Assembly (NCBI GenBank): GCA_945893365.1
Contig: CAMDED010000050.1
Coordinates: 1-47,414, forward strand
DNA: 47,414 nt
DNA from: Candidatus Sulfopaludibacter sp. SbA3
Lineage (GTDB): Bacteria > Acidobacteriota > Terriglobia > Bryobacterales > Bryobacteraceae
Direction of reading: 5' to 3'
How positions within the stretch are numbered: position 1 is the first letter of the stretch; each line of letters opens with the position of its first letter. Position numbers and translations under genes: made by a program. The notes below the pieces were generated by a model. The model did no database searches, was not told the DNA's origin, and saw only the letters and a list, made by a program, of their open reading frames with translations. Positions 1 through 47,414 of the stretch are shown here, piece by piece.

Positions 1-200
1 TCAACCCTATGCTGCCGCGTGCCCAATTCCTCCATTCCTCCCTCTCTCCCGCCAAAATTCTCCATCGACAATCATCCCCGACACGAAAATGCCAGGATCT
101 CCCAGCACTTCGTGGAATTTCCTTGCTTGGTTGCGGAATCGCTGCCCCCTGCCCCTGCTTGCAACATTTCCGCCGAATTTGTGTTATATCTCCTTATACC
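1..200. other. Leading stretch with no supported gene
   Basis: This leading stretch is less GC-rich than the rest of the window. It probably holds the upstream region of the DUF192 gene, or the tail of something outside the window. Reading frames exist here but show no recognisable protein. No convincing promoter hexamers were found. Confidence 0.4.
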
Positions 201-554
201 TTGAGCATCCGGGTTCGAAACGCCACACGCGGAAAGATACTTGGGGAGGCCATTGAAGTTGCCGACTCGAGCGCGAGCAGGCGGACCGGGCTCCTAAAGC
301 ATGAACAGTTGAGGCCCGGCGAAGGGCTTTGGATCGCGCCTTGCGAGGCGATCCATACTTTCGGCATGAAGTTTGCCATTGACGTGGTCTTTTTGGACCG
401 CAGGAAGTTAGTCAGGAAGATACGGCATAGCATGCCGGCGCGGCGGATGGCGATTTCGTTGCTGTCCCATTCAGTGCTTGAGTTGCCCGCGGGGACTCTG
501 GCAGAGTCGGGAACCGAGCCCGGCGATCAGTTGGTATTCGAGAAAAACGATTGA
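201..554 (+). CDS. DUF192 family protein
   Basis: About 117 residues, the usual size for DUF192. The conserved core is visible: an R-x-x-GLL segment, then GLWIAPCEAIHTFGMKF followed by IDVVFLD, which form the family's small beta-barrel signature. The molecular function of DUF192 is not established; family members are often exported and some neighbour Tad loci. I chose the TTG at 201 because the homologous part begins right there (SIRVRNATRG); the frame is open further upstream but that part looks non-coding. No clear Shine-Dalgarno sequence is seen before the TTG. The stop falls 4 bases before the ATG of the TPR lipoprotein, so this is probably the first gene of the pilus operon. Confidence 0.8.
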   Translation: MSIRVRNATRGKILGEAIEVADSSASRRTGLLKHEQLRPGEGLWIAPCEAIHTFGMKFAIDVVFLDRRKLVRKIRHSMPARRMAISLLSHSVLELPAGTLAESGTEPGDQLVFEKND

Positions 555-558
555 GCGC

Positions 559-1539
559 ATGTTGATTGAAAGCCTGAACCTCAAGCTCACCGCCGTATCC
601 GTGGCCGCCGTCCTGTCGCTGTCCTGCGTCCGGCAGAAACAGGCGTCCGTGAAGCTCCCGGCGAATTCCCAGCCGGTCATGGAGAGGCAGGTTCGAAACG
701 CGATTGAAGCGGGCGATGGCGATCTTCTCATTCGGGAGCTGCGTCGGCGCATGGCGGCGCATCCGGACGAAGTGAACCCACGACTCGAATTGGCCCGGCA
801 CTACCGTAGTCTGGGCTTTTCCGAACTCGCCCTGGAGCACTACCGCCTGGCCGCCGAGCGCTTCCCCCAGTCGGGCGAAGTGCATTTAAAGCTGGCCAAA
901 GCGCTTAGGGAGGCAGGCGAGCGGGCGGAGGCTGTCCAGTCGTTGGATGGTTTCCTGAAACGCGCCCCCCAGACGACGCCGGAGTTTCACTCCTGGCTGG
1001 GAATCCTGCGGGATGAGCTTGGCAAATGGCAGCAGGGTGAGATTTCGCACCGTGAAGCGGTTGCCCTGGCGCCCCAGGCGGCGTATCTTCACAACAATCT
1101 GGGATACAACCTCTTGAAGCAGGAGAAGCTCGCAGAGGCGGAGGCAGAGTTCCAATCCGCGCTGAAGCTTCAGCCGAGGTCCGAAGTGGCCCGTAACAAT
1201 CTGGGATCGGCGGTCGCCTCAAGAGGTGGAGAAGCGATAGTGCACTGGCAGTCGGTGAGCGACCCTGCGTCGGCACATAGCAATATGGCGGCTTGGCTTA
1301 TAGAGCAGGGACAGTATGTTGAGGCGCGGAAGGAATTGGACATCGCGCTGGGCTATAATAGGACCCACGCCGCGGCATTGCGCAATCTGGAGTTGCTGTC
1401 GGCAGTGGATGGGCGGCCCGCGTCGATCGCGTTCCGGCCAGTGAGCACGACGGTCCAGCGGGTCCGATCGGCGGTGAGGCGAATTTTTGTTAGCGACCGG
1501 GAATCGAAGGGTAACGCAGGCCAGACGGCCTCGCGATAA
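559..1539 (+). CDS. TPR-repeat lipoprotein of the Tad locus (TadD-like)
   Basis: 326 residues. The N terminus has a hydrophobic stretch ending in LSLSC (Cys23), a probable but imperfect lipobox, so the protein is likely an outer-membrane or periplasmic lipoprotein. The body is a run of tetratricopeptide repeats between about residues 60 and 260. Clear TPR helices are LELARHYRSLGFSELALEHY, the segment around LHNNLGYNLLKQEKLAEAE, and a last unit ending YVEARKELDIALGYN. TadD of Tad pilus systems is also a TPR lipoprotein, and this gene stands directly before the flp pilin, so a role in pilus assembly or secretin support is inferred. The start at 559 is 4 bases after the previous stop. An assignment as exactly TadD is not certain because TPR proteins are hard to tell apart. 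Confidence 0.8.
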   Translation: MLIESLNLKLTAVSVAAVLSLSCVRQKQASVKLPANSQPVMERQVRNAIEAGDGDLLIRELRRRMAAHPDEVNPRLELARHYRSLGFSELALEHYRLAAERFPQSGEVHLKLAKALREAGERAEAVQSLDGFLKRAPQTTPEFHSWLGILRDELGKWQQGEISHREAVALAPQAAYLHNNLGYNLLKQEKLAEAEAEFQSALKLQPRSEVARNNLGSAVASRGGEAIVHWQSVSDPASAHSNMAAWLIEQGQYVEARKELDIALGYNRTHAAALRNLELLSAVDGRPASIAFRPVSTTVQRVRSAVRRIFVSDRESKGNAGQTASR

Positions 1540-1552
1540 GGAAGAGGCAAAC

Positions 1553-1738
1553 ATGAAGGCATTGTTCATCGGTTTCTTGAAAGACGAGCAGGGGCAGGAC
1601 CTGGTGGAATACGCGCTGATCGTGGCCGCGGTTGGGCTGGCTCTGATTACGACTGTGAACCAGTTGTCGCAGGGCGTGGTCAGCCTGTATTCGAGCATCA
1701 CGCAGGACCTTTCGAGCATCGGCGCCACGGCCCAGTAG
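1553..1738 (+). CDS. flp: Flp/Fap-type pilin subunit
   Basis: 61 residues, typical of Flp pilins. It has a short leader, then the prepilin peptidase site: Gly14 followed by QDLVEY. This places Glu at +5 and Tyr at +6 of the mature chain, the hallmark of type IVb Flp pilins. The hydrophobic helix that follows (ALIVAAVGLALITTV) drives fibre assembly. The start is set by the ribosome-binding site GGAAGAGG about 5-8 bases upstream and gives the normal leader length. It is the major structural protein of the pilus made by the genes downstream. The prepilin peptidase itself (TadV/CpaA) is not in this window. Confidence 0.95.
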   Translation: MKALFIGFLKDEQGQDLVEYALIVAAVGLALITTVNQLSQGVVSLYSSITQDLSSIGATAQ

Positions 1739-1768
1739 TCGCCGGCCGCGAGATGTACGCCGGGTCGT

Positions 1769-3409
1769 TTGTGCATCGGCGTCTCACACGCGTCCCCTAG
1801 GAGCCGCGCGTCGGTAGGCTTCTGGCAATATGTGATCCAATCCCCAAAACAGCGCGCGAAGTTGGCGGCTGGGCATACCGCTGGTGTGAAAAGATGGTGG
1901 GTCGCGTGGGTCGTTCCGGACGTTGCTGCAGTGGGCTCGCTCGCGGCCCTTTTTTATTGCCTTTTTCTCTTCCAGGGTTATCAGAAGCTGTTTCGCGACT
2001 CCGATTCCGGTTGGCATATCCGGACCGGTGAAGCGATACTGGCTACACACCAACTTCCTCACGCCGATCCCTACTCTTTCACGGTTCCGGGGGCTCCCTG
2101 GTTCGCCTGGGAGTGGGGTTCGGACGTGTTGATGGCGGGCGCGCACCGGTCGCTCGGGCTCACCGGGGTCGCGATTCTTTATAGCGCGGCGATAGCGATC
2201 TCCGTTTGGCTCTGGTTCCATCTCAACTGGCGCGCCGGCGGTGATTTTCTGCTGGCGTGCCTTCTGGCAGCCCCGATGCTTTCCACTTGCAACATCCATT
2301 GGCTCGCGCGGCCGCACGTTTTCAGTTGGCTGTTCCTCATCGCGGCGGTCTGGTGGGCGGAGGGCGAGCACAGCCGGTTTACCTGGCGCGACGCCGCTAT
2401 TGCCGGCGCGGCAACGATTCTTTGGGCCAACATGCACGCCAGTTTCTTTTTCGCCCCGCTGATCGCGCTTCTCTACGCCGCCGGGCACTACCTGCGCCCC
2501 CTGATTTGGGATCTTGATAGCGAAGCCGAGCGCGTCCGCCGATCCTGGTTTCTTTCCACGGCGGCGGTCGCGGCGGCGGCGAGTCTCGTCAACCCTTACG
2601 GCTGGCAGCTTCACCGCCACCTCGTCGTCTATCTTACGGATTCCGAACTGTTGGCGCGCGTAGGCGAATTCCAGTCCTTCAATTTTCACGCCGAGGGAGC
2701 GTTTCAGATTCTGCTCACACTGGGTGTGGCAATGCTCGGCGCGGTTCTGCTGCTTGGGCAGCGCAGGCTCGGTGCATTCCTGCTGAGCGGGTTGCTGATC
2801 GCGGCGGCGCTGCGGTCGGCACGCACGCTGCCTGTGGTGGCCCTCACGCTACTACCGCTAGCGAATGGGGCAATCCATCGCGCGCTCGCGGATCTGACCG
2901 GGCTGCGGACAGCCGTACGAACCGCGCTCGACGCCGCACTTTCCTACTCGGCCCGCTTGCGGTCGCTCGACGCCGGTCTGGGCGGCTTTGCGCTCATGCC
3001 GCTCGCGGGTATGATACTCTTTGGAATCCTGTTTTTTCCGGCGGTAAAGGCTCGCACCGGTTTTCCTCCCGACCAGTTTCCGGTCGCGGCGGCCGGCGCC
3101 ATGGAACGGCTGGTTCCGGAGCAGGCGCGCGTTCTGGCCCCCGATAAATTCGGCGGGTACCTGATATACCGGTTTGCCGGCAGGCGAAAAGTATTCTTTG
3201 ACGGGCGGAGCGACCTCTACGGCGCAGCCTTCATGAAGCGGTATGCCCGGCTGATGCAGGTCAGGCCGGGGTGGGAAAAGGACATGGAGGAATTCGCGTT
3301 CGGCTACGCGCTATTGCCGAACGATTATTCGCTCGCCGGGGAGCTTGAGCGGATGAAGTGGAAGCGGCTCTATCGGGACGACGTAGCCACATTGTTTTCG
3401 AGGCCGTAA
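1769..3409 (+). CDS. Polytopic membrane protein, GT-C glycosyltransferase-like
   Basis: Up to 546 residues. After a first membrane helix (near residues 50-70) comes a loop with FRDSDSGWHIRTGEAIL and then HADPYSFTVPG and an EWGSDVL segment. This resembles the acidic first periplasmic loop of GT-C-fold polyprenyl-phosphate sugar transferases. About ten more membrane helices follow. The C-terminal 110 residues are soluble and contain FFDGRSDLYG. The protein is not part of the canonical Tad machinery but lies between flp and cpaB, so it may glycosylate pilin or another pilus part; that is inference. The N terminus is uncertain: a GTG at 1886 would start just before the first helix and may be the true start. 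It could equally be a membrane protein without transferase activity. Confidence 0.65.
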   Translation: MCIGVSHASPRSRASVGFWQYVIQSPKQRAKLAAGHTAGVKRWWVAWVVPDVAAVGSLAALFYCLFLFQGYQKLFRDSDSGWHIRTGEAILATHQLPHADPYSFTVPGAPWFAWEWGSDVLMAGAHRSLGLTGVAILYSAAIAISVWLWFHLNWRAGGDFLLACLLAAPMLSTCNIHWLARPHVFSWLFLIAAVWWAEGEHSRFTWRDAAIAGAATILWANMHASFFFAPLIALLYAAGHYLRPLIWDLDSEAERVRRSWFLSTAAVAAAASLVNPYGWQLHRHLVVYLTDSELLARVGEFQSFNFHAEGAFQILLTLGVAMLGAVLLLGQRRLGAFLLSGLLIAAALRSARTLPVVALTLLPLANGAIHRALADLTGLRTAVRTALDAALSYSARLRSLDAGLGGFALMPLAGMILFGILFFPAVKARTGFPPDQFPVAAAGAMERLVPEQARVLAPDKFGGYLIYRFAGRRKVFFDGRSDLYGAAFMKRYARLMQVRPGWEKDMEEFAFGYALLPNDYSLAGELERMKWKRLYRDDVATLFSRP

Positions 3410-3467
3410 CAGCAACTTGTAGACCTGTTTTGTGTTAACAACTGCCTCAGGGCAACCGGGGACTTCG

Positions 3468-4403
3468 ATGGATCGAAAGAAGATATTTCTGCTATTTGGC
3501 GCCGCATGGCTCTCGGCTGCTCTGCTGACATGGTTCGTCTACGCGAAAACCACCGCTCCGAAGGCGGAGAAAAGGATCACGATCATGGCTGCGGTACGCG
3601 ACCTTCCGGTGGGCGCCAGAGTCAGGAAAACCGACCTGAAGCAGGTCTCGGTTCTGGAGAAAGACCTGCCCAAGGGAGCCGCCCTGAAGGACTCCGATGC
3701 GCTTGAACGAGTAGCGCTCTACCCCGTCGCCGCTAACGAGCCTCTGACCGATTCCAAACTTTCGAAAACCACGGGATCGGAAGGCGTTTCCGCGACCATC
3801 GACGATGGCATGCGGGCGATTTCCGTGCAGATTACCGATACGAGCGGCGTCGCTGGACTCATCCAGCCTAATTCGCGCGTCGATGTGATGTTTACACGCC
3901 CCGGCTCGATGGCCGAGGCCGCCTCTTCGACCATCCTTCAGGACGTCAAGGTGCTGGCCGTGGGCCGGCTGACCCAGGCGGGACAGGCTCTCGATCCCAA
4001 GGCGGCGAGGATGCCGGTTGTGACGCTCGTGGTGACGCCTGAAGACGCCACGAAGCTCGAACTTGCGAAAAATCAAGGCAAGATCAGCCTGGTGCTGCGA
4101 AATCCTCTCGACCGGTCCACCACGCCTCACGCCTCGCCGGTCACCACGGAAATTCTCGATCCCATGATCAGCGCCCGCCTCGCCCGCGCGCGCCGCGGCC
4201 GGACCACAAACGTGACAGGCCAAATTCCGAATCTCGACGATCCGCGGGTCTGGCAGGAACTAACCGGCGAAAAGAAGGTCAAGGACGACGATAAGGAAAA
4301 ACTGGCGGAAGAAGCGGCGAAGAGAAAGCTTGCCGAGAAGCCCAAGTTTGTGATCGATGTCTACCGCGGCGAGAAGCACACACAGGAACGATTCAATGAT
4401 TAG
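3468..4403 (+). CDS. cpaB: Flp pilus assembly protein CpaB/RcpC
   Basis: 311 residues. An N-terminal membrane anchor (KIFLLFGAAWLSAALLTWFV) is followed by a SAF domain at about residues 40-105 (ITIMAAVRDLPVGARVRKTDL) and then the RcpC/CpaB domain containing GMRAISVQITDTSGVAGLI and VDVMFTR. CpaB sits in the periplasm, anchored to the inner membrane, and works with the secretin. I chose the ATG at 3468 over an in-frame start 12 codons upstream because the anchor then begins at once, as is usual. The stop overlaps the start of the secretin gene by 8 bases (ATGATTAG), showing tight coupling. The C terminus is lysine/glutamate rich. Confidence 0.92.
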   Translation: MDRKKIFLLFGAAWLSAALLTWFVYAKTTAPKAEKRITIMAAVRDLPVGARVRKTDLKQVSVLEKDLPKGAALKDSDALERVALYPVAANEPLTDSKLSKTTGSEGVSATIDDGMRAISVQITDTSGVAGLIQPNSRVDVMFTRPGSMAEAASSTILQDVKVLAVGRLTQAGQALDPKAARMPVVTLVVTPEDATKLELAKNQGKISLVLRNPLDRSTTPHASPVTTEILDPMISARLARARRGRTTNVTGQIPNLDDPRVWQELTGEKKVKDDDKEKLAEEAAKRKLAEKPKFVIDVYRGEKHTQERFND

Positions 4404-5793
4404 GGTATCCCGGGTCGGGCAAGGGCTTTTCTGTTTCGCGGTAGCGGTCACCTGTAGTATTGGCGCGGAGCCGGCCGTGCGGGATGTAGCCATTGTGACG
4501 GGACGCGGCGAGTTGATGCGCTTCGAGGACGACATTCAGAAGGTTGCGGCGTCGGAGCCGAAAATCGCCGACGTGGCGGTCATCTCCCCTCGCGAGGTGA
4601 TGATTAACGCGAAAAGCGCGGGGAAGGCCACCGTCGTGGTCTGGAACGGCGGCACGCCGCAGCAGTTCAATATCACCGTTCGCGACGACAATTCGGATTA
4701 CGAAGCGTTCGTGGAAAAATTCAGAACCTCGCTGCCGGGCGCGGCGATCGAGGTCAGCGGGCAGGGCGACACGATCGTTCTTTCAGGCACCGTCAAGGAC
4801 GCCGACCAGTCGAAGAAAGCAGCCGGGATGGCGCAGACGCGCGCTAAGAATGTCGTGAACCTGTTGCAGGCGCCGCCCGCCCCGGACCCCCGGCAGATTC
4901 TGCTCCAGGTGAAGTTCGCGAGTATCGATCGCGTGGGATTGAACGAGCTTGGCTTCAACTTCTTCAGCCGCAACGAAAAGACGATCGGTGAGACTTCGAC
5001 GCAACAGTTTCAGTCGCCGCGCTTCAGCCAGCTGCAATTCCAGAACCAGAATTTCTCGAACGCCACGGTCAATTTTGCGGATCTGTTGAATCTCTTCGTA
5101 TTCCGGCCGGACTTGAATATCGGCGCGACCATCAAGGCGCTGCAATCGCGGAACCTGCTGCAGATTCTCGCCGAGCCGAACCTGATTGCAATCGAGGGCA
5201 AGGAAGCGAGCTTCGTGGCTGGCGGATCGTTCCCGTTCCCGACGCTGACCTCGACGTCGACCGGGGGCGCCACGGCTCCCGTCATCACAGTTCAATTCAA
5301 GACCTTCGGCGTGCAGCTGAATTTCACGCCAACCGTCACCAACTCGGGCGCGATCCATCTCAAGGTTTCGCCCGAGGTGAGCTCGCTCGATTTCGCCAAC
5401 GCCGTCACCTTACAGGGATTCCTGATTCCGGCCATTGCGCAGCGCAGGGCGGATACGGAAGTGGTTCTCAAGGACGGCGAGAGTTTCGCTATCGCGGGAC
5501 TGATCGACAACCGTGTGATCCAGACGATGAGCAAGGTTCGGGGCGTGGGCGACATTCCGATATTCGGCAACCTGTTCCGCAGCCGCACGACCCGCAAGTC
5601 GAGCGACGAGCTGCTGGTTGTGATCACGCCACGCTTCGTAAGGCCGCTCAGCGCGGAAGAAAAGGTCAAGCTTCCCGATTTCCAGGAAGGCTGGCTGCCG
5701 ACGCTGGCCGAAGAGAAAGCCAGGAAGGGCAAGAAGGACAAGGCTACCAAGCCGGAGTTTGTGGGACCCCGTGGACATCAGGAACCAAAATAA
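4396..5793 (+). CDS. cpaC: Tad secretin CpaC/RcpA
   Basis: 465 residues with a signal peptide (through about SIGA). The N-terminal domain (residues 30-100) carries the pilus-secretin N-domain pattern RGELMRFEDDIQKVAASEPKIADV. A BON-like segment follows (VSGQGDTIVLSGTVKDADQ), then the type II/III secretin core from about residue 210, ending with IPIFGNLFRS and a DELLVVITPRFVRPL segment, the standard secretin C-terminal signature. It forms the outer-membrane channel for the Flp pilus. The start overlaps cpaB. The gene is followed by a 247-base intergenic stretch with an inverted repeat, the only large gap inside the pilus operon. Confidence 0.94.
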   Translation: MIRVSRVGQGLFCFAVAVTCSIGAEPAVRDVAIVTGRGELMRFEDDIQKVAASEPKIADVAVISPREVMINAKSAGKATVVVWNGGTPQQFNITVRDDNSDYEAFVEKFRTSLPGAAIEVSGQGDTIVLSGTVKDADQSKKAAGMAQTRAKNVVNLLQAPPAPDPRQILLQVKFASIDRVGLNELGFNFFSRNEKTIGETSTQQFQSPRFSQLQFQNQNFSNATVNFADLLNLFVFRPDLNIGATIKALQSRNLLQILAEPNLIAIEGKEASFVAGGSFPFPTLTSTSTGGATAPVITVQFKTFGVQLNFTPTVTNSGAIHLKVSPEVSSLDFANAVTLQGFLIPAIAQRRADTEVVLKDGESFAIAGLIDNRVIQTMSKVRGVGDIPIFGNLFRSRTTRKSSDELLVVITPRFVRPLSAEEKVKLPDFQEGWLPTLAEEKARKGKKDKATKPEFVGPRGHQEPK

Positions 5794-5841
5794 GGGCTCG
5801 CCGGGAAATAACCGTTCCACATTCGCCGATGGAACTGTGGC

Positions 5842-5928
5842 GCCGGTGGGGCAGGCCATCGGCGTTTGTGCCCTGGTACACGCGCGGCGGAAGGCAGGCG
5901 ACGAAAGACGATCGCCTGCCCCACCGGC
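5842..5928. repeat. Inverted repeat / hairpin within the pilus operon
   Basis: The arms GCCGGTGGGGCAGGC (5842-5856) and GCCTGCCCCACCGGC (5914-5928) are perfect reverse complements of 15 bases. Inside, a second stem pairs GGCAGGCGA (5893-5901) with TCGCCTGCC (5912-5920), so two alternative folds compete for the right arm. The right half recurs at 13004-13035. It lies between the secretin gene and the TadG-like gene and is probably a dispersed intergenic repeat that may stabilise or attenuate the operon transcript. Confidence 0.75.
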
Positions 5929-6040
5929 CGCCAATTGCAAACGTTGTTTCATTCCAAGTGCTAAGCCGGAAGGCTCTCGCCGAGCGAGCGGAGCGCCGCG
6001 GAAGAGCGCATTGGCCGCTTGCGCCCACGCGTCCGGAACA

Positions 6041-7300
6041 ATGTCAATCCAGTTTCTGGTCCTCATGGTTCCCGTGTTGTTCGGAATGATGGGGTTTGCG
6101 ATCGACCTCGGACGGTTGTATCTCGTCCGGGGCGAGCTCAATCAGGCCGCTAGTTCCATGGCGCTCGCCGCCGCGGCGAAACTGAACGGCACCGCGGTGT
6201 CTGCCGACGACGCTACGCTCGCCGCGCGCCTCACCATCGACGGCGGTGACGGCAAGGGAAACAAGTACAATTTTGGCTCTCTCGCTATTGGCGCATCGGG
6301 CGGAACGCTCGTGAGCGAAGCTCCCGACCCCGGCTACTACTCCGCCGCCGCGGACGCGATAGGGGAGGATCAGAATGCCGGAGCTTCGACTGCCGGGGCA
6401 ACGGATGCAAAACACGTCCGGGTGAATATCACCGCCGAAGCGCCGCTCACGTTTTGGGGCTTCCTTTCGTTGGGCCAGTCGCGCAAGGCTACCATCGCCG
6501 GGCGCGCCTCGGCCGGCATGAGCGCGCCGGTGTGCACCGCCTGCGGTATTGATCCATTCGTAATCGCGCCGATCGATGTGGACGATACGGTCGACTTCGG
6601 GTTTGTGGCCGGCTCGCTGTATACGCTTGGCTCCCAATGTACGGGAGCCGCGCCAGGGGTGCTGGGCGCGAGCGTCGCGCGCGTTCCTTACCTGCTGATC
6701 GACCGGTTCGACGACACGTCTCTTCAGGACGAGAGTCAACAGTTGTACCGCATCGGCGCGCAGGGGCTGTTGCCGTCCTCGACGACGGCGAAAGCCTGCG
6801 TCACGATCGCCAGTGCCGACGGCGAGCAGATCTGGAGCGTCGTGAACGGCGGCACGCTGTCGGCCGCGCCGCTTGCCTGCGGTCAAGTCCCGCCGGCGGC
6901 TAGAGACGTGCTTTGCGGCATCTATACGCGCCTCGATCAGAACGTCACGCCTCCGGCCGCCTGCTCCGTCGTCACCGAGGTGGAAACGCTCGCCGCCAAT
7001 TACACTCCGGACCGCGACGTCACGACTCTTGACGACTACACCCTCTACACGGGAAACACGCGCCGGGTGATGACGTTCCCCGTCGTCGATGCGCTTAACG
7101 CCGGCGCGGCCATGACCGTGCTCGGCTTCCGTCAGTTCCTGATTCAGCCGAATCCGGACGACGTGGTCACAAACCCGGCCGACACCAACGGACGCTTCAT
7201 CGCACTCTACATCGGGAACAAGGTTCCGCTGAAGCAAGGCGGATTCGGCGGGACGTGCGGCGTCACGAGCGGTCCGGGGAAAGTGGTGTTGCTCCAATGA
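6041..7300 (+). CDS. TadG-like pilus protein with N-terminal pseudopilin-like helix
   Basis: 419 residues from the ATG at 6041. The N terminus is a hydrophobic helix (FLVLMVPVLFGMMGFAIDLG) followed by RLYLVRGELNQAASSMALAAA, the typical Tad 'putative Flp pilus-assembly TadE/G-like' start. The rest is a secreted domain of unknown fold with several cysteines (CTACG near residue 165, and more to about 310). TadG-like proteins are thought to be inner-membrane anchored and to help assemble the pilus. In the family the helix is usually preceded by a short basic segment ending in S/R-G, and here SGT precedes the Met in frame. A non-ATG start such as TTG at 6011 is therefore possible. The stop overlaps the next start (ATGA). 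Confidence 0.82.
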   Translation: MSIQFLVLMVPVLFGMMGFAIDLGRLYLVRGELNQAASSMALAAAAKLNGTAVSADDATLAARLTIDGGDGKGNKYNFGSLAIGASGGTLVSEAPDPGYYSAAADAIGEDQNAGASTAGATDAKHVRVNITAEAPLTFWGFLSLGQSRKATIAGRASAGMSAPVCTACGIDPFVIAPIDVDDTVDFGFVAGSLYTLGSQCTGAAPGVLGASVARVPYLLIDRFDDTSLQDESQQLYRIGAQGLLPSSTTAKACVTIASADGEQIWSVVNGGTLSAAPLACGQVPPAARDVLCGIYTRLDQNVTPPAACSVVTEVETLAANYTPDRDVTTLDDYTLYTGNTRRVMTFPVVDALNAGAAMTVLGFRQFLIQPNPDDVVTNPADTNGRFIALYIGNKVPLKQGGFGGTCGVTSGPGKVVLLQ

Positions 7301-7809
7301 TCTCTCACCGGATACGCTCACGCCGCGGGAACACGATTATCGAGGCGGCCATGATGGTCCCGCTGGTCGTGCTGCTGCTGGTCGGAATGGTGCAGATCGG
7401 CAAGATCACTTACGTCTATTACACGGTGAAGAAGACCCTCTACACGCTGGCCCGCTACGTCGCCACGAGGCAGGCCGTGAACTTCTGCAACGATGAAAAT
7501 GGGGTGATCGCGGCCGCGAAGAGTTTCGCTTTGACGGGAACCACCGACAACTCGGGCACGCCCGTCGTTCCAGGCCTTGCCGCGGACCAGATTCTGGTCA
7601 GTATCGAACGCTACGATGCGGACGCGCAACAACTGGGCGCATGCGAGTGCTCATCAACCGGATGCGACACGGCAAACGGCGGCCAGTCGCCCGATTTCCT
7701 GGTGGTCTCGATCCCCGACGGCTACGAAGTAACGCCACGGATTCCATTCCTTCGTCTCGATCCCATTCAGCTCAAGCCCGAGGTCCGCGTTCCCTATGGG
7801 GGCACATGA
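7297..7809 (+). CDS. tadE: TadE-like pseudopilin
   Basis: 170 residues. The basic N terminus RSRRGNTIIEAAMMVPLVVLLLVGMVQIG fits a TadE prepilin-like signal: Gly followed by a hydrophobic helix with Glu near +5. A globular C-terminal part with a Cys cluster (GACECSSTGC) follows. Pseudopilins of this type are processed by the prepilin peptidase and are needed for Flp pilus biogenesis. It overlaps the preceding TadG-like gene by 4 bases and the following TadE-like gene by 4 bases, so the three are translated as one coupled block. Confidence 0.88.
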   Translation: MISHRIRSRRGNTIIEAAMMVPLVVLLLVGMVQIGKITYVYYTVKKTLYTLARYVATRQAVNFCNDENGVIAAAKSFALTGTTDNSGTPVVPGLAADQILVSIERYDADAQQLGACECSSTGCDTANGGQSPDFLVVSIPDGYEVTPRIPFLRLDPIQLKPEVRVPYGGT

Positions 7810-8321
7810 TGCGGCGCTTTTGGAAAGACACCCGGGGTCAGGCCGCCGTCGAACAGGCGTTGCTCTACGCGGGTCTGGTTCTGCCGCTGACGTTTTCGTT
7901 GATCTTTGCCGCGGAGATGCTCTGGGTGTGGCACAGCGCCGTCGATTTTACGCGCGACGGCGTCCGTTACGCCTCCACGCACTGCTGGCAGCCGGGCGGA
8001 GATAATGTGCTCACCTACATGCGCACGCACGTGCCAAGAATGATCGACATGGAACAGTTTCAAGGCGGTCAGGCCGAAATCGCCGTGGAATATTTCTCGC
8101 GCGACCCGGACACCGGGGCGTTGGCCGCGTTCTCTTGCGACAGTGGCGAGTGCAGCGTGCAGTGCGTCCCGGATACGGTGACGGTTCGCATTACGAATTA
8201 CCAGTTTCGCCGGTTTGTCAATTTTCTAGGCCTGCCGCCGGTCACGATCCCGGAATTTCAGGTTTCCGCCGCGGTGGAGAGCGCCGGGTGCGACCCGGAA
8301 ACAGGATCGTGTCTGCCATGA
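7806..8321 (+). CDS. Second TadE-like pseudopilin
   Basis: 171 residues. The N terminus WKDTRGQAAVEQALLYAGLVLPLTFSLIFAAEML has Gly followed by QAAVEQ, a prepilin-peptidase-type site with Glu at +5, and then a hydrophobic helix. The C-terminal domain is secreted and contains several cysteines (SCDSGECSVQC near residue 115 and CDPETGSC at the end), which may form disulfides. I start it at the first of two consecutive ATG codons, overlapping the previous stop. It is the second TadE-type gene in tandem and differs in sequence from the first, so the two probably have distinct roles as minor pilins. Confidence 0.85.
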   Translation: MMRRFWKDTRGQAAVEQALLYAGLVLPLTFSLIFAAEMLWVWHSAVDFTRDGVRYASTHCWQPGGDNVLTYMRTHVPRMIDMEQFQGGQAEIAVEYFSRDPDTGALAAFSCDSGECSVQCVPDTVTVRITNYQFRRFVNFLGLPPVTIPEFQVSAAVESAGCDPETGSCLP

Positions 8322-8367
8322 CCGAGGCGCGTTCGAGTCAGGCTTTCATCCAAGGGGCTTAATCTCA

Positions 8368-9540
8368 ATGTCGATGTCATTCATGGTCGCCTCGGGCGAT
8401 GAACATTTCCGCGAAATGGTTCGCGATAACCTCACCAATATTCCAAACGCGAAGCTTGTGGCGGAGTATCTCGAAGTGGCGGCGAACCTCTATATCAGGG
8501 TTTTACAGGACCTGGAGCGGAATCCGCACGCCGCGCTGATCGTCGATCTCTCCGGGGATACGGAAGCTTCACTGAAGACGCTCGAAAAGGTGAAGCAGGC
8601 CGCGCCCGATCTCTACGTCATCGCGTCGAACTATCACGCCGACGGGGAGACGGTGATCTGGGCCCTGCGTTCCGGGGCTAACGATTTTCTCACGCAGCCG
8701 CTTAAGCGCACGGAGTTCCGGGAGGCGATCGGCCGTCTGGAGCGCGCGCCCCGCCGGGCTGCGTCCGGCGAGAGCAAGCTGGGGAAGGTCTACACGTTCG
8801 TCGGCACCAAAGGCGGCGTGGGAACGACGGCCCTTGCCACGAACTTCGCAAGCATACTGGCGCAGCGGAAGCAGTCTACGGTGCTGATCGATCTCGATTG
8901 GACCGGCAACGACGTCGCCATGCAGCTCGGCGCGACCCCGCAATACACGCTGATGGAAGTGGCCGAGAATTTGAATCGCATGGATCAGACGCTGTTCGAG
9001 GGATTCGTCACACGCGATCCGCTGGGCTTCTTCCTGGTGGGGCCGCCCGATTCCTTCGAACACCGGACCACGTTCACGGAGCACATGTTCCGGGAATTCG
9101 CCACCTTCCTGGTGGAGAAATACGATTCCATCGTCGTCGATGGCGGGCGCACCATTGCCGATGAGGTGGTGCTCGGAGCGTGCCAAGTCTCGGCCACTGT
9201 GTTCCTTGTGACCACGCAGGAGTTTCCCTCCATCCGCAACGCCCAGCGCTACATCGGATACATGATGCGGATGGGCTTCAGCGCGGAGCAGATCAAGGTC
9301 GTGGTAAACCGGTATCAGAAAAAGCCCAGCGTGAATTATGCTAGCCTGGAACAGATCCAGCAAACGCTGAACCAGCCGGTCTTCTACGGCATTCCCGACT
9401 CCCCCTCAATGTTGGCGGCGGTTAACCGGGCCAGGCCCGTGGTTGCCGACCGGCAGGCTGCACCTGAACTGGATAGAGTACTGCGCGCTTTTGCCGACAA
9501 GGCTACCGGCGCCAGGCTGGCCGCCGTGAAGTCGGCCTAG
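8368..9540 (+). CDS. tadZ: Pilus localisation ATPase TadZ/CpaE
   Basis: 390 residues in two domains. Residues 1-125 resemble an atypical response-regulator receiver (LIVDLSGDTEASLKTL; end LTQPLKRTEF). Residues 140-380 are a ParA/MinD-like ATPase with the deviant Walker A KGGVGTT at 148-154 and VLIDLDWTGNDVAMQLG as Walker A' region. TadZ/CpaE places the pilus machine in the cell. The start at 8368 has an AAGGGG about 10 bases upstream; a second in-frame ATG lies two codons on. It sits directly before the TadA ATPase gene, the conserved order in Tad loci. Confidence 0.92.
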   Translation: MSMSFMVASGDEHFREMVRDNLTNIPNAKLVAEYLEVAANLYIRVLQDLERNPHAALIVDLSGDTEASLKTLEKVKQAAPDLYVIASNYHADGETVIWALRSGANDFLTQPLKRTEFREAIGRLERAPRRAASGESKLGKVYTFVGTKGGVGTTALATNFASILAQRKQSTVLIDLDWTGNDVAMQLGATPQYTLMEVAENLNRMDQTLFEGFVTRDPLGFFLVGPPDSFEHRTTFTEHMFREFATFLVEKYDSIVVDGGRTIADEVVLGACQVSATVFLVTTQEFPSIRNAQRYIGYMMRMGFSAEQIKVVVNRYQKKPSVNYASLEQIQQTLNQPVFYGIPDSPSMLAAVNRARPVVADRQAAPELDRVLRAFADKATGARLAAVKSA

Positions 9541-9567
9541 GCGGCCGATGGGACACCAAGGAGAGGG

Positions 9568-10884
9568 ATGGGGACTCGTACACTAGGCAGGCCAGGTTCC
9601 GGGGCCGACCGTTGGTTTGAAATTCGGAGCCAGGTACATCACCGGCTCCTCAATTCACTCACGCCGGATCAGCTCAAGACGCTGAACAGGGATGGCGTGC
9701 GCGGCCAGATCGGCCTCGTCGTTGAGAAGCTGGTCATCGAGGAAAACATCCCGATGACGCTCGCCGAGCGCGAGCGCGTGATTGAGGAAATCCTCGACGA
9801 AGTCTTCGGACTCGGGCCGCTCGAAGCGCTGTTGAAGGATCCAACCATCAGCGACATCCTGGTTAACGGCTTCGAGAACGTGTACATCGAGCGCGGCGGC
9901 CGCCTTGTCGAAACCAACGTGCGGTTCAAGGATCAGGCGCACCTGCGGATGATCATCGAGCGCATCGTTTCAAACGTGGGCCGGCGCATCGACGATTCCT
10001 CGCCCATTGTGGACGCCCGCCTCGCCGACGGTTCCCGCGTCTGCGCCGTGATTCCGCCGCTCTCGCTGATCGGCCCCGTGATGTCGATCCGCCGCTATGG
10101 CAAGAAGGCCCTCTCGACCGACGATTTGCTGAAGAACGAAACGCTCACCAGCGGCATGCTCGATTTCTTCAGCGGGTGCGTCGAGGCGCGTCTCAATATC
10201 GTGATCTCGGGCGGTTCGGGGTCGGGCAAGACGACCATGCTCAACACGATGTCGCGCTTCATCCCGGAGGAAGAGCGCATCGTGACCATTGAGGACACGG
10301 CCGAGCTGCAGCTTCAGCAGTCGCACGTGGTGCGGCTTGAAACCAGGCCGCCGAATATCGAAGGAGCCGGCGCCATCACGCAGCGGGATCTGGTCATCAA
10401 CTCCCTCCGAATGCGGCCCGACCGGATCGTGGTCGGCGAGTCGCGCGGGCCGGAAGCATTGGATATGCTGCAGGCCATGAATACGGGCCACGACGGTTCG
10501 ATGACCACGGTACACGCGAACTCGGCGCGCGACGCCTTCTCCCGTCTCGAAACCATGGTGATGATGGCGAGCGCGCACGTTCCCGATAAAGTGATTCGTC
10601 AGCAGCTCGCCTCGGCCATTCATCTGGTCGTGCACCTGGCGCGGCTTACCGATGGCGCGCGGCGCGTCACCGGCGTCGCCGAAGTGCTGGGCGTCGAGGG
10701 GGAACACGTCGAGATGCAGGACATATTCGAGTTCGAGCGAAGCGGCATCAGCCCGCGCGGCAAGGTGGTCGGAAAGATGCGCGGCACGGGGAACATGCCC
10801 ATCTGCCTCGACAGGTTGAAGGCGTACGGCATTCATCTTTCGCCGTCGATTTTCCGCGAAACGCATGAAATAAAGGATAAGTAA
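9568..10884 (+). CDS. tadA: Secretion/pilus ATPase TadA/CpaF
   Basis: 438 residues, typical of CpaF. The N-terminal domain (about 1-150) includes [22 protein letters not shown]. The hexameric ATPase core has Walker [10 protein letters not shown] (215-223), an Asp box around [12 protein letters not shown], Walker [16 protein letters not shown] and a His box near [14 protein letters not shown]. It powers Flp pilus assembly from the cytoplasmic face. The start has a strong ribosome-binding site AAGGAGAGGG just upstream. The TAA stop shares its last base with the ATG of tadB. Confidence 0.97.
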
Positions 10885-11855
10885 TGTTTCTCTTCTCCCT
10901 CATCATGTTTTCAGCCGTGTTGTTCGGCGCCGGCTACTACGTGTGGCAAGTGCCGCGGCAGGCGGCGCAACAGGCGCTTCAGGTCCGCCTGCGCGACTTG
11001 CGGACGAATACGCGGACGACGCGCGCGAAGGCCCAGGGAAGCGACCTGGTCCGGACGGAGAAGCGGGGGAATTTTGCATTTCTGGGCGATTTCGTGGAAT
11101 GGGTCGGCGTGTTGCGGCGTCTTGAGGACTACATCCGGCAGGCGAATCTGAAGTACCGCGCGGCCGACGTATTCGCGTTGTGTCTCGCTTTGGGCATCGG
11201 CAGTTTTTTGTTTTTCGGATTGCTCGGCATGAGCAACCTCGCGCTGCGCACGGTTTTCGCGGCCGGCCTGGGCTTGGCGCCGGTAGCTTACATCGCGAGG
11301 GTGCGGACCGCCAGACTGAAAAAGTTCGAGGACAATCTTCCCGACGCGATCGACCTATTCACGCGAACCATGCGGGCCGGACACAATATCCACAGCGGCT
11401 TGGAAACGATCGCCACCGAAACGGTCGATCCGGTGAAGATGGAGTTTAAGAAGCTGATGGAGGAGCTGGCGCTTGGCTCGCAAATCGAGCCGGCGCTGCA
11501 CAATCTTGGGAAGCGCGTGCCTCTCATCGACTTGAAGTTTTTCATTACCGCTCTGATCCTGCAGCGGCAAACGGGCGCGAACATGGTCAGCGTGCTGGAG
11601 AATCTGGCCCTGCTCGTTCGCGAGCGCCTGAACATGGCCGCGAAGATGCAGGCCCACACCGCCCAGCAGCGGTTCTCGGCGGGACTGCTCTGCGCTCTTC
11701 CCCTTGTAGTGGGGATTGGATTCTGGTTCCTGAAACCGGAATACATGCGGCTGTTGTACACCGACCCGACGGGCAGCAAGTTCCTTACGTACGCGATTTG
11801 TTCGGAGATCACGGGAATATTCGTTATCAGGAAGTTTGCGAATATCAAATTCTGA
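10884..11855 (+). CDS. tadB: Inner-membrane platform protein TadB
   Basis: 323 residues. It has an N-terminal helix, two central helices (about residues 95-140), the T2SSF domain (about 160-285: DNLPDAIDLFTRTMRAGHNI and RQTGANMVSVLENLA) and C-terminal helices. TadB and TadC form the inner-membrane platform driven by TadA. The start overlaps the tadA stop by one base. A hairpin of 9-bp stem followed by TTTT lies in the 48 bases between this gene and tadC. Confidence 0.95.
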   Translation: MFLFSLIMFSAVLFGAGYYVWQVPRQAAQQALQVRLRDLRTNTRTTRAKAQGSDLVRTEKRGNFAFLGDFVEWVGVLRRLEDYIRQANLKYRAADVFALCLALGIGSFLFFGLLGMSNLALRTVFAAGLGLAPVAYIARVRTARLKKFEDNLPDAIDLFTRTMRAGHNIHSGLETIATETVDPVKMEFKKLMEELALGSQIEPALHNLGKRVPLIDLKFFITALILQRQTGANMVSVLENLALLVRERLNMAAKMQAHTAQQRFSAGLLCALPLVVGIGFWFLKPEYMRLLYTDPTGSKFLTYAICSEITGIFVIRKFANIKF

Positions 11856-11860
11856 AGCGG

Positions 11861-11884
11861 GACAGGCCTCCAGGCCTGTCTTTT
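11861..11884 (+). terminator. Hairpin with short T-run between tadB and tadC
   Basis: GACAGGCCT (11861-11869) and AGGCCTGTC (11872-11880) are perfect complements with a 2-base centre, followed at once by TTTT. This looks like a weak intrinsic terminator or attenuator inside the operon. The T-run is short and the next gene is essential for the same machine, so partial read-through or an RNA-stabilising role is more likely than full termination. It could also be a dispersed palindromic repeat. Confidence 0.55.
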
Positions 11885-11903
11885 GGGGAGCGCGGAGTCA
11901 TCA

Positions 11904-12833
11904 ATGCCAGGCATACTATTCTTCTTTCTCATCGCGTTTACCACCATGGCCGCTTTGCTCTGGAGCGGGTTCATGCTTCTTTCGAACCGCGAGGACCCGC
12001 TGGCGGACCGGCTCGAAGAGTTACAATCGAACGCCATGATCACCGCCAGCCGCGTCGCGCGCCGCAAGGGCGGCGGATTTCTGAACGGCTTCCTCTATGC
12101 GGTTAGCCTCGTGCCCGGAGGCGACGACTGGCTGCGCGACCACGAAAAGGAACTGAACCAGGCGGGCGTTCGCAAGCCGTATGCGCTGGGAGTTTACTCA
12201 CTTTTCCATGTTACCTTCCTGCTCGCGCTGCTTGGCGGCATGGCCTGGTTTCAGCGGAACGGCGATTTCCTATCCATCCTTGGCGGCATGGTGGCGGCTC
12301 TTGTGCTGGGCTTTCTGCTGCCTCAACAGATTCTTCACCGTCTGGTCAGGCGATATCGCACGCGGCTCCAGGACGCGCTGCCGGATACGGTCGACATGCT
12401 GGGTATCGTGCTTGGCACCGGACTGGCGCTCGATCAGGCGATGTCGCGGGTGAGCGAAGAAATGCAGCACATTTATCCCGAGCTCGCGAGCGAATTCGCC
12501 ACCGTGACGATGTCGGTGAGGGCCGGGCAGGAGCGCGGCATTGCATTCCAGCAACTGGTCCGCCGCACGGGTATTGAGGACATCAAATCGCTCTCCGCGA
12601 TGATCATCCAGAGCGAGAGATTCGGCACCAGCCTCTCTCAGGCCCTGAAAGTTTACGCCGACGCCCTGCGAATGAGACGCCGCCTGCGCGCCGAAGCCGC
12701 GATCGGAAGGGCCGGCATCAAGATGCTTTTCCCGATCGTGATCTTCATTCTGCCGGTGCTTTTTGTTATTACGCTCGTGCCGGGAATGCTGAGCGTGATG
12801 CGGGACATGCAGATCATCGGCGCGCCCAGGTAG
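11904..12833 (+). CDS. tadC: Inner-membrane platform protein TadC
   Basis: 309 residues. It has two N-terminal helices, then a T2SSF domain at about residues 155-280 (DALPDTVDMLGIVLGTGLAL; QSERFGTSLSQALKVYADAL) and a C-terminal helix ending in ITLVPGML. It is the partner of TadB in the pilus platform. I chose the ATG at 11904, preceded by GGAG at about 6-9 bases, over a TTG seven codons earlier that falls within the hairpin flank. It is the last gene of the Tad cluster here; no further pilus gene follows on this strand. Confidence 0.95.
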   Translation: MPGILFFFLIAFTTMAALLWSGFMLLSNREDPLADRLEELQSNAMITASRVARRKGGGFLNGFLYAVSLVPGGDDWLRDHEKELNQAGVRKPYALGVYSLFHVTFLLALLGGMAWFQRNGDFLSILGGMVAALVLGFLLPQQILHRLVRRYRTRLQDALPDTVDMLGIVLGTGLALDQAMSRVSEEMQHIYPELASEFATVTMSVRAGQERGIAFQQLVRRTGIEDIKSLSAMIIQSERFGTSLSQALKVYADALRMRRRLRAEAAIGRAGIKMLFPIVIFILPVLFVITLVPGMLSVMRDMQIIGAPR

Positions 12834-13003
12834 GCCGCTCAGGGCCTGTCACGAAATAACCGAGTGCGCGGCACGAAGGCAGGGTCGAAAAACCAACCTA
12901 ACCCCATGAAAATACGAGAGCCCAAAAAAGCGAAGCTCGGGCCAAGCCTGCATTTGCCGCCTTTGGTTTTTCATGAAGTTTCGCGGGCCGTAGGCCCTCC
13001 CCA

Positions 13004-13035
13004 ACAGGCGACGAACACCGATCGCCTGCCCCACC
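13004..13035. repeat. Second copy of the pilus-operon intergenic repeat
   Basis: Thirty-one of these bases align with 5895-5925, with 28 identical. CAGGCGA at the left pairs with TCGCCTG near the right, so the small stem is kept; the long outer arm is missing. It lies in the 207-base gap between tadC and the minus-strand DUF2203 gene. The gap contains no convincing gene. Two copies in 8 kb, both intergenic, suggest a dispersed element of this genome. Confidence 0.65.
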
Positions 13036-13040
13036 TTGAC

Positions 13041-13481
13041 TCAGTGCAGCCGTTCGCCCTCGTGGTTGTCCAGGAAATCGCGGTCGATGGCCTTGCGGCC
13101 GCGGAAACCCTCTTCGATGCCGTGCCAGAACCGGATGCCCCGCTCGCCGAACTTCCAGCACAGGTACACTTCTTCGCCGCGAAACAAAGTCGGGAAGTCG
13201 ATCAACCCGATGTCGAGATCCTTGATGAGAACGCCGAGAGTCAGAATCTCTTCGATCGCTCCCTTCAGCCTCTCCGCGCTTGAATCGCGCCGCGCACGGT
13301 CATCCATGATCGCTCCGCGATCGACGAAGCTTCCGCCCGCCATTGTCACGCGCCGCGCCACGGATTGGATGGATTCCTCGGCCTCGTCGTAACGCCTCCT
13401 CTGCTCGAGCGCCTCGCGTAACGACCGTTCGACCTCCGGCAGCAGACTTTCGGCTTCCTCGAGCGTGAATCGCCTTGACAT
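13041..13481 (-). CDS. DUF2203 family protein
   Basis: 146 residues. It has an N-terminal helical part (FTLEEAESLLPEVERSLREALEQRRRYDEAEE) and the C-terminal signature KDLDIGLIDFPTLFRGEEVYLCWKFGE with FWHGIEEGF, which defines DUF2203. The function is unknown. The start at 13481 (ATG) lies 8 bases after the stop of the YjbQ-like gene, and both appear to belong to the ispG transcript. The frame is open upstream, but that part overlaps yjbQ and shows no family sequence. Confidence 0.85.
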   Translation of the reverse strand: MSRRFTLEEAESLLPEVERSLREALEQRRRYDEAEESIQSVARRVTMAGGSFVDRGAIMDDRARRDSSAERLKGAIEEILTLGVLIKDLDIGLIDFPTLFRGEEVYLCWKFGERGIRFWHGIEEGFRGRKAIDRDFLDNHEGERLH

Positions 13482-13489
13482 CGGCGGCG

Positions 13490-13966
13490 TCAGATTCCCG
13501 ACACCTGCACCGACATCGAGCGGCTTCGCGGCCCGTCGAACTCCGCCAGAACGATGCTCTGCCAGGTCCCGAGCAGAACCGCCGAATTGCGTACCTGAAG
13601 GTAGAGACTCTGCCCCATCATCATCCCGCGCAGATGTGAATCGGCGTTCTTGCGCTCGCAATCCGAAACCGCCGGGTCGTTGTGCCGCCACTCCTCTTCG
13701 CGGACGACGATGCGGCTCAGAAACGTGCGGACGTCCTCAAGCAGCGCATCCTGCCACTCGTTGATGAAGACCGCCGTCGTGGTGTGCAGGGACTGCATAT
13801 GAACGATCCCGTCGCGAATCCCGCTTTTCTTCACGATGTCGTTGATGCGGTCCGTGATGTTGATCAACTCCATGCGGTCGCTTGTGATCCAGTCGACAAC
13901 GCGGTTGAAGATCTTGTACGCCCCGGCCGTTCCAGTTCCGTTCATTTGTCCGGTTTCCGCTTCCAT
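13490..13966 (-). CDS. yjbQ: YjbQ/UPF0047 family protein
   Basis: 158 residues. Core motifs are ITDRINDIVKKSGIRDGIVH, HTTTAVFINE and the C-terminal GTWQSIVLAEFDGPRSR, all classic for UPF0047. Members have weak thiamine-phosphate synthase activity in some assays, but their true role is unsettled. A second ATG eight codons on (13945 on this strand) could be the start; the extra residues at the N terminus look poorly conserved. It stands 20 bases after ispG and 8 bases before DUF2203, so a three-gene operon is likely. Confidence 0.9.
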   Translation of the reverse strand: MEAETGQMNGTGTAGAYKIFNRVVDWITSDRMELINITDRINDIVKKSGIRDGIVHMQSLHTTTAVFINEWQDALLEDVRTFLSRIVVREEEWRHNDPAVSDCERKNADSHLRGMMMGQSLYLQVRNSAVLLGTWQSIVLAEFDGPRSRSMSVQVSGI

Positions 13967-13986
13967 TCCGATTGCCCCCTCGCCTC

Positions 13987-15267
13987 TCAGATTGCATCCG
14001 ATATCAGCGCGAACGCCGCTTCTTCCGTCCCGCCGGTCTTGCCGTGCGGCGGCGTACCATAGTGCGCGGCAACGTAGTCGTCCAGCATTACGATGAACTC
14101 CGCGACGATCCCGTCCCCTCGCAGCGTCGTCACGAGCCGCCCGTCCACATAGACCGGAGCGACCGGTTCTTCAAACGTGCCCGGCAGAGAAATTCCCAGA
14201 TTCGCGTGCTTCGATTCTCCCGGTCCATTCACCACGCACCCCATCACCGCAACCTTCATCGATTCGACGCCTGGGTGGCCGGCCTTCCAGACGGGCATCC
14301 GCTCCCGCAGATAGGTCTGAATCCGGTCCGCCATGTCCTGGAAGAACGTGCTCGTTGTGCGTCCGCAGCCCGGGCATGCGGTCACCTGGGGCGTGAAGCT
14401 TCGAATTCCCAGCGACTGCAGAATCTGCTGGCTCACGACTACCTCTTCCGCCCGATCGCCGTTCGGCAGCGGTGTGAGCGAGGCGCGAATCGTATCGCCG
14501 ATTCCTTCCTGCAACAGGACCGAAAGGGCCGCCGTGGTGGCCACGACGCCCTTCGACCCGAGACCCGCTTCCGTCAGCCCCAGGTGCAGAGCATAGCCGC
14601 ACCGGGCCGCCATCATGCGGTAGGCGTCGATCAAATCCTGTACGCCGCTCACCTTTGCGCTGAGGATAATCCGGTCGTGCGGAAGGCCGTACTGTTCGGC
14701 GGCCGCGGCTGAGAGGAGCGCGCTCGCGACGATGGCGTCGAGCGTTACCTCGCGCGCCTCCTTCGGCTCGGCGAGCTTCGAGTTCTCGTCCATCATGCGA
14801 GTGAGCAGCGATTGATCGAGCGAGCCCCAGTTGACGCCGATGCGCACGGGCTTCCCGAATTCGACCGCCGCCTCGATCATGGTGCGGAAGTTGTCGTCGT
14901 GCTTCTTTCCGATATTGACGTTGCCCGGATTGATGCGGTATTTCGCGAGCGCCCGCGCGCATTCCGGATACTTCTTCAGCAGGATGTGGCCGTTGTAGTG
15001 AAAATCGCCGATGACCGGGACGCGCACGCCGAACTTATCGAGCGTTTCGACGATCTTCGGCACGGCCGCCGCGGCCTGATCGGTGTTGACCGTGACGCGG
15101 ACCAGCTCCGATCCGGCGCGTGCCAGGGCCATGACCTGATTGACGGTGGAACCCGTATCCGCCGTGTCCGTGTTCGTCATCGACTGGACGGCGATCGGAT
15201 ACTCGCCGCCGATCCGCACGCCCGCCACGTCCACTACCGCCGCCTTCCGGCGCGCGATTACCGCCAT
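13987..15267 (-). CDS. ispG: 4-hydroxy-3-methylbut-2-enyl-diphosphate synthase IspG
   Basis: 426 residues. IspG converts methylerythritol cyclodiphosphate to HMBPP in the MEP isoprenoid pathway with a [4Fe-4S] cluster. The TIM-barrel part begins [19 protein letters not shown]. The cluster ligands are visible: Cys298 and Cys301 in ACPGCGR, Cys344 in [11 protein letters not shown], and Glu351. The start at 15267 is fixed by a good ribosome-binding site (GGAGG, 3 bases before the ATG). A -10-like TAAAAT lies 20 bases upstream. The longer open frame upstream runs through the divergent metallo-beta-lactamase gene and is not coding. It is the first gene of the trio with yjbQ and DUF2203. Confidence 0.97.
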
Positions 15268-15286
15268 GCCACCTCCACGAACGTTG

Positions 15287-15292
15287 ATTTTA
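15287..15292 (-). promoter_or_regulatory. Likely -10 element of the ispG promoter
   Basis: TAAAAT on the minus strand (15292 to 15287) is the only AT-rich hexamer in the 54 bases between the divergent ispG and metallo-beta-lactamase genes. Its distance to the ispG start (19 bases) would give a leader of about a dozen bases, just enough for the GGAGG site. No good -35 hexamer is seen. Confidence 0.4.
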
Positions 15293-15321
15293 CCATTTGT
15301 GGTTCGGTAGGATGGAGAACC

Positions 15322-16290
15322 ATGAATCGGATGCGCGTCTTCTCCCTGTGCGGTTTCGCCGGTCTTGCCGGTCTCGCCTTTTTCGCCTCCCGCGGGGACG
15401 CCCAGCCGGAGACCACCCGCCCCATCGCCGCAGGCGTCTGGTTTCGCGAGGGCGACCTGAAGACTTACGGCCATTGCAACAACATCATCATCGAGATGAA
15501 GGACTATCTGATCGTGGTGGACGCCAACTTCCCAAGCGGGGCGCGTCTCGCGCTTGCCGACGCGAAGAAAGTGTCTTCGAAGCCCGTCAAGTATGTCTTC
15601 GACACGCACCATCATGGCGACCACGCCTATGGCAACGCTGTCTGGACGGAGGCCGGGGCGACTACTTTGGCCTACAAAGGCGTGGCGGAAGAAATGAAGC
15701 GCTACGAGCCGGCGCGGTGGCAGGAAGCGGCGAAAACGCGCAAGGACGTGGGCGATCTGAAGCGCGATACCGCCGAACCGCCGAAGCAAACCTTCGACGG
15801 GAAGAAATTCGTGCTGAAAGACGAAACCCGCACCGTGGAATTTCACTTCTTCGGATGGGCGCACACGCGCGGCGACGGTTTCGTTTACCTCCCGAAGGAG
15901 GAGATTCTGTGCACCGGCGATGCGGTGGTCAACGGCCCGTACAACTACACGGGGGACGGCAACATCGGCAACTGGCCGAATGTGGTGAAGGCCGCGCAGA
16001 AGTTGAAGGTGAAGCATCTGTTGCCGGCCCACGGCGTTCCGGGAGGCCCTGAAATACTTGAAGGCGAGAAGCAGTTCATGCTCGCGCTGCACAAGACGGT
16101 CGCGGACGCGATCAAGAACGGCAAGAAGATGGAAGATCTGGTCACGATGGACGGGAAGACTCCGAAGTCCACGTCCGTGAAGCTACCGGACAGCGTGAAG
16201 AACTGGGTCGGCGACTTCCTGCCGGCGCAGGTGCACGACGCCTACGAAGAGATCACGCAGAAGAAGCCCCACGGCGATATCGCACACTAG
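15322..16290 (+). CDS. Exported metallo-beta-lactamase-fold hydrolase
   Basis: 322 residues. A signal peptide covers about residues 1-27 (ends GDAQ). The MBL zinc motif T-HHHGDH lies at residues 95-101, a second-site GWAHTRGD follows, then CTGDAVVNG and [10 protein letters not shown] for the remaining ligands. The protein should be periplasmic and dizinc. The substrate is not known: it is not a classical beta-lactamase by sequence, and resembles the quinoprotein-associated or general SoxH-like MBL hydrolases. The start at 15322 follows a GGAG about 7 bases upstream. It is divergent from ispG and appears monocistronic. Confidence 0.85.
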
Positions 16291-16712
16291 GGAGTTTGGG
16301 CTGAGGGGAAGCCTGTCTCCGCATGAGCACAGTGGTCGTCTAGCCGACGGTTAGCCGAAGGGACGGGAGTAAAACGGGAGGGAACGCACGCCCGGGCATC
16401 TCGAAGTACCAAGAAGGTACGCAGTGTTTGCCGGACGGGCGGGCCGCGCAATCCCGACCGACGGCGTTCCACCACAGCGTTTCACTAGAACGTTCCCTGA
16501 TTGATTTGTTTCCCGTTATGCTCGTCCACCACGGCGGCGCGCACTATTCCCTCAAGCATTGGTGTCGAGGCGCTTCGCACGAGCCACGGGCTCCGGCTCA
16601 CGAGATCGCGATTCACTGCCGTCGACCGGCTGATGGTGGGCCGGCGACCGCGACTCTATGCCGATCCTTGCTGCCATGATTTCAGAACGGATTCGGACAG
16701 GATCGTGGGAAC
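16291..16712. other. Gene-free stretch
   Basis: I see no supported gene. Short frames on both strands lack family features. The stretch is more mixed in composition than the coding parts, and its last 30 bases hold the ribosome-binding region (GGGA) of the small secreted protein downstream. No terminator hairpin is clear after the metallo-beta-lactamase gene. Confidence 0.4.
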
Positions 16713-17153
16713 ATGAAGACTGTGAAGCTGGTCTTCTTATTGCTACTGAGCGCCGGAGCGGCGTGCGCCGCCGAATGGGAAGCAATACAGCGCATCCCGC
16801 CCGACCAAAGGATCGAGGTCACGACACGGAACGGGACGCGCCTGCATGCCGCCTTCGTGTCGGCGACCGGCGAGGCGCTGGTGGTGCGGGAAAAGCCCGG
16901 CGAGCGGTCGATCGCGAGGACCGAGATTCGCCAGGTGCGAGTCGCCGATCCGGCCCGCCGCGTGCGAAGAGGCTTAATCCGGACGGCAGTGGGCGCGGGT
17001 GTGGGCGTGGCCCTCGGATGGGCCATATGCCCCCATTGCGCTAGCGAGGGAAGCGGCTATAAGTTCGTCGGACCGGGCCTGGCGATCGGAGCGGGCCTCG
17101 GCGCGCTAGGTTTCCTGCCCGTGCCCTACCGGACGGTCTACAAGAGCAAGTAG
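16713..17153 (+). CDS. Small secreted hypothetical protein with glycine-rich C terminus
   Basis: 146 residues, not assigned to a named family. A signal peptide is clear (KTVKLVFLLLLSAGAACAA, cleavage near residue 20). Then comes a short beta-rich segment (IEVTTRNGTRLHAAFVSATGEALVV) that looks like a small SH3/LSM-like barrel. A glycine-rich hydrophobic region follows (VGAGVGVALGWAICP and LAIGAGLGALGF). The latter may be membrane-embedded hairpins. Similar 'barrel plus glycine-zipper' proteins are common hypotheticals in Acidobacteriota. The start has GGGA 4-7 bases upstream. It stands alone. Confidence 0.65.
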   Translation: MKTVKLVFLLLLSAGAACAAEWEAIQRIPPDQRIEVTTRNGTRLHAAFVSATGEALVVREKPGERSIARTEIRQVRVADPARRVRRGLIRTAVGAGVGVALGWAICPHCASEGSGYKFVGPGLAIGAGLGALGFLPVPYRTVYKSK

Positions 17154-17289
17154 CTTGATCCGTTTCGGGGCGCAGAGTCCATCCCGATCTCGCTGGCGAA
17201 GGTACCGGCGGCCCTGTTGCTTCCGATGGTGCGGCTGTCCTCCACCCTCGGCCGAGCAGCTTGGGCGCCGCAACCCTAATTTCGGCCTT

Positions 17290-17336
17290 ATTGTTCCATT
17301 GATATGGTCCCGATATTTGTTGGTAAACTCTTGCAT
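17290..17336 (-). pseudogene. 5' remnant of a truncated gene with an intact ribosome-binding site
   Basis: On the minus strand an ATG at 17336 follows a perfect AGGAGG site by 6 bases. It begins MQEFTNKYRDHINGT, which to my eye matches the N terminus of a family of about 400-residue proteins of unknown function found in several bacterial phyla (N termini of the type KYRD-x-I-x-G followed by SGFDRLVFRG). The expected continuation is missing: after NGTI the frame turns into arginine/proline-rich sequence without family features. I infer a deletion after about 15 codons. Family recognition is from memory and weak. Confidence 0.35.
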
Positions 17337-17766
17337 GGCGTCCTCCTTCCGGCCTTGTGCCGACGATTGGATCTCAGCGACACGGTAGTGCAGAGGCGTC
17401 GCTTGGGCTGGCAGGAAGAGTCGACGATTTGCCCCGAGGAACCGGCGGGATAGTTGTCAACAGCTCCCTGATTCCGAATCCGGTCCGGGACTCCTACAGG
17501 CCCCCTCGGGCGTCCGCTAAACTTCCAAGATGGCCTTACGCAGTTCACCGGGGCGTCGCTTTTCCATTCTTCCAAGCAGCAGGTCGTCGCGAGAGAAGCG
17601 CCCTCCGCGCGATTTCAACCGCGCTAGAGGGCTTGCGCCGACTGCTTCCGGAGCTATCTACCTGGCTGGAAGTTGGAACTTTCTACTTGGCTCCGACATC
17701 CTGGCGCGGCAACCCTTGACTTGGATTTGCAATCCTGATAGCGTCCCTACCAGGAAAGGGGCCTAC
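17337..17766. other. Gene-poor region upstream of the TonB receptor
   Basis: No supported gene. An open frame continues into the receptor from 17530, but its first 79 codons look non-coding (arginine- and proline-rich, no signal peptide). A TTGACT hexamer at 17716-17721 is followed, at poor spacing, by TGATAG/ATAGCG, a possible receptor promoter. GGAAAGGGG at about 17753-17761 is the ribosome-binding site. Confidence 0.4.
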
Positions 17767-20700
17767 ATGCTCACTCTTCATGGTCGAGTACACCTGATTC
17801 TGCTCGCCTCCGCGTCGTTGCCGCTCGGCGCGCAAAACCTGGCTGAAATTACCGGAGCGGTCTCCGACGCCTCGGGCGCAGTGATGGCCGGCGCAGCCGT
17901 AACCGCCGTGAGCGCCGCAACCAACCAGGTCCGCAGCGCCACCACCAACGAAACCGGCATCTATTCCCTGCCTTATCTGGTGCCGGGCGCCTACGACCTG
18001 CGTGTCGAGAGTTCCGGATTCAAGACCGCTACCCGTAAGGGCGTTGAGATCCAGGTCGGCTCCGTCGCCCGCATCGACTTCAAACTCGAAGTCGGCGACG
18101 TCACCCAGCAGGTAGAAGTCACCGGCGGAGCTCCGCTGCTGAATACAGAGACGGCCGCGCTCGGCACCGTCATCGAGAACCGCCGCATCGTGGACCTTCC
18201 GCTAAACGGGCGCAACTACCTGCAACTGGTCACGCTGAGCCCGAACGTCACCACCGAGGGCGGCGCGGGAGGGGCGGGAGGCTTGCAGGGCGGGGCGCGC
18301 AGCGGCACTTCTCTCTCGATCGCCGGCCAGCGGCTCGAATATAACCGCTACACTCTCGACGGCGTCGAAAACACCGATCCCAATTTCAACTCCTATATCA
18401 TTCAGCCCTCCATCGACGCTCTTCAGGAATTCAAAGTTCAAACCGGCATCTACTCGGCCGAGTTCGGCCGCGGCGCGTCTCAGATCAACGTGACCACCAA
18501 ATCCGGCACGAACCGGTATCACGGCGCGGCGTTCGAATTCCTCCGCAACTCCTCTCTCGACGCCCGCCAGTGGCTGCAATCGCAAGGCCAAAAGAACCCG
18601 TTCCGCCGCAACCAGTACGGCTTCACAGTCGGCGGCCCGGTCCGGATTCCCAAGCTCTTCAATGGGAAGGACCGGCTCTTCTTCCTCTCGAATTTCGAGC
18701 AGAACCGGGATCGCACCACCTCGCAGGCGAGAGCCAACGTCCCAAACGACGCCATGCGCGACGGTGATTTCTCGGGACAGGCGCGAGCCATTTTCGATCC
18801 GCTATCCCGCACCTTTAATGCGGCCGGAGTGGCTGTCGGCGCGACGGCGTTCGCCGGAAACGCGGTCCCGCGCTCGCGGTTGAATCCGGTATCGATCCGC
18901 CTGCTCGAGTTCTATCCGGCGGCGACGGTTCCGGGCAACAACCTGGTAAGCAATTTCTCCCGCAACGCCAAATCGTCCCTCGACAACAGCCAGTTCAACC
19001 AGCGCGTCGACTGGATCGAGAACGGCAAGTCGAGCTGGTACGGACGCTTCAGTTGGGGCGACGATCTGCAATTGTCGAGCGGCGCAATCCTCAGCGACTC
19101 GACGCAGACTGCCACCACCGTCCGGCAGGCGATGGTGTCGAACACGCGGATACTCACGCAGTCCACCGTGAACGAAGCCCGCTTCGCATGGAATGAGTTC
19201 TTCAACGACCTCGTCGGATATTACGCAAACACGCGGGACGTCGAGGCGGAGCTCAAGATTCCGGGCTTGTTCGCGGCCAGCCCGCTAGCCTACGGAGTTC
19301 CGGCCATCGGCCTCGGAGGCGGCGTCGCGGGCTTTGGCGGAGTCACGCCGTGGGTCACGCGCAACCACACGTTCCAACTCATGGACAACTTGTCCATAAT
19401 CCGCGGCCGGCACTCCATCAAAATGGGAGGCGAAGTCCGGCGCGACCGCTATAACCAGTTCGGCAACCAGAAGGCTACCGGCGAGTTTCTCTTCGACGGC
19501 CAGGCCACCTTCAATCCCGCCAGCCGTGGAACTACCGGTTTTATCTTCGCCGACTTCATGCTCGGCGAGACGTCCTCGGCCGCGCGCGTGGTGGCGATGG
19601 CGAACGGCATGCTGCGCCGCAGCTCGTACTATGCCTATATTCAGGACGATTGGAAAGTCACGAGCAAGCTGACCGTGAACGTCGGCTTGCGCTACGAAAA
19701 CCCGCGCCCGTGGTACGACAAGTACCGCGGCATCATGAACGTGAAATTGTTCGACCCCGGCGTCGGCCCGAACGGCTTCCTCCCGGGCTCGAAGCTCCCG
19801 ATCATCACGCGGCCGGGCGACGGCGATTTCTATCAGGGTCTGAACTTCCATTTCGCGGACGGACAATTAACCCAGGCAGGCGACCAGTTCATGGGCCGGA
19901 GCACGGTGAACCCGGATAACAACAACTTCGCCCCGAGGCTCGGTATTTCCTATAGCCCGACCGGCCGCTGGACGTTCCGCCTGGGCGCCGGTCTCTTCTA
20001 CGTCCAGGATGCGGGCAACCCCGTGTTCGATATGGCCCGGAACCAGGGCGGACGCGATCTGTTCATCACCAACATCGAGCAGCGCAACGCGAGCATGAGC
20101 GACCCGTGGGCAGCCGAGCGCGCCAGCGCGTCATGCACCGGCTGGGCCGGCACATGTCTTGTCGGACCGCAGATTCTCGCCAACATTCAAGGCGCGCGCA
20201 CGCCCTACGTCACCCAGTGGCTGTTCAACATCCAGCGTGAGCTGACACAGAATCTCGTCCTCGAGGTTGGGTATCAGGGAAACGAAGGACATAAGCTGCC
20301 CAGGTTCCGGATCTTCAACCAGCCGATATTGAAGACCGGCCCAACCGATACACGTACGGTTGCACAGCGTACGCCGTGGCCGGCGTACGGCCGCCTCCAG
20401 GAAGTCGACGGCCTGGATAACTCGAATTACCACGCCGCGAGCGGGAAGCTGACGCAGCGGTTCCACAAGGGCATGACGTACATGATCGGGTTTACGTGGT
20501 CGAAGGCCATTGATGGCGGCAGCGCCATTCGCACGAACTCGGGCGACACGCTTTGGCCGGTGAACGCCTACAATCTCAGAGCCGAGAGGGGGCCGTCACA
20601 GTTCAACGTGGGCCGTCGCTTCGTCGCCTCCTACGTTTGGGAGCTGCCGTTCGGAACGGGCAAGCCGTTCGCGGATCAGGGTGTACTCGCGAAGATCGCC

Positions 20701-21150
20701 GGGGGCTGGCAGCTCGGCGGCATCGTGACTCTGGCCGATGGCGCGCCCGTCAACGTGGCGCAACTGGGAGATACGGCGGCGCTCAATACCCTGGGCAACC
20801 AGCCGGATGCGACGGGCATCAGCCCGATACCCGCGAACCGGTCCGCAGCTCAGTTCTGGAACATCGCGGCAATCAACGTGACCAGCCCGGAGTTAAGCTT
20901 CCGGACGGGCAACATGGGCAGAAATACTCTGGTAAGGCCCGGAACCCGCTCGGGGGATCTATCGCTCGCCCGGAACGTTGCGATACACGAAAGCCACACC
21001 CTCAACTTCCGGTTTGAGGCGTTCAATGCCGCCAATCATCCGAACTGGAACGCGCCAAACTCCGACGCCAGAAGCCCCGCGACGTTCGGCGTGATCACCT
21101 CGGCGAGGACGATGCGGCAGTTGCAGTTCGCTCTGAAATACATATTCTAA
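17767..21150 (+). CDS. Oar-like TonB-dependent outer-membrane receptor
   Basis: 1127 residues from the ATG at 17767, chosen because it opens a signal peptide (HLILLASASLPLGAQ) and has GGAAAGGGG upstream. Residues about 28-110 are a carboxypeptidase-regulatory-like beta domain (ITGAVSDASGAVMAGAAVTA). The plug follows: APLLNTETAALGTVIENRR, VDLPLNGRNYLQLVTLSPNV and a SIDALQEFKVQTGIYSAEFG segment. The rest is the 22-strand barrel, ending in LQFALKYIF with the C-terminal aromatic typical of outer-membrane proteins. This large family is greatly expanded in Acidobacteriota and is thought to take up oligosaccharides or other large substrates using TonB. It is the first gene of an operon with DUF1080 and RraA-like genes. 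Confidence 0.93.
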   Translation: MLTLHGRVHLILLASASLPLGAQNLAEITGAVSDASGAVMAGAAVTAVSAATNQVRSATTNETGIYSLPYLVPGAYDLRVESSGFKTATRKGVEIQVGSVARIDFKLEVGDVTQQVEVTGGAPLLNTETAALGTVIENRRIVDLPLNGRNYLQLVTLSPNVTTEGGAGGAGGLQGGARSGTSLSIAGQRLEYNRYTLDGVENTDPNFNSYIIQPSIDALQEFKVQTGIYSAEFGRGASQINVTTKSGTNRYHGAAFEFLRNSSLDARQWLQSQGQKNPFRRNQYGFTVGGPVRIPKLFNGKDRLFFLSNFEQNRDRTTSQARANVPNDAMRDGDFSGQARAIFDPLSRTFNAAGVAVGATAFAGNAVPRSRLNPVSIRLLEFYPAATVPGNNLVSNFSRNAKSSLDNSQFNQRVDWIENGKSSWYGRFSWGDDLQLSSGAILSDSTQTATTVRQAMVSNTRILTQSTVNEARFAWNEFFNDLVGYYANTRDVEAELKIPGLFAASPLAYGVPAIGLGGGVAGFGGVTPWVTRNHTFQLMDNLSIIRGRHSIKMGGEVRRDRYNQFGNQKATGEFLFDGQATFNPASRGTTGFIFADFMLGETSSAARVVAMANGMLRRSSYYAYIQDDWKVTSKLTVNVGLRYENPRPWYDKYRGIMNVKLFDPGVGPNGFLPGSKLPIITRPGDGDFYQGLNFHFADGQLTQAGDQFMGRSTVNPDNNNFAPRLGISYSPTGRWTFRLGAGLFYVQDAGNPVFDMARNQGGRDLFITNIEQRNASMSDPWAAERASASCTGWAGTCLVGPQILANIQGARTPYVTQWLFNIQRELTQNLVLEVGYQGNEGHKLPRFRIFNQPILKTGPTDTRTVAQRTPWPAYGRLQEVDGLDNSNYHAASGKLTQRFHKGMTYMIGFTWSKAIDGGSAIRTNSGDTLWPVNAYNLRAERGPSQFNVGRRFVASYVWELPFGTGKPFADQGVLAKIAGGWQLGGIVTLADGAPVNVAQLGDTAALNTLGNQPDATGISPIPANRSAAQFWNIAAINVTSPELSFRTGNMGRNTLVRPGTRSGDLSLARNVAIHESHTLNFRFEAFNAANHPNWNAPNSDARSPATFGVITSARTMRQLQFALKYIF

Positions 21151-21168
21151 AGGGAGAGGAAATTCGAC

Positions 21169-21774
21169 ATGCGACTTGCGGCTGCCGCGGTAGCGATGGG
21201 AGTGCTGGCGGGCCTGGCTCACGCCCAGGACCGGCCGAACGGTTTGACCGGCAAGGAGAAAAGCGAAGGCTGGATTCTCTTGTTCGACGGCAAGAGCCTG
21301 AACGGCTGGGAGCCGCACGCGGGTGGCGACTTCAAGGTTGAAAACGGAGCGATCTCCTGCCCGGGAACGACCGCGGGTTGGATCGGCACGTCACAGACAT
21401 TTTCGAACTACGTTCTGAAGCTGGAGTTCCGCGGCGCGGCCAAAGTGAACAGCGGCGTCTTCCTGCGGTCGGAGAAAGAAGGGCAGCCGCACATCACTGG
21501 ATATGAGCTGCAGATCTGGGATTACCAGCCCGCCGGTTACAACACGGGAAGCCTCGTCGGCTCGGCCAAAGCGCCCGAGACGAAAATTCTCGCCGATCAA
21601 TGGAACCGCTATGAAATCACGGCCGAGGGCGACCGCTTCGTTATTGCGCTGAACGGTAAGCCGCTGCTCGACGCGCGCGATTCCAAGCACGCCGCCGGTG
21701 TGATCGGCTTTCAGTGCCAGAAGGACAACCCGATCCAGTTCCGCTCGATCAAGGTACGTCCAATCAAGAAGTAA
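21169..21774 (+). CDS. Exported DUF1080 (3-keto-disaccharide hydrolase-like) protein
   Basis: 201 residues. The signal peptide is AAAAVAMGVLAGLAHAQ. The mature part is a concanavalin-like sandwich with the DUF1080 hallmarks ILLFDGKSLNGWE, FKVENGAISCPG, SGVFLRSEKEG and YELQIWD, ending QFRSIKVRPI. Some DUF1080 members hydrolyse 3-keto-glycosides; the activity here is inferred from family only. The start has GGGAGAGG about 9-16 bases upstream. It lies 18 bases after the TonB receptor, and the shared location suggests substrate breakdown linked to receptor uptake. Confidence 0.9.
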   Translation: MRLAAAAVAMGVLAGLAHAQDRPNGLTGKEKSEGWILLFDGKSLNGWEPHAGGDFKVENGAISCPGTTAGWIGTSQTFSNYVLKLEFRGAAKVNSGVFLRSEKEGQPHITGYELQIWDYQPAGYNTGSLVGSAKAPETKILADQWNRYEITAEGDRFVIALNGKPLLDARDSKHAAGVIGFQCQKDNPIQFRSIKVRPIKK

Positions 21775-21802
21775 AATGGTCGTCGGGATAATCAGGAGAC
21801 TT

Positions 21803-22765
21803 ATGTTCAAGAAACGGCTTGCAGGGACGTTCGCGGGACTCGCCGCGGTCCTAACAATCGCGCCGCCCGTGCATGGGCAGATCGTCACGCTTTCAAGGGA
21901 GCAGATGATCAAGTATACGGCGCAGAACCCATATGAGCGCTTCCCGGATGGAAGGCCAAAGGTGCCGGATGCGCTGCTTGAGAAAGTCAAGGGGATGTCG
22001 GCGGAAGAGGTGATCGCGATTGCCCGCCGCGGATTTCCGAACCAATACGCGGACGGCTTCCGCATCCTCAGTCCGGGCAAGCCCATGGTGGGGCGCGCGA
22101 TGACGCTGCAGCTTATGCCGAGCCGGCCGGATGTCGGGGACGTCGATCAGGCGGAGCGAAGGGCGAAGGGCCAGGGACGGCTTTCCCATCAGACCGCGCT
22201 CGACATGCTTCAGTTGAACGACGTGTTCGTGGTGGACGCTTTCGGGAACTTGAACGCGGGCGGCATCGTAGGCGACAACCTCGCTTACTATGTCTGGAAG
22301 ACCACCAAGGCCGGCTTCGTCATCGATGGCGCGATCCGCGACCTTACCGGCATCGCTACCTTCGGCATGGGCGGATATTACCGCGGCGCAGTGCCCCCCG
22401 CGATCAATAACGTCATGGTGACCGGGATCAACGTTCCGGTCCGCATCGGCCACACCACCGTGCTGCCGGGCGACGTCGTGCTGGGCGATCGCGAAGGCGT
22501 GTACTTCATTCCGCCGCATCTGGTGCAGGAAATACTCGACGAAGCGGAGATCACGCACGTTCACGATGAATGGACGAAAAGGAAGTTCGACGAGGGCAAA
22601 TACAAATCGAGCGAGATCTACGGACGTCCGTCGGATCCGGCACTCATTAAAGAGTACGAAGCCTATCTAAAACAGAAGATCGGTCCGGCGGCGTACGAAG
22701 GGTACCAGAGGAGGAGCCAGCAGCAGCGCCCGCCGCAGGGCCCGCCGCAGGGCCGACCACGCTAA
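21803..22765 (+). CDS. Exported RraA-like (demethylmenaquinone methyltransferase fold) protein
   Basis: 320 residues. I chose the ATG at 21803, preceded by CAGGAG at 6 bases, over the in-frame ATG at 21776. A signal peptide follows (residues about 1-26, to PPVHG). The RraA fold spans about residues 70-250: RAMTLQLMPSRPD, NLNAGGIVGDNLAYYVW, GFVIDGAIRDLTGI and VLPGDVVLGDREGVYFIP, including the G-DG-RD core seen in class II aldolase/decarboxylase members. The C terminus has a proline/glutamine repeat (PPQGPPQGRPR). RraA relatives are usually cytoplasmic, so export is notable; a lyase or aldolase role on products of the neighbouring DUF1080 protein is speculative. Confidence 0.87.
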   Translation: MFKKRLAGTFAGLAAVLTIAPPVHGQIVTLSREQMIKYTAQNPYERFPDGRPKVPDALLEKVKGMSAEEVIAIARRGFPNQYADGFRILSPGKPMVGRAMTLQLMPSRPDVGDVDQAERRAKGQGRLSHQTALDMLQLNDVFVVDAFGNLNAGGIVGDNLAYYVWKTTKAGFVIDGAIRDLTGIATFGMGGYYRGAVPPAINNVMVTGINVPVRIGHTTVLPGDVVLGDREGVYFIPPHLVQEILDEAEITHVHDEWTKRKFDEGKYKSSEIYGRPSDPALIKEYEAYLKQKIGPAAYEGYQRRSQQQRPPQGPPQGRPR

Positions 22766-23193
22766 GGCCGGCCGCAATAGTGAGTGTGGTTCCGGGAGCG
22801 GCGGCCGAGGCTCCCAAGCCGAAGTGAATCAACCGGCAGCCATTGAACATGCCCGATCGCACGGCGGCGCGCCGGGTAGTTTCGAGCGCGGCGTGAAAGA
22901 CGCACAAAGCGTTCGCCGGCTACATCGGGGACGACATGCGCCGCAGGCGCGTGGGATCGACGATCTTGAGGTCTTCGCCGGCGGGCCCCGCGCGAGGACA
23001 CCAATGGCCGGCAAAAGCGGGTGATGGATTAGGTTCCGGCGGTCCAGCGAGCCACCGCGATCCCCGCCGATAGCGTCGCCGTCATGGAAACCGATCGCGG
23101 CAAGAGCTATAATTCGATCGGCTTGCAGGGAGCGGCCTTGAGGGGGCGCGATACGGCCTGCGATCTCGTCCCATGGAAATTGCAGTGCGTTCC
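22766..23193. other. Gene-free stretch between convergent operons
   Basis: No supported gene. The minus strand from about 23050 to 22930 reads ...AGEDLKIVDPTRLRRMSSPM then stop, which has the texture of a coding C terminus and may be a decayed gene end, but I cannot place it in a family. A TATAAT at 23108-23113 has no matching -35 and no gene after it. No terminator is clear for either neighbour. Confidence 0.35.
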
Positions 23194-23919
23194 CTACTTG
23201 AAGCTGAAGCTTTCACCCAGGTAGACGCGTTTCACCTCGGCGTCCCGGCCAAGGGCCTCGGGACTGCCCGCGCGGAAAATCCTGCCACTATTGATAATGT
23301 AGGCGCGATCGGTCACGGCCAGCGTCTCGCGCACGTTGTGGTCGGTGACGAGAATACCGATGCCGGAGCGTTTGAGGTCGAAGATAATGCGCTGGATTTC
23401 GAGCACCTGAATCGGGTCGATACCGGAAAACGGTTCATCGAGCAGCAGGAAATTCGGATTGATCACAAGCGAGCGCGCGATTTCGACGCGGCGCCGCTCG
23501 CCTCCCGAGAGCATATAACCCTTGCTGAGCCGGACCGTATCGAGTCCGAGTTTTTCAAGCAGGCTTTCCAGGCGATTCCGGCGCTCGCGGCCGCTAATAC
23601 CAAGCGTTTCGAGAATTGCCAGAAGATTTCCCTCCACGGTCAGCTTGCGGAAGACGGACGGCTCCTGCGGCAAGTAGCTGATTCCGCGGCGCGCGCGCTG
23701 GTACATCGGCAGGGGAGTGATGTCCTCGTTGTCGAGCAGAACCGTGCCGGAATCGGGCGGAATTAAGCCCACAATCATGTAAAAAGACGTCGTTTTTCCC
23801 GCGCCATTAGGTCCGAGCAGGCCGACGACTTCGCCCTCCTCGACGTGGACCGAGACGTCGTCCACCACTTTACGTCCGCGATATGTTTTGGAGATTTCCC
23901 GCGTCTCGAGTTTTCGCAT
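23194..23919 (-). CDS. lptB: LPS transport ABC ATPase LptB
   Basis: 241 residues. Walker [10 protein letters not shown] (about 36-44), Q-loop [15 protein letters not shown], signature [15 protein letters not shown], Walker [15 protein letters not shown] and the H-loop [10 protein letters not shown] are all intact. The segment [20 protein letters not shown] is characteristic of LptB rather than branched-chain amino-acid ATPases. With LptF/LptG (not in this window) it drives LPS from the inner membrane across the periplasm. It lies 23 bases after the LptC/LptA-like fusion gene and must be cotranscribed with it. Confidence 0.96.
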
Positions 23920-23942
23920 GTCTTCCGGTGGCTGAGGGGCGT

Positions 23943-26174
23943 CTATTTCCTTCGAAGCAGCTTGCTGTTTGCGCGTTGTTCGGGGAGACCGTTTACAAGC
24001 AGCCTATCATCGCCTGAAAACCAGGTCAATTCCGTTCCGCGGGTGCGGCCTCGCAGACTGTCGACCAGAGTGGGGTCGCCGCCTCTCAGAATCACTTTTT
24101 CTTCGTCCACGTAATATTCCGCGTGCTCGCTCGTGCCTTTGCGGGCGCGGCCGGGCGCTTCCTGATCGATCACGACTCCGGTGTCCGCAAACGCTTTTTC
24201 GAGACGCGATTCCGAATCGGCTTCGGCGAGATACGCTCGAATACTCGCGGCTTTCACTTGAATTCCGGGCGAATTCAGAACTGCGCCGCCGCTATAATGC
24301 GCCAGCCGCGCGGCGTCCGTGTACGTCATTTCCCCGGCGCGGACGGTTGTAAAACTCCTGGTCTTGGCCCCTGCTCTGTTGTCCTCAAGTTCGGTGAACA
24401 CGCGGCGGTGGGCGGCAAGACGGCGATTCTTCCGGTCTACTTCCACCTCGTCGGCCTTGATGCGGTTCCCTCCCTGCCATAAGACAGCGTTGCCGATGTA
24501 GTGAATGAGCGTGTTGTTCTCCCGCGACGTCATGCGGTCGGCGGTCGCCTGGACTGGCTCTTCGCCATCCAGCAAGCCGGCGGCCTTCCCGCCATCGGGC
24601 TTGCCCGGCTTCTCGGGCGACCGGCTGGATGCGACGTGCCCGCGGGCGTCGAAATTTCCGGTTCGTTGATCGAGCAGGATCAGATCGGCGGCGGTGGATC
24701 CGGCATCATCCCACATTCGCGCGGCGTTCTCGAGCGTAATTCGGTTCGCGCCCGATTCAAGGAGGCCGCGCCCGGCTTTCGCTCTTCTTGCGCCTTCCCG
24801 ATAAGTGAAGTTTTCGCGCTGCTCCATGCGCTGAATCTGGCCGGATGCGTCGAAACTCGCGTCGAGATGAACGCTGGACGTGGAGGATTCGGACGGCTGG
24901 GGCCGGCCCGCCGGCGCGGGAGGCGGAAACGTCCGCGTCACCACATTGACCGAACGGAAGGACTGAATGCGGTTACCGGGTCCGTAGGCGATCCACATCT
25001 TGTCTCCATCCAGTTCGCGGCGCGGCTGATCCGCGCGGCTGGGCAGAAACTCGAGCCGTCCCTTCGACTCGGTTTCGACGGATTCGATCTCCTTCCCCCC
25101 CGGCCGCATTTTCAGCGAGACCACCTCGCTTTTCAGGATTCGCGCGGGCGGCAGCGGCTGCGCGCCTAGCGGCTTCGATTCGATCACGCTACCGCCCGCC
25201 GCGTGAACGGTCTTCAGCGCGTTCGAGTCGTCGAAGGCAAGATCCACCCTGCGCGAACCGACCGTCGTCACCGCCGAATCCGAGCGTGAGGTCAGATGCG
25301 CATTCGGTTCTCCGGTGACGGACTCGACTTCACCCGACCCGGAGAATTCCACGAGCAGGCGGTCGGCGGAATACTCAACCGATCGCTTCGGCTCCGTGTC
25401 CGAGCCCTTCCCGTTCTTTGCATCGACGCGGCGCACGGCGCCGTCCTCAAGCGTCACGAGCGTCTCCGCGCCTTCGATGATGGACGCTTCCCTCGTGAGC
25501 CGCGCCCATGGAGTTAGAACGACGGCGGCGGCGGGCTCGCGGTAAAGCAATTCACCGGCTTCGATCTTCATCGGCTTGGCCCCGGGCTTCGGGCTCTTCC
25601 AGTTGAGCAGGACTTGGCTTAGCATGCGAAGTTCCCGGGTTGACGGATCGTAAGAGGCTCCGGTGGCCTTGCCGTTGCCGTTCTCGAAAACGAAGCTCGC
25701 GGCACGGTCGGTGGAGGCGCGGCCCGTCTTGCTGTCAAACGTGATGCCGGTGGATTGTATCGACACGAGCCGGTGTTTGGAAGCGCCCTCGGCGGGAACT
25801 CCGAGCGTTATCTCGACATCGCCATCGGAGTAAAGGACCCCCTCGGCCTGCCGGAATTCGGCGCGGGCGCTCGTGACGAGATCGAACTGATCCCCTTCCT
25901 TATGGAAGATGCGCAGGCGCACGCCCTCGAGTTCGAAACGCGAAGCATCCTTCAGTTGACGGAAGTTTTTGGCGCGAATGTCCACGATGGTGCGGCCGTC
26001 TTGCGACTTCGACCACTGCCAATCTTCGGCGGAACCGCTAAGTAAGGGGGAGAGGGCGTCTGGCGCGATGGGGGAGCTCGCGCGGATCACCCTCCTCTGG
26101 CTGAGGTAGGTGAAGGCGACGAAGCCCGCGATCGCGAGAATGGCTAATAAGAGAAGCGATCGCGCTCCGCGCAT
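23943..26174 (-). CDS. LptC/LptA (OstA)-like multidomain periplasmic protein
   Basis: 743 residues. Residues 1-30 form a signal anchor ([20 protein letters not shown]). Residues about 50-150 match Lpt[40 protein letters not shown]. Several OstA/LptA-type beta-jellyroll repeats follow, for example [36 protein letters not shown] at about 550-585 and [20 protein letters not shown] near 690. LptC and LptA are separate proteins of about 190 residues in Escherichia coli; here one chain seems to combine the membrane-anchored LptC and a long LptA-like bridge. The neighbouring lptB supports this. The middle part (300-500) is less clearly OstA. The start is supported by an extended -10 element just upstream. 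Confidence 0.85.
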
Positions 26175-26183
26175 ACCTTAACC

Positions 26184-26192
26184 ACTATACCA
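26184..26192 (-). promoter_or_regulatory. Extended -10 promoter of the lptC/A-lptB operon
   Basis: On the minus strand TGGTATAGT (26192 to 26184) is a TGn-extended -10 box, 9 bases before the ATG at 26174. Transcription would begin only a few bases before the start codon, so the mRNA would be nearly leaderless. An AAGG lies between but is too close to the 5' end to work as a normal ribosome-binding site. No -35 hexamer is needed for an extended -10. Confidence 0.5.
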
Positions 26193-26263
26193 AGGCCCGC
26201 TTTTCCGATCCTTGGGGGCGGGGGCAATCGGACCGGTCAATCGGCCGCGCGCGAGTTGCGCTT

Positions 26264-26307
26264 GGCTCGCGGCGCCACGGCGCGCGCCGCACCGCGGAGC
26301 GCGAGCC
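26264..26307. repeat. Inverted repeat between divergent lptC/A and padR
   Basis: GGCTCGCG (26264-26271) and CGCGAGCC (26300-26307) are perfect 8-base complements around a 28-base GC-rich centre. It sits mid-way in the 246-base divergent intergenic region. It could be a hairpin or an operator; the distance between arms is too long for a simple dimer site. Confidence 0.35.
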
Positions 26308-26387
26308 GACTCCCGCCTCATGAGTAGATATTCTTTCGATCTACAGCCAATCGGCTTCCCGGAGGCCCGTGTTCTTAGGAGCGAGGC

Positions 26388-26415
26388 TTCACTAGAATGG
26401 CTTCTGAGGTAGAAT
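26388..26415 (+). promoter_or_regulatory. Promoter of padR with two TAGAAT repeats
   Basis: TTCACT (26388-26393), 16 bases, then TAGAAT (26410-26415) make a fair sigma-70-type promoter. The -10 lies only 5 bases before the ATG at 26421, so the transcript would be leaderless or nearly so. A second TAGAAT at 26393-26398 gives a direct repeat with a 17-base period, which might be a regulator site for autorepression by PadR. Confidence 0.5.
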
Positions 26416-26420
26416 AGGGT

Positions 26421-26783
26421 ATGGCCAGGAAGATCCGATCCGGCAACCGCGGCGATATGCTGCTGGGAACGCTCGACATGCTGATTCTCAAAACTCTGCT
26501 GCCTGGCCCAGCTCACGGACATACGATCGCCCACGCGATCGAGAGGACATCGGACGAGGTGCTCCAGGTCGAACACGGTTCGCTCTACCCCGCCCTTCAT
26601 CGTCTCGAGGACCAAGGTCTGATCGCGTCGTTCTGGGGAACGTCCGAGAATAATCGCAAGGCGAAATACTACCGCATGACGCCCGGCGGCAAGAAGCACT
26701 TGATGGTGGAGCGTAGCCGATGGCAGTCGCTCGTCGAAGCCGTCGCACGCGTGCTCGGACCGGTCACGGAGTTGCGCGAATGA
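26421..26783 (+). CDS. PadR-family transcriptional regulator
   Basis: 120 residues. The winged helix is visible: [22 protein letters not shown], then [23 protein letters not shown], the recognition segment of the PadR family, and a wing with [16 protein letters not shown]. PadR proteins are dimeric repressors that often answer to small molecules and control neighbouring export genes. The stop overlaps the ADOP permease start (ATGA), so the two genes are translationally coupled, a pair repeated many times in Acidobacteriota genomes. Confidence 0.93.
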
Positions 26784-29356
26784 AATGGCGGCGATTCCGG
26801 CAGCGGCAACGCCAAGACGGAGAACTTACGCGGGAGATCGAGTCCTATCTCGCCCACGAGATCGACGACAACCTCCTGCGCGGCATGGATTCGGACGAAG
26901 CGCGTCATGCGGCGCGGCGGCGGCTGGGAAACGCGACTTCGGTGAAAGAGGCGGTCTACGAGATGAACAGCTTCAATCCAATCGAAACGCTTTGGCGGGA
27001 CGTCGCGCACGGTCTCCGCCAACTTCGCAGGAATCCGGGTTTCGCCTGTGCGGGGATTCTCATAATGGCGCTCGGTATCGCGGCGACTACGGTAATCTTC
27101 TCGATCGCCTACGGCGTCCTTCTGCGCGATCTGCCCTACGATGAACCCGGCCGTCTGGTCGCCCTGGGGTCCTCCTTGCGCGAGTCCGGCTTGCAGCGAG
27201 CCTACGCCGGCGCGGCCGACTATTTCGACTGGCGCGGGCGGCAACAGGTGTTTGAGGACTTGGCGTTGACGCGCCCCGTCGCGAACTACAATCTGACGGG
27301 CATTGGGGAGCCGGAACGTCTCCAGGGGGCGCGCGCGACAGCCAGCCTGTTTTCCACACTCCGCGCAACGCCTCTGATGGGGCGGACGTACACCGAGGAG
27401 GAGCAACTCGATCCGGGGACGGCGTCGAGCGTCGCAATACTGAGTTATGGACTATGGCAGCGCCGATTCGGGGGCGACCCGGCCATCATCGGGCGCAAGA
27501 TCCTCCTGAACGGGCAGCCTCATGAGGTTCTCGGCGTTATGCCTCCCGGCTTCCAATATCCAGCCCGCGAATTCGAGCTTTGGACACCGCTATACATCCC
27601 ACCACCGGCGCTTAAGGATCGTCTCGACTACAGCTATCTCTCGGTCGCTCGGCTGAAGTCCGGCGTGACGCTCGACCAGGCGCGCGCTCACATGACCGTG
27701 CTTGCCGCGAATCTCGCGCGCGAGTATCCGGCAACCAACAAGGGCGCCCGCGTCATTGTAGGTGCGATGCTCAGCGAGACGACCGGCTCGGTCCGCCGGG
27801 CTCTCTGGGTCCTGCTCGCGGCGGTCGGGATCCTGTTTCTGGCCGGCTGCGTCAACCTGGCAAACCTGCTTCTGGCGCGAGCCGCGAACAGGAGTAAGGA
27901 ATTCTCGATCCGAGCCTCCCTGGGCGCCACTCGGGCGCGGCTCGCCCGGCAGTTTTTCGCCGAAGCGATTCCGCTGGCGGCGGCCGGAGCCCTGCTTGGT
28001 ATCCTTACCGCGCATTGGCTGCTCAAATTGCTTATCCCGCTGCTGCCGGCAAGCATGCCGCGTACCGGCGAGATCGGCTTGGACGGCCCCGTTCTTCTCG
28101 TCTCCGTAATGCTTTCGGCGGCGGCGGCGTTCTTTGTTGCGCTCGCTCCCGCGGCGCAGGTTCGGGGAAACGTCGAGCGCGGGCCGGCGTCGAGCGGCCG
28201 CGTTCGCGACTTGCTGATCGTCACCGAAATCGCCTGTACCGTTCTTCTTCTGGTGACCGCGGGACTGTTGATGAGAAGCTTTTCTCACTTGCGCTCCACC
28301 GATCCCGGTTTTCGCCCGGCCCAGGTTCTCAGCCTGCATCTCGCGGTGAACCGGACCAAGCATGGCGACGATCCAGGTGTGGCGCGCTATCTGACCCAAC
28401 TCATTGAGCGTGTCAGGGCCGTGCCGGGCGTCGAGTTCGCCGGGATCGTCAACCGCTTGCCGTTGGGTGGACAAACCCAAGCCGGAGTTATCCGATTTGA
28501 AGGCAGGGACACGCCCGCCAACGCGGATTGGCGCACGGTCAGCCCCGACTACTTCCGAGCCATGGGTATTCCACTTCGCGCCGGCAGGGCATTCAGCGAG
28601 AACGACTGCGCGGACCGGCCCGGCGCCGGCATCATTGATGAGCGGCTGGCGGGCGAAGCCTTCGGTCGTGAAAGCCCGATCGGCAAACGGTTCCGGATGG
28701 ACTTCTCCGGTGCGCCTTGGGTCGAGATTGTGGGCGTAGTGGGTCATCTGCGCGATGAGGGGCTCGACAAAGACCCACGGCCACAGGTCTACTGGCCGTA
28801 CCAACAGCGCACTCAGGACAGGATGGCGATGGTTGTCAGGACGTCCGCCGATTCCGCTTCTCTCACCGCCGCCGTGCGCGCGGCGATCCGTGAAATCGAC
28901 CCCGAGCAGCCGCTCTACGATGTGCTGCCGATGACGGACGTGCTGGAACGAACATTGCACGGCCACTGGCTAAATACCGTGCTGATGGGAGCCTTTTCAG
29001 GCATGGCGCTGCTGCTGGCGAGCGTCGGCCTGTACGGTGTGATCTCGTATCTGACGGCGCAGCGGCGGCGCGAGTTCGGAGTCCGAGTGGCGGTGGGCGC
29101 ACAAACGACCGACGTGGTGGTATTGGTGCTGAAGCAGGGGCTCGGCCTGGCCGCAGGCGGTCTGGCCCTTGGGCTTGCGCTTTCCGCCGCCCTGACGCGT
29201 GGGCTCGGCGCGATGTTGCACGGAGTGAGTCCGTTCGATTTGCGGACGTACGTGTCCGTCGGGGTTTTGTTGACGATCGTGGTGTCGGCAGCCAGCTTTA
29301 TTCCGGCTTGGCGTGCCTCGCGGGTCGATCCGACGGTTGCGCTACGGCAGGAGTAG
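26780..29356 (+). CDS. ADOP-type ABC permease (FtsX/MacB domains)
   Basis: 858 residues. An N-terminal cytoplasmic segment (residues 1-75, [20 protein letters not shown] and [14 protein letters not shown]) precedes the first membrane helix, a MacB-like periplasmic domain, an FtsX domain (helices about 365-470), a second periplasmic domain and a second FtsX domain at the C terminus ([23 protein letters not shown]), ending [14 protein letters not shown]. This is the 'acidobacterial duplicated orphaned permease' architecture, which lacks a nearby ATPase gene, as here. The substrate is unknown. I start it at the ATG overlapping the padR stop; upstream in-frame codons overlap padR. Confidence 0.92.
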
Positions 29357-29397
29357 CCCCGCGGGCAGCTGGCACGCCGCCATGAAGCGCTACAGGG

Positions 29398-29616
29398 ATG
29401 GCCCGCAAGCAGGAGCGCTACCGCAAAGCCATCCAGCGCCGGAGGACATCGGACGAGGCGCTCTTGGACGCCGTGCAACTCGCCGTTGCTCGGGATCTAC
29501 AACAATCCGGACTGGTCTCGGTGATGGTTGCGGCGGATCGGAAGCTGTGCCGGGTCGCGGAGGCGTGTAGCTGCTCGACAATTAATCCTGGCGATCCCGA
29601 CGTGGTCGTTCCTTAG
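29398..29616 (+). pseudogene. Remnant of a PIN-domain (VapC-like) toxin, C-terminal part
   Basis: A 72-codon frame. Its middle, LLDAVQLAVARDLQQSGLVSVMVAADRKLCRVAE, followed by INPGDP, matches the C-terminal half of PIN-domain ribonucleases (pattern DALQLAVA...L...VTADR.L...A...G...INP). The N-terminal half with the first catalytic acid is missing, and no antitoxin gene is adjacent. It is therefore most likely a degraded toxin fragment. It lies in the 311-base gap between the ADOP gene and the response regulator, which holds nothing else recognisable. Confidence 0.55.
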
Positions 29617-29635
29617 CCCGGGGGGATGAACGCCA

Positions 29636-29661
29636 GGCGGAATCCCGCCGCTAGTTCCGCC
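29636..29661 (-). terminator. Possible hairpin after the response regulator
   Basis: GGCGGAA (29636-29642) and TTCCGCC (29655-29661) pair perfectly with a 12-base loop, just downstream of the minus-strand regulator stop at 29668. There is no T-run after the stem on that strand, so a complete intrinsic terminator is not shown. Confidence 0.3.
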
Positions 29662-29667
29662 GATGCC

Positions 29668-30303
29668 CTACTGCGTCAGCCCCTTCCTCATCGCGAACTT
29701 CACCAGCTCCGTCGAGCTCCTCAGCCCCAGCTTCTTCATGATCCGTCCACGATGGGCATCCACGGTAAAAACGCTCACATCCAAGGCCGTCGCAATTTCC
29801 TTTGCGACCTTCCCGTCGGCGAGCAATTGCAGCACTTCCCTTTCCCTCGCGGTAAGCGAATCGAAAGGGTCCGTGGTTTGTTGATAGTCCTCCAAGACCG
29901 TCCTCGAAACTTCGGGACTGAGAAATCCATTGCCGCTTGCGACGGCCCTGACCGCGCGCAGAAGGTCGTCGTCGATGGACTCTTTAACAAGATAACCCTT
30001 CGCCCCCGCTCGCAAGGACTCCCGCACGTAGACCGGGTCCTTGTGCATGCTGAGGATCAGAATCTGGCACTCCGGACGGCCCTCGAGGATGCGGCGCGTG
30101 GTCTCTACTCCATTGATTTCCGGCATCGCGATGTCCAGCACGATCACGTCGGGCCGCAATTCCAGTGCAAGGCGCACCGCTTCCCGCCCCGTGCCCGCTT
30201 CGGCGATAACCTCCATGTCCGGCTCCTGATTGAGGATCAGACGGAATCCCTTCCTCACCACGGCGTGGTCGTCAGCGAGGAGAATGCGAATTTTTCGAGG
30301 CAT
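29668..30303 (-). CDS. NarL/FixJ-type response regulator
   Basis: 211 residues. The receiver domain has the acidic pocket at DD11-12, the phosphoacceptor Asp57 in VIVLDIAMPEINGVE and Lys near residue 107 in AKGYLVKESI. The C-terminal LuxR-type HTH (about 150-205) reads LTAREREVLQLLADGKVAKEIA then VSVFTVDAHRGRIMKKLG. Together with the upstream kinase it forms a two-component system of the NarXL/DegSU type. Its start codon lies within the kinase gene, 32 bases before the kinase stop, indicating translational coupling. No target can be read from the sequence; it neighbours the Dab operon. Confidence 0.95.
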   Translation of the reverse strand: MPRKIRILLADDHAVVRKGFRLILNQEPDMEVIAEAGTGREAVRLALELRPDVIVLDIAMPEINGVETTRRILEGRPECQILILSMHKDPVYVRESLRAGAKGYLVKESIDDDLLRAVRAVASGNGFLSPEVSRTVLEDYQQTTDPFDSLTAREREVLQLLADGKVAKEIATALDVSVFTVDAHRGRIMKKLGLRSSTELVKFAMRKGLTQ

Positions 30304-31576
30304 GTTCCTTTCTCGTGAGCGGCAGTTCCAACTTGATCGTTACGCCCTTACCTGGAGCGGATTCGATGGTCAGCGATCCCGCAGCCGCGCGCGCCCGGGC
30401 CCGCATGCCAACCAGCCCGAGTCCGCCACCCTGCGTTTTACCCGGCATACCCTTCCCATTGTCGGATACGGCCAATGACAGGTGTTCCTCGCCCGCATTG
30501 AGTTCCACCCGGACGGCAGTGGCATTCGAATGGCGTGCGACGTTCGTTAGCGCTTCCTGGAGAATGCGGAATACCTGAGTCTCTATCTCGTCCGGCAATC
30601 TCTCCACGGGAGAGGATTTGTAGTCCACCGCGATGCCTGTACGCAGCGAAAAGCCGTCCGCGATCGAGCGAAGGCTCGCGTCCAGGCCGAAGTCGTCCAG
30701 TACGCTCGGCCGCAGCAACTGCGAGAGTTCACGGGTGTTCTCAATGGCTTGCTTTACCAAAGCAAGGCAGTCTTCGATCCGCGTGTTGTGAAACTGCCGG
30801 GCGTTATGGATCGCCACCAGATTCGCCTCGATGGCGCTAAGGTTTTGGCCGAATTCGTCATGCAGCTCTCTCGAAAAGCGCCGCGCCGTGGTTTCCTGGT
30901 CGGCCATGGTTCGGGACGATAAATGCGACAATTCCTCGGTCTGCCACCGCAGCTGCCGGAATATCCGGCCGACCACGTGGACGGTCAGGGCGGTTCCAGT
31001 CAACGCGATCACCAGGGCCGCGGCCAGCAGCGCCACCGAGAACCGGACTCGCCTACCCGAGCTTTCCATCTCCCTCTTTTGCGCCATTGCGGCCGCGTCG
31101 AAGTGAACCGTGGCGAGGTCTCCCAAGGTGTTGATAAGGGCCTCGTGAGCGCGGTAAAACTCCAATGGAGGATGCGCTCCCGAGGTAAGGATCATTCGCC
31201 CCGCGGTGATAAATCTCGCCACGGCGTCCTTCACTTCACCCCAAAGAGCCGGATTACTGGAAGCGAGCCCGGCTGAAGTGGTGTCGCGAATCACCTTTTC
31301 GAGCTTGTCGAGCCGGGTTAGAAGTTCAGCTCTCGATGCGTCGCCGTTGCCCGCCGCAAGCTCGTAGAAAACCGCGCTCAGGTTGTCCACTTCCCGCTGA
31401 ACATCCTCAACCAGGCGCAGCATCGCCCGCTGACCCTCCAGCAGCTGCGCCGTCTCCGTTTCAATCGAGCGCATGGTTCCCACGCCGATGTAGACAGATA
31501 TCACGAGGAGAGCGATGAGGAGCGCGAACCCGCCGATCAGAACCCGAAAGAGATGAACTTCCTGCGGCTCGCGCAT
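30272..31576 (-). CDS. HPK7-family sensor histidine kinase
   Basis: 434 residues. Two membrane helices (about 10-32 and 177-201) enclose a periplasmic, mostly helical sensor region of about 140 residues with no clear named domain. The HisKA_3 dimerisation box is SRELHDEFGQNLSAIE with phospho-His239. The HATPase_c domain follows with ILQEALTNVARHSNATAV (N box) and DNGKGMPGK with GLGLVGMRARA (G boxes). It phosphorylates the overlapping NarL-type regulator. The signal is unknown. It is 61 bases from the end of the Dab operon on the same strand, so read-through and a carbon-linked signal are possible but unproven. Confidence 0.94.
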   Translation of the reverse strand: MREPQEVHLFRVLIGGFALLIALLVISVYIGVGTMRSIETETAQLLEGQRAMLRLVEDVQREVDNLSAVFYELAAGNGDASRAELLTRLDKLEKVIRDTTSAGLASSNPALWGEVKDAVARFITAGRMILTSGAHPPLEFYRAHEALINTLGDLATVHFDAAAMAQKREMESSGRRVRFSVALLAAALVIALTGTALTVHVVGRIFRQLRWQTEELSHLSSRTMADQETTARRFSRELHDEFGQNLSAIEANLVAIHNARQFHNTRIEDCLALVKQAIENTRELSQLLRPSVLDDFGLDASLRSIADGFSLRTGIAVDYKSSPVERLPDEIETQVFRILQEALTNVARHSNATAVRVELNAGEEHLSLAVSDNGKGMPGKTQGGGLGLVGMRARARAAAGSLTIESAPGKGVTIKLELPLTRKEHASKNSHSPR

Positions 31577-31637
31577 GAACTCCAGCGTGGCACATTCCCA
31601 CGCCGGCTTGCAGCCCTAGTTCATTGCAAACCCATTC

Positions 31638-33035
31638 TCAGTGTTTTCCGCCGGTAGTTCCGTGCGTCGCGGCGGTTGCGGTGAGTGCGGCCAGAAGATC
31701 GGCAGCCGTCGAGCGCATGGCGACCACTTGACTTGGCATCAATCCGCCCCACACGAGAATCGCGAGGCAGGCCGAGAAAGCCCAGCGCTCGCGCGGCAAC
31801 GCATCCGGCGCTTCGGCCCAGGCGGCGACGGGCGCGCCCAGGAACAACCGCGAGAACAGCCGGTACGCGCTATAGGCGTTAAGCGCGATGGCAGCCGGGA
31901 CGATGATTCCTAGAAGAGGATGTGCCGATAACACGCCATGGATCAGCAGATCCTCGCCGGGAAAGCCGAGAGTGCCGGGCAAGCCGACGAGCGCGAACGC
32001 GCTCACCGCGAAGAACACGGCGAGCCGGGGCATTTGCGCCGCCAGGCCAAGGAGGCGTTCTCCCGCCAGCGGCTCATCGATACGCGCTTCGATGGAGCGG
32101 CATATCGAGATCATGACGGTTGAAGCTACGCCGAGCACGATCCACTGCACCAGGCCCCCCGTGGTCCCTTCCGGGCGCGCTGTGACGAGCCCCGCGAAGA
32201 TCGCCGACGACTGACTGAGAAAGATGAGCGCGAGGAGCCGGCGAGGCTTCCGCTCCACAATTCCGAGGACGGCCGTGTAAATCGCCGTGAACAGGGCAAG
32301 CGCGCTCAACCACGGCAGAGCCGTCCGCGCCTCCGCGGGAAATAGCGGCACGGCGAAGCGAACGATGAGGAAGACGCCGAGGTATGCGTTCATCAGCAGG
32401 CCGGCAGGCAGCAGAGGGCCATCTTCGAATCGCTGTATCGCCACGCGGTGGAACGGGAACAATCCCGCTCGCAAGACCGCAGCCAGCACGAGAAAGGCGA
32501 ACGGGTACCCACCAGATACGCCCAACGTCAGCAGAATCGCGGCTACGGCCAGGAATACCGCGCTTGCGGCGAGTTCGAGCGTGGCGCGCCGCCGTGCGGC
32601 TTTATCTCTTATCGTGAGCAGAACCGGAAGCAGCGAAGCGGTCCAGCCGCCCAGAAATACGATTAAATTGCCGGCGCCGTAAGCCGCCAACGCGCCGGCC
32701 GTGAGCGTCAAAACGGTCGATACCTGTCTGCCGCCGATGTCGCGCCGGGGAGCTGAGATGAGCGTCACTAGTGCAAGCGCCGCAAACAGCGCCATCGTCA
32801 CGGCATTCAGCGCATTGGCGCTGAATAGGGCTGGAACCCAAGGTTCGGACATCGTCGCCCAGCCGGCGGCGGCCAGCTCACGCACGGTCTCGAGCGACAG
32901 CAGGAGAGACGCCGCGCACGCCATCACGGCGATCGCGCGCGCGTGCCGCTGAGTACCTGGCAGCCTCGATACGGCGGCGGCAGCCAGTGGAATCGCGATA
33001 CTCCCGGTCAGCCAGGGGGCGGTCAAGTCAGACAT
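31638..33035 (-). CDS. NuoM-like membrane subunit, second antiporter-type subunit of the Dab operon
   Basis: 465 residues, about 13-14 membrane helices, related to the proton-translocating NuoL/M/N family but divergent. Where active members have an essential Glu in a GWE motif this protein has GGWT (Thr132), and the position of the key Lys in the discontinuous helix seems to be Arg (LRAGLFPFHR, Arg189). The ATG at 33035 overlaps the dabB stop by 8 bases and has GAGGGT just upstream, so it is translated with DabB. Described two-component Dab systems have one such subunit; this extra one could be a structural or regulatory partner. An alternative is a separate NDH- or Mrp-like complex subunit. 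Confidence 0.75.
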   Translation of the reverse strand: MSDLTAPWLTGSIAIPLAAAAVSRLPGTQRHARAIAVMACAASLLLSLETVRELAAAGWATMSEPWVPALFSANALNAVTMALFAALALVTLISAPRRDIGGRQVSTVLTLTAGALAAYGAGNLIVFLGGWTASLLPVLLTIRDKAARRRATLELAASAVFLAVAAILLTLGVSGGYPFAFLVLAAVLRAGLFPFHRVAIQRFEDGPLLPAGLLMNAYLGVFLIVRFAVPLFPAEARTALPWLSALALFTAIYTAVLGIVERKPRRLLALIFLSQSSAIFAGLVTARPEGTTGGLVQWIVLGVASTVMISICRSIEARIDEPLAGERLLGLAAQMPRLAVFFAVSAFALVGLPGTLGFPGEDLLIHGVLSAHPLLGIIVPAAIALNAYSAYRLFSRLFLGAPVAAWAEAPDALPRERWAFSACLAILVWGGLMPSQVVAMRSTAADLLAALTATAATHGTTGGKH

Positions 33036-34368
33036 GCGAACCCTCGTTAGACGGAGCCTTCGGCGATAGACGCCAACGGTTTTCAAGCGATGTCATCCGC
33101 TGGGCCAGCTTGCGCAAAGGCCCGCTCACGACGTGGTCGAGAATCGTGTCGTGATGCCCGCGATCGAGCGCGAGGCGGTAGAGCCACGACCGCAGTCCCG
33201 CCGGCAACGCGGTTTCGTAGTGCGCTCCGGTTTTCGGGAGATGGCCTCCGGCCGCGGCGTGAAGGCCGTGGAACTCGTGCAGAGCCGACGGAGCCTTCAG
33301 GAATTGCAGCGTCCGCACGACCGCGTGGCCGGTGATGTGGATCAGCGGCAGCCACGAGAACCCGGCTCCAATCTCCATGAAGATCAATCCGAGTTGGGAG
33401 ATCGACGAGTAAGCGAGCGACGTCTTCACGTCGCTCGAAGCGCGCGCAACCATCGTCCCGTGTATCGCGCTGCAGGCGCCGATGAAGATCACGACGCCGG
33501 ACGCGAAGGAAGACGCGGCAAGCAGGGGCTGCGCGCGCAACATCAGGTACGCGCCCGCATGCACGGAGATGGCTCCATAAAAAATGGCGCTCGATGGAGT
33601 AGGACCTTCCATGGCGCGCGGCAGCCAGCCGGAGAATGGCGCCTGCGCGGATTTCCCCATTGCGCCGAGCAGCAGGAAGAGCCCGATGAGGGTCGCGCCG
33701 CCGCCCGTCATCACGGACGATTGACCGGGCCACTCGCCCGGGAACACAGACCGGTACAGCGTCGATCCGGCCCAGTGATGCAGGAAGAATGCGCCGGCCA
33801 TAATGCCGATGTCGCAGCCCCGGTAAGTAGCATAGACGCGAATGGCGCTCTTGACGGGTTCCGGCCTTTCATGAAAAAACGCGACCAGCAGCGCGGAGGA
33901 TACGCAGATGATTTCCCATCCGCCAATCAGCAGATCGACCGAGCCGGCCGCGAAAACCAACAGGGAGCCGAAGGCGAAGAGATGCAAGAGCAGGAAGAAA
34001 CGAAAGAATCCCCGCTCACGATGAAGATATCTGCGGGAAAACACCGCGACCAGCCCTGAAAGCAGGGCCGTCAATCCCATGAGGGGTACCGACAACCGGT
34101 CGGCGAGAAGGGTCAGCGGGATCTGAAACTCGTGAACCGCGTACCAGTTCCCGGTTCCCGCGCTTACCGACGTCAACCCGGCGGACCGCATGGACCAGAC
34201 GAGACCGCAAAGCATCAGGCAAACGAACCCGTAGGTGGCGTTCGCGGTTCGCGCGATGGCCTTCTCGGGCGGATTCACGCCGACCAGCCAGAGCAGTCCC
34301 ATGCCCAGGAATAGACATCCGGGTGCAAGAACCGCAAGGATGAGGAACGTCTGTGGGGTGAGTGGCAT
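33028..34368 (-). CDS. dabB: DabB-like proton-conducting membrane subunit
   Basis: 446 residues from the ATG at 34368. It is a NuoL-like Proton_antipo_M protein: LLIGGWEIICVSSALLV carries the essential Glu (residue 151), and GAMGKSAQAPFSGWLPRAMEGPTPSSA carries the Lys (239) and the discontinuous helix, followed by SSDVKTSLAYSSISQLG. All proton-path residues I can judge are kept. In DAB systems DabB anchors DabA at the membrane and supplies proton flow to drive CO2 hydration. It begins 17 bases after the dabA stop and overlaps the NuoM-like gene. The C terminus (from about residue 365) is soluble. Confidence 0.85.
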   Translation of the reverse strand: MPLTPQTFLILAVLAPGCLFLGMGLLWLVGVNPPEKAIARTANATYGFVCLMLCGLVWSMRSAGLTSVSAGTGNWYAVHEFQIPLTLLADRLSVPLMGLTALLSGLVAVFSRRYLHRERGFFRFFLLLHLFAFGSLLVFAAGSVDLLIGGWEIICVSSALLVAFFHERPEPVKSAIRVYATYRGCDIGIMAGAFFLHHWAGSTLYRSVFPGEWPGQSSVMTGGGATLIGLFLLLGAMGKSAQAPFSGWLPRAMEGPTPSSAIFYGAISVHAGAYLMLRAQPLLAASSFASGVVIFIGACSAIHGTMVARASSDVKTSLAYSSISQLGLIFMEIGAGFSWLPLIHITGHAVVRTLQFLKAPSALHEFHGLHAAAGGHLPKTGAHYETALPAGLRSWLYRLALDRGHHDTILDHVVSGPLRKLAQRMTSLENRWRLSPKAPSNEGSHV

Positions 34369-34385
34369 TGGCAAGGGCGCCCTCG

Positions 34386-37259
34386 TTACCGCGCTGACTC
34401 ACTCGAGATACGGGCGATTGGAAGGTGCTCGATCCTGCCTCGAAACCAATCCGCCGACGAGGCGGCCGACGGAAGCGTGTCGAGCGCGGGACTCAGTCTC
34501 TCAAACTCCGCGCCGCGCCGTATCCACACTTCTCCCGAATCGGGGTCTATCGTTGCGAGACGGATCCATCGATTCCCCAGGAACTCCGCCAGTTCGGGAT
34601 TCGCGGACATCACTTTCATGACCCGCTCCGGCGTCGATTCGACGGCAAACAGAATTCGTACCGGTTCATGCACCTCGACCATCTGCCACGGCAGGCCCGT
34701 CCTCAAATCGCTCGCGTGCCCGTTCATCACCCCGATCAATCCGGTCACGTTGTGCGGCAACTTGGTGCCGCAGCCGTAGCGTTCATTGTCGACAAAGGAG
34801 AAGTAGTATTCCAGGCTGATTCCGGCGCACACGGGTACGACGGCCCCCAGCAGCCGGGCCAGGGCGGAGTCGCCGGCATCCTGCGCGGCGTCATAGGAAA
34901 CCAGGAACGCCCGGCGGTCGAGGAAGAGGCCGCGCGTCAACTCCCGCCGTCCCACGATGCAAACCGCGTTGGTCGCATGCCCATACTCCGGACGCGGTTC
35001 CGAAAGGCGTTCCGCGCGGTCCTGAACGTGACGAAGCGCCCGGCCCGGGCCGCCGTAAGCGGATGCCGCTTCAAACCGGCGCACGCGTTCCTGCGCGTCT
35101 AATGCGCGCGCCGCGTCGAGAGCCACTCGCAGCCTGGAGAGTTCGGAGCGATGGCTTTCCGGTACGAATTCCAAATCGAATAGCGCGATGCCGGCATTGC
35201 AGGTGTCGTGATAGCCGCCGACAAACCAGGTGTCGCCCGGAATCTCAACGCTGCGCGCGCGCAGTCCGCGGCGAACGTCCCGGCGATTTGCCATCGCCGC
35301 AAAAACACGGCCGTTCGGCCCGCCGCGCCCCCCGCCACACGCCCCGCAGTCATGCGCCGACTCGTGCGGATTATTGAGGCTTGTCGATCCGTGGCCCAGA
35401 ATCGCAACCAGCCGCGCGAATCCGTCGCGCAGTCCCGCGTTTCCAAGAGTGCCGGCGACGCGATCGATCATTTCCTCAAGCGTAAAGCCCTGCAGCAGGC
35501 CGTTTGACGCGATATGAGCCTCGGCTTCGGATCGCGTAAACGCCAGTTCGGTCGATGGCTGCGGGATCAATCGCTTGTGCAGCGCCTTCTCCAGCCGCCC
35601 ATAGCGGCCTGGCGCGAGCACCCGCGTCACCAGCGGGAAAAGCGCCAACGGCCATAATGCGGTGGTGCTCGCCCAACCGCGCAGCAGAGTGCGCGAGGAG
35701 AGGAACGTTTGGCGCGCCATGCGGGCCCAGGCGCGGCGCCGGCTGACCCGCCGCCGATGGAGCTGCGAGTGATGGCTGCTCGGCCGCTCCCGCACGGAAT
35801 GTTGAGGCTTGACCACCACCGGGCAGAGCGCCGCTCCGTGGGCGTCGTCAATGCCGGTATACTCCATGGCCACGCCGAAGAACCCCGCCGTTCCGTGCGT
35901 CTTCACGTCCGGCGCAACCTCTTCCAAGTGCCTGCGAAGAGACTCCTCGCGTTCGTCGATGCAAAAGAATACGTCCGCGAAAGGCCGGCGGCCGCGCCCA
36001 CCCGGCATCTTATTCCGGCGATGCAGCGCCAACGGCTGAAGGACGTCCTGTTCGTGGCGGAGCTCGTACGCCAGGTGAAAAAGACGCCGGCGCTCAAGCG
36101 CGTCGAACTTTTGGATCTCACTTGCCAATCGGCGTCGCAACACGGGATTCCAAGCCGTCAGATCCCGTTCGGAGAGACCAAGCCGCCGGAGGGCGTCCCA
36201 CAGCCTGGCCGCCTTGGCCCGGCGTTCGGCCGGTCGAGAAGGCGTGGACACAGGGGTCTTGCGCCACTCGTGAAGTCCCAACGCTCCCATCCCGCGCTCT
36301 TCCAGGACGCCGACCGCGGCAACCAGCTCCAAGGTGAGGCGGACGGCCAGAAATTCCATCAATGAGCAAGGCACCCTGACATGCGGAGCCAGGCCCGGAT
36401 TCTTCTCCAGTTCGCGGACGATCCCGGCCCAGCCGGGCAACGCCAGAAGTTCGGCTGTCAGGACCCGTTCCCAATCCTCTTCCGGCACGCCCAAGCGGTC
36501 CAGCGCTTTGAGGGCGACCTCTTCCGCGTCCAGGTTCTGCTCCAGTTGAGCGCGGAACTCATCTCCCAACCGCTCCAGGTATCTCGGATACAGCGCCCAG
36601 CCCGGCGCGAGCAATGCGCGGACGGAATCGAGAAACCCGCTTTGCCGGTTCGGCATCGGCCAGTAGGCGATGCCTTGATCCAAATACACCCCGGTGAGAC
36701 GTATCAGGAGGGGGTGGATCACCTCGTCAAGGTCGATTCCAGCCAGGTGCAACAGGCCGTCCCGCGGGCGCGCCGGCGGCTGGGCGGGCACGGCTTTCAT
36801 CTCCACCAACTCAAGACAAGCGGCGAACAATCCGTGCCCGTCCGGTTCAAGAAGTCGACTTTCTTCGAGCGCCCAATCGATGGTCGCGGCATCGAAGTCG
36901 CGTTGTCCGCTAATCAGCAGCGTGCTTCGGAGTGTCCGGCGGTCGAGAGCGCCGGGCAGGATCGCCTCGTTCGCTTCCCGCTCGACCACTGCGCGCAGGT
37001 CTTCTTCGCGAATACGTCCTTTGGCCAAACCCTCGCGGTAGGCAGCCTCGCTCATGAAAGGCTCGGCGCCGTATACGCCCGACGCGGCGACCACCGCATC
37101 CTCAAACGGCAGGTGCTGAAACGCGTGCAGCGTGTTGTGGTGGATAAACACGCCGATCGGACCTTGAGACGGCAACAGGTGAGCGGCGTGCTCGACCATG
37201 TGCGCAAGTCTCGATGAACGGCTAACGGAATCCTGTGACCTGGCTGGCGCGGCTTGCAT
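34386..37259 (-). CDS. dabA: DabA-like DUF2309 (UPF0753) inorganic-carbon subunit
   Basis: 957 residues from the ATG at 37259. DUF2309/DabA couples to a membrane partner to convert CO2 to bicarbonate in one direction, raising internal inorganic carbon. The carbonic-anhydrase-like zinc site is present: Cys433 and Asp435 in VFFCIDEREESLRRH, His623 in ILGHGSTSLNNPHESAHDC and Cys638, 15 residues apart as in the characterised Halothiobacillus protein (His524/Cys539 there). The N terminus has PIGVFIHHNTLHAFQHLPFEDAV, the conserved family start. The start codon is uncertain as no good ribosome-binding site precedes it; the frame is open 41 codons further. It is the first gene of a three-gene operon and is divergent from the SulP gene. 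Confidence 0.9.
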   Translation of the reverse strand: MQAAPARSQDSVSRSSRLAHMVEHAAHLLPSQGPIGVFIHHNTLHAFQHLPFEDAVVAASGVYGAEPFMSEAAYREGLAKGRIREEDLRAVVEREANEAILPGALDRRTLRSTLLISGQRDFDAATIDWALEESRLLEPDGHGLFAACLELVEMKAVPAQPPARPRDGLLHLAGIDLDEVIHPLLIRLTGVYLDQGIAYWPMPNRQSGFLDSVRALLAPGWALYPRYLERLGDEFRAQLEQNLDAEEVALKALDRLGVPEEDWERVLTAELLALPGWAGIVRELEKNPGLAPHVRVPCSLMEFLAVRLTLELVAAVGVLEERGMGALGLHEWRKTPVSTPSRPAERRAKAARLWDALRRLGLSERDLTAWNPVLRRRLASEIQKFDALERRRLFHLAYELRHEQDVLQPLALHRRNKMPGGRGRRPFADVFFCIDEREESLRRHLEEVAPDVKTHGTAGFFGVAMEYTGIDDAHGAALCPVVVKPQHSVRERPSSHHSQLHRRRVSRRRAWARMARQTFLSSRTLLRGWASTTALWPLALFPLVTRVLAPGRYGRLEKALHKRLIPQPSTELAFTRSEAEAHIASNGLLQGFTLEEMIDRVAGTLGNAGLRDGFARLVAILGHGSTSLNNPHESAHDCGACGGGRGGPNGRVFAAMANRRDVRRGLRARSVEIPGDTWFVGGYHDTCNAGIALFDLEFVPESHRSELSRLRVALDAARALDAQERVRRFEAASAYGGPGRALRHVQDRAERLSEPRPEYGHATNAVCIVGRRELTRGLFLDRRAFLVSYDAAQDAGDSALARLLGAVVPVCAGISLEYYFSFVDNERYGCGTKLPHNVTGLIGVMNGHASDLRTGLPWQMVEVHEPVRILFAVESTPERVMKVMSANPELAEFLGNRWIRLATIDPDSGEVWIRRGAEFERLSPALDTLPSAASSADWFRGRIEHLPIARISSESAR

Positions 37260-37509
37260 AAGTTGGTTGAAGACACGGTCCCTTGCGGACGGCACACTGA
37301 ACTCGGCCTGACATACAGACCCGTAGCCGGAGGTTCGCTGGAACTTACATCCAGGATGCGGCCTTACCCCGGCAAATTGCAAGAAAAAACAGCGTCACTT
37401 ACAGAACAAGGCTACAAAGCGGACCAAATGACTCGTAGTCGATTGCCAGCCCTCTGAAATGCGTCTAACCTAATTGGTAGGCGTGGCCTGCCGCGCCGAC
37501 CTTCCAACA
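37260..37509. promoter_or_regulatory. Divergent control region between dabA and the SulP gene
   Basis: 250 bases between the start of dabA (minus) and the SulP permease (plus). It is richer in A and T than the flanks, especially 37379-37475. A TTGCCA at 37443-37448 with TCTAAC 15 bases on could be a weak promoter for the permease. No clear operator palindrome is seen. The divergent layout would allow one regulator to control both halves of the carbon island. Confidence 0.4.
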
Positions 37510-39057
37510 ATGAATCCTAACACGATTAAGCACGATTTGCTGGCGTCCGTAGTGGTATTTCTGGTTGCGCTGCCTCTCTGTCTGGGCATTGCGATCGCAT
37601 CCGGCGTGCCTCCGGCTGCGGGCTTGATTACCGGCATCATCGGCGGTATCGTCGTAGGCGCCTTGTCCGGCTGCCCATTACAGGTTAGCGGCCCGGCTGC
37701 GGGCCTTGCCGTGCTGGTCTACGAAATCGTGCAGAAGCACGGCCTCGAAAAGCTGGGTCTTATCGTATTACTCGCCGGCGTCATTCAAGTGGTAGCGGGA
37801 TTCCTGCGGGCCGGACAGGTCTTCCGGGCGATTTCACCTTCCGTGGTTTACGGAATGCTGGCCGGCATCGGAATCCTGATTTTCGGGGCGCAGTTCCATG
37901 TGATGGTGGACGACAAGCCCCGCGCGAGCGGACTCTCGAACCTGCTCACGATTCCGGAATCAATCGGAAAAGGTCTTTTTCCGATCGAGGGAGGCAGCCA
38001 TCATCTGGCTGCATACATTGGCGTCGGCACCATTGTGATTCTGATTCTATGGACCAAATTTGCGCCGAAGCAGCTAAAGTTGATCCCCGGCGCTCTGGTT
38101 GCCGTGATTGCGTCCACGGCGGTCGCCGCCGCGTTGGCGCTGCCGATCCGGTACGTCGAGCTGAGCGACAACCTGCTGGGAGGGATCCAATTCTTCCAGT
38201 TCGGCGAGCTGCCGAAGCTGTTCAGCGGCGACTTGTTTTTGCTGGCGGTCACCGTAGCGTTCGTGGCGAGCGCCGAGACCCTGTTGTCGGCCGCCGCAGT
38301 CGATCAATTGCACGGCGGCGCCAAAGCGAACTACAACCGCGAGCTGATTTCGCAAGGCGTGGGCAACGCCCTGTGTGGATTGGTGGGCTCGCTTCCGATG
38401 ACCGGAGTGATCGTTCGCAGCGCCACCAACGTGGCGGCGGGAGCCAAGACGCGCCTTTCCACGGTTCTGCATGGCGTCTGTCTCCTGGCTCTGGTCGCCG
38501 CGTTTCCGGGGCTCCTGAAAATGATCCCTACCGCCAGCCTGGCCGCGATCCTGGTCTATACCGGTTACAAGCTCGTGAACGTGCAAAACATGAAACGTCT
38601 GTTACGCTACGGCGGAGCTCCCATCGTGATCTATGCCGCCACTGTGGCGGGTATCGTGGCCACAGACTTGCTTACCGGCATATTGTTGGGCTTCACGCTC
38701 TCGATCCTCCAGGTGATTTACGCCCGAACTCACTTCAACATGCAATTGGAGCCGCACCCCAACGGCCGCCGAATAGACGTTTTCCTCAAGGGGGCCGCAA
38801 CGTTCCTCAGGCTTCCCAAGTTCGTGGACGCGCTCGATGCGATCTCTCCTGAAAAGGAAGCTCATATTCACCTGCGCGATCTGGACTACGTCGACGACGC
38901 CTGCCTCGAAGCGCTCACAAGCTGGCAGCAGCAGCGAACCCAGAAGGGGTCGGTAGCCGTGATCGAGTGGGACGAGGCGATGCGCCTTTATCGCGACAAG
39001 AATCCCTTGGGTTCCTACCAGCGGGCGGACCTGGCTGTCACGGGGTCTTCACACTAG
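37510..39057 (+). CDS. SulP-family anion permease with STAS domain, candidate bicarbonate transporter
   Basis: 515 residues. The membrane domain carries typical SLC26/SulP segments: LPLCLGIAIASGVPPAAGL, GALSGCPLQVSGPAAGLAV, VAFVASAETLLSAAAVD and GVGNALCGLVGSLPMTG followed by VIVRSATNVAAGAKT. The C-terminal STAS-like domain (about 420-505) includes HLRDLDYVDDACLEAL. The family moves sulfate, bicarbonate or other anions. Beside DabA, DabB and a beta-carbonic anhydrase, bicarbonate is the most likely cargo (as for BicA), which is inference. I chose the ATG at 37510; upstream in-frame GTG/TTG codons give no better N terminus. Confidence 0.87.
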   Translation: MNPNTIKHDLLASVVVFLVALPLCLGIAIASGVPPAAGLITGIIGGIVVGALSGCPLQVSGPAAGLAVLVYEIVQKHGLEKLGLIVLLAGVIQVVAGFLRAGQVFRAISPSVVYGMLAGIGILIFGAQFHVMVDDKPRASGLSNLLTIPESIGKGLFPIEGGSHHLAAYIGVGTIVILILWTKFAPKQLKLIPGALVAVIASTAVAAALALPIRYVELSDNLLGGIQFFQFGELPKLFSGDLFLLAVTVAFVASAETLLSAAAVDQLHGGAKANYNRELISQGVGNALCGLVGSLPMTGVIVRSATNVAAGAKTRLSTVLHGVCLLALVAAFPGLLKMIPTASLAAILVYTGYKLVNVQNMKRLLRYGGAPIVIYAATVAGIVATDLLTGILLGFTLSILQVIYARTHFNMQLEPHPNGRRIDVFLKGAATFLRLPKFVDALDAISPEKEAHIHLRDLDYVDDACLEALTSWQQQRTQKGSVAVIEWDEAMRLYRDKNPLGSYQRADLAVTGSSH

Positions 39058-39138
39058 TCCCGGAATGCGCGCTCGCCTTCGGGTATCCTGCCGGCTCACC
39101 GCTCCGGCTCCATTAGCCTGCACCGAAAGGATTGTTCC

Positions 39139-39954
39139 ATGTCCGCACTTTCCATCTCCACGATCCTGATGCCTGTCGATTTCTCGGCGAGGTCCGACGA
39201 AGCGGCCCGCTATGCCGGCCGCCTGGCCGGACATTTCAAGGCCCAGCTGGTTCTCCTGCATGTTCTCGAGCCGCCCCATATCGAGTTCGCCATGGTGGAG
39301 CTGCCGGACTTCCTCGATCGCCTCGCCACGGCCCAGTTCGAGACCGCCCAGAGGCGGTTGGAACGCTTTGCGTCAGCCGATCTCGAAGGGATCGCGGTTG
39401 TCCGCAAGGTCGCTCAGGGAAGCCCGGCCGAGGAGATTTTGGCGCAGGCGGAGAGCGTCGATCTGGTCGTCATGCCGACGCAAGGCCGCGGCCGCTTTCG
39501 TGAATTCATCATCGGATCGGTGACCGCGAAGGTGCTCCACGATTGCCAACGTCCCGTGCTCACCGGCGTCCACCTGTCGGAGAACCGCGATCTTCCGGAC
39601 TGGCAGGTAAAGAACGTTCTATGCGCGATCGATTTTGGACCGGAGAGCGAGAATGTGCTGAAGTGGGGCGCGGGCCTGGCGAGCGAGTTCGGCGCCACCG
39701 TGGCCGTCGTGCATGCCGATTCCGATCCCGGCGCCGGGCGGGGATTGGCCGGAGCCATTCATGCGGCCGGCCTTGAGGCAACCGCGCTTGTCGCCCCGGG
39801 AGAGCCGCACAAAGTGGTCGTCGAAACCGCGCGGCAAGCCGGAGCCGACCTGGTGATTATCGGCCGGGGCTCGAACACGGGAACCTTGGGCAGGCTGCGC
39901 GCGCAAGCCTATGAGATTGTGAGGAAGTCGCCGTGTCCCGTGCTTAGTGTTTGA
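39139..39954 (+). CDS. Tandem universal stress protein (UspA fold)
   Basis: 271 residues with two Usp domains. The first spans about 5-140 (ILMPVDFSARSDEAARYAGRLA; end VVMPTQGRGRFREFIIGSVTAKVL). The second spans about 155-270 (VLCAIDFGPESENVLKWGAGLA; LVIIGRGSNTGTLGRLRAQAYEIV). The first keeps the ATP-binding G-x2-G-x9-GS pattern in part; the second is shorter and more divergent. Universal stress proteins often accompany transporters and bind ATP or cAMP to regulate them. It lies 81 bases after the SulP gene on the same strand, so a shared transcript is likely. AAAGGA about 9 bases upstream supports the start. Confidence 0.9.
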   Translation: MSALSISTILMPVDFSARSDEAARYAGRLAGHFKAQLVLLHVLEPPHIEFAMVELPDFLDRLATAQFETAQRRLERFASADLEGIAVVRKVAQGSPAEEILAQAESVDLVVMPTQGRGRFREFIIGSVTAKVLHDCQRPVLTGVHLSENRDLPDWQVKNVLCAIDFGPESENVLKWGAGLASEFGATVAVVHADSDPGAGRGLAGAIHAAGLEATALVAPGEPHKVVVETARQAGADLVIIGRGSNTGTLGRLRAQAYEIVRKSPCPVLSV

Positions 39955-40190
39955 CGATTCCGCGGCGGCGTGGTCCGCGCGCCCGAACGGCAACTCCTCT
40001 GCCTAACCGCCCAACGCGACTCCGGTCCGAAGTTAGCGGTTCGCCGGCGTCCCACTTGCCGTCGGCCCGAAACTGAACCTGGCAAACGACCGGACTTCGA
40101 CCCGCCCAGCGCGGAGGGCCGACCGATTTCGATTTCTCCGCCGCACCGATCGGCCGCGCGTTGCAATGGCGCTTCGTCCGGGGGCCCGGC

Positions 40191-40949
40191 CTATTTACCG
40201 AACGGGAAGCTGGAGAAAACGGCCACCTGGAGGGTGTGATTGGATTCGCGAATGGAGCTGTTCCTCCGCGCCAGAATCTGATTCATGTACCCCACTTCGA
40301 TCTTTCCGGGTTTCCCAAGACTGTACCCGAGCGCGGCGTAGGCGCGGTTCTGGTCGAAGACGCCCGCGCCGTGCCGGGGCGCGAAGTTGACGAAGATCTC
40401 GTCGTAGAATGCCGCATACCAGTTCTGCCGCTTACCCGTCCGTCCAAGGGGCGCCTCGGCTTTATGAAACTGCCTGTACCGGTTCTGATATCGCCAGGAA
40501 TCCACCTTCACGGCGCCATCGCCGCCGGGCAACACTTGGCCGATGAACCTCTGTTCCAGCCGGAACCGGTGCTGCAGGCGGACGCCGCCGGCCTTCTGTC
40601 TTACTAACACTTGCTGATAAATGCGGTGCTCGGGGAACGGATATCTGCCGGGAAAGTCCCCATAGGGATGAGTCTTTACGTAGGCGTAGCCGAGCGTGAG
40701 CATCGCGCTTTGGTTGAGCTCGTAGTTGACTCCGGGCCGGAGCAAAAGTTGCTGCCATCGTGTGGCGACGTCGTGCCGACGCCATTGGCCTTCGAGGTGC
40801 GCGCCCCACCTGCCGCGAACGGGATGGTCGCCGAAGTACATGTACCAGCCGTGGCGATTTGTGTCCCACACTCTGCCGGCGGCGCTTTGTCCACCGGCGC
40901 TTCCGGTGGCCAGGAAAAGAGCGGCTATTATGATCGGCGTCCCCTTCAT
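40191..40949 (-). CDS. DUF2490 outer-membrane beta-barrel protein
   Basis: 252 residues. The signal peptide is PIIIAALFLATGSAGGQ. The mature chain is a run of amphipathic strands: WGAHLEGQWRRHDV, LRPGVNYELNQSAMLTLGYAYV, GVRLQHRFRLEQRFIG and IEVGYMNQILARRN, and it ends in a C-terminal beta strand (LQVAVFSSF). This pattern matches DUF2490, small outer-membrane barrels of unknown function. It is on the minus strand 65 bases after the beta-carbonic anhydrase gene (same strand, downstream), so cotranscription is possible and a pore role for the island is conceivable. Confidence 0.82.
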   Translation of the reverse strand: MKGTPIIIAALFLATGSAGGQSAAGRVWDTNRHGWYMYFGDHPVRGRWGAHLEGQWRRHDVATRWQQLLLRPGVNYELNQSAMLTLGYAYVKTHPYGDFPGRYPFPEHRIYQQVLVRQKAGGVRLQHRFRLEQRFIGQVLPGGDGAVKVDSWRYQNRYRQFHKAEAPLGRTGKRQNWYAAFYDEIFVNFAPRHGAGVFDQNRAYAALGYSLGKPGKIEVGYMNQILARRNSSIRESNHTLQVAVFSSFPFGK

Positions 40950-41014
40950 TCACACACTCAGGCCGAAGCGTCCCTCAGCCGGCCCGCCGCGGTTTCCCAC
41001 CGGCGCTCCGAATC

Positions 41015-41674
41015 TCAACTCGCCAGCCGGACGCCGGTATGCCCACGAGCGGGCTCCGTCTCGTCGATTGGAATAAAAGATCCTCGCGCCGGATTGAACT
41101 CCTTCACTTCTCCGGATGCGATGTCGTATGTCCAGCCGTGGAGAGTCAGCGCCCCCTTCGCCAGTCTGGCCGCAACCGAAGGATGCGTGCGCAGGTTATC
41201 CATCTGCGCCCGCACATTCGCCTCGATCAACGCGTTGAGCCGCTCCTCGCCGCTGAGGTGCGAATGGTTTTCCTCAACCACAAACCGGGCGCTCTCGCCG
41301 TAGCGCAGCCAGGCGGACACCGACGGCATGTGGGCTACGTGCCGCGGATTCAACAGCGCCTTCATCGCCCCGCAGTCCGAGTGGCCGCAAATGACGATGT
41401 CTTTCACCCCCAAACCGAGGACGGCATACTCGATCGTAGCGGAAACGCCTCCGACTACGTCCCCGTACGCCGGCACTATGTTGCCGGCGTTGCGGCAGAT
41501 GAAGATGTCCCCCGGCTTAGTCTGCGTGAGCAAGCAGGGATCGATGCGCGAGTCGCTGCATGTGAGGAATAGCGCCTCGGGATTCTGGCCCCCTGCCAGC
41601 GACTCAAACAGATCGCGGTTCCTGGGGAATACCTCGTGTTGAAACTTGGCGAGACCCGCCCTGACTTTCTTCAT
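41015..41674 (-). CDS. Beta-class carbonic anhydrase
   Basis: 219 residues. Zinc ligands Cys39 (in LTCSDSRIDP), His98 and Cys101 (in VICGHSDCGAM) are intact, as is the Asp41-Arg43 dyad. RNAGNIVPAYGD and GGVSATIEYAVLGLGV are typical of clade-B beta enzymes. It interconverts CO2 and bicarbonate in the cytoplasm; no signal peptide is visible. Lying beside a Dab-like operon and SulP permease it would equilibrate the imported pool for carboxylases, although a cytosolic anhydrase would also let CO2 leak unless regulated. Upstream is a 520-base gene-free stretch, so it probably has its own promoter. Confidence 0.95.
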   Translation of the reverse strand: MKKVRAGLAKFQHEVFPRNRDLFESLAGGQNPEALFLTCSDSRIDPCLLTQTKPGDIFICRNAGNIVPAYGDVVGGVSATIEYAVLGLGVKDIVICGHSDCGAMKALLNPRHVAHMPSVSAWLRYGESARFVVEENHSHLSGEERLNALIEANVRAQMDNLRTHPSVAARLAKGALTLHGWTYDIASGEVKEFNPARGSFIPIDETEPARGHTGVRLAS

Positions 41675-42195
41675 TCTCGATTCTACTCCTTCTCGGACGC
41701 GACTGTGCCTTCAGGCGCTCGCGCCATGCAAGGCTCCTGATGCCGGACGGGCCGCCGGCTCGACGGAAAACGATTGACGACGTTCGCGGCGAAGTTACCC
41801 GCCCGAAAGCGGATCGCCGTATCGCTGGAGTGAGCGAGCCTCTACTCCGGAAGGCGGCTCCTCAATACCTTTATGCCCGGCCGGCGTGGGCCCTCGGGCA
41901 ACACTGCCGGAGATCACTTACCACTGAGTAAGCGTTTGTGTGTATCTCCATGTCTTAATGTTATGTCAGGAGCAACAGATCTACAAATAGATTGTTTCGA
42001 TGCTATACCTCGAAATAACCGATGGATCCTGCGCGCCGGCCGCTTAAAGCGAGCCGCGCCCCCGGATCTCATCCAAGCTGCGCTTCGAGACCGCAACGCC
42101 GGTCATCCCGGCAATCGGGCCGGTGAGGCGCTCATAGCGACGGAAGCGGGTGGCTCGACTGCCTCGGCAGCTTCCCGCTTCGCCGCTGTCCGCGA
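41675..42195. other. Gene-free stretch with AT-rich patch and small palindrome
   Basis: No supported gene. Bases 41930-42015 are unusually AT-rich for this window and include the palindrome ATCTA-CAAA-TAGAT (41979-41992), which could be an operator or hairpin. The patch lies about 260 bases before the beta-carbonic anhydrase start, so it could be a control region for it, or a scar of inserted DNA. Short frames here lack family features. Confidence 0.4.
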
Positions 42196-44187
42196 TCACT
42201 TAGCCGCTCCTCCGTGGTACTTCTCCGACGCCCCGGGCTCGAACAGCGCAAATACGTAGAGAGTTCCCCCGCTGCGGTAGTTGCGCATCCAGGGAGCGCC
42301 CGCGCCCGTGAAGCCGCCAACCGCACCCGCCATCCCGGACGCGATCGCAATGTACTGCTTCCCATCCACGCGGAACGAGACGGGAGCCGCCCGAATCCCC
42401 GAGCCTGTCTGGTACGACCACAACTTCCTTCCGGACTCCGCGTCGTAGGCGATAAAGCCGCCCTCCGCATCGCCCGTAAACACCAGCTTGCCCGCGGTTG
42501 CCAGCATTCCGCTTCCCATCGGCGTGCGCGTGCGCCGCTCCCATGCCACCTCGCCCGTGTCGGCGCGAATCGCCATCACTTTGCCATACGCCTGCCCCGG
42601 CAAATAGCGAAACCCGCTCGGTCCCGGCGGCAGCCCTTTCCGCTTCGCTTCCACACCGTAGTTCGAGAACACCGCGCAGTTCTCGATCGCCGGCACGTAG
42701 ACCATTCGCGAAAGCGGACTGTACGCCATGGCATTCCACTCTTTGCCGCCGGCCGCTCCCGGGCACACTTCGACGCCCTCATAGTTGGGAATTTTAGACT
42801 CATCCACGATCGGCCGCCCCGAGGCGTCGAAGCCCTTGGCCCAATTCACGCGAACAAACGGCTTGGCGTAGAGGAGCTCGCCGGTCTTGCGGTCAATGGC
42901 GTAGAAGTGACCGTTTCGGTCCGCATGCACCAGAGCCTTCACATTACGCCCTTTGTGACGGAGGTCGTCGACGAAAACCATTTCATTGACGCCGTCGTAG
43001 TCCCAGACATCGCCCGGCGTGAATTGGTAATGCCAGACAAGCTTTCCCGTGCCGGCGTCAAGGGCCACCACGGAATCGCTGTAGAGGTTGTCGCCTCGGC
43101 GCGCGTCTCCATCGTAGTCCGGAAACGGATTTCCGGTGCCCCAATAGATCCGCTTCAGCTCCGGATCGTACGACCCGTTCATCCACGTCGCGCCGCCGCC
43201 GGTTTTCCAGGATTCGCCGCTCCAGGAGGGGACGCCCCGGGAGCGGACGCTCCCGTCTCCGTCGCCTCCAGTGGTGTAAAAGCGCCAGAGGCGGCGGCCC
43301 GATGCCGCATCGTAGGCGTCGATGAAACAGCGCGATGCAAAATCGCCGCCCGCAATCCCCACCACGATCTTGCCGTCCACGGCTAACGGCGGCGCGGTCG
43401 CGCTCAGGTTGTCCTCCACGCGGCCCATCTCCACGTCCCATCGAACGCGCCCATCGCGTGCGTCCATCGCTACCAGGTGCGCGTCCAGGGTAGCCAGATA
43501 CAATGTGCCGTTCAATACGGCTACTCCGCGATTCACCGGACCGCAGCAGTACTTCAGCTTATCCGGCAGACGCCGCCGGTAGTGCCAGATCTCCGCCCCT
43601 GTCCGCGCATCGATGGCGAATACATGGTTCCACGACGTGGTCAGGTAGATGACGCCGTCGACCACCAGCGGCGTAGCTTGGAGACCGTCGGGCACGCCGG
43701 TTTGAAAGCTCCACACCGGAACCAGATTTCGAACGTTGCCGCGATGAACGGCCTTATGCGGGCTGAAGCGCTGATTGCCGTAGTCACGGCCATATTGGAG
43801 CCAGTTATCGGCGTCCGGGGTGAGCAAGCGGGCGAAGGGTACGTCGATCTTGGGCGACTGCACGTCCGTCGAAGGCGCAGGCGCGTTGGCGGACAAGGTG
43901 CGGACATGCTTGACGATGGCGTCGACGCCGCTCCTGTCCATGCGCTCGCCGAAGCCTGGCATCGCTGTGCCGGCAACCCCGCTGAGAATGACCTGCCGAA
44001 GCGCGCCGTCGTTCAAGGTGCGTTGCCACCGGACGCTTGTGAGGCCGGGGCCGGAGCCGCCTTCCCCGGTCGCTCCGTGACAAGCCGAACAATGCGCCGT
44101 GAACAGGGCCTGTCCGTTGGGCTCCTGTGCCCACAACGACGCCGCCGTCAAGGGCAGAATTCGCGCAATCCGCATGGAAACATGCAT
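42196..44187 (-). CDS. PQQ-dependent dehydrogenase with N-terminal cytochrome c
   Basis: 663 residues. After a signal peptide (to about SLWAQ) comes a cytochrome c domain with haem motif CSACH (33-37) and a likely axial Met76 (TAMPGFG). From about residue 125 an eight-bladed quinoprotein propeller follows, with the vicinal disulfide Cys214-Cys215 (KYCCGPVN), N353 in WGTGNPFPD, and PGDVWDYDGVNE with catalytic Asp396 and Asp398. The Asp-x-Asp pattern is that of lanthanide-dependent enzymes. The metal-ligand Glu of the GGE-type motif is Asp282 (GGDF). It oxidises an alcohol or aldose in the periplasm and passes electrons to its own haem. The substrate is unknown. It is 28 bases from the Gfo/Idh/MocA gene upstream. 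Confidence 0.92.
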   Translation of the reverse strand: MHVSMRIARILPLTAASLWAQEPNGQALFTAHCSACHGATGEGGSGPGLTSVRWQRTLNDGALRQVILSGVAGTAMPGFGERMDRSGVDAIVKHVRTLSANAPAPSTDVQSPKIDVPFARLLTPDADNWLQYGRDYGNQRFSPHKAVHRGNVRNLVPVWSFQTGVPDGLQATPLVVDGVIYLTTSWNHVFAIDARTGAEIWHYRRRLPDKLKYCCGPVNRGVAVLNGTLYLATLDAHLVAMDARDGRVRWDVEMGRVEDNLSATAPPLAVDGKIVVGIAGGDFASRCFIDAYDAASGRRLWRFYTTGGDGDGSVRSRGVPSWSGESWKTGGGATWMNGSYDPELKRIYWGTGNPFPDYDGDARRGDNLYSDSVVALDAGTGKLVWHYQFTPGDVWDYDGVNEMVFVDDLRHKGRNVKALVHADRNGHFYAIDRKTGELLYAKPFVRVNWAKGFDASGRPIVDESKIPNYEGVEVCPGAAGGKEWNAMAYSPLSRMVYVPAIENCAVFSNYGVEAKRKGLPPGPSGFRYLPGQAYGKVMAIRADTGEVAWERRTRTPMGSGMLATAGKLVFTGDAEGGFIAYDAESGRKLWSYQTGSGIRAAPVSFRVDGKQYIAIASGMAGAVGGFTGAGAPWMRNYRSGGTLYVFALFEPGASEKYHGGAAK

Positions 44188-44215
44188 AGTGCGGTTCCGC
44201 GTCCGGGGAACCCGG

Positions 44216-45496
44216 CTAAACCTTGTCCGGCAGCGCGTACGGCTTGCGGCTCTCGCGGCTCAGCATGCGGTCGGCCTCGGCGTCGCCCGTGAACCTCTGC
44301 TTCTTCGGGTCAAACCGCAGTTCACGGCCCAGACGGACCGCGATGTTCGCGAACAGGCACGGCGCGGTGGAAAGGTGCAGTTCCTCCACGTCGTCGCTGA
44401 GCTTCTCCCGGTTCCCGCGCCGAATCGCTTCAATGAAGTTCGAGTGGTGGTCGATGTCGTCGAGGCGTCCCATGCCGGGTTCCGGCGTCTTGCCGCCGTT
44501 GAGATACACTTTGAAGACGCCCTCGACGTTGTCGGGACCGCCCGCGCCGCCATCCACAATGTGCATGGCTCCCTTGGTTCCGTAAAAGTACCACGCGCGC
44601 TCATCGTTCGGGGTGTGATGGTTGCGGAGCTCGCCCACAATCTGAGCTCCGTCTTCGAACTCCCACATCGCGGTCTGCGTGTTCGGCGTCTGACCCTGAT
44701 CTTTCCAAACGAACCGGCCGCCCGTCGAGGAGGTGCGCACCGGCAGCCCCTTGCGCATCGCCCACCGCGAAATGTCATAGGAGTGGACGCCGTTGTTGCA
44801 CATTTCACCGCCGCCGAAATCCCAAAACCAGTGCCAGTTGTAGTGCGCCAGATTCGCGTGATGCGGCTGCTCGGGCGCGGGGCCGAGCCACAGGTCCCAG
44901 TTCAAGTGGGCCGGCGGCGGAGAAATCGGTTTGTGGCCGATGGACGCGCGCGGATTGATGAGCGTCCATCGCGCCAGATAAATGTCGCCGATGACGCCTT
45001 CATGCAGCAACTCGACGGCCCTGCGATAGCCGCCGCTCGAGCGCCGCTGCGTGCCTCCCTGCACAATCCGGTTGTAGCGGCGGGCGGCGGCCACCATTTT
45101 CCGTCCCTCTTCGAAGTTGTGGCACAGCGGCTTTTCGACGAGCACGTGCTTGCCCGCCTGACAGGCGAGGACCGTGCCGAGCGCGTGCCAGTGGTTGCAG
45201 GAGGCAATGGAGACGGCGTCGATCGACTTGTCTTCGAGCACCTTGCGCAAATCGGAAACTTCGAGCGGCCGCTTTCCGGTCTTCTCGAGCACACGCGCCG
45301 CGGCTTTCGCCATCCGCGTTGCATCCGGATCGCACACCACGGCGACCTCCGTGTTGGCCGCGCGCAGAAGGTTGTCGACATGGTCGAGACCGCGGCCGCC
45401 CACGCCTGCGACGGCCGCGCGGACGCGATCATTGGCTCCGGCCCACGAGGACGCCGTGCCGATCAGCGAGGAGGTGAGGAAGATTCTGCGTTGCAT
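44216..45496 (-). CDS. Gfo/Idh/MocA-family oxidoreductase, probably Tat-exported
   Basis: 426 residues from the ATG at 45496. The N terminus QRRIFLTSSLIGTASSW resembles a Tat signal (R-R-x-F-L). The Rossmann domain follows (VAGVGGRGLDHV) and the catalytic Lys motif is HVLVEKPLCHN. The C-terminal domain includes NLAHYNWHWFWDFGGGEMCNNGVHSYDISRW, a His/Asp-containing patch common in this acidobacterial/planctomycete subfamily, which acts on sugars or modified sugars. I chose 45496 over a start 16 codons upstream because it yields the Tat motif. It is upstream of the PQQ dehydrogenase in one likely operon; a joint role in sugar oxidation is possible. Confidence 0.92.
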   Translation of the reverse strand: MQRRIFLTSSLIGTASSWAGANDRVRAAVAGVGGRGLDHVDNLLRAANTEVAVVCDPDATRMAKAAARVLEKTGKRPLEVSDLRKVLEDKSIDAVSIASCNHWHALGTVLACQAGKHVLVEKPLCHNFEEGRKMVAAARRYNRIVQGGTQRRSSGGYRRAVELLHEGVIGDIYLARWTLINPRASIGHKPISPPPAHLNWDLWLGPAPEQPHHANLAHYNWHWFWDFGGGEMCNNGVHSYDISRWAMRKGLPVRTSSTGGRFVWKDQGQTPNTQTAMWEFEDGAQIVGELRNHHTPNDERAWYFYGTKGAMHIVDGGAGGPDNVEGVFKVYLNGGKTPEPGMGRLDDIDHHSNFIEAIRRGNREKLSDDVEELHLSTAPCLFANIAVRLGRELRFDPKKQRFTGDAEADRMLSRESRKPYALPDKV

Positions 45497-45769
45497 GTTT
45501 GCTGAGTGCCATGCTAACACGGCGGACGAGAGGTGCGGTACCATCGCTACCTTGCCCGGCTACCTTAAGGGCTGCCTCAACAATAACCGCTCCATATGGG
45601 ACCCGTCTCCCCGTTTGGTCAACGACCACGATTTTCGCTCCGATTCCACTGGCGTCGCGATCCTTACGGAATCCGTGATCCGCTCGCCAATCGCGGGTCG
45701 GCGATGGGGGGCGCCTCGCATGACACTTCCGCCTTTGCGGCGCACGCCATCGCACATGGTGGCTCCCAG

Positions 45770-45996
45770 GGGGATCCAGGTGCGCCGCACGATCTCGATC
45801 CTTTCCACGGTCAACGCCCCGCTGCACTCTGTGCACTTCTCCGGAACGGCAACGGCGATCGGTTCATCCACATGGTCCGGGATCGGCCGGCGGTGGTGCT
45901 TGCCGCACGCCTTCCCTGGCTTGCGCCCTGACGCAGGCGCCGTGTCAACTCCTTGATCCGGGCCATTTGGGTCGGGGCCTTGAGATTGAGAAGCAA
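45770..45996 (-). pseudogene. Degraded IS66-like transposase remnant
   Basis: Two adjacent frames together give an IS66-type N-terminal part. One carries a coiled segment (MARIKELTRRLRQ, about 45966-45928). The other, after a frameshift, carries SGRKPGKACGKHHRRPIPDHVDE and then PEKCTECSGAL, the transposase zinc-finger pattern (C-x2-C followed by G-x-L). Downstream the frame loses family features by about 45770. No intact element ends or second copy are seen. The 587-base gap around it holds no functional gene apart from the terminator near 46.0 kb. Confidence 0.6.
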
Positions 45997-46017
45997 ACGG
46001 CACGGCACGACAGGACC

Positions 46018-46054
46018 GAAAATAACAAAAGCCGCCAGAGTTACCCCTGGCGGC
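46018..46054 (-). terminator. Intrinsic terminator after the radical SAM gene
   Basis: On the minus strand, GCCGCCAG and CTGGCGGC form a perfect 8-bp GC-rich stem (46054-46031) with an 8-base loop, followed by TTTTGTTATT. This is a standard rho-independent terminator and lies 30 bases after the stop of the radical SAM gene at 46084. Confidence 0.9.
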
Positions 46055-46083
46055 CACCGACTACCTTGATTTCCGAGCCGCGG

Positions 46084-47414
46084 CTAATCGCCGAACGAGC
46101 CGACTTCTTCGCGCGCGTCCACCTTTTCCGTCTTCGGCTTGCCATTTGCGGCTGGGGCGATCGAAATCGTTCCCAGCGGCACGAACGCCGTATCGGCCGG
46201 AGCCTCTTTCAACACATGCTGGCGGTACAACTTCGACATGCGCTCGTTCTCTTCTTCCTTCTTGATCCGCTCGGCGCGCGCCCGAATCTTCTCCTCGCGC
46301 GCGGTCTTCGCGATCCCGACTTCGTCCAGATCCGTTTGCTTCTTCCAGGCGACGTGCTCGGCATTCAGGTCGAGCGAGTGTTGAACCGTCGGCAACGCCA
46401 CGGTCTTGTTGCCCGCGAATATCTCGTGCCGCCCGTGCTCCTCGTACCACTTCGTCAGCGTCGCGGTCATATGCATCTTTTCGATGATGTTCCGCCAGCC
46501 CACGCCCGTGTTATAGGCGCAGAACGATATCTCGCCCTGCTGCGTCGCGTACGGAATAATGCACTGTTCCGTGCGCCGGAAGTCGTAGTTAAACAAATCC
46601 TGGAACCACATGCCCGCGATGAACAGGAAGTTCCAACGGTCCGCGCGCCGCTTCTCGATATCCTTCAAACGATTCTCGCCGGCTACGCTGCCGTAGTTCT
46701 TGCCCGTCGCGCCGAACGATTTGTCGAATTTCCTGAGCAGATCGATCAGGCGGAAGTGCCTGGGCGACTTGAACGGATCGTAGTTCTTCATCACCGCGAG
46801 CGCCATGCCTGCGATGGAAAGCCACTTTCCGCGGCCCGCGTCGGTGACGCGCGCCACATCCTTCGAGAACTGGTCGGCGTGCAGGAACGCGGTTACAGGC
46901 GCCGATTCCTTGGTTTCCTTGTCCACCATGATCGCCATGCCGATACCGCAGTTGGGATGGCATCCGCAGCTTACCTGGCCCCAGTCCTTTTCCGGTCCGT
47001 GCACGAGATCCGCCCAGTCCGAGAAAGTCCCCATGAAGGAGATCGGGAACCAGTCGCGGACGGGTTCGCCGAGACCGGTCTGATTCTTCACATCGTGCGC
47101 GAGGTGCGAGAGCGTATACCGCTGCGCGTTGCGCCGTTCGTCCGTGACCGCTTCGTCCCGGCCCGTGAACGACACCGGCTGGAAGGAGAGGAAGGGAATC
47201 TTTTTCGGATTGTCGAGAGCGAACTGGACGATGTGGCCGACCTGCTCGTTATTGATGCCGTTGATGATCGTCGTCACGGGGATGATGGCGACGCCCGCGC
47301 TGTGCAGGTTCTCAATCGCCTGGAGCTTCACGTCGAACAAGTTGCCGACGGCGCGGTGTGAATTGGCTGCGTTGCCGATGCCGTCGTACGGGAGGTTAGC
47401 GTAGCGACGGCCCG
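46084..47414 (-). CDS. Radical SAM protein of the MJ0619/Tes type, partial (5' end outside window)
   Basis: At least 442 residues are visible; the frame is open to the window edge, so the N-terminal part with the CxxxCxxC cluster is missing from view. Seen are the second half of the radical SAM barrel (AIENLHSAGVAIIPVTTII; FLSFQPVSFTGRDEA), an extra Cys cluster C-G-C-H-P-N-C-G near 46948-46968, and QDLFNYDFRRTEQCIIPYA then EISFCAYNTG near 46518-46590. These match my knowledge of the archaeal MJ0619 family, whose member Tes joins lipid tails into tetraethers; bacterial relatives are tied to membrane-spanning lipids. The last 100 residues are a charged, coiled-coil-like extension. A good terminator follows. 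The lipid role is inference. Confidence 0.78.
   Translation of the reverse strand, partial: GRRYANLPYDGIGNAANSHRAVGNLFDVKLQAIENLHSAGVAIIPVTTIINGINNEQVGHIVQFALDNPKKIPFLSFQPVSFTGRDEAVTDERRNAQRYTLSHLAHDVKNQTGLGEPVRDWFPISFMGTFSDWADLVHGPEKDWGQVSCGCHPNCGIGMAIMVDKETKESAPVTAFLHADQFSKDVARVTDAGRGKWLSIAGMALAVMKNYDPFKSPRHFRLIDLLRKFDKSFGATGKNYGSVAGENRLKDIEKRRADRWNFLFIAGMWFQDLFNYDFRRTEQCIIPYATQQGEISFCAYNTGVGWRNIIEKMHMTATLTKWYEEHGRHEIFAGNKTVALPTVQHSLDLNAEHVAWKKQTDLDEVGIAKTAREEKIRARAERIKKEEENERMSKLYRQHVLKEAPADTAFVPLGTISIAPAANGKPKTEKVDAREEVGSFGD

Follow-up and report, generated by a model that had tools for sequence, protein, structure and literature searches.

What does a second antiporter-like protein contribute to a DabA-DabB machine when the TM5 Glu and TM7 Lys ion pair of NuoM-type antiporter-like subunits is absent from it? 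The question is raised by a locus of Candidatus Sulfopaludibacter sp. SbA3, within the 47,414-nt contig stretch analyzed here (the window), where three genes follow one another on the minus strand: dabA (34386-37274; about 962 aa, with an uncertain start, the frame being open to 37382), dabB (33028-34374; NuoL-like, 448 aa, by open reading frame, Pfam, and structural model), and a gene for a NuoM-like third subunit (31638-33035; 465 aa from its ATG, by open reading frame, Pfam, alignment, and model). The preliminary description of this DNA had dabB and the NuoM-like gene overlapping by 8 bases, and the coordinates agree; the shared bases are ATGTCTGA. DabA was recognized by its Pfam match to PF10070 (E 1.5e-237). 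The NuoL-like subunit expected of DAB/DAC complexes, a PF00361 protein next to DabA, is present, and both membrane proteins carry this domain, DabB over profile positions 10-227 and the third protein over positions 85-286 of 294. The third subunit scores 73.3 bits against a cut-off of 21.5, and PF00361 was matched in 44 of 44 aligned third-subunit members, that of the window included. A gene for a SulP-family anion transporter (37474-39057, plus strand) diverges from dabA, and at the other end, after the third gene, the operon is adjoined by genes for a histidine kinase (30272-31576, minus strand) and a LuxR-type response regulator (29668-30303, minus strand). In the 38 loci that extend 3 kb or more upstream of dabA, BLAST (E 1e-10) found homologues of the SulP gene near the operon in 22, of the kinase in 21, and of the regulator in 21; the neighboring beta-carbonic anhydrase (41015-41674, minus strand), with homologues in 2 of the 38, is not clearly part of the complex.

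In the third subunit, Thr132 (within GGWT; codon at 32640-32642, minus strand) and Arg189 (within AVLRAGLFPFH; codon at 32469-32471, minus strand) fall on Glu144 and Lys234 of NuoM in an alignment with E. coli NuoL/M/N, which is free of gaps from the TM7 site to the next PxH motif. An AlphaFold2 model (pLDDT 93.1) puts Thr132 within helix 124-139, corresponding to TM5, and Arg189 at the end of helix 176-190, which is followed by a break and then by helix 196-205, as in TM7a/b. Both placements had been proposed in the preliminary description, together with an alignment to NuoL/M/N as a check, and alignment and model support them; there is no acid and no Lys at the functional positions. Further along, TM8 Lys265 is replaced by Tyr218 and TM10 His322 by Gln275, while the TM12 acid is retained as Glu361-Asp362 (codons at 31950-31955, minus strand) at a helix break. 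Thus, whereas NuoM of complex I keeps Glu144, Lys234, Lys265, His322, and Glu407, the third subunit is changed at the first four. The antiporter fold itself is common to both: the closest match of the model was chain 4he8_G of Thermus thermophilus complex I (T. thermophilus; Z 45.8, rmsd 2.1, 432 residues aligned), followed by NuoL chains at about Z 41, and the match to complex I chains spans the length of the protein.

When a genome collection was scanned with four orthologues, 51 loci were recovered; third-subunit orthologues are present in 49, the other two being a Bacteroidales NuoM-like match (L102) and the last gene of an Accumulibacter five-gene DAB cluster (L103). After removal of three duplicates (L063, L070, and L098, equivalent to L048, L050, and L049, respectively), 42 loci belong to Acidobacteriota and 4 to Verrucomicrobiota. 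Five further loci from relatives are included in the total of 51 distinct loci, which are not all independent (L071 and L078 lie in the same genome assembly, and a close relationship seems likely among L074, L075, and L091); L101 is an edge fragment, and frames are broken in L057 (dabB) and in L076 and L087 (dabA). The order dabA-dabB-third gene on one strand was found without exception in the 48 distinct loci extending as far as dabA (Acidobacteriota and Verrucomicrobiota), which bears out the earlier suggestion that DabB and a degenerate partner form a conserved pair. The third gene adjoins dabB in 50 of 50 loci reaching dabB and overlaps it by 1 to 25 nt in 48 of these 50, a count based on the ATG or GTG giving the overlap nearest to 8 nt, a choice that favors overlap.

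At the TM5 site, the third subunits have Ile (25 sequences), Val (9), Thr (6), Trp (5), Ala (4), or Leu, Phe, or Met (1 each), with one gap; an acid occurs in none of 52. The TM7 site is Arg in 50, Thr in 2, and His in 1, and never Lys, across 53 sequences that are not all independent. The Thr/Arg state that was to be checked in orthologues is therefore conserved as regards Arg and the missing acid, but Thr itself is variable: the conserved trait is the absence of the TM5 acid, not Thr132. Other positions are remarkably constant, with Gln at TM10 in 53 of 53 and Asp or Glu at the position following the TM12 site (that of Asp362) in 52 of 52; Glu361 is replaced by Gln in 18 of 52, with Asp362 remaining. 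Residue 190 is Lys and the TM8 site His in 50 of 53 each, although the window copy and its nearest relative (67% identity, also from a Candidatus Sulfopaludibacter; L053) lack both Lys190 and the TM8 His218. We can discard a misalignment or frame error, given that 53 sequences keep the state and a high-confidence model places it, as well as a recent pseudogene, given the 43 orthologues in the alignment at 34 to 67% identity. Nor is this a plasmid-borne oddity: plasmids gave nine matches to the third subunit, all pieces 27 to 29% identical, of which three are annotated as NADH-quinone oxidoreductase subunit M and six have no listed gene.

The degeneracy is real, as had been supposed, but it is mainly confined to the N-terminal repeat. 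Mean pairwise identity among third subunits is 0.465 over TM4-8 and 0.643 over TM9-13, a C/N ratio of 1.38 (1.35 to 1.42 in a bootstrap over sequences that are related); the loss is one-sided, with the C-terminal repeat conserved and the N-terminal repeat relaxed. DabB of the same 48 rows shows the opposite trend (0.723 over TM4-8 and 0.640 over TM9-11). Hence the suggestion that one channel of the machine is inactive stands in part: one half-channel of the third subunit is very probably dead, but the C-terminal repeat is conserved.

DabB of the window retains Glu154 in TM5 (codon at 33913-33915, minus strand) and Lys241 in TM7, as described earlier, and both residues are found in 80 of 80 DabBs of the group that we call class C. 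The TM5 Glu had been termed essential, which does not hold for DABs generally; it is present in none of 39 sampled two-subunit DabBs, and the authors of the DAB2 structure stress that DabB2 has Ile151 at this site (PMC13144422). Rows counted here show the TM5 Glu co-occurring with a second, TM12-bearing module. Nor is DabB intact, as the same description had it. Beyond the TM11 helix (341-374), the DabB model has only helices 392-403 and 405-434, which are not transmembrane by hydropathy, in the place of TM12-15, a region with four transmembrane helices in DabB2 and five in NuoL. The number of residues past the Lys347 site of DabB2 is 94 to 118 in 48 of 48 three-gene rows (89 in L177 and 82 in L255), with no transmembrane helix predicted there in the three three-gene DabBs examined; since the hydropathy count missed some N-terminal helices, the zero rests also on the DabB model. 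Two-subunit DabBs have 176 to 224 residues in this region in 25 of 26 rows (420 in the other) and four transmembrane helices in the two examined, and DabBs of five-gene clusters (see below) have 160 to 180 in 11 of 12 (the other being cut by a contig end) and one helix in the two examined. The DabB model aligns with NuoL over about 362 columns in Foldseek. In another comparison with NuoL, its alignment ran from the start to about residue 580, and this first-to-last range would agree with an internal gap followed by a NuoL-like end that has been kept. Moreover, DabB has Tyr266 and Arg354 at the sites of DabB2 His260 and Lys347, at which Ala impaired the activity of DAB2 (PMC13144422). Because this Tyr and Arg are present in 80 of 80 class-C sequences, conduction through class-C DabB itself is probably altered too.

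Changes in DabA accompany those in DabB. For comparison we used 39 two-subunit rows, which are a sample and not a census: DabA was found in 83 of 369, 22 of 345, 9 of 288, and 52 of 250 genomes, from which 30, 14, 5, and 13 regions were taken, respectively, and 7 of the 123 plasmid records with DabA-like matches were used. H12, a near copy of H11, was omitted, and rows with DabA below 900 aa (4 of 49) or DabB below 400 aa (3 of 51), which are contig-edge or frame-broken pieces, were dropped. The zinc site is kept: the window DabA has Cys438, Asp440, Arg442, His628, and Cys643 at the DabA2 sites, and the zinc-site residues are present in 79 of 79 class-C DabAs. Glu444 of the membrane finger, in contrast, whose replacement by Ala or Gln abolished DAB2 activity (PMC13144422), has a counterpart in none of these 79 (three have Asp) versus 38 of 39 two-subunit DabAs (L261 has Ser), in a column uncertain by about one residue; Asp at this site occurs in 3 of 22 five-gene DabAs. 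Over the finger as a whole (DabA2 434-456), no Asp or Glu was found in 46 of 46 three-gene rows, that of the window included, whereas at least one was present in 26 of 26 two-subunit rows; one acid is present in 4 of 14 five-gene rows. The site of Leu658, described as strictly conserved across 150 homologues and occupied by Gln or His in canonical beta-carbonic anhydrases (PMC13144422), is His766 in the window and His in 79 of 79 class-C DabAs versus Leu in 39 of 39 two-subunit ones. Since the L658Q variant of DAB2 still did not hydrate CO2 in vitro (PMC13144422), His766 alone need not mean free activity. The class-C DabAs form one clade in a DabA tree (a 56-row subset and a quick method), and the correlations between DabA and DabB therefore count as one ancestral change, to which the fusion described next adds one more.

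Of 14 Bacteroidota regions inspected, 10 encode a DabB that runs on into the third subunit's C-terminal repeat, a protein whose open frame spans 623 to 654 aa, and four hold two-subunit DABs. A separate NuoM-like gene was absent from the 17 to 19 kb searched in each of the 10 fusion regions. The tails of two fusions (L264 and L267) match the third-subunit profile (E 6e-14 and 4e-11) from position 309 or 319 to 422 or 424, that is, from about the end of TM11 to TM13; this profile outscored the N1, N3 (see below), and NuoN models on these tails, and the two-subunit DabB and NuoL models gave no match to them. The tail covers 163 to 165 of the 168 third-subunit residues 233-400 (TM9-13), its reach back to TM9 being seen in a ten-row alignment and not in the profile matches. 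All 10 tails keep Asp362 and Arg392, and 9 of them keep Glu361; in the His366 column all 10 have Ser, and Gln275 is not kept. The N-terminal repeat is missing, except for unspecifically aligned pieces that include one leading transmembrane helix, and the fused polypeptide keeps the TM5 Glu. In the same quick tree, the fusion DabAs and the three-gene class are sister groups (support 100). In at least one lineage, then, DabB and the third subunit are physically joined, and the fusion marks the part of the latter that is kept.

Proteobacterial clusters of five genes, in the order NuoM-DabA-DabB-NuoM-NuoM (e.g., L158 of Accumulibacter), share with the window a class-C DabA and DabB and a subunit following DabB that has the same TM5 and TM7 losses. 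This subunit (N2) is nonacidic at TM5 and has Arg at TM7 in 18 of 18 cases. These clusters differ in having two extra NuoM-like subunits (N1 and N3) that retain both residues (20 of 20 and 18 of 18) and that three-gene clusters lack. The C/N identity ratio is 0.88 for N1, 0.96 for N3, and 1.17 for N2. N2 has kept its TM8 Lys and lost the TM12 Glu (Ala, Val, or Ile in 18 of 18, with a neighboring His in 18 of 18). As to the descent of the third subunit, a quick tree joined it to N2 (support 75), but constrained trees joining it to N3 or N1 had the higher likelihood (p-AU 0.861 and 0.631); the first tree gave a warning of long branches. Two further proteobacterial loci have a class-C DabA in another setting, one (L160) showing no antiporter gene within 19.5 kb and the other (L162) with only an upstream NuoM-like gene and no adjoining DabB.

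How might these pieces work together? In the DAB2 report, the DabA finger is described as standing in for NuoL TM12 (PMC13144422). With a DabB that lacks TM12, a finger that lacks an acid, and a third subunit that has a TM12 acid, the most economical interpretation is that the two membrane subunits form a composite channel along the seam between them. We give about an even chance to the proposal that the operon encodes a class-C DAB in which DabB and the half-degenerate third subunit form one proton route at this seam; the conservation, the complementary losses, the fusion, and the DabA changes on which it draws are documented by sequence comparison. Such a class-C DAB would be a proton-driven vectorial carbonic anhydrase made of DabA, a shortened DabB, and the third subunit. 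The third subunit would fall short of being a complete second pump: the N-terminal repeat (TM4-8) may serve as a scaffold or plug, and the C-terminal repeat (TM9-13), with Glu361-Asp362 in TM12, would give the periplasmic half-channel. DabB would contribute the Glu154/Lys241 pair and the cytoplasmic half-channel beneath DabA. Protons driven by the proton motive force would enter at TM12 of the third subunit, act on or cross to Glu154 and Lys241, and then reach the cytoplasm, gating CO2 hydration at the zinc site of DabA, and the finger Glu444, which does the gating job in DAB2, would thereby be free to be lost. By analogy with the contact between NuoM TM12 and NuoL TM5 in complex I, from which the geometry is borrowed, the TM12 acid would lie on the side of the DabB TM5 Glu, Glu361-Asp362 being the proposed partner of Glu154. 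CO2 as the substrate and uptake dependent on the proton motive force are presumed from the family, and we infer the direction of the protons and their coupling to CO2 hydration.

How protons or signals pass between antiporter-like subunits is still disputed for complex I itself (PMC10212512 and PMC11496545). By one account, protons are exchanged between TM5 of NuoL and TM12 of NuoM, with the distal NuoL TM12 left partnerless (PMC10212512); by the other, direct transfer between subunits is improbable, the role of the ion pair being electrostatic (PMC11496545). If the latter is right, the seam proposed here would be a switch and not a wire. The model also does not transfer unchanged to N2, as this subunit has no TM12 Glu; in the five-gene clusters, the chain would have to pass through N1 or N3.

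Other readings of the third subunit deserve consideration. It could be that decay simply befalls the terminal subunit, whose TM5 would face lipid without a TM12 partner, so that TM5 and TM7 are relaxed while an altered route of its own still adds an ion per turnover. A subunit without the TM5 Glu is indeed found in all three types (DabB of two-subunit DABs, at 0 of 39; the third subunit; and N2), the residues Lys190, His218, Asn216, and Gln275, which most third subunits conserve, might provide an alternative path, and it has been proposed that more membrane subunits move more ions (PMC5700660). The rule that the subunit without TM5 Glu is the terminal one fits two-, three-, and five-gene types, however, but fails for the Bacteroidota fusion, which drops the N-terminal repeat in a polypeptide that keeps its TM5 Glu, and the window copy and L053 have lost Lys190 and His218 as well. 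We therefore regard terminal decay as unlikely, and prefer the seam model because the fused polypeptide adds part of a second module without giving up the Glu.

A purely structural role, in which the third protein would only stabilize a DabB without TM12-15 and transfer no protons, would account for the loss of the canonical TM5, TM7, TM8, and TM10 residues and for a DabB shortened exactly at the TM12-15 of NuoL and DabB2 (PMC13144422). A scaffold needs no buried acid, however, and the Asp362 site is Asp or Glu in 52 of 52 third subunits and is kept in 10 of 10 fusions; we find such a role rather improbable. The preliminary description had also raised another ion specificity, to which nothing in the analysis points. 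The N-terminal repeat might conduct an anion such as bicarbonate along Arg, Lys, and His, or the complex might use Na+, as has been argued for MpsAB (PMC13144422); Arg189-Lys190 and His218 are conserved in a repeat without a TM5 acid, and a SulP gene is present in 22 of 38 loci. But this repeat is the more variable of the two and is missing from the fusion, and the window copy lacks Lys190 and His218, which makes this idea very improbable.

The three-subunit machine does differ from the described two-subunit DABs, as had been anticipated, in its conserved NuoM-like third subunit. With DAB2 of Halothiobacillus neapolitanus (DabA2-DabB2; PDB 9rd0; PMC13144422), it shares the Cys2-His zinc site and Asp-Arg dyad of DabA, a NuoL-like DabB, and a putative membrane finger, conserved here as a hydrophobic stretch. 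DAB2, however, has two subunits, a 15-TM DabB, Ile151, Leu658, finger Glu444, and no NuoM-like subunit; the window system lacks finger Glu444, DabB TM12-15, and DabA Leu658. DAB1 of the same organism is a DAC that also has three subunits, but the additional membrane protein that accompanies DabA1 and DabB1 is a small hypothetical one, unlike the NuoM-like subunit (PMC13144422). Nine loci that we assign to the DAB1 type from the length of DabA and the order of the genes have Glu444, Leu658, and a DabB without TM5 Glu. Cyanobacterial NDH-1MS with CupA likewise sets a carbonic anhydrase on a NuoL-type subunit, NdhF3, paired with the NuoM-type NdhD3, and in NdhF3 nonpolar residues replace charged ones of the lateral channel; it differs in being redox driven, in a CupA fold unlike known carbonic anhydrases, and in its attachment to a full complex I (PMC6981117).

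The gene arrangement itself has been known since 2017, when the COGNAT study described, as clade C, ybcC (dabA) operons with the gene upstream of a nuoL homologue and with SulP (COG0659) and NuoM (COG1008) genes in the neighborhood, and suggested that the reaction is exergonic (PMC5700660). The window corresponds to it by gene content, with dabA upstream of dabB and with NuoM-like and SulP genes. No report of the residue pattern of the degenerate subunit or of the fusion was found in a literature search whose scope stopped short of Desmarais et al. 2019 and the supplements of PMC5700660. It is possible, although we hold it with somewhat less than even confidence, that class-C DABs are a mechanistically separate family, with a channel made of two incomplete antiporters, a dispensable finger acid, and a beta-carbonic-anhydrase-type His, and that the fused DabB of Bacteroidota (with TM9-13) is a minimal composite channel displaying the antiporter-antiporter contact. 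Class C would then be a natural dissection that assigns the TM5/TM7 switch and the TM12 half-channel to separate proteins, only those parts having been fused in one phylum. This would open the contact between NuoM TM12 and NuoL TM5 to testing in a small machine that is not known to carry out electron transfer. Not all DABs have Glu444 and Leu658, the residues emphasized in DAB2, a point to consider when choosing systems for the engineering of carbon uptake.

The only match to the RuBisCO large subunit in the genome adjoins a gene that, by its look, we presume to encode a DUF1537-type kinase. Because of this neighbor, we have taken the match for a RuBisCO-like protein and not for the Calvin-cycle enzyme.

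The third antiporter-like subunit encoded in the window (31638-33035, minus strand) carries Ala190 and Tyr218 where 50 of 53 orthologues retain Lys190 and a TM8 His, and its N-terminal repeat is therefore more degenerate than is the norm for the clade. In proteobacterial five-gene clusters with the order NuoM-DabA-DabB-NuoM-NuoM (loci L156, L158, L159, L169-L173, L175, L176, L243, L244, and L249-L253), the TM5 Glu is absent and the TM7 Lys is replaced by Arg only in the subunit that follows DabB. At the Bacteroidota loci L260, L263-L270, and L274, a class-C DabB is extended by the third subunit's C-terminal repeat in a single fused protein, and a gene resembling SulP immediately follows the fusion in L264 and L269. 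Two further loci, L160 (dabA at 8508-11741) and L162 (dabA at 9595-12987), encode a class-C DabA with no DabB beside it; a search for an antiporter gene across 19.5 kb of L160 found none, and the sole antiporter-type gene near the L162 DabA is an upstream NuoM-like one.

The window's DabA (34386-37274) has His766 at the site of DabA2 Leu658, a residue termed strictly conserved among DabA2 homologues; class-C DabAs may more closely resemble canonical beta-carbonic anhydrases.

Adjoining the operon are genes for a histidine kinase and a LuxR-type regulator (29668-31576; homologues in 21 of the 38 loci with at least 3 kb upstream of dabA), which may control it. A DUF2490 protein gene (40191-40949; homologues in 6 of the 38) lies close to the SulP gene. 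Elsewhere in this genome, the sole RuBisCO large-chain match is a probable RuBisCO-like protein (locus L178, contig C86), adjoined by what we take, from its appearance, to be a DUF1537-type kinase gene.
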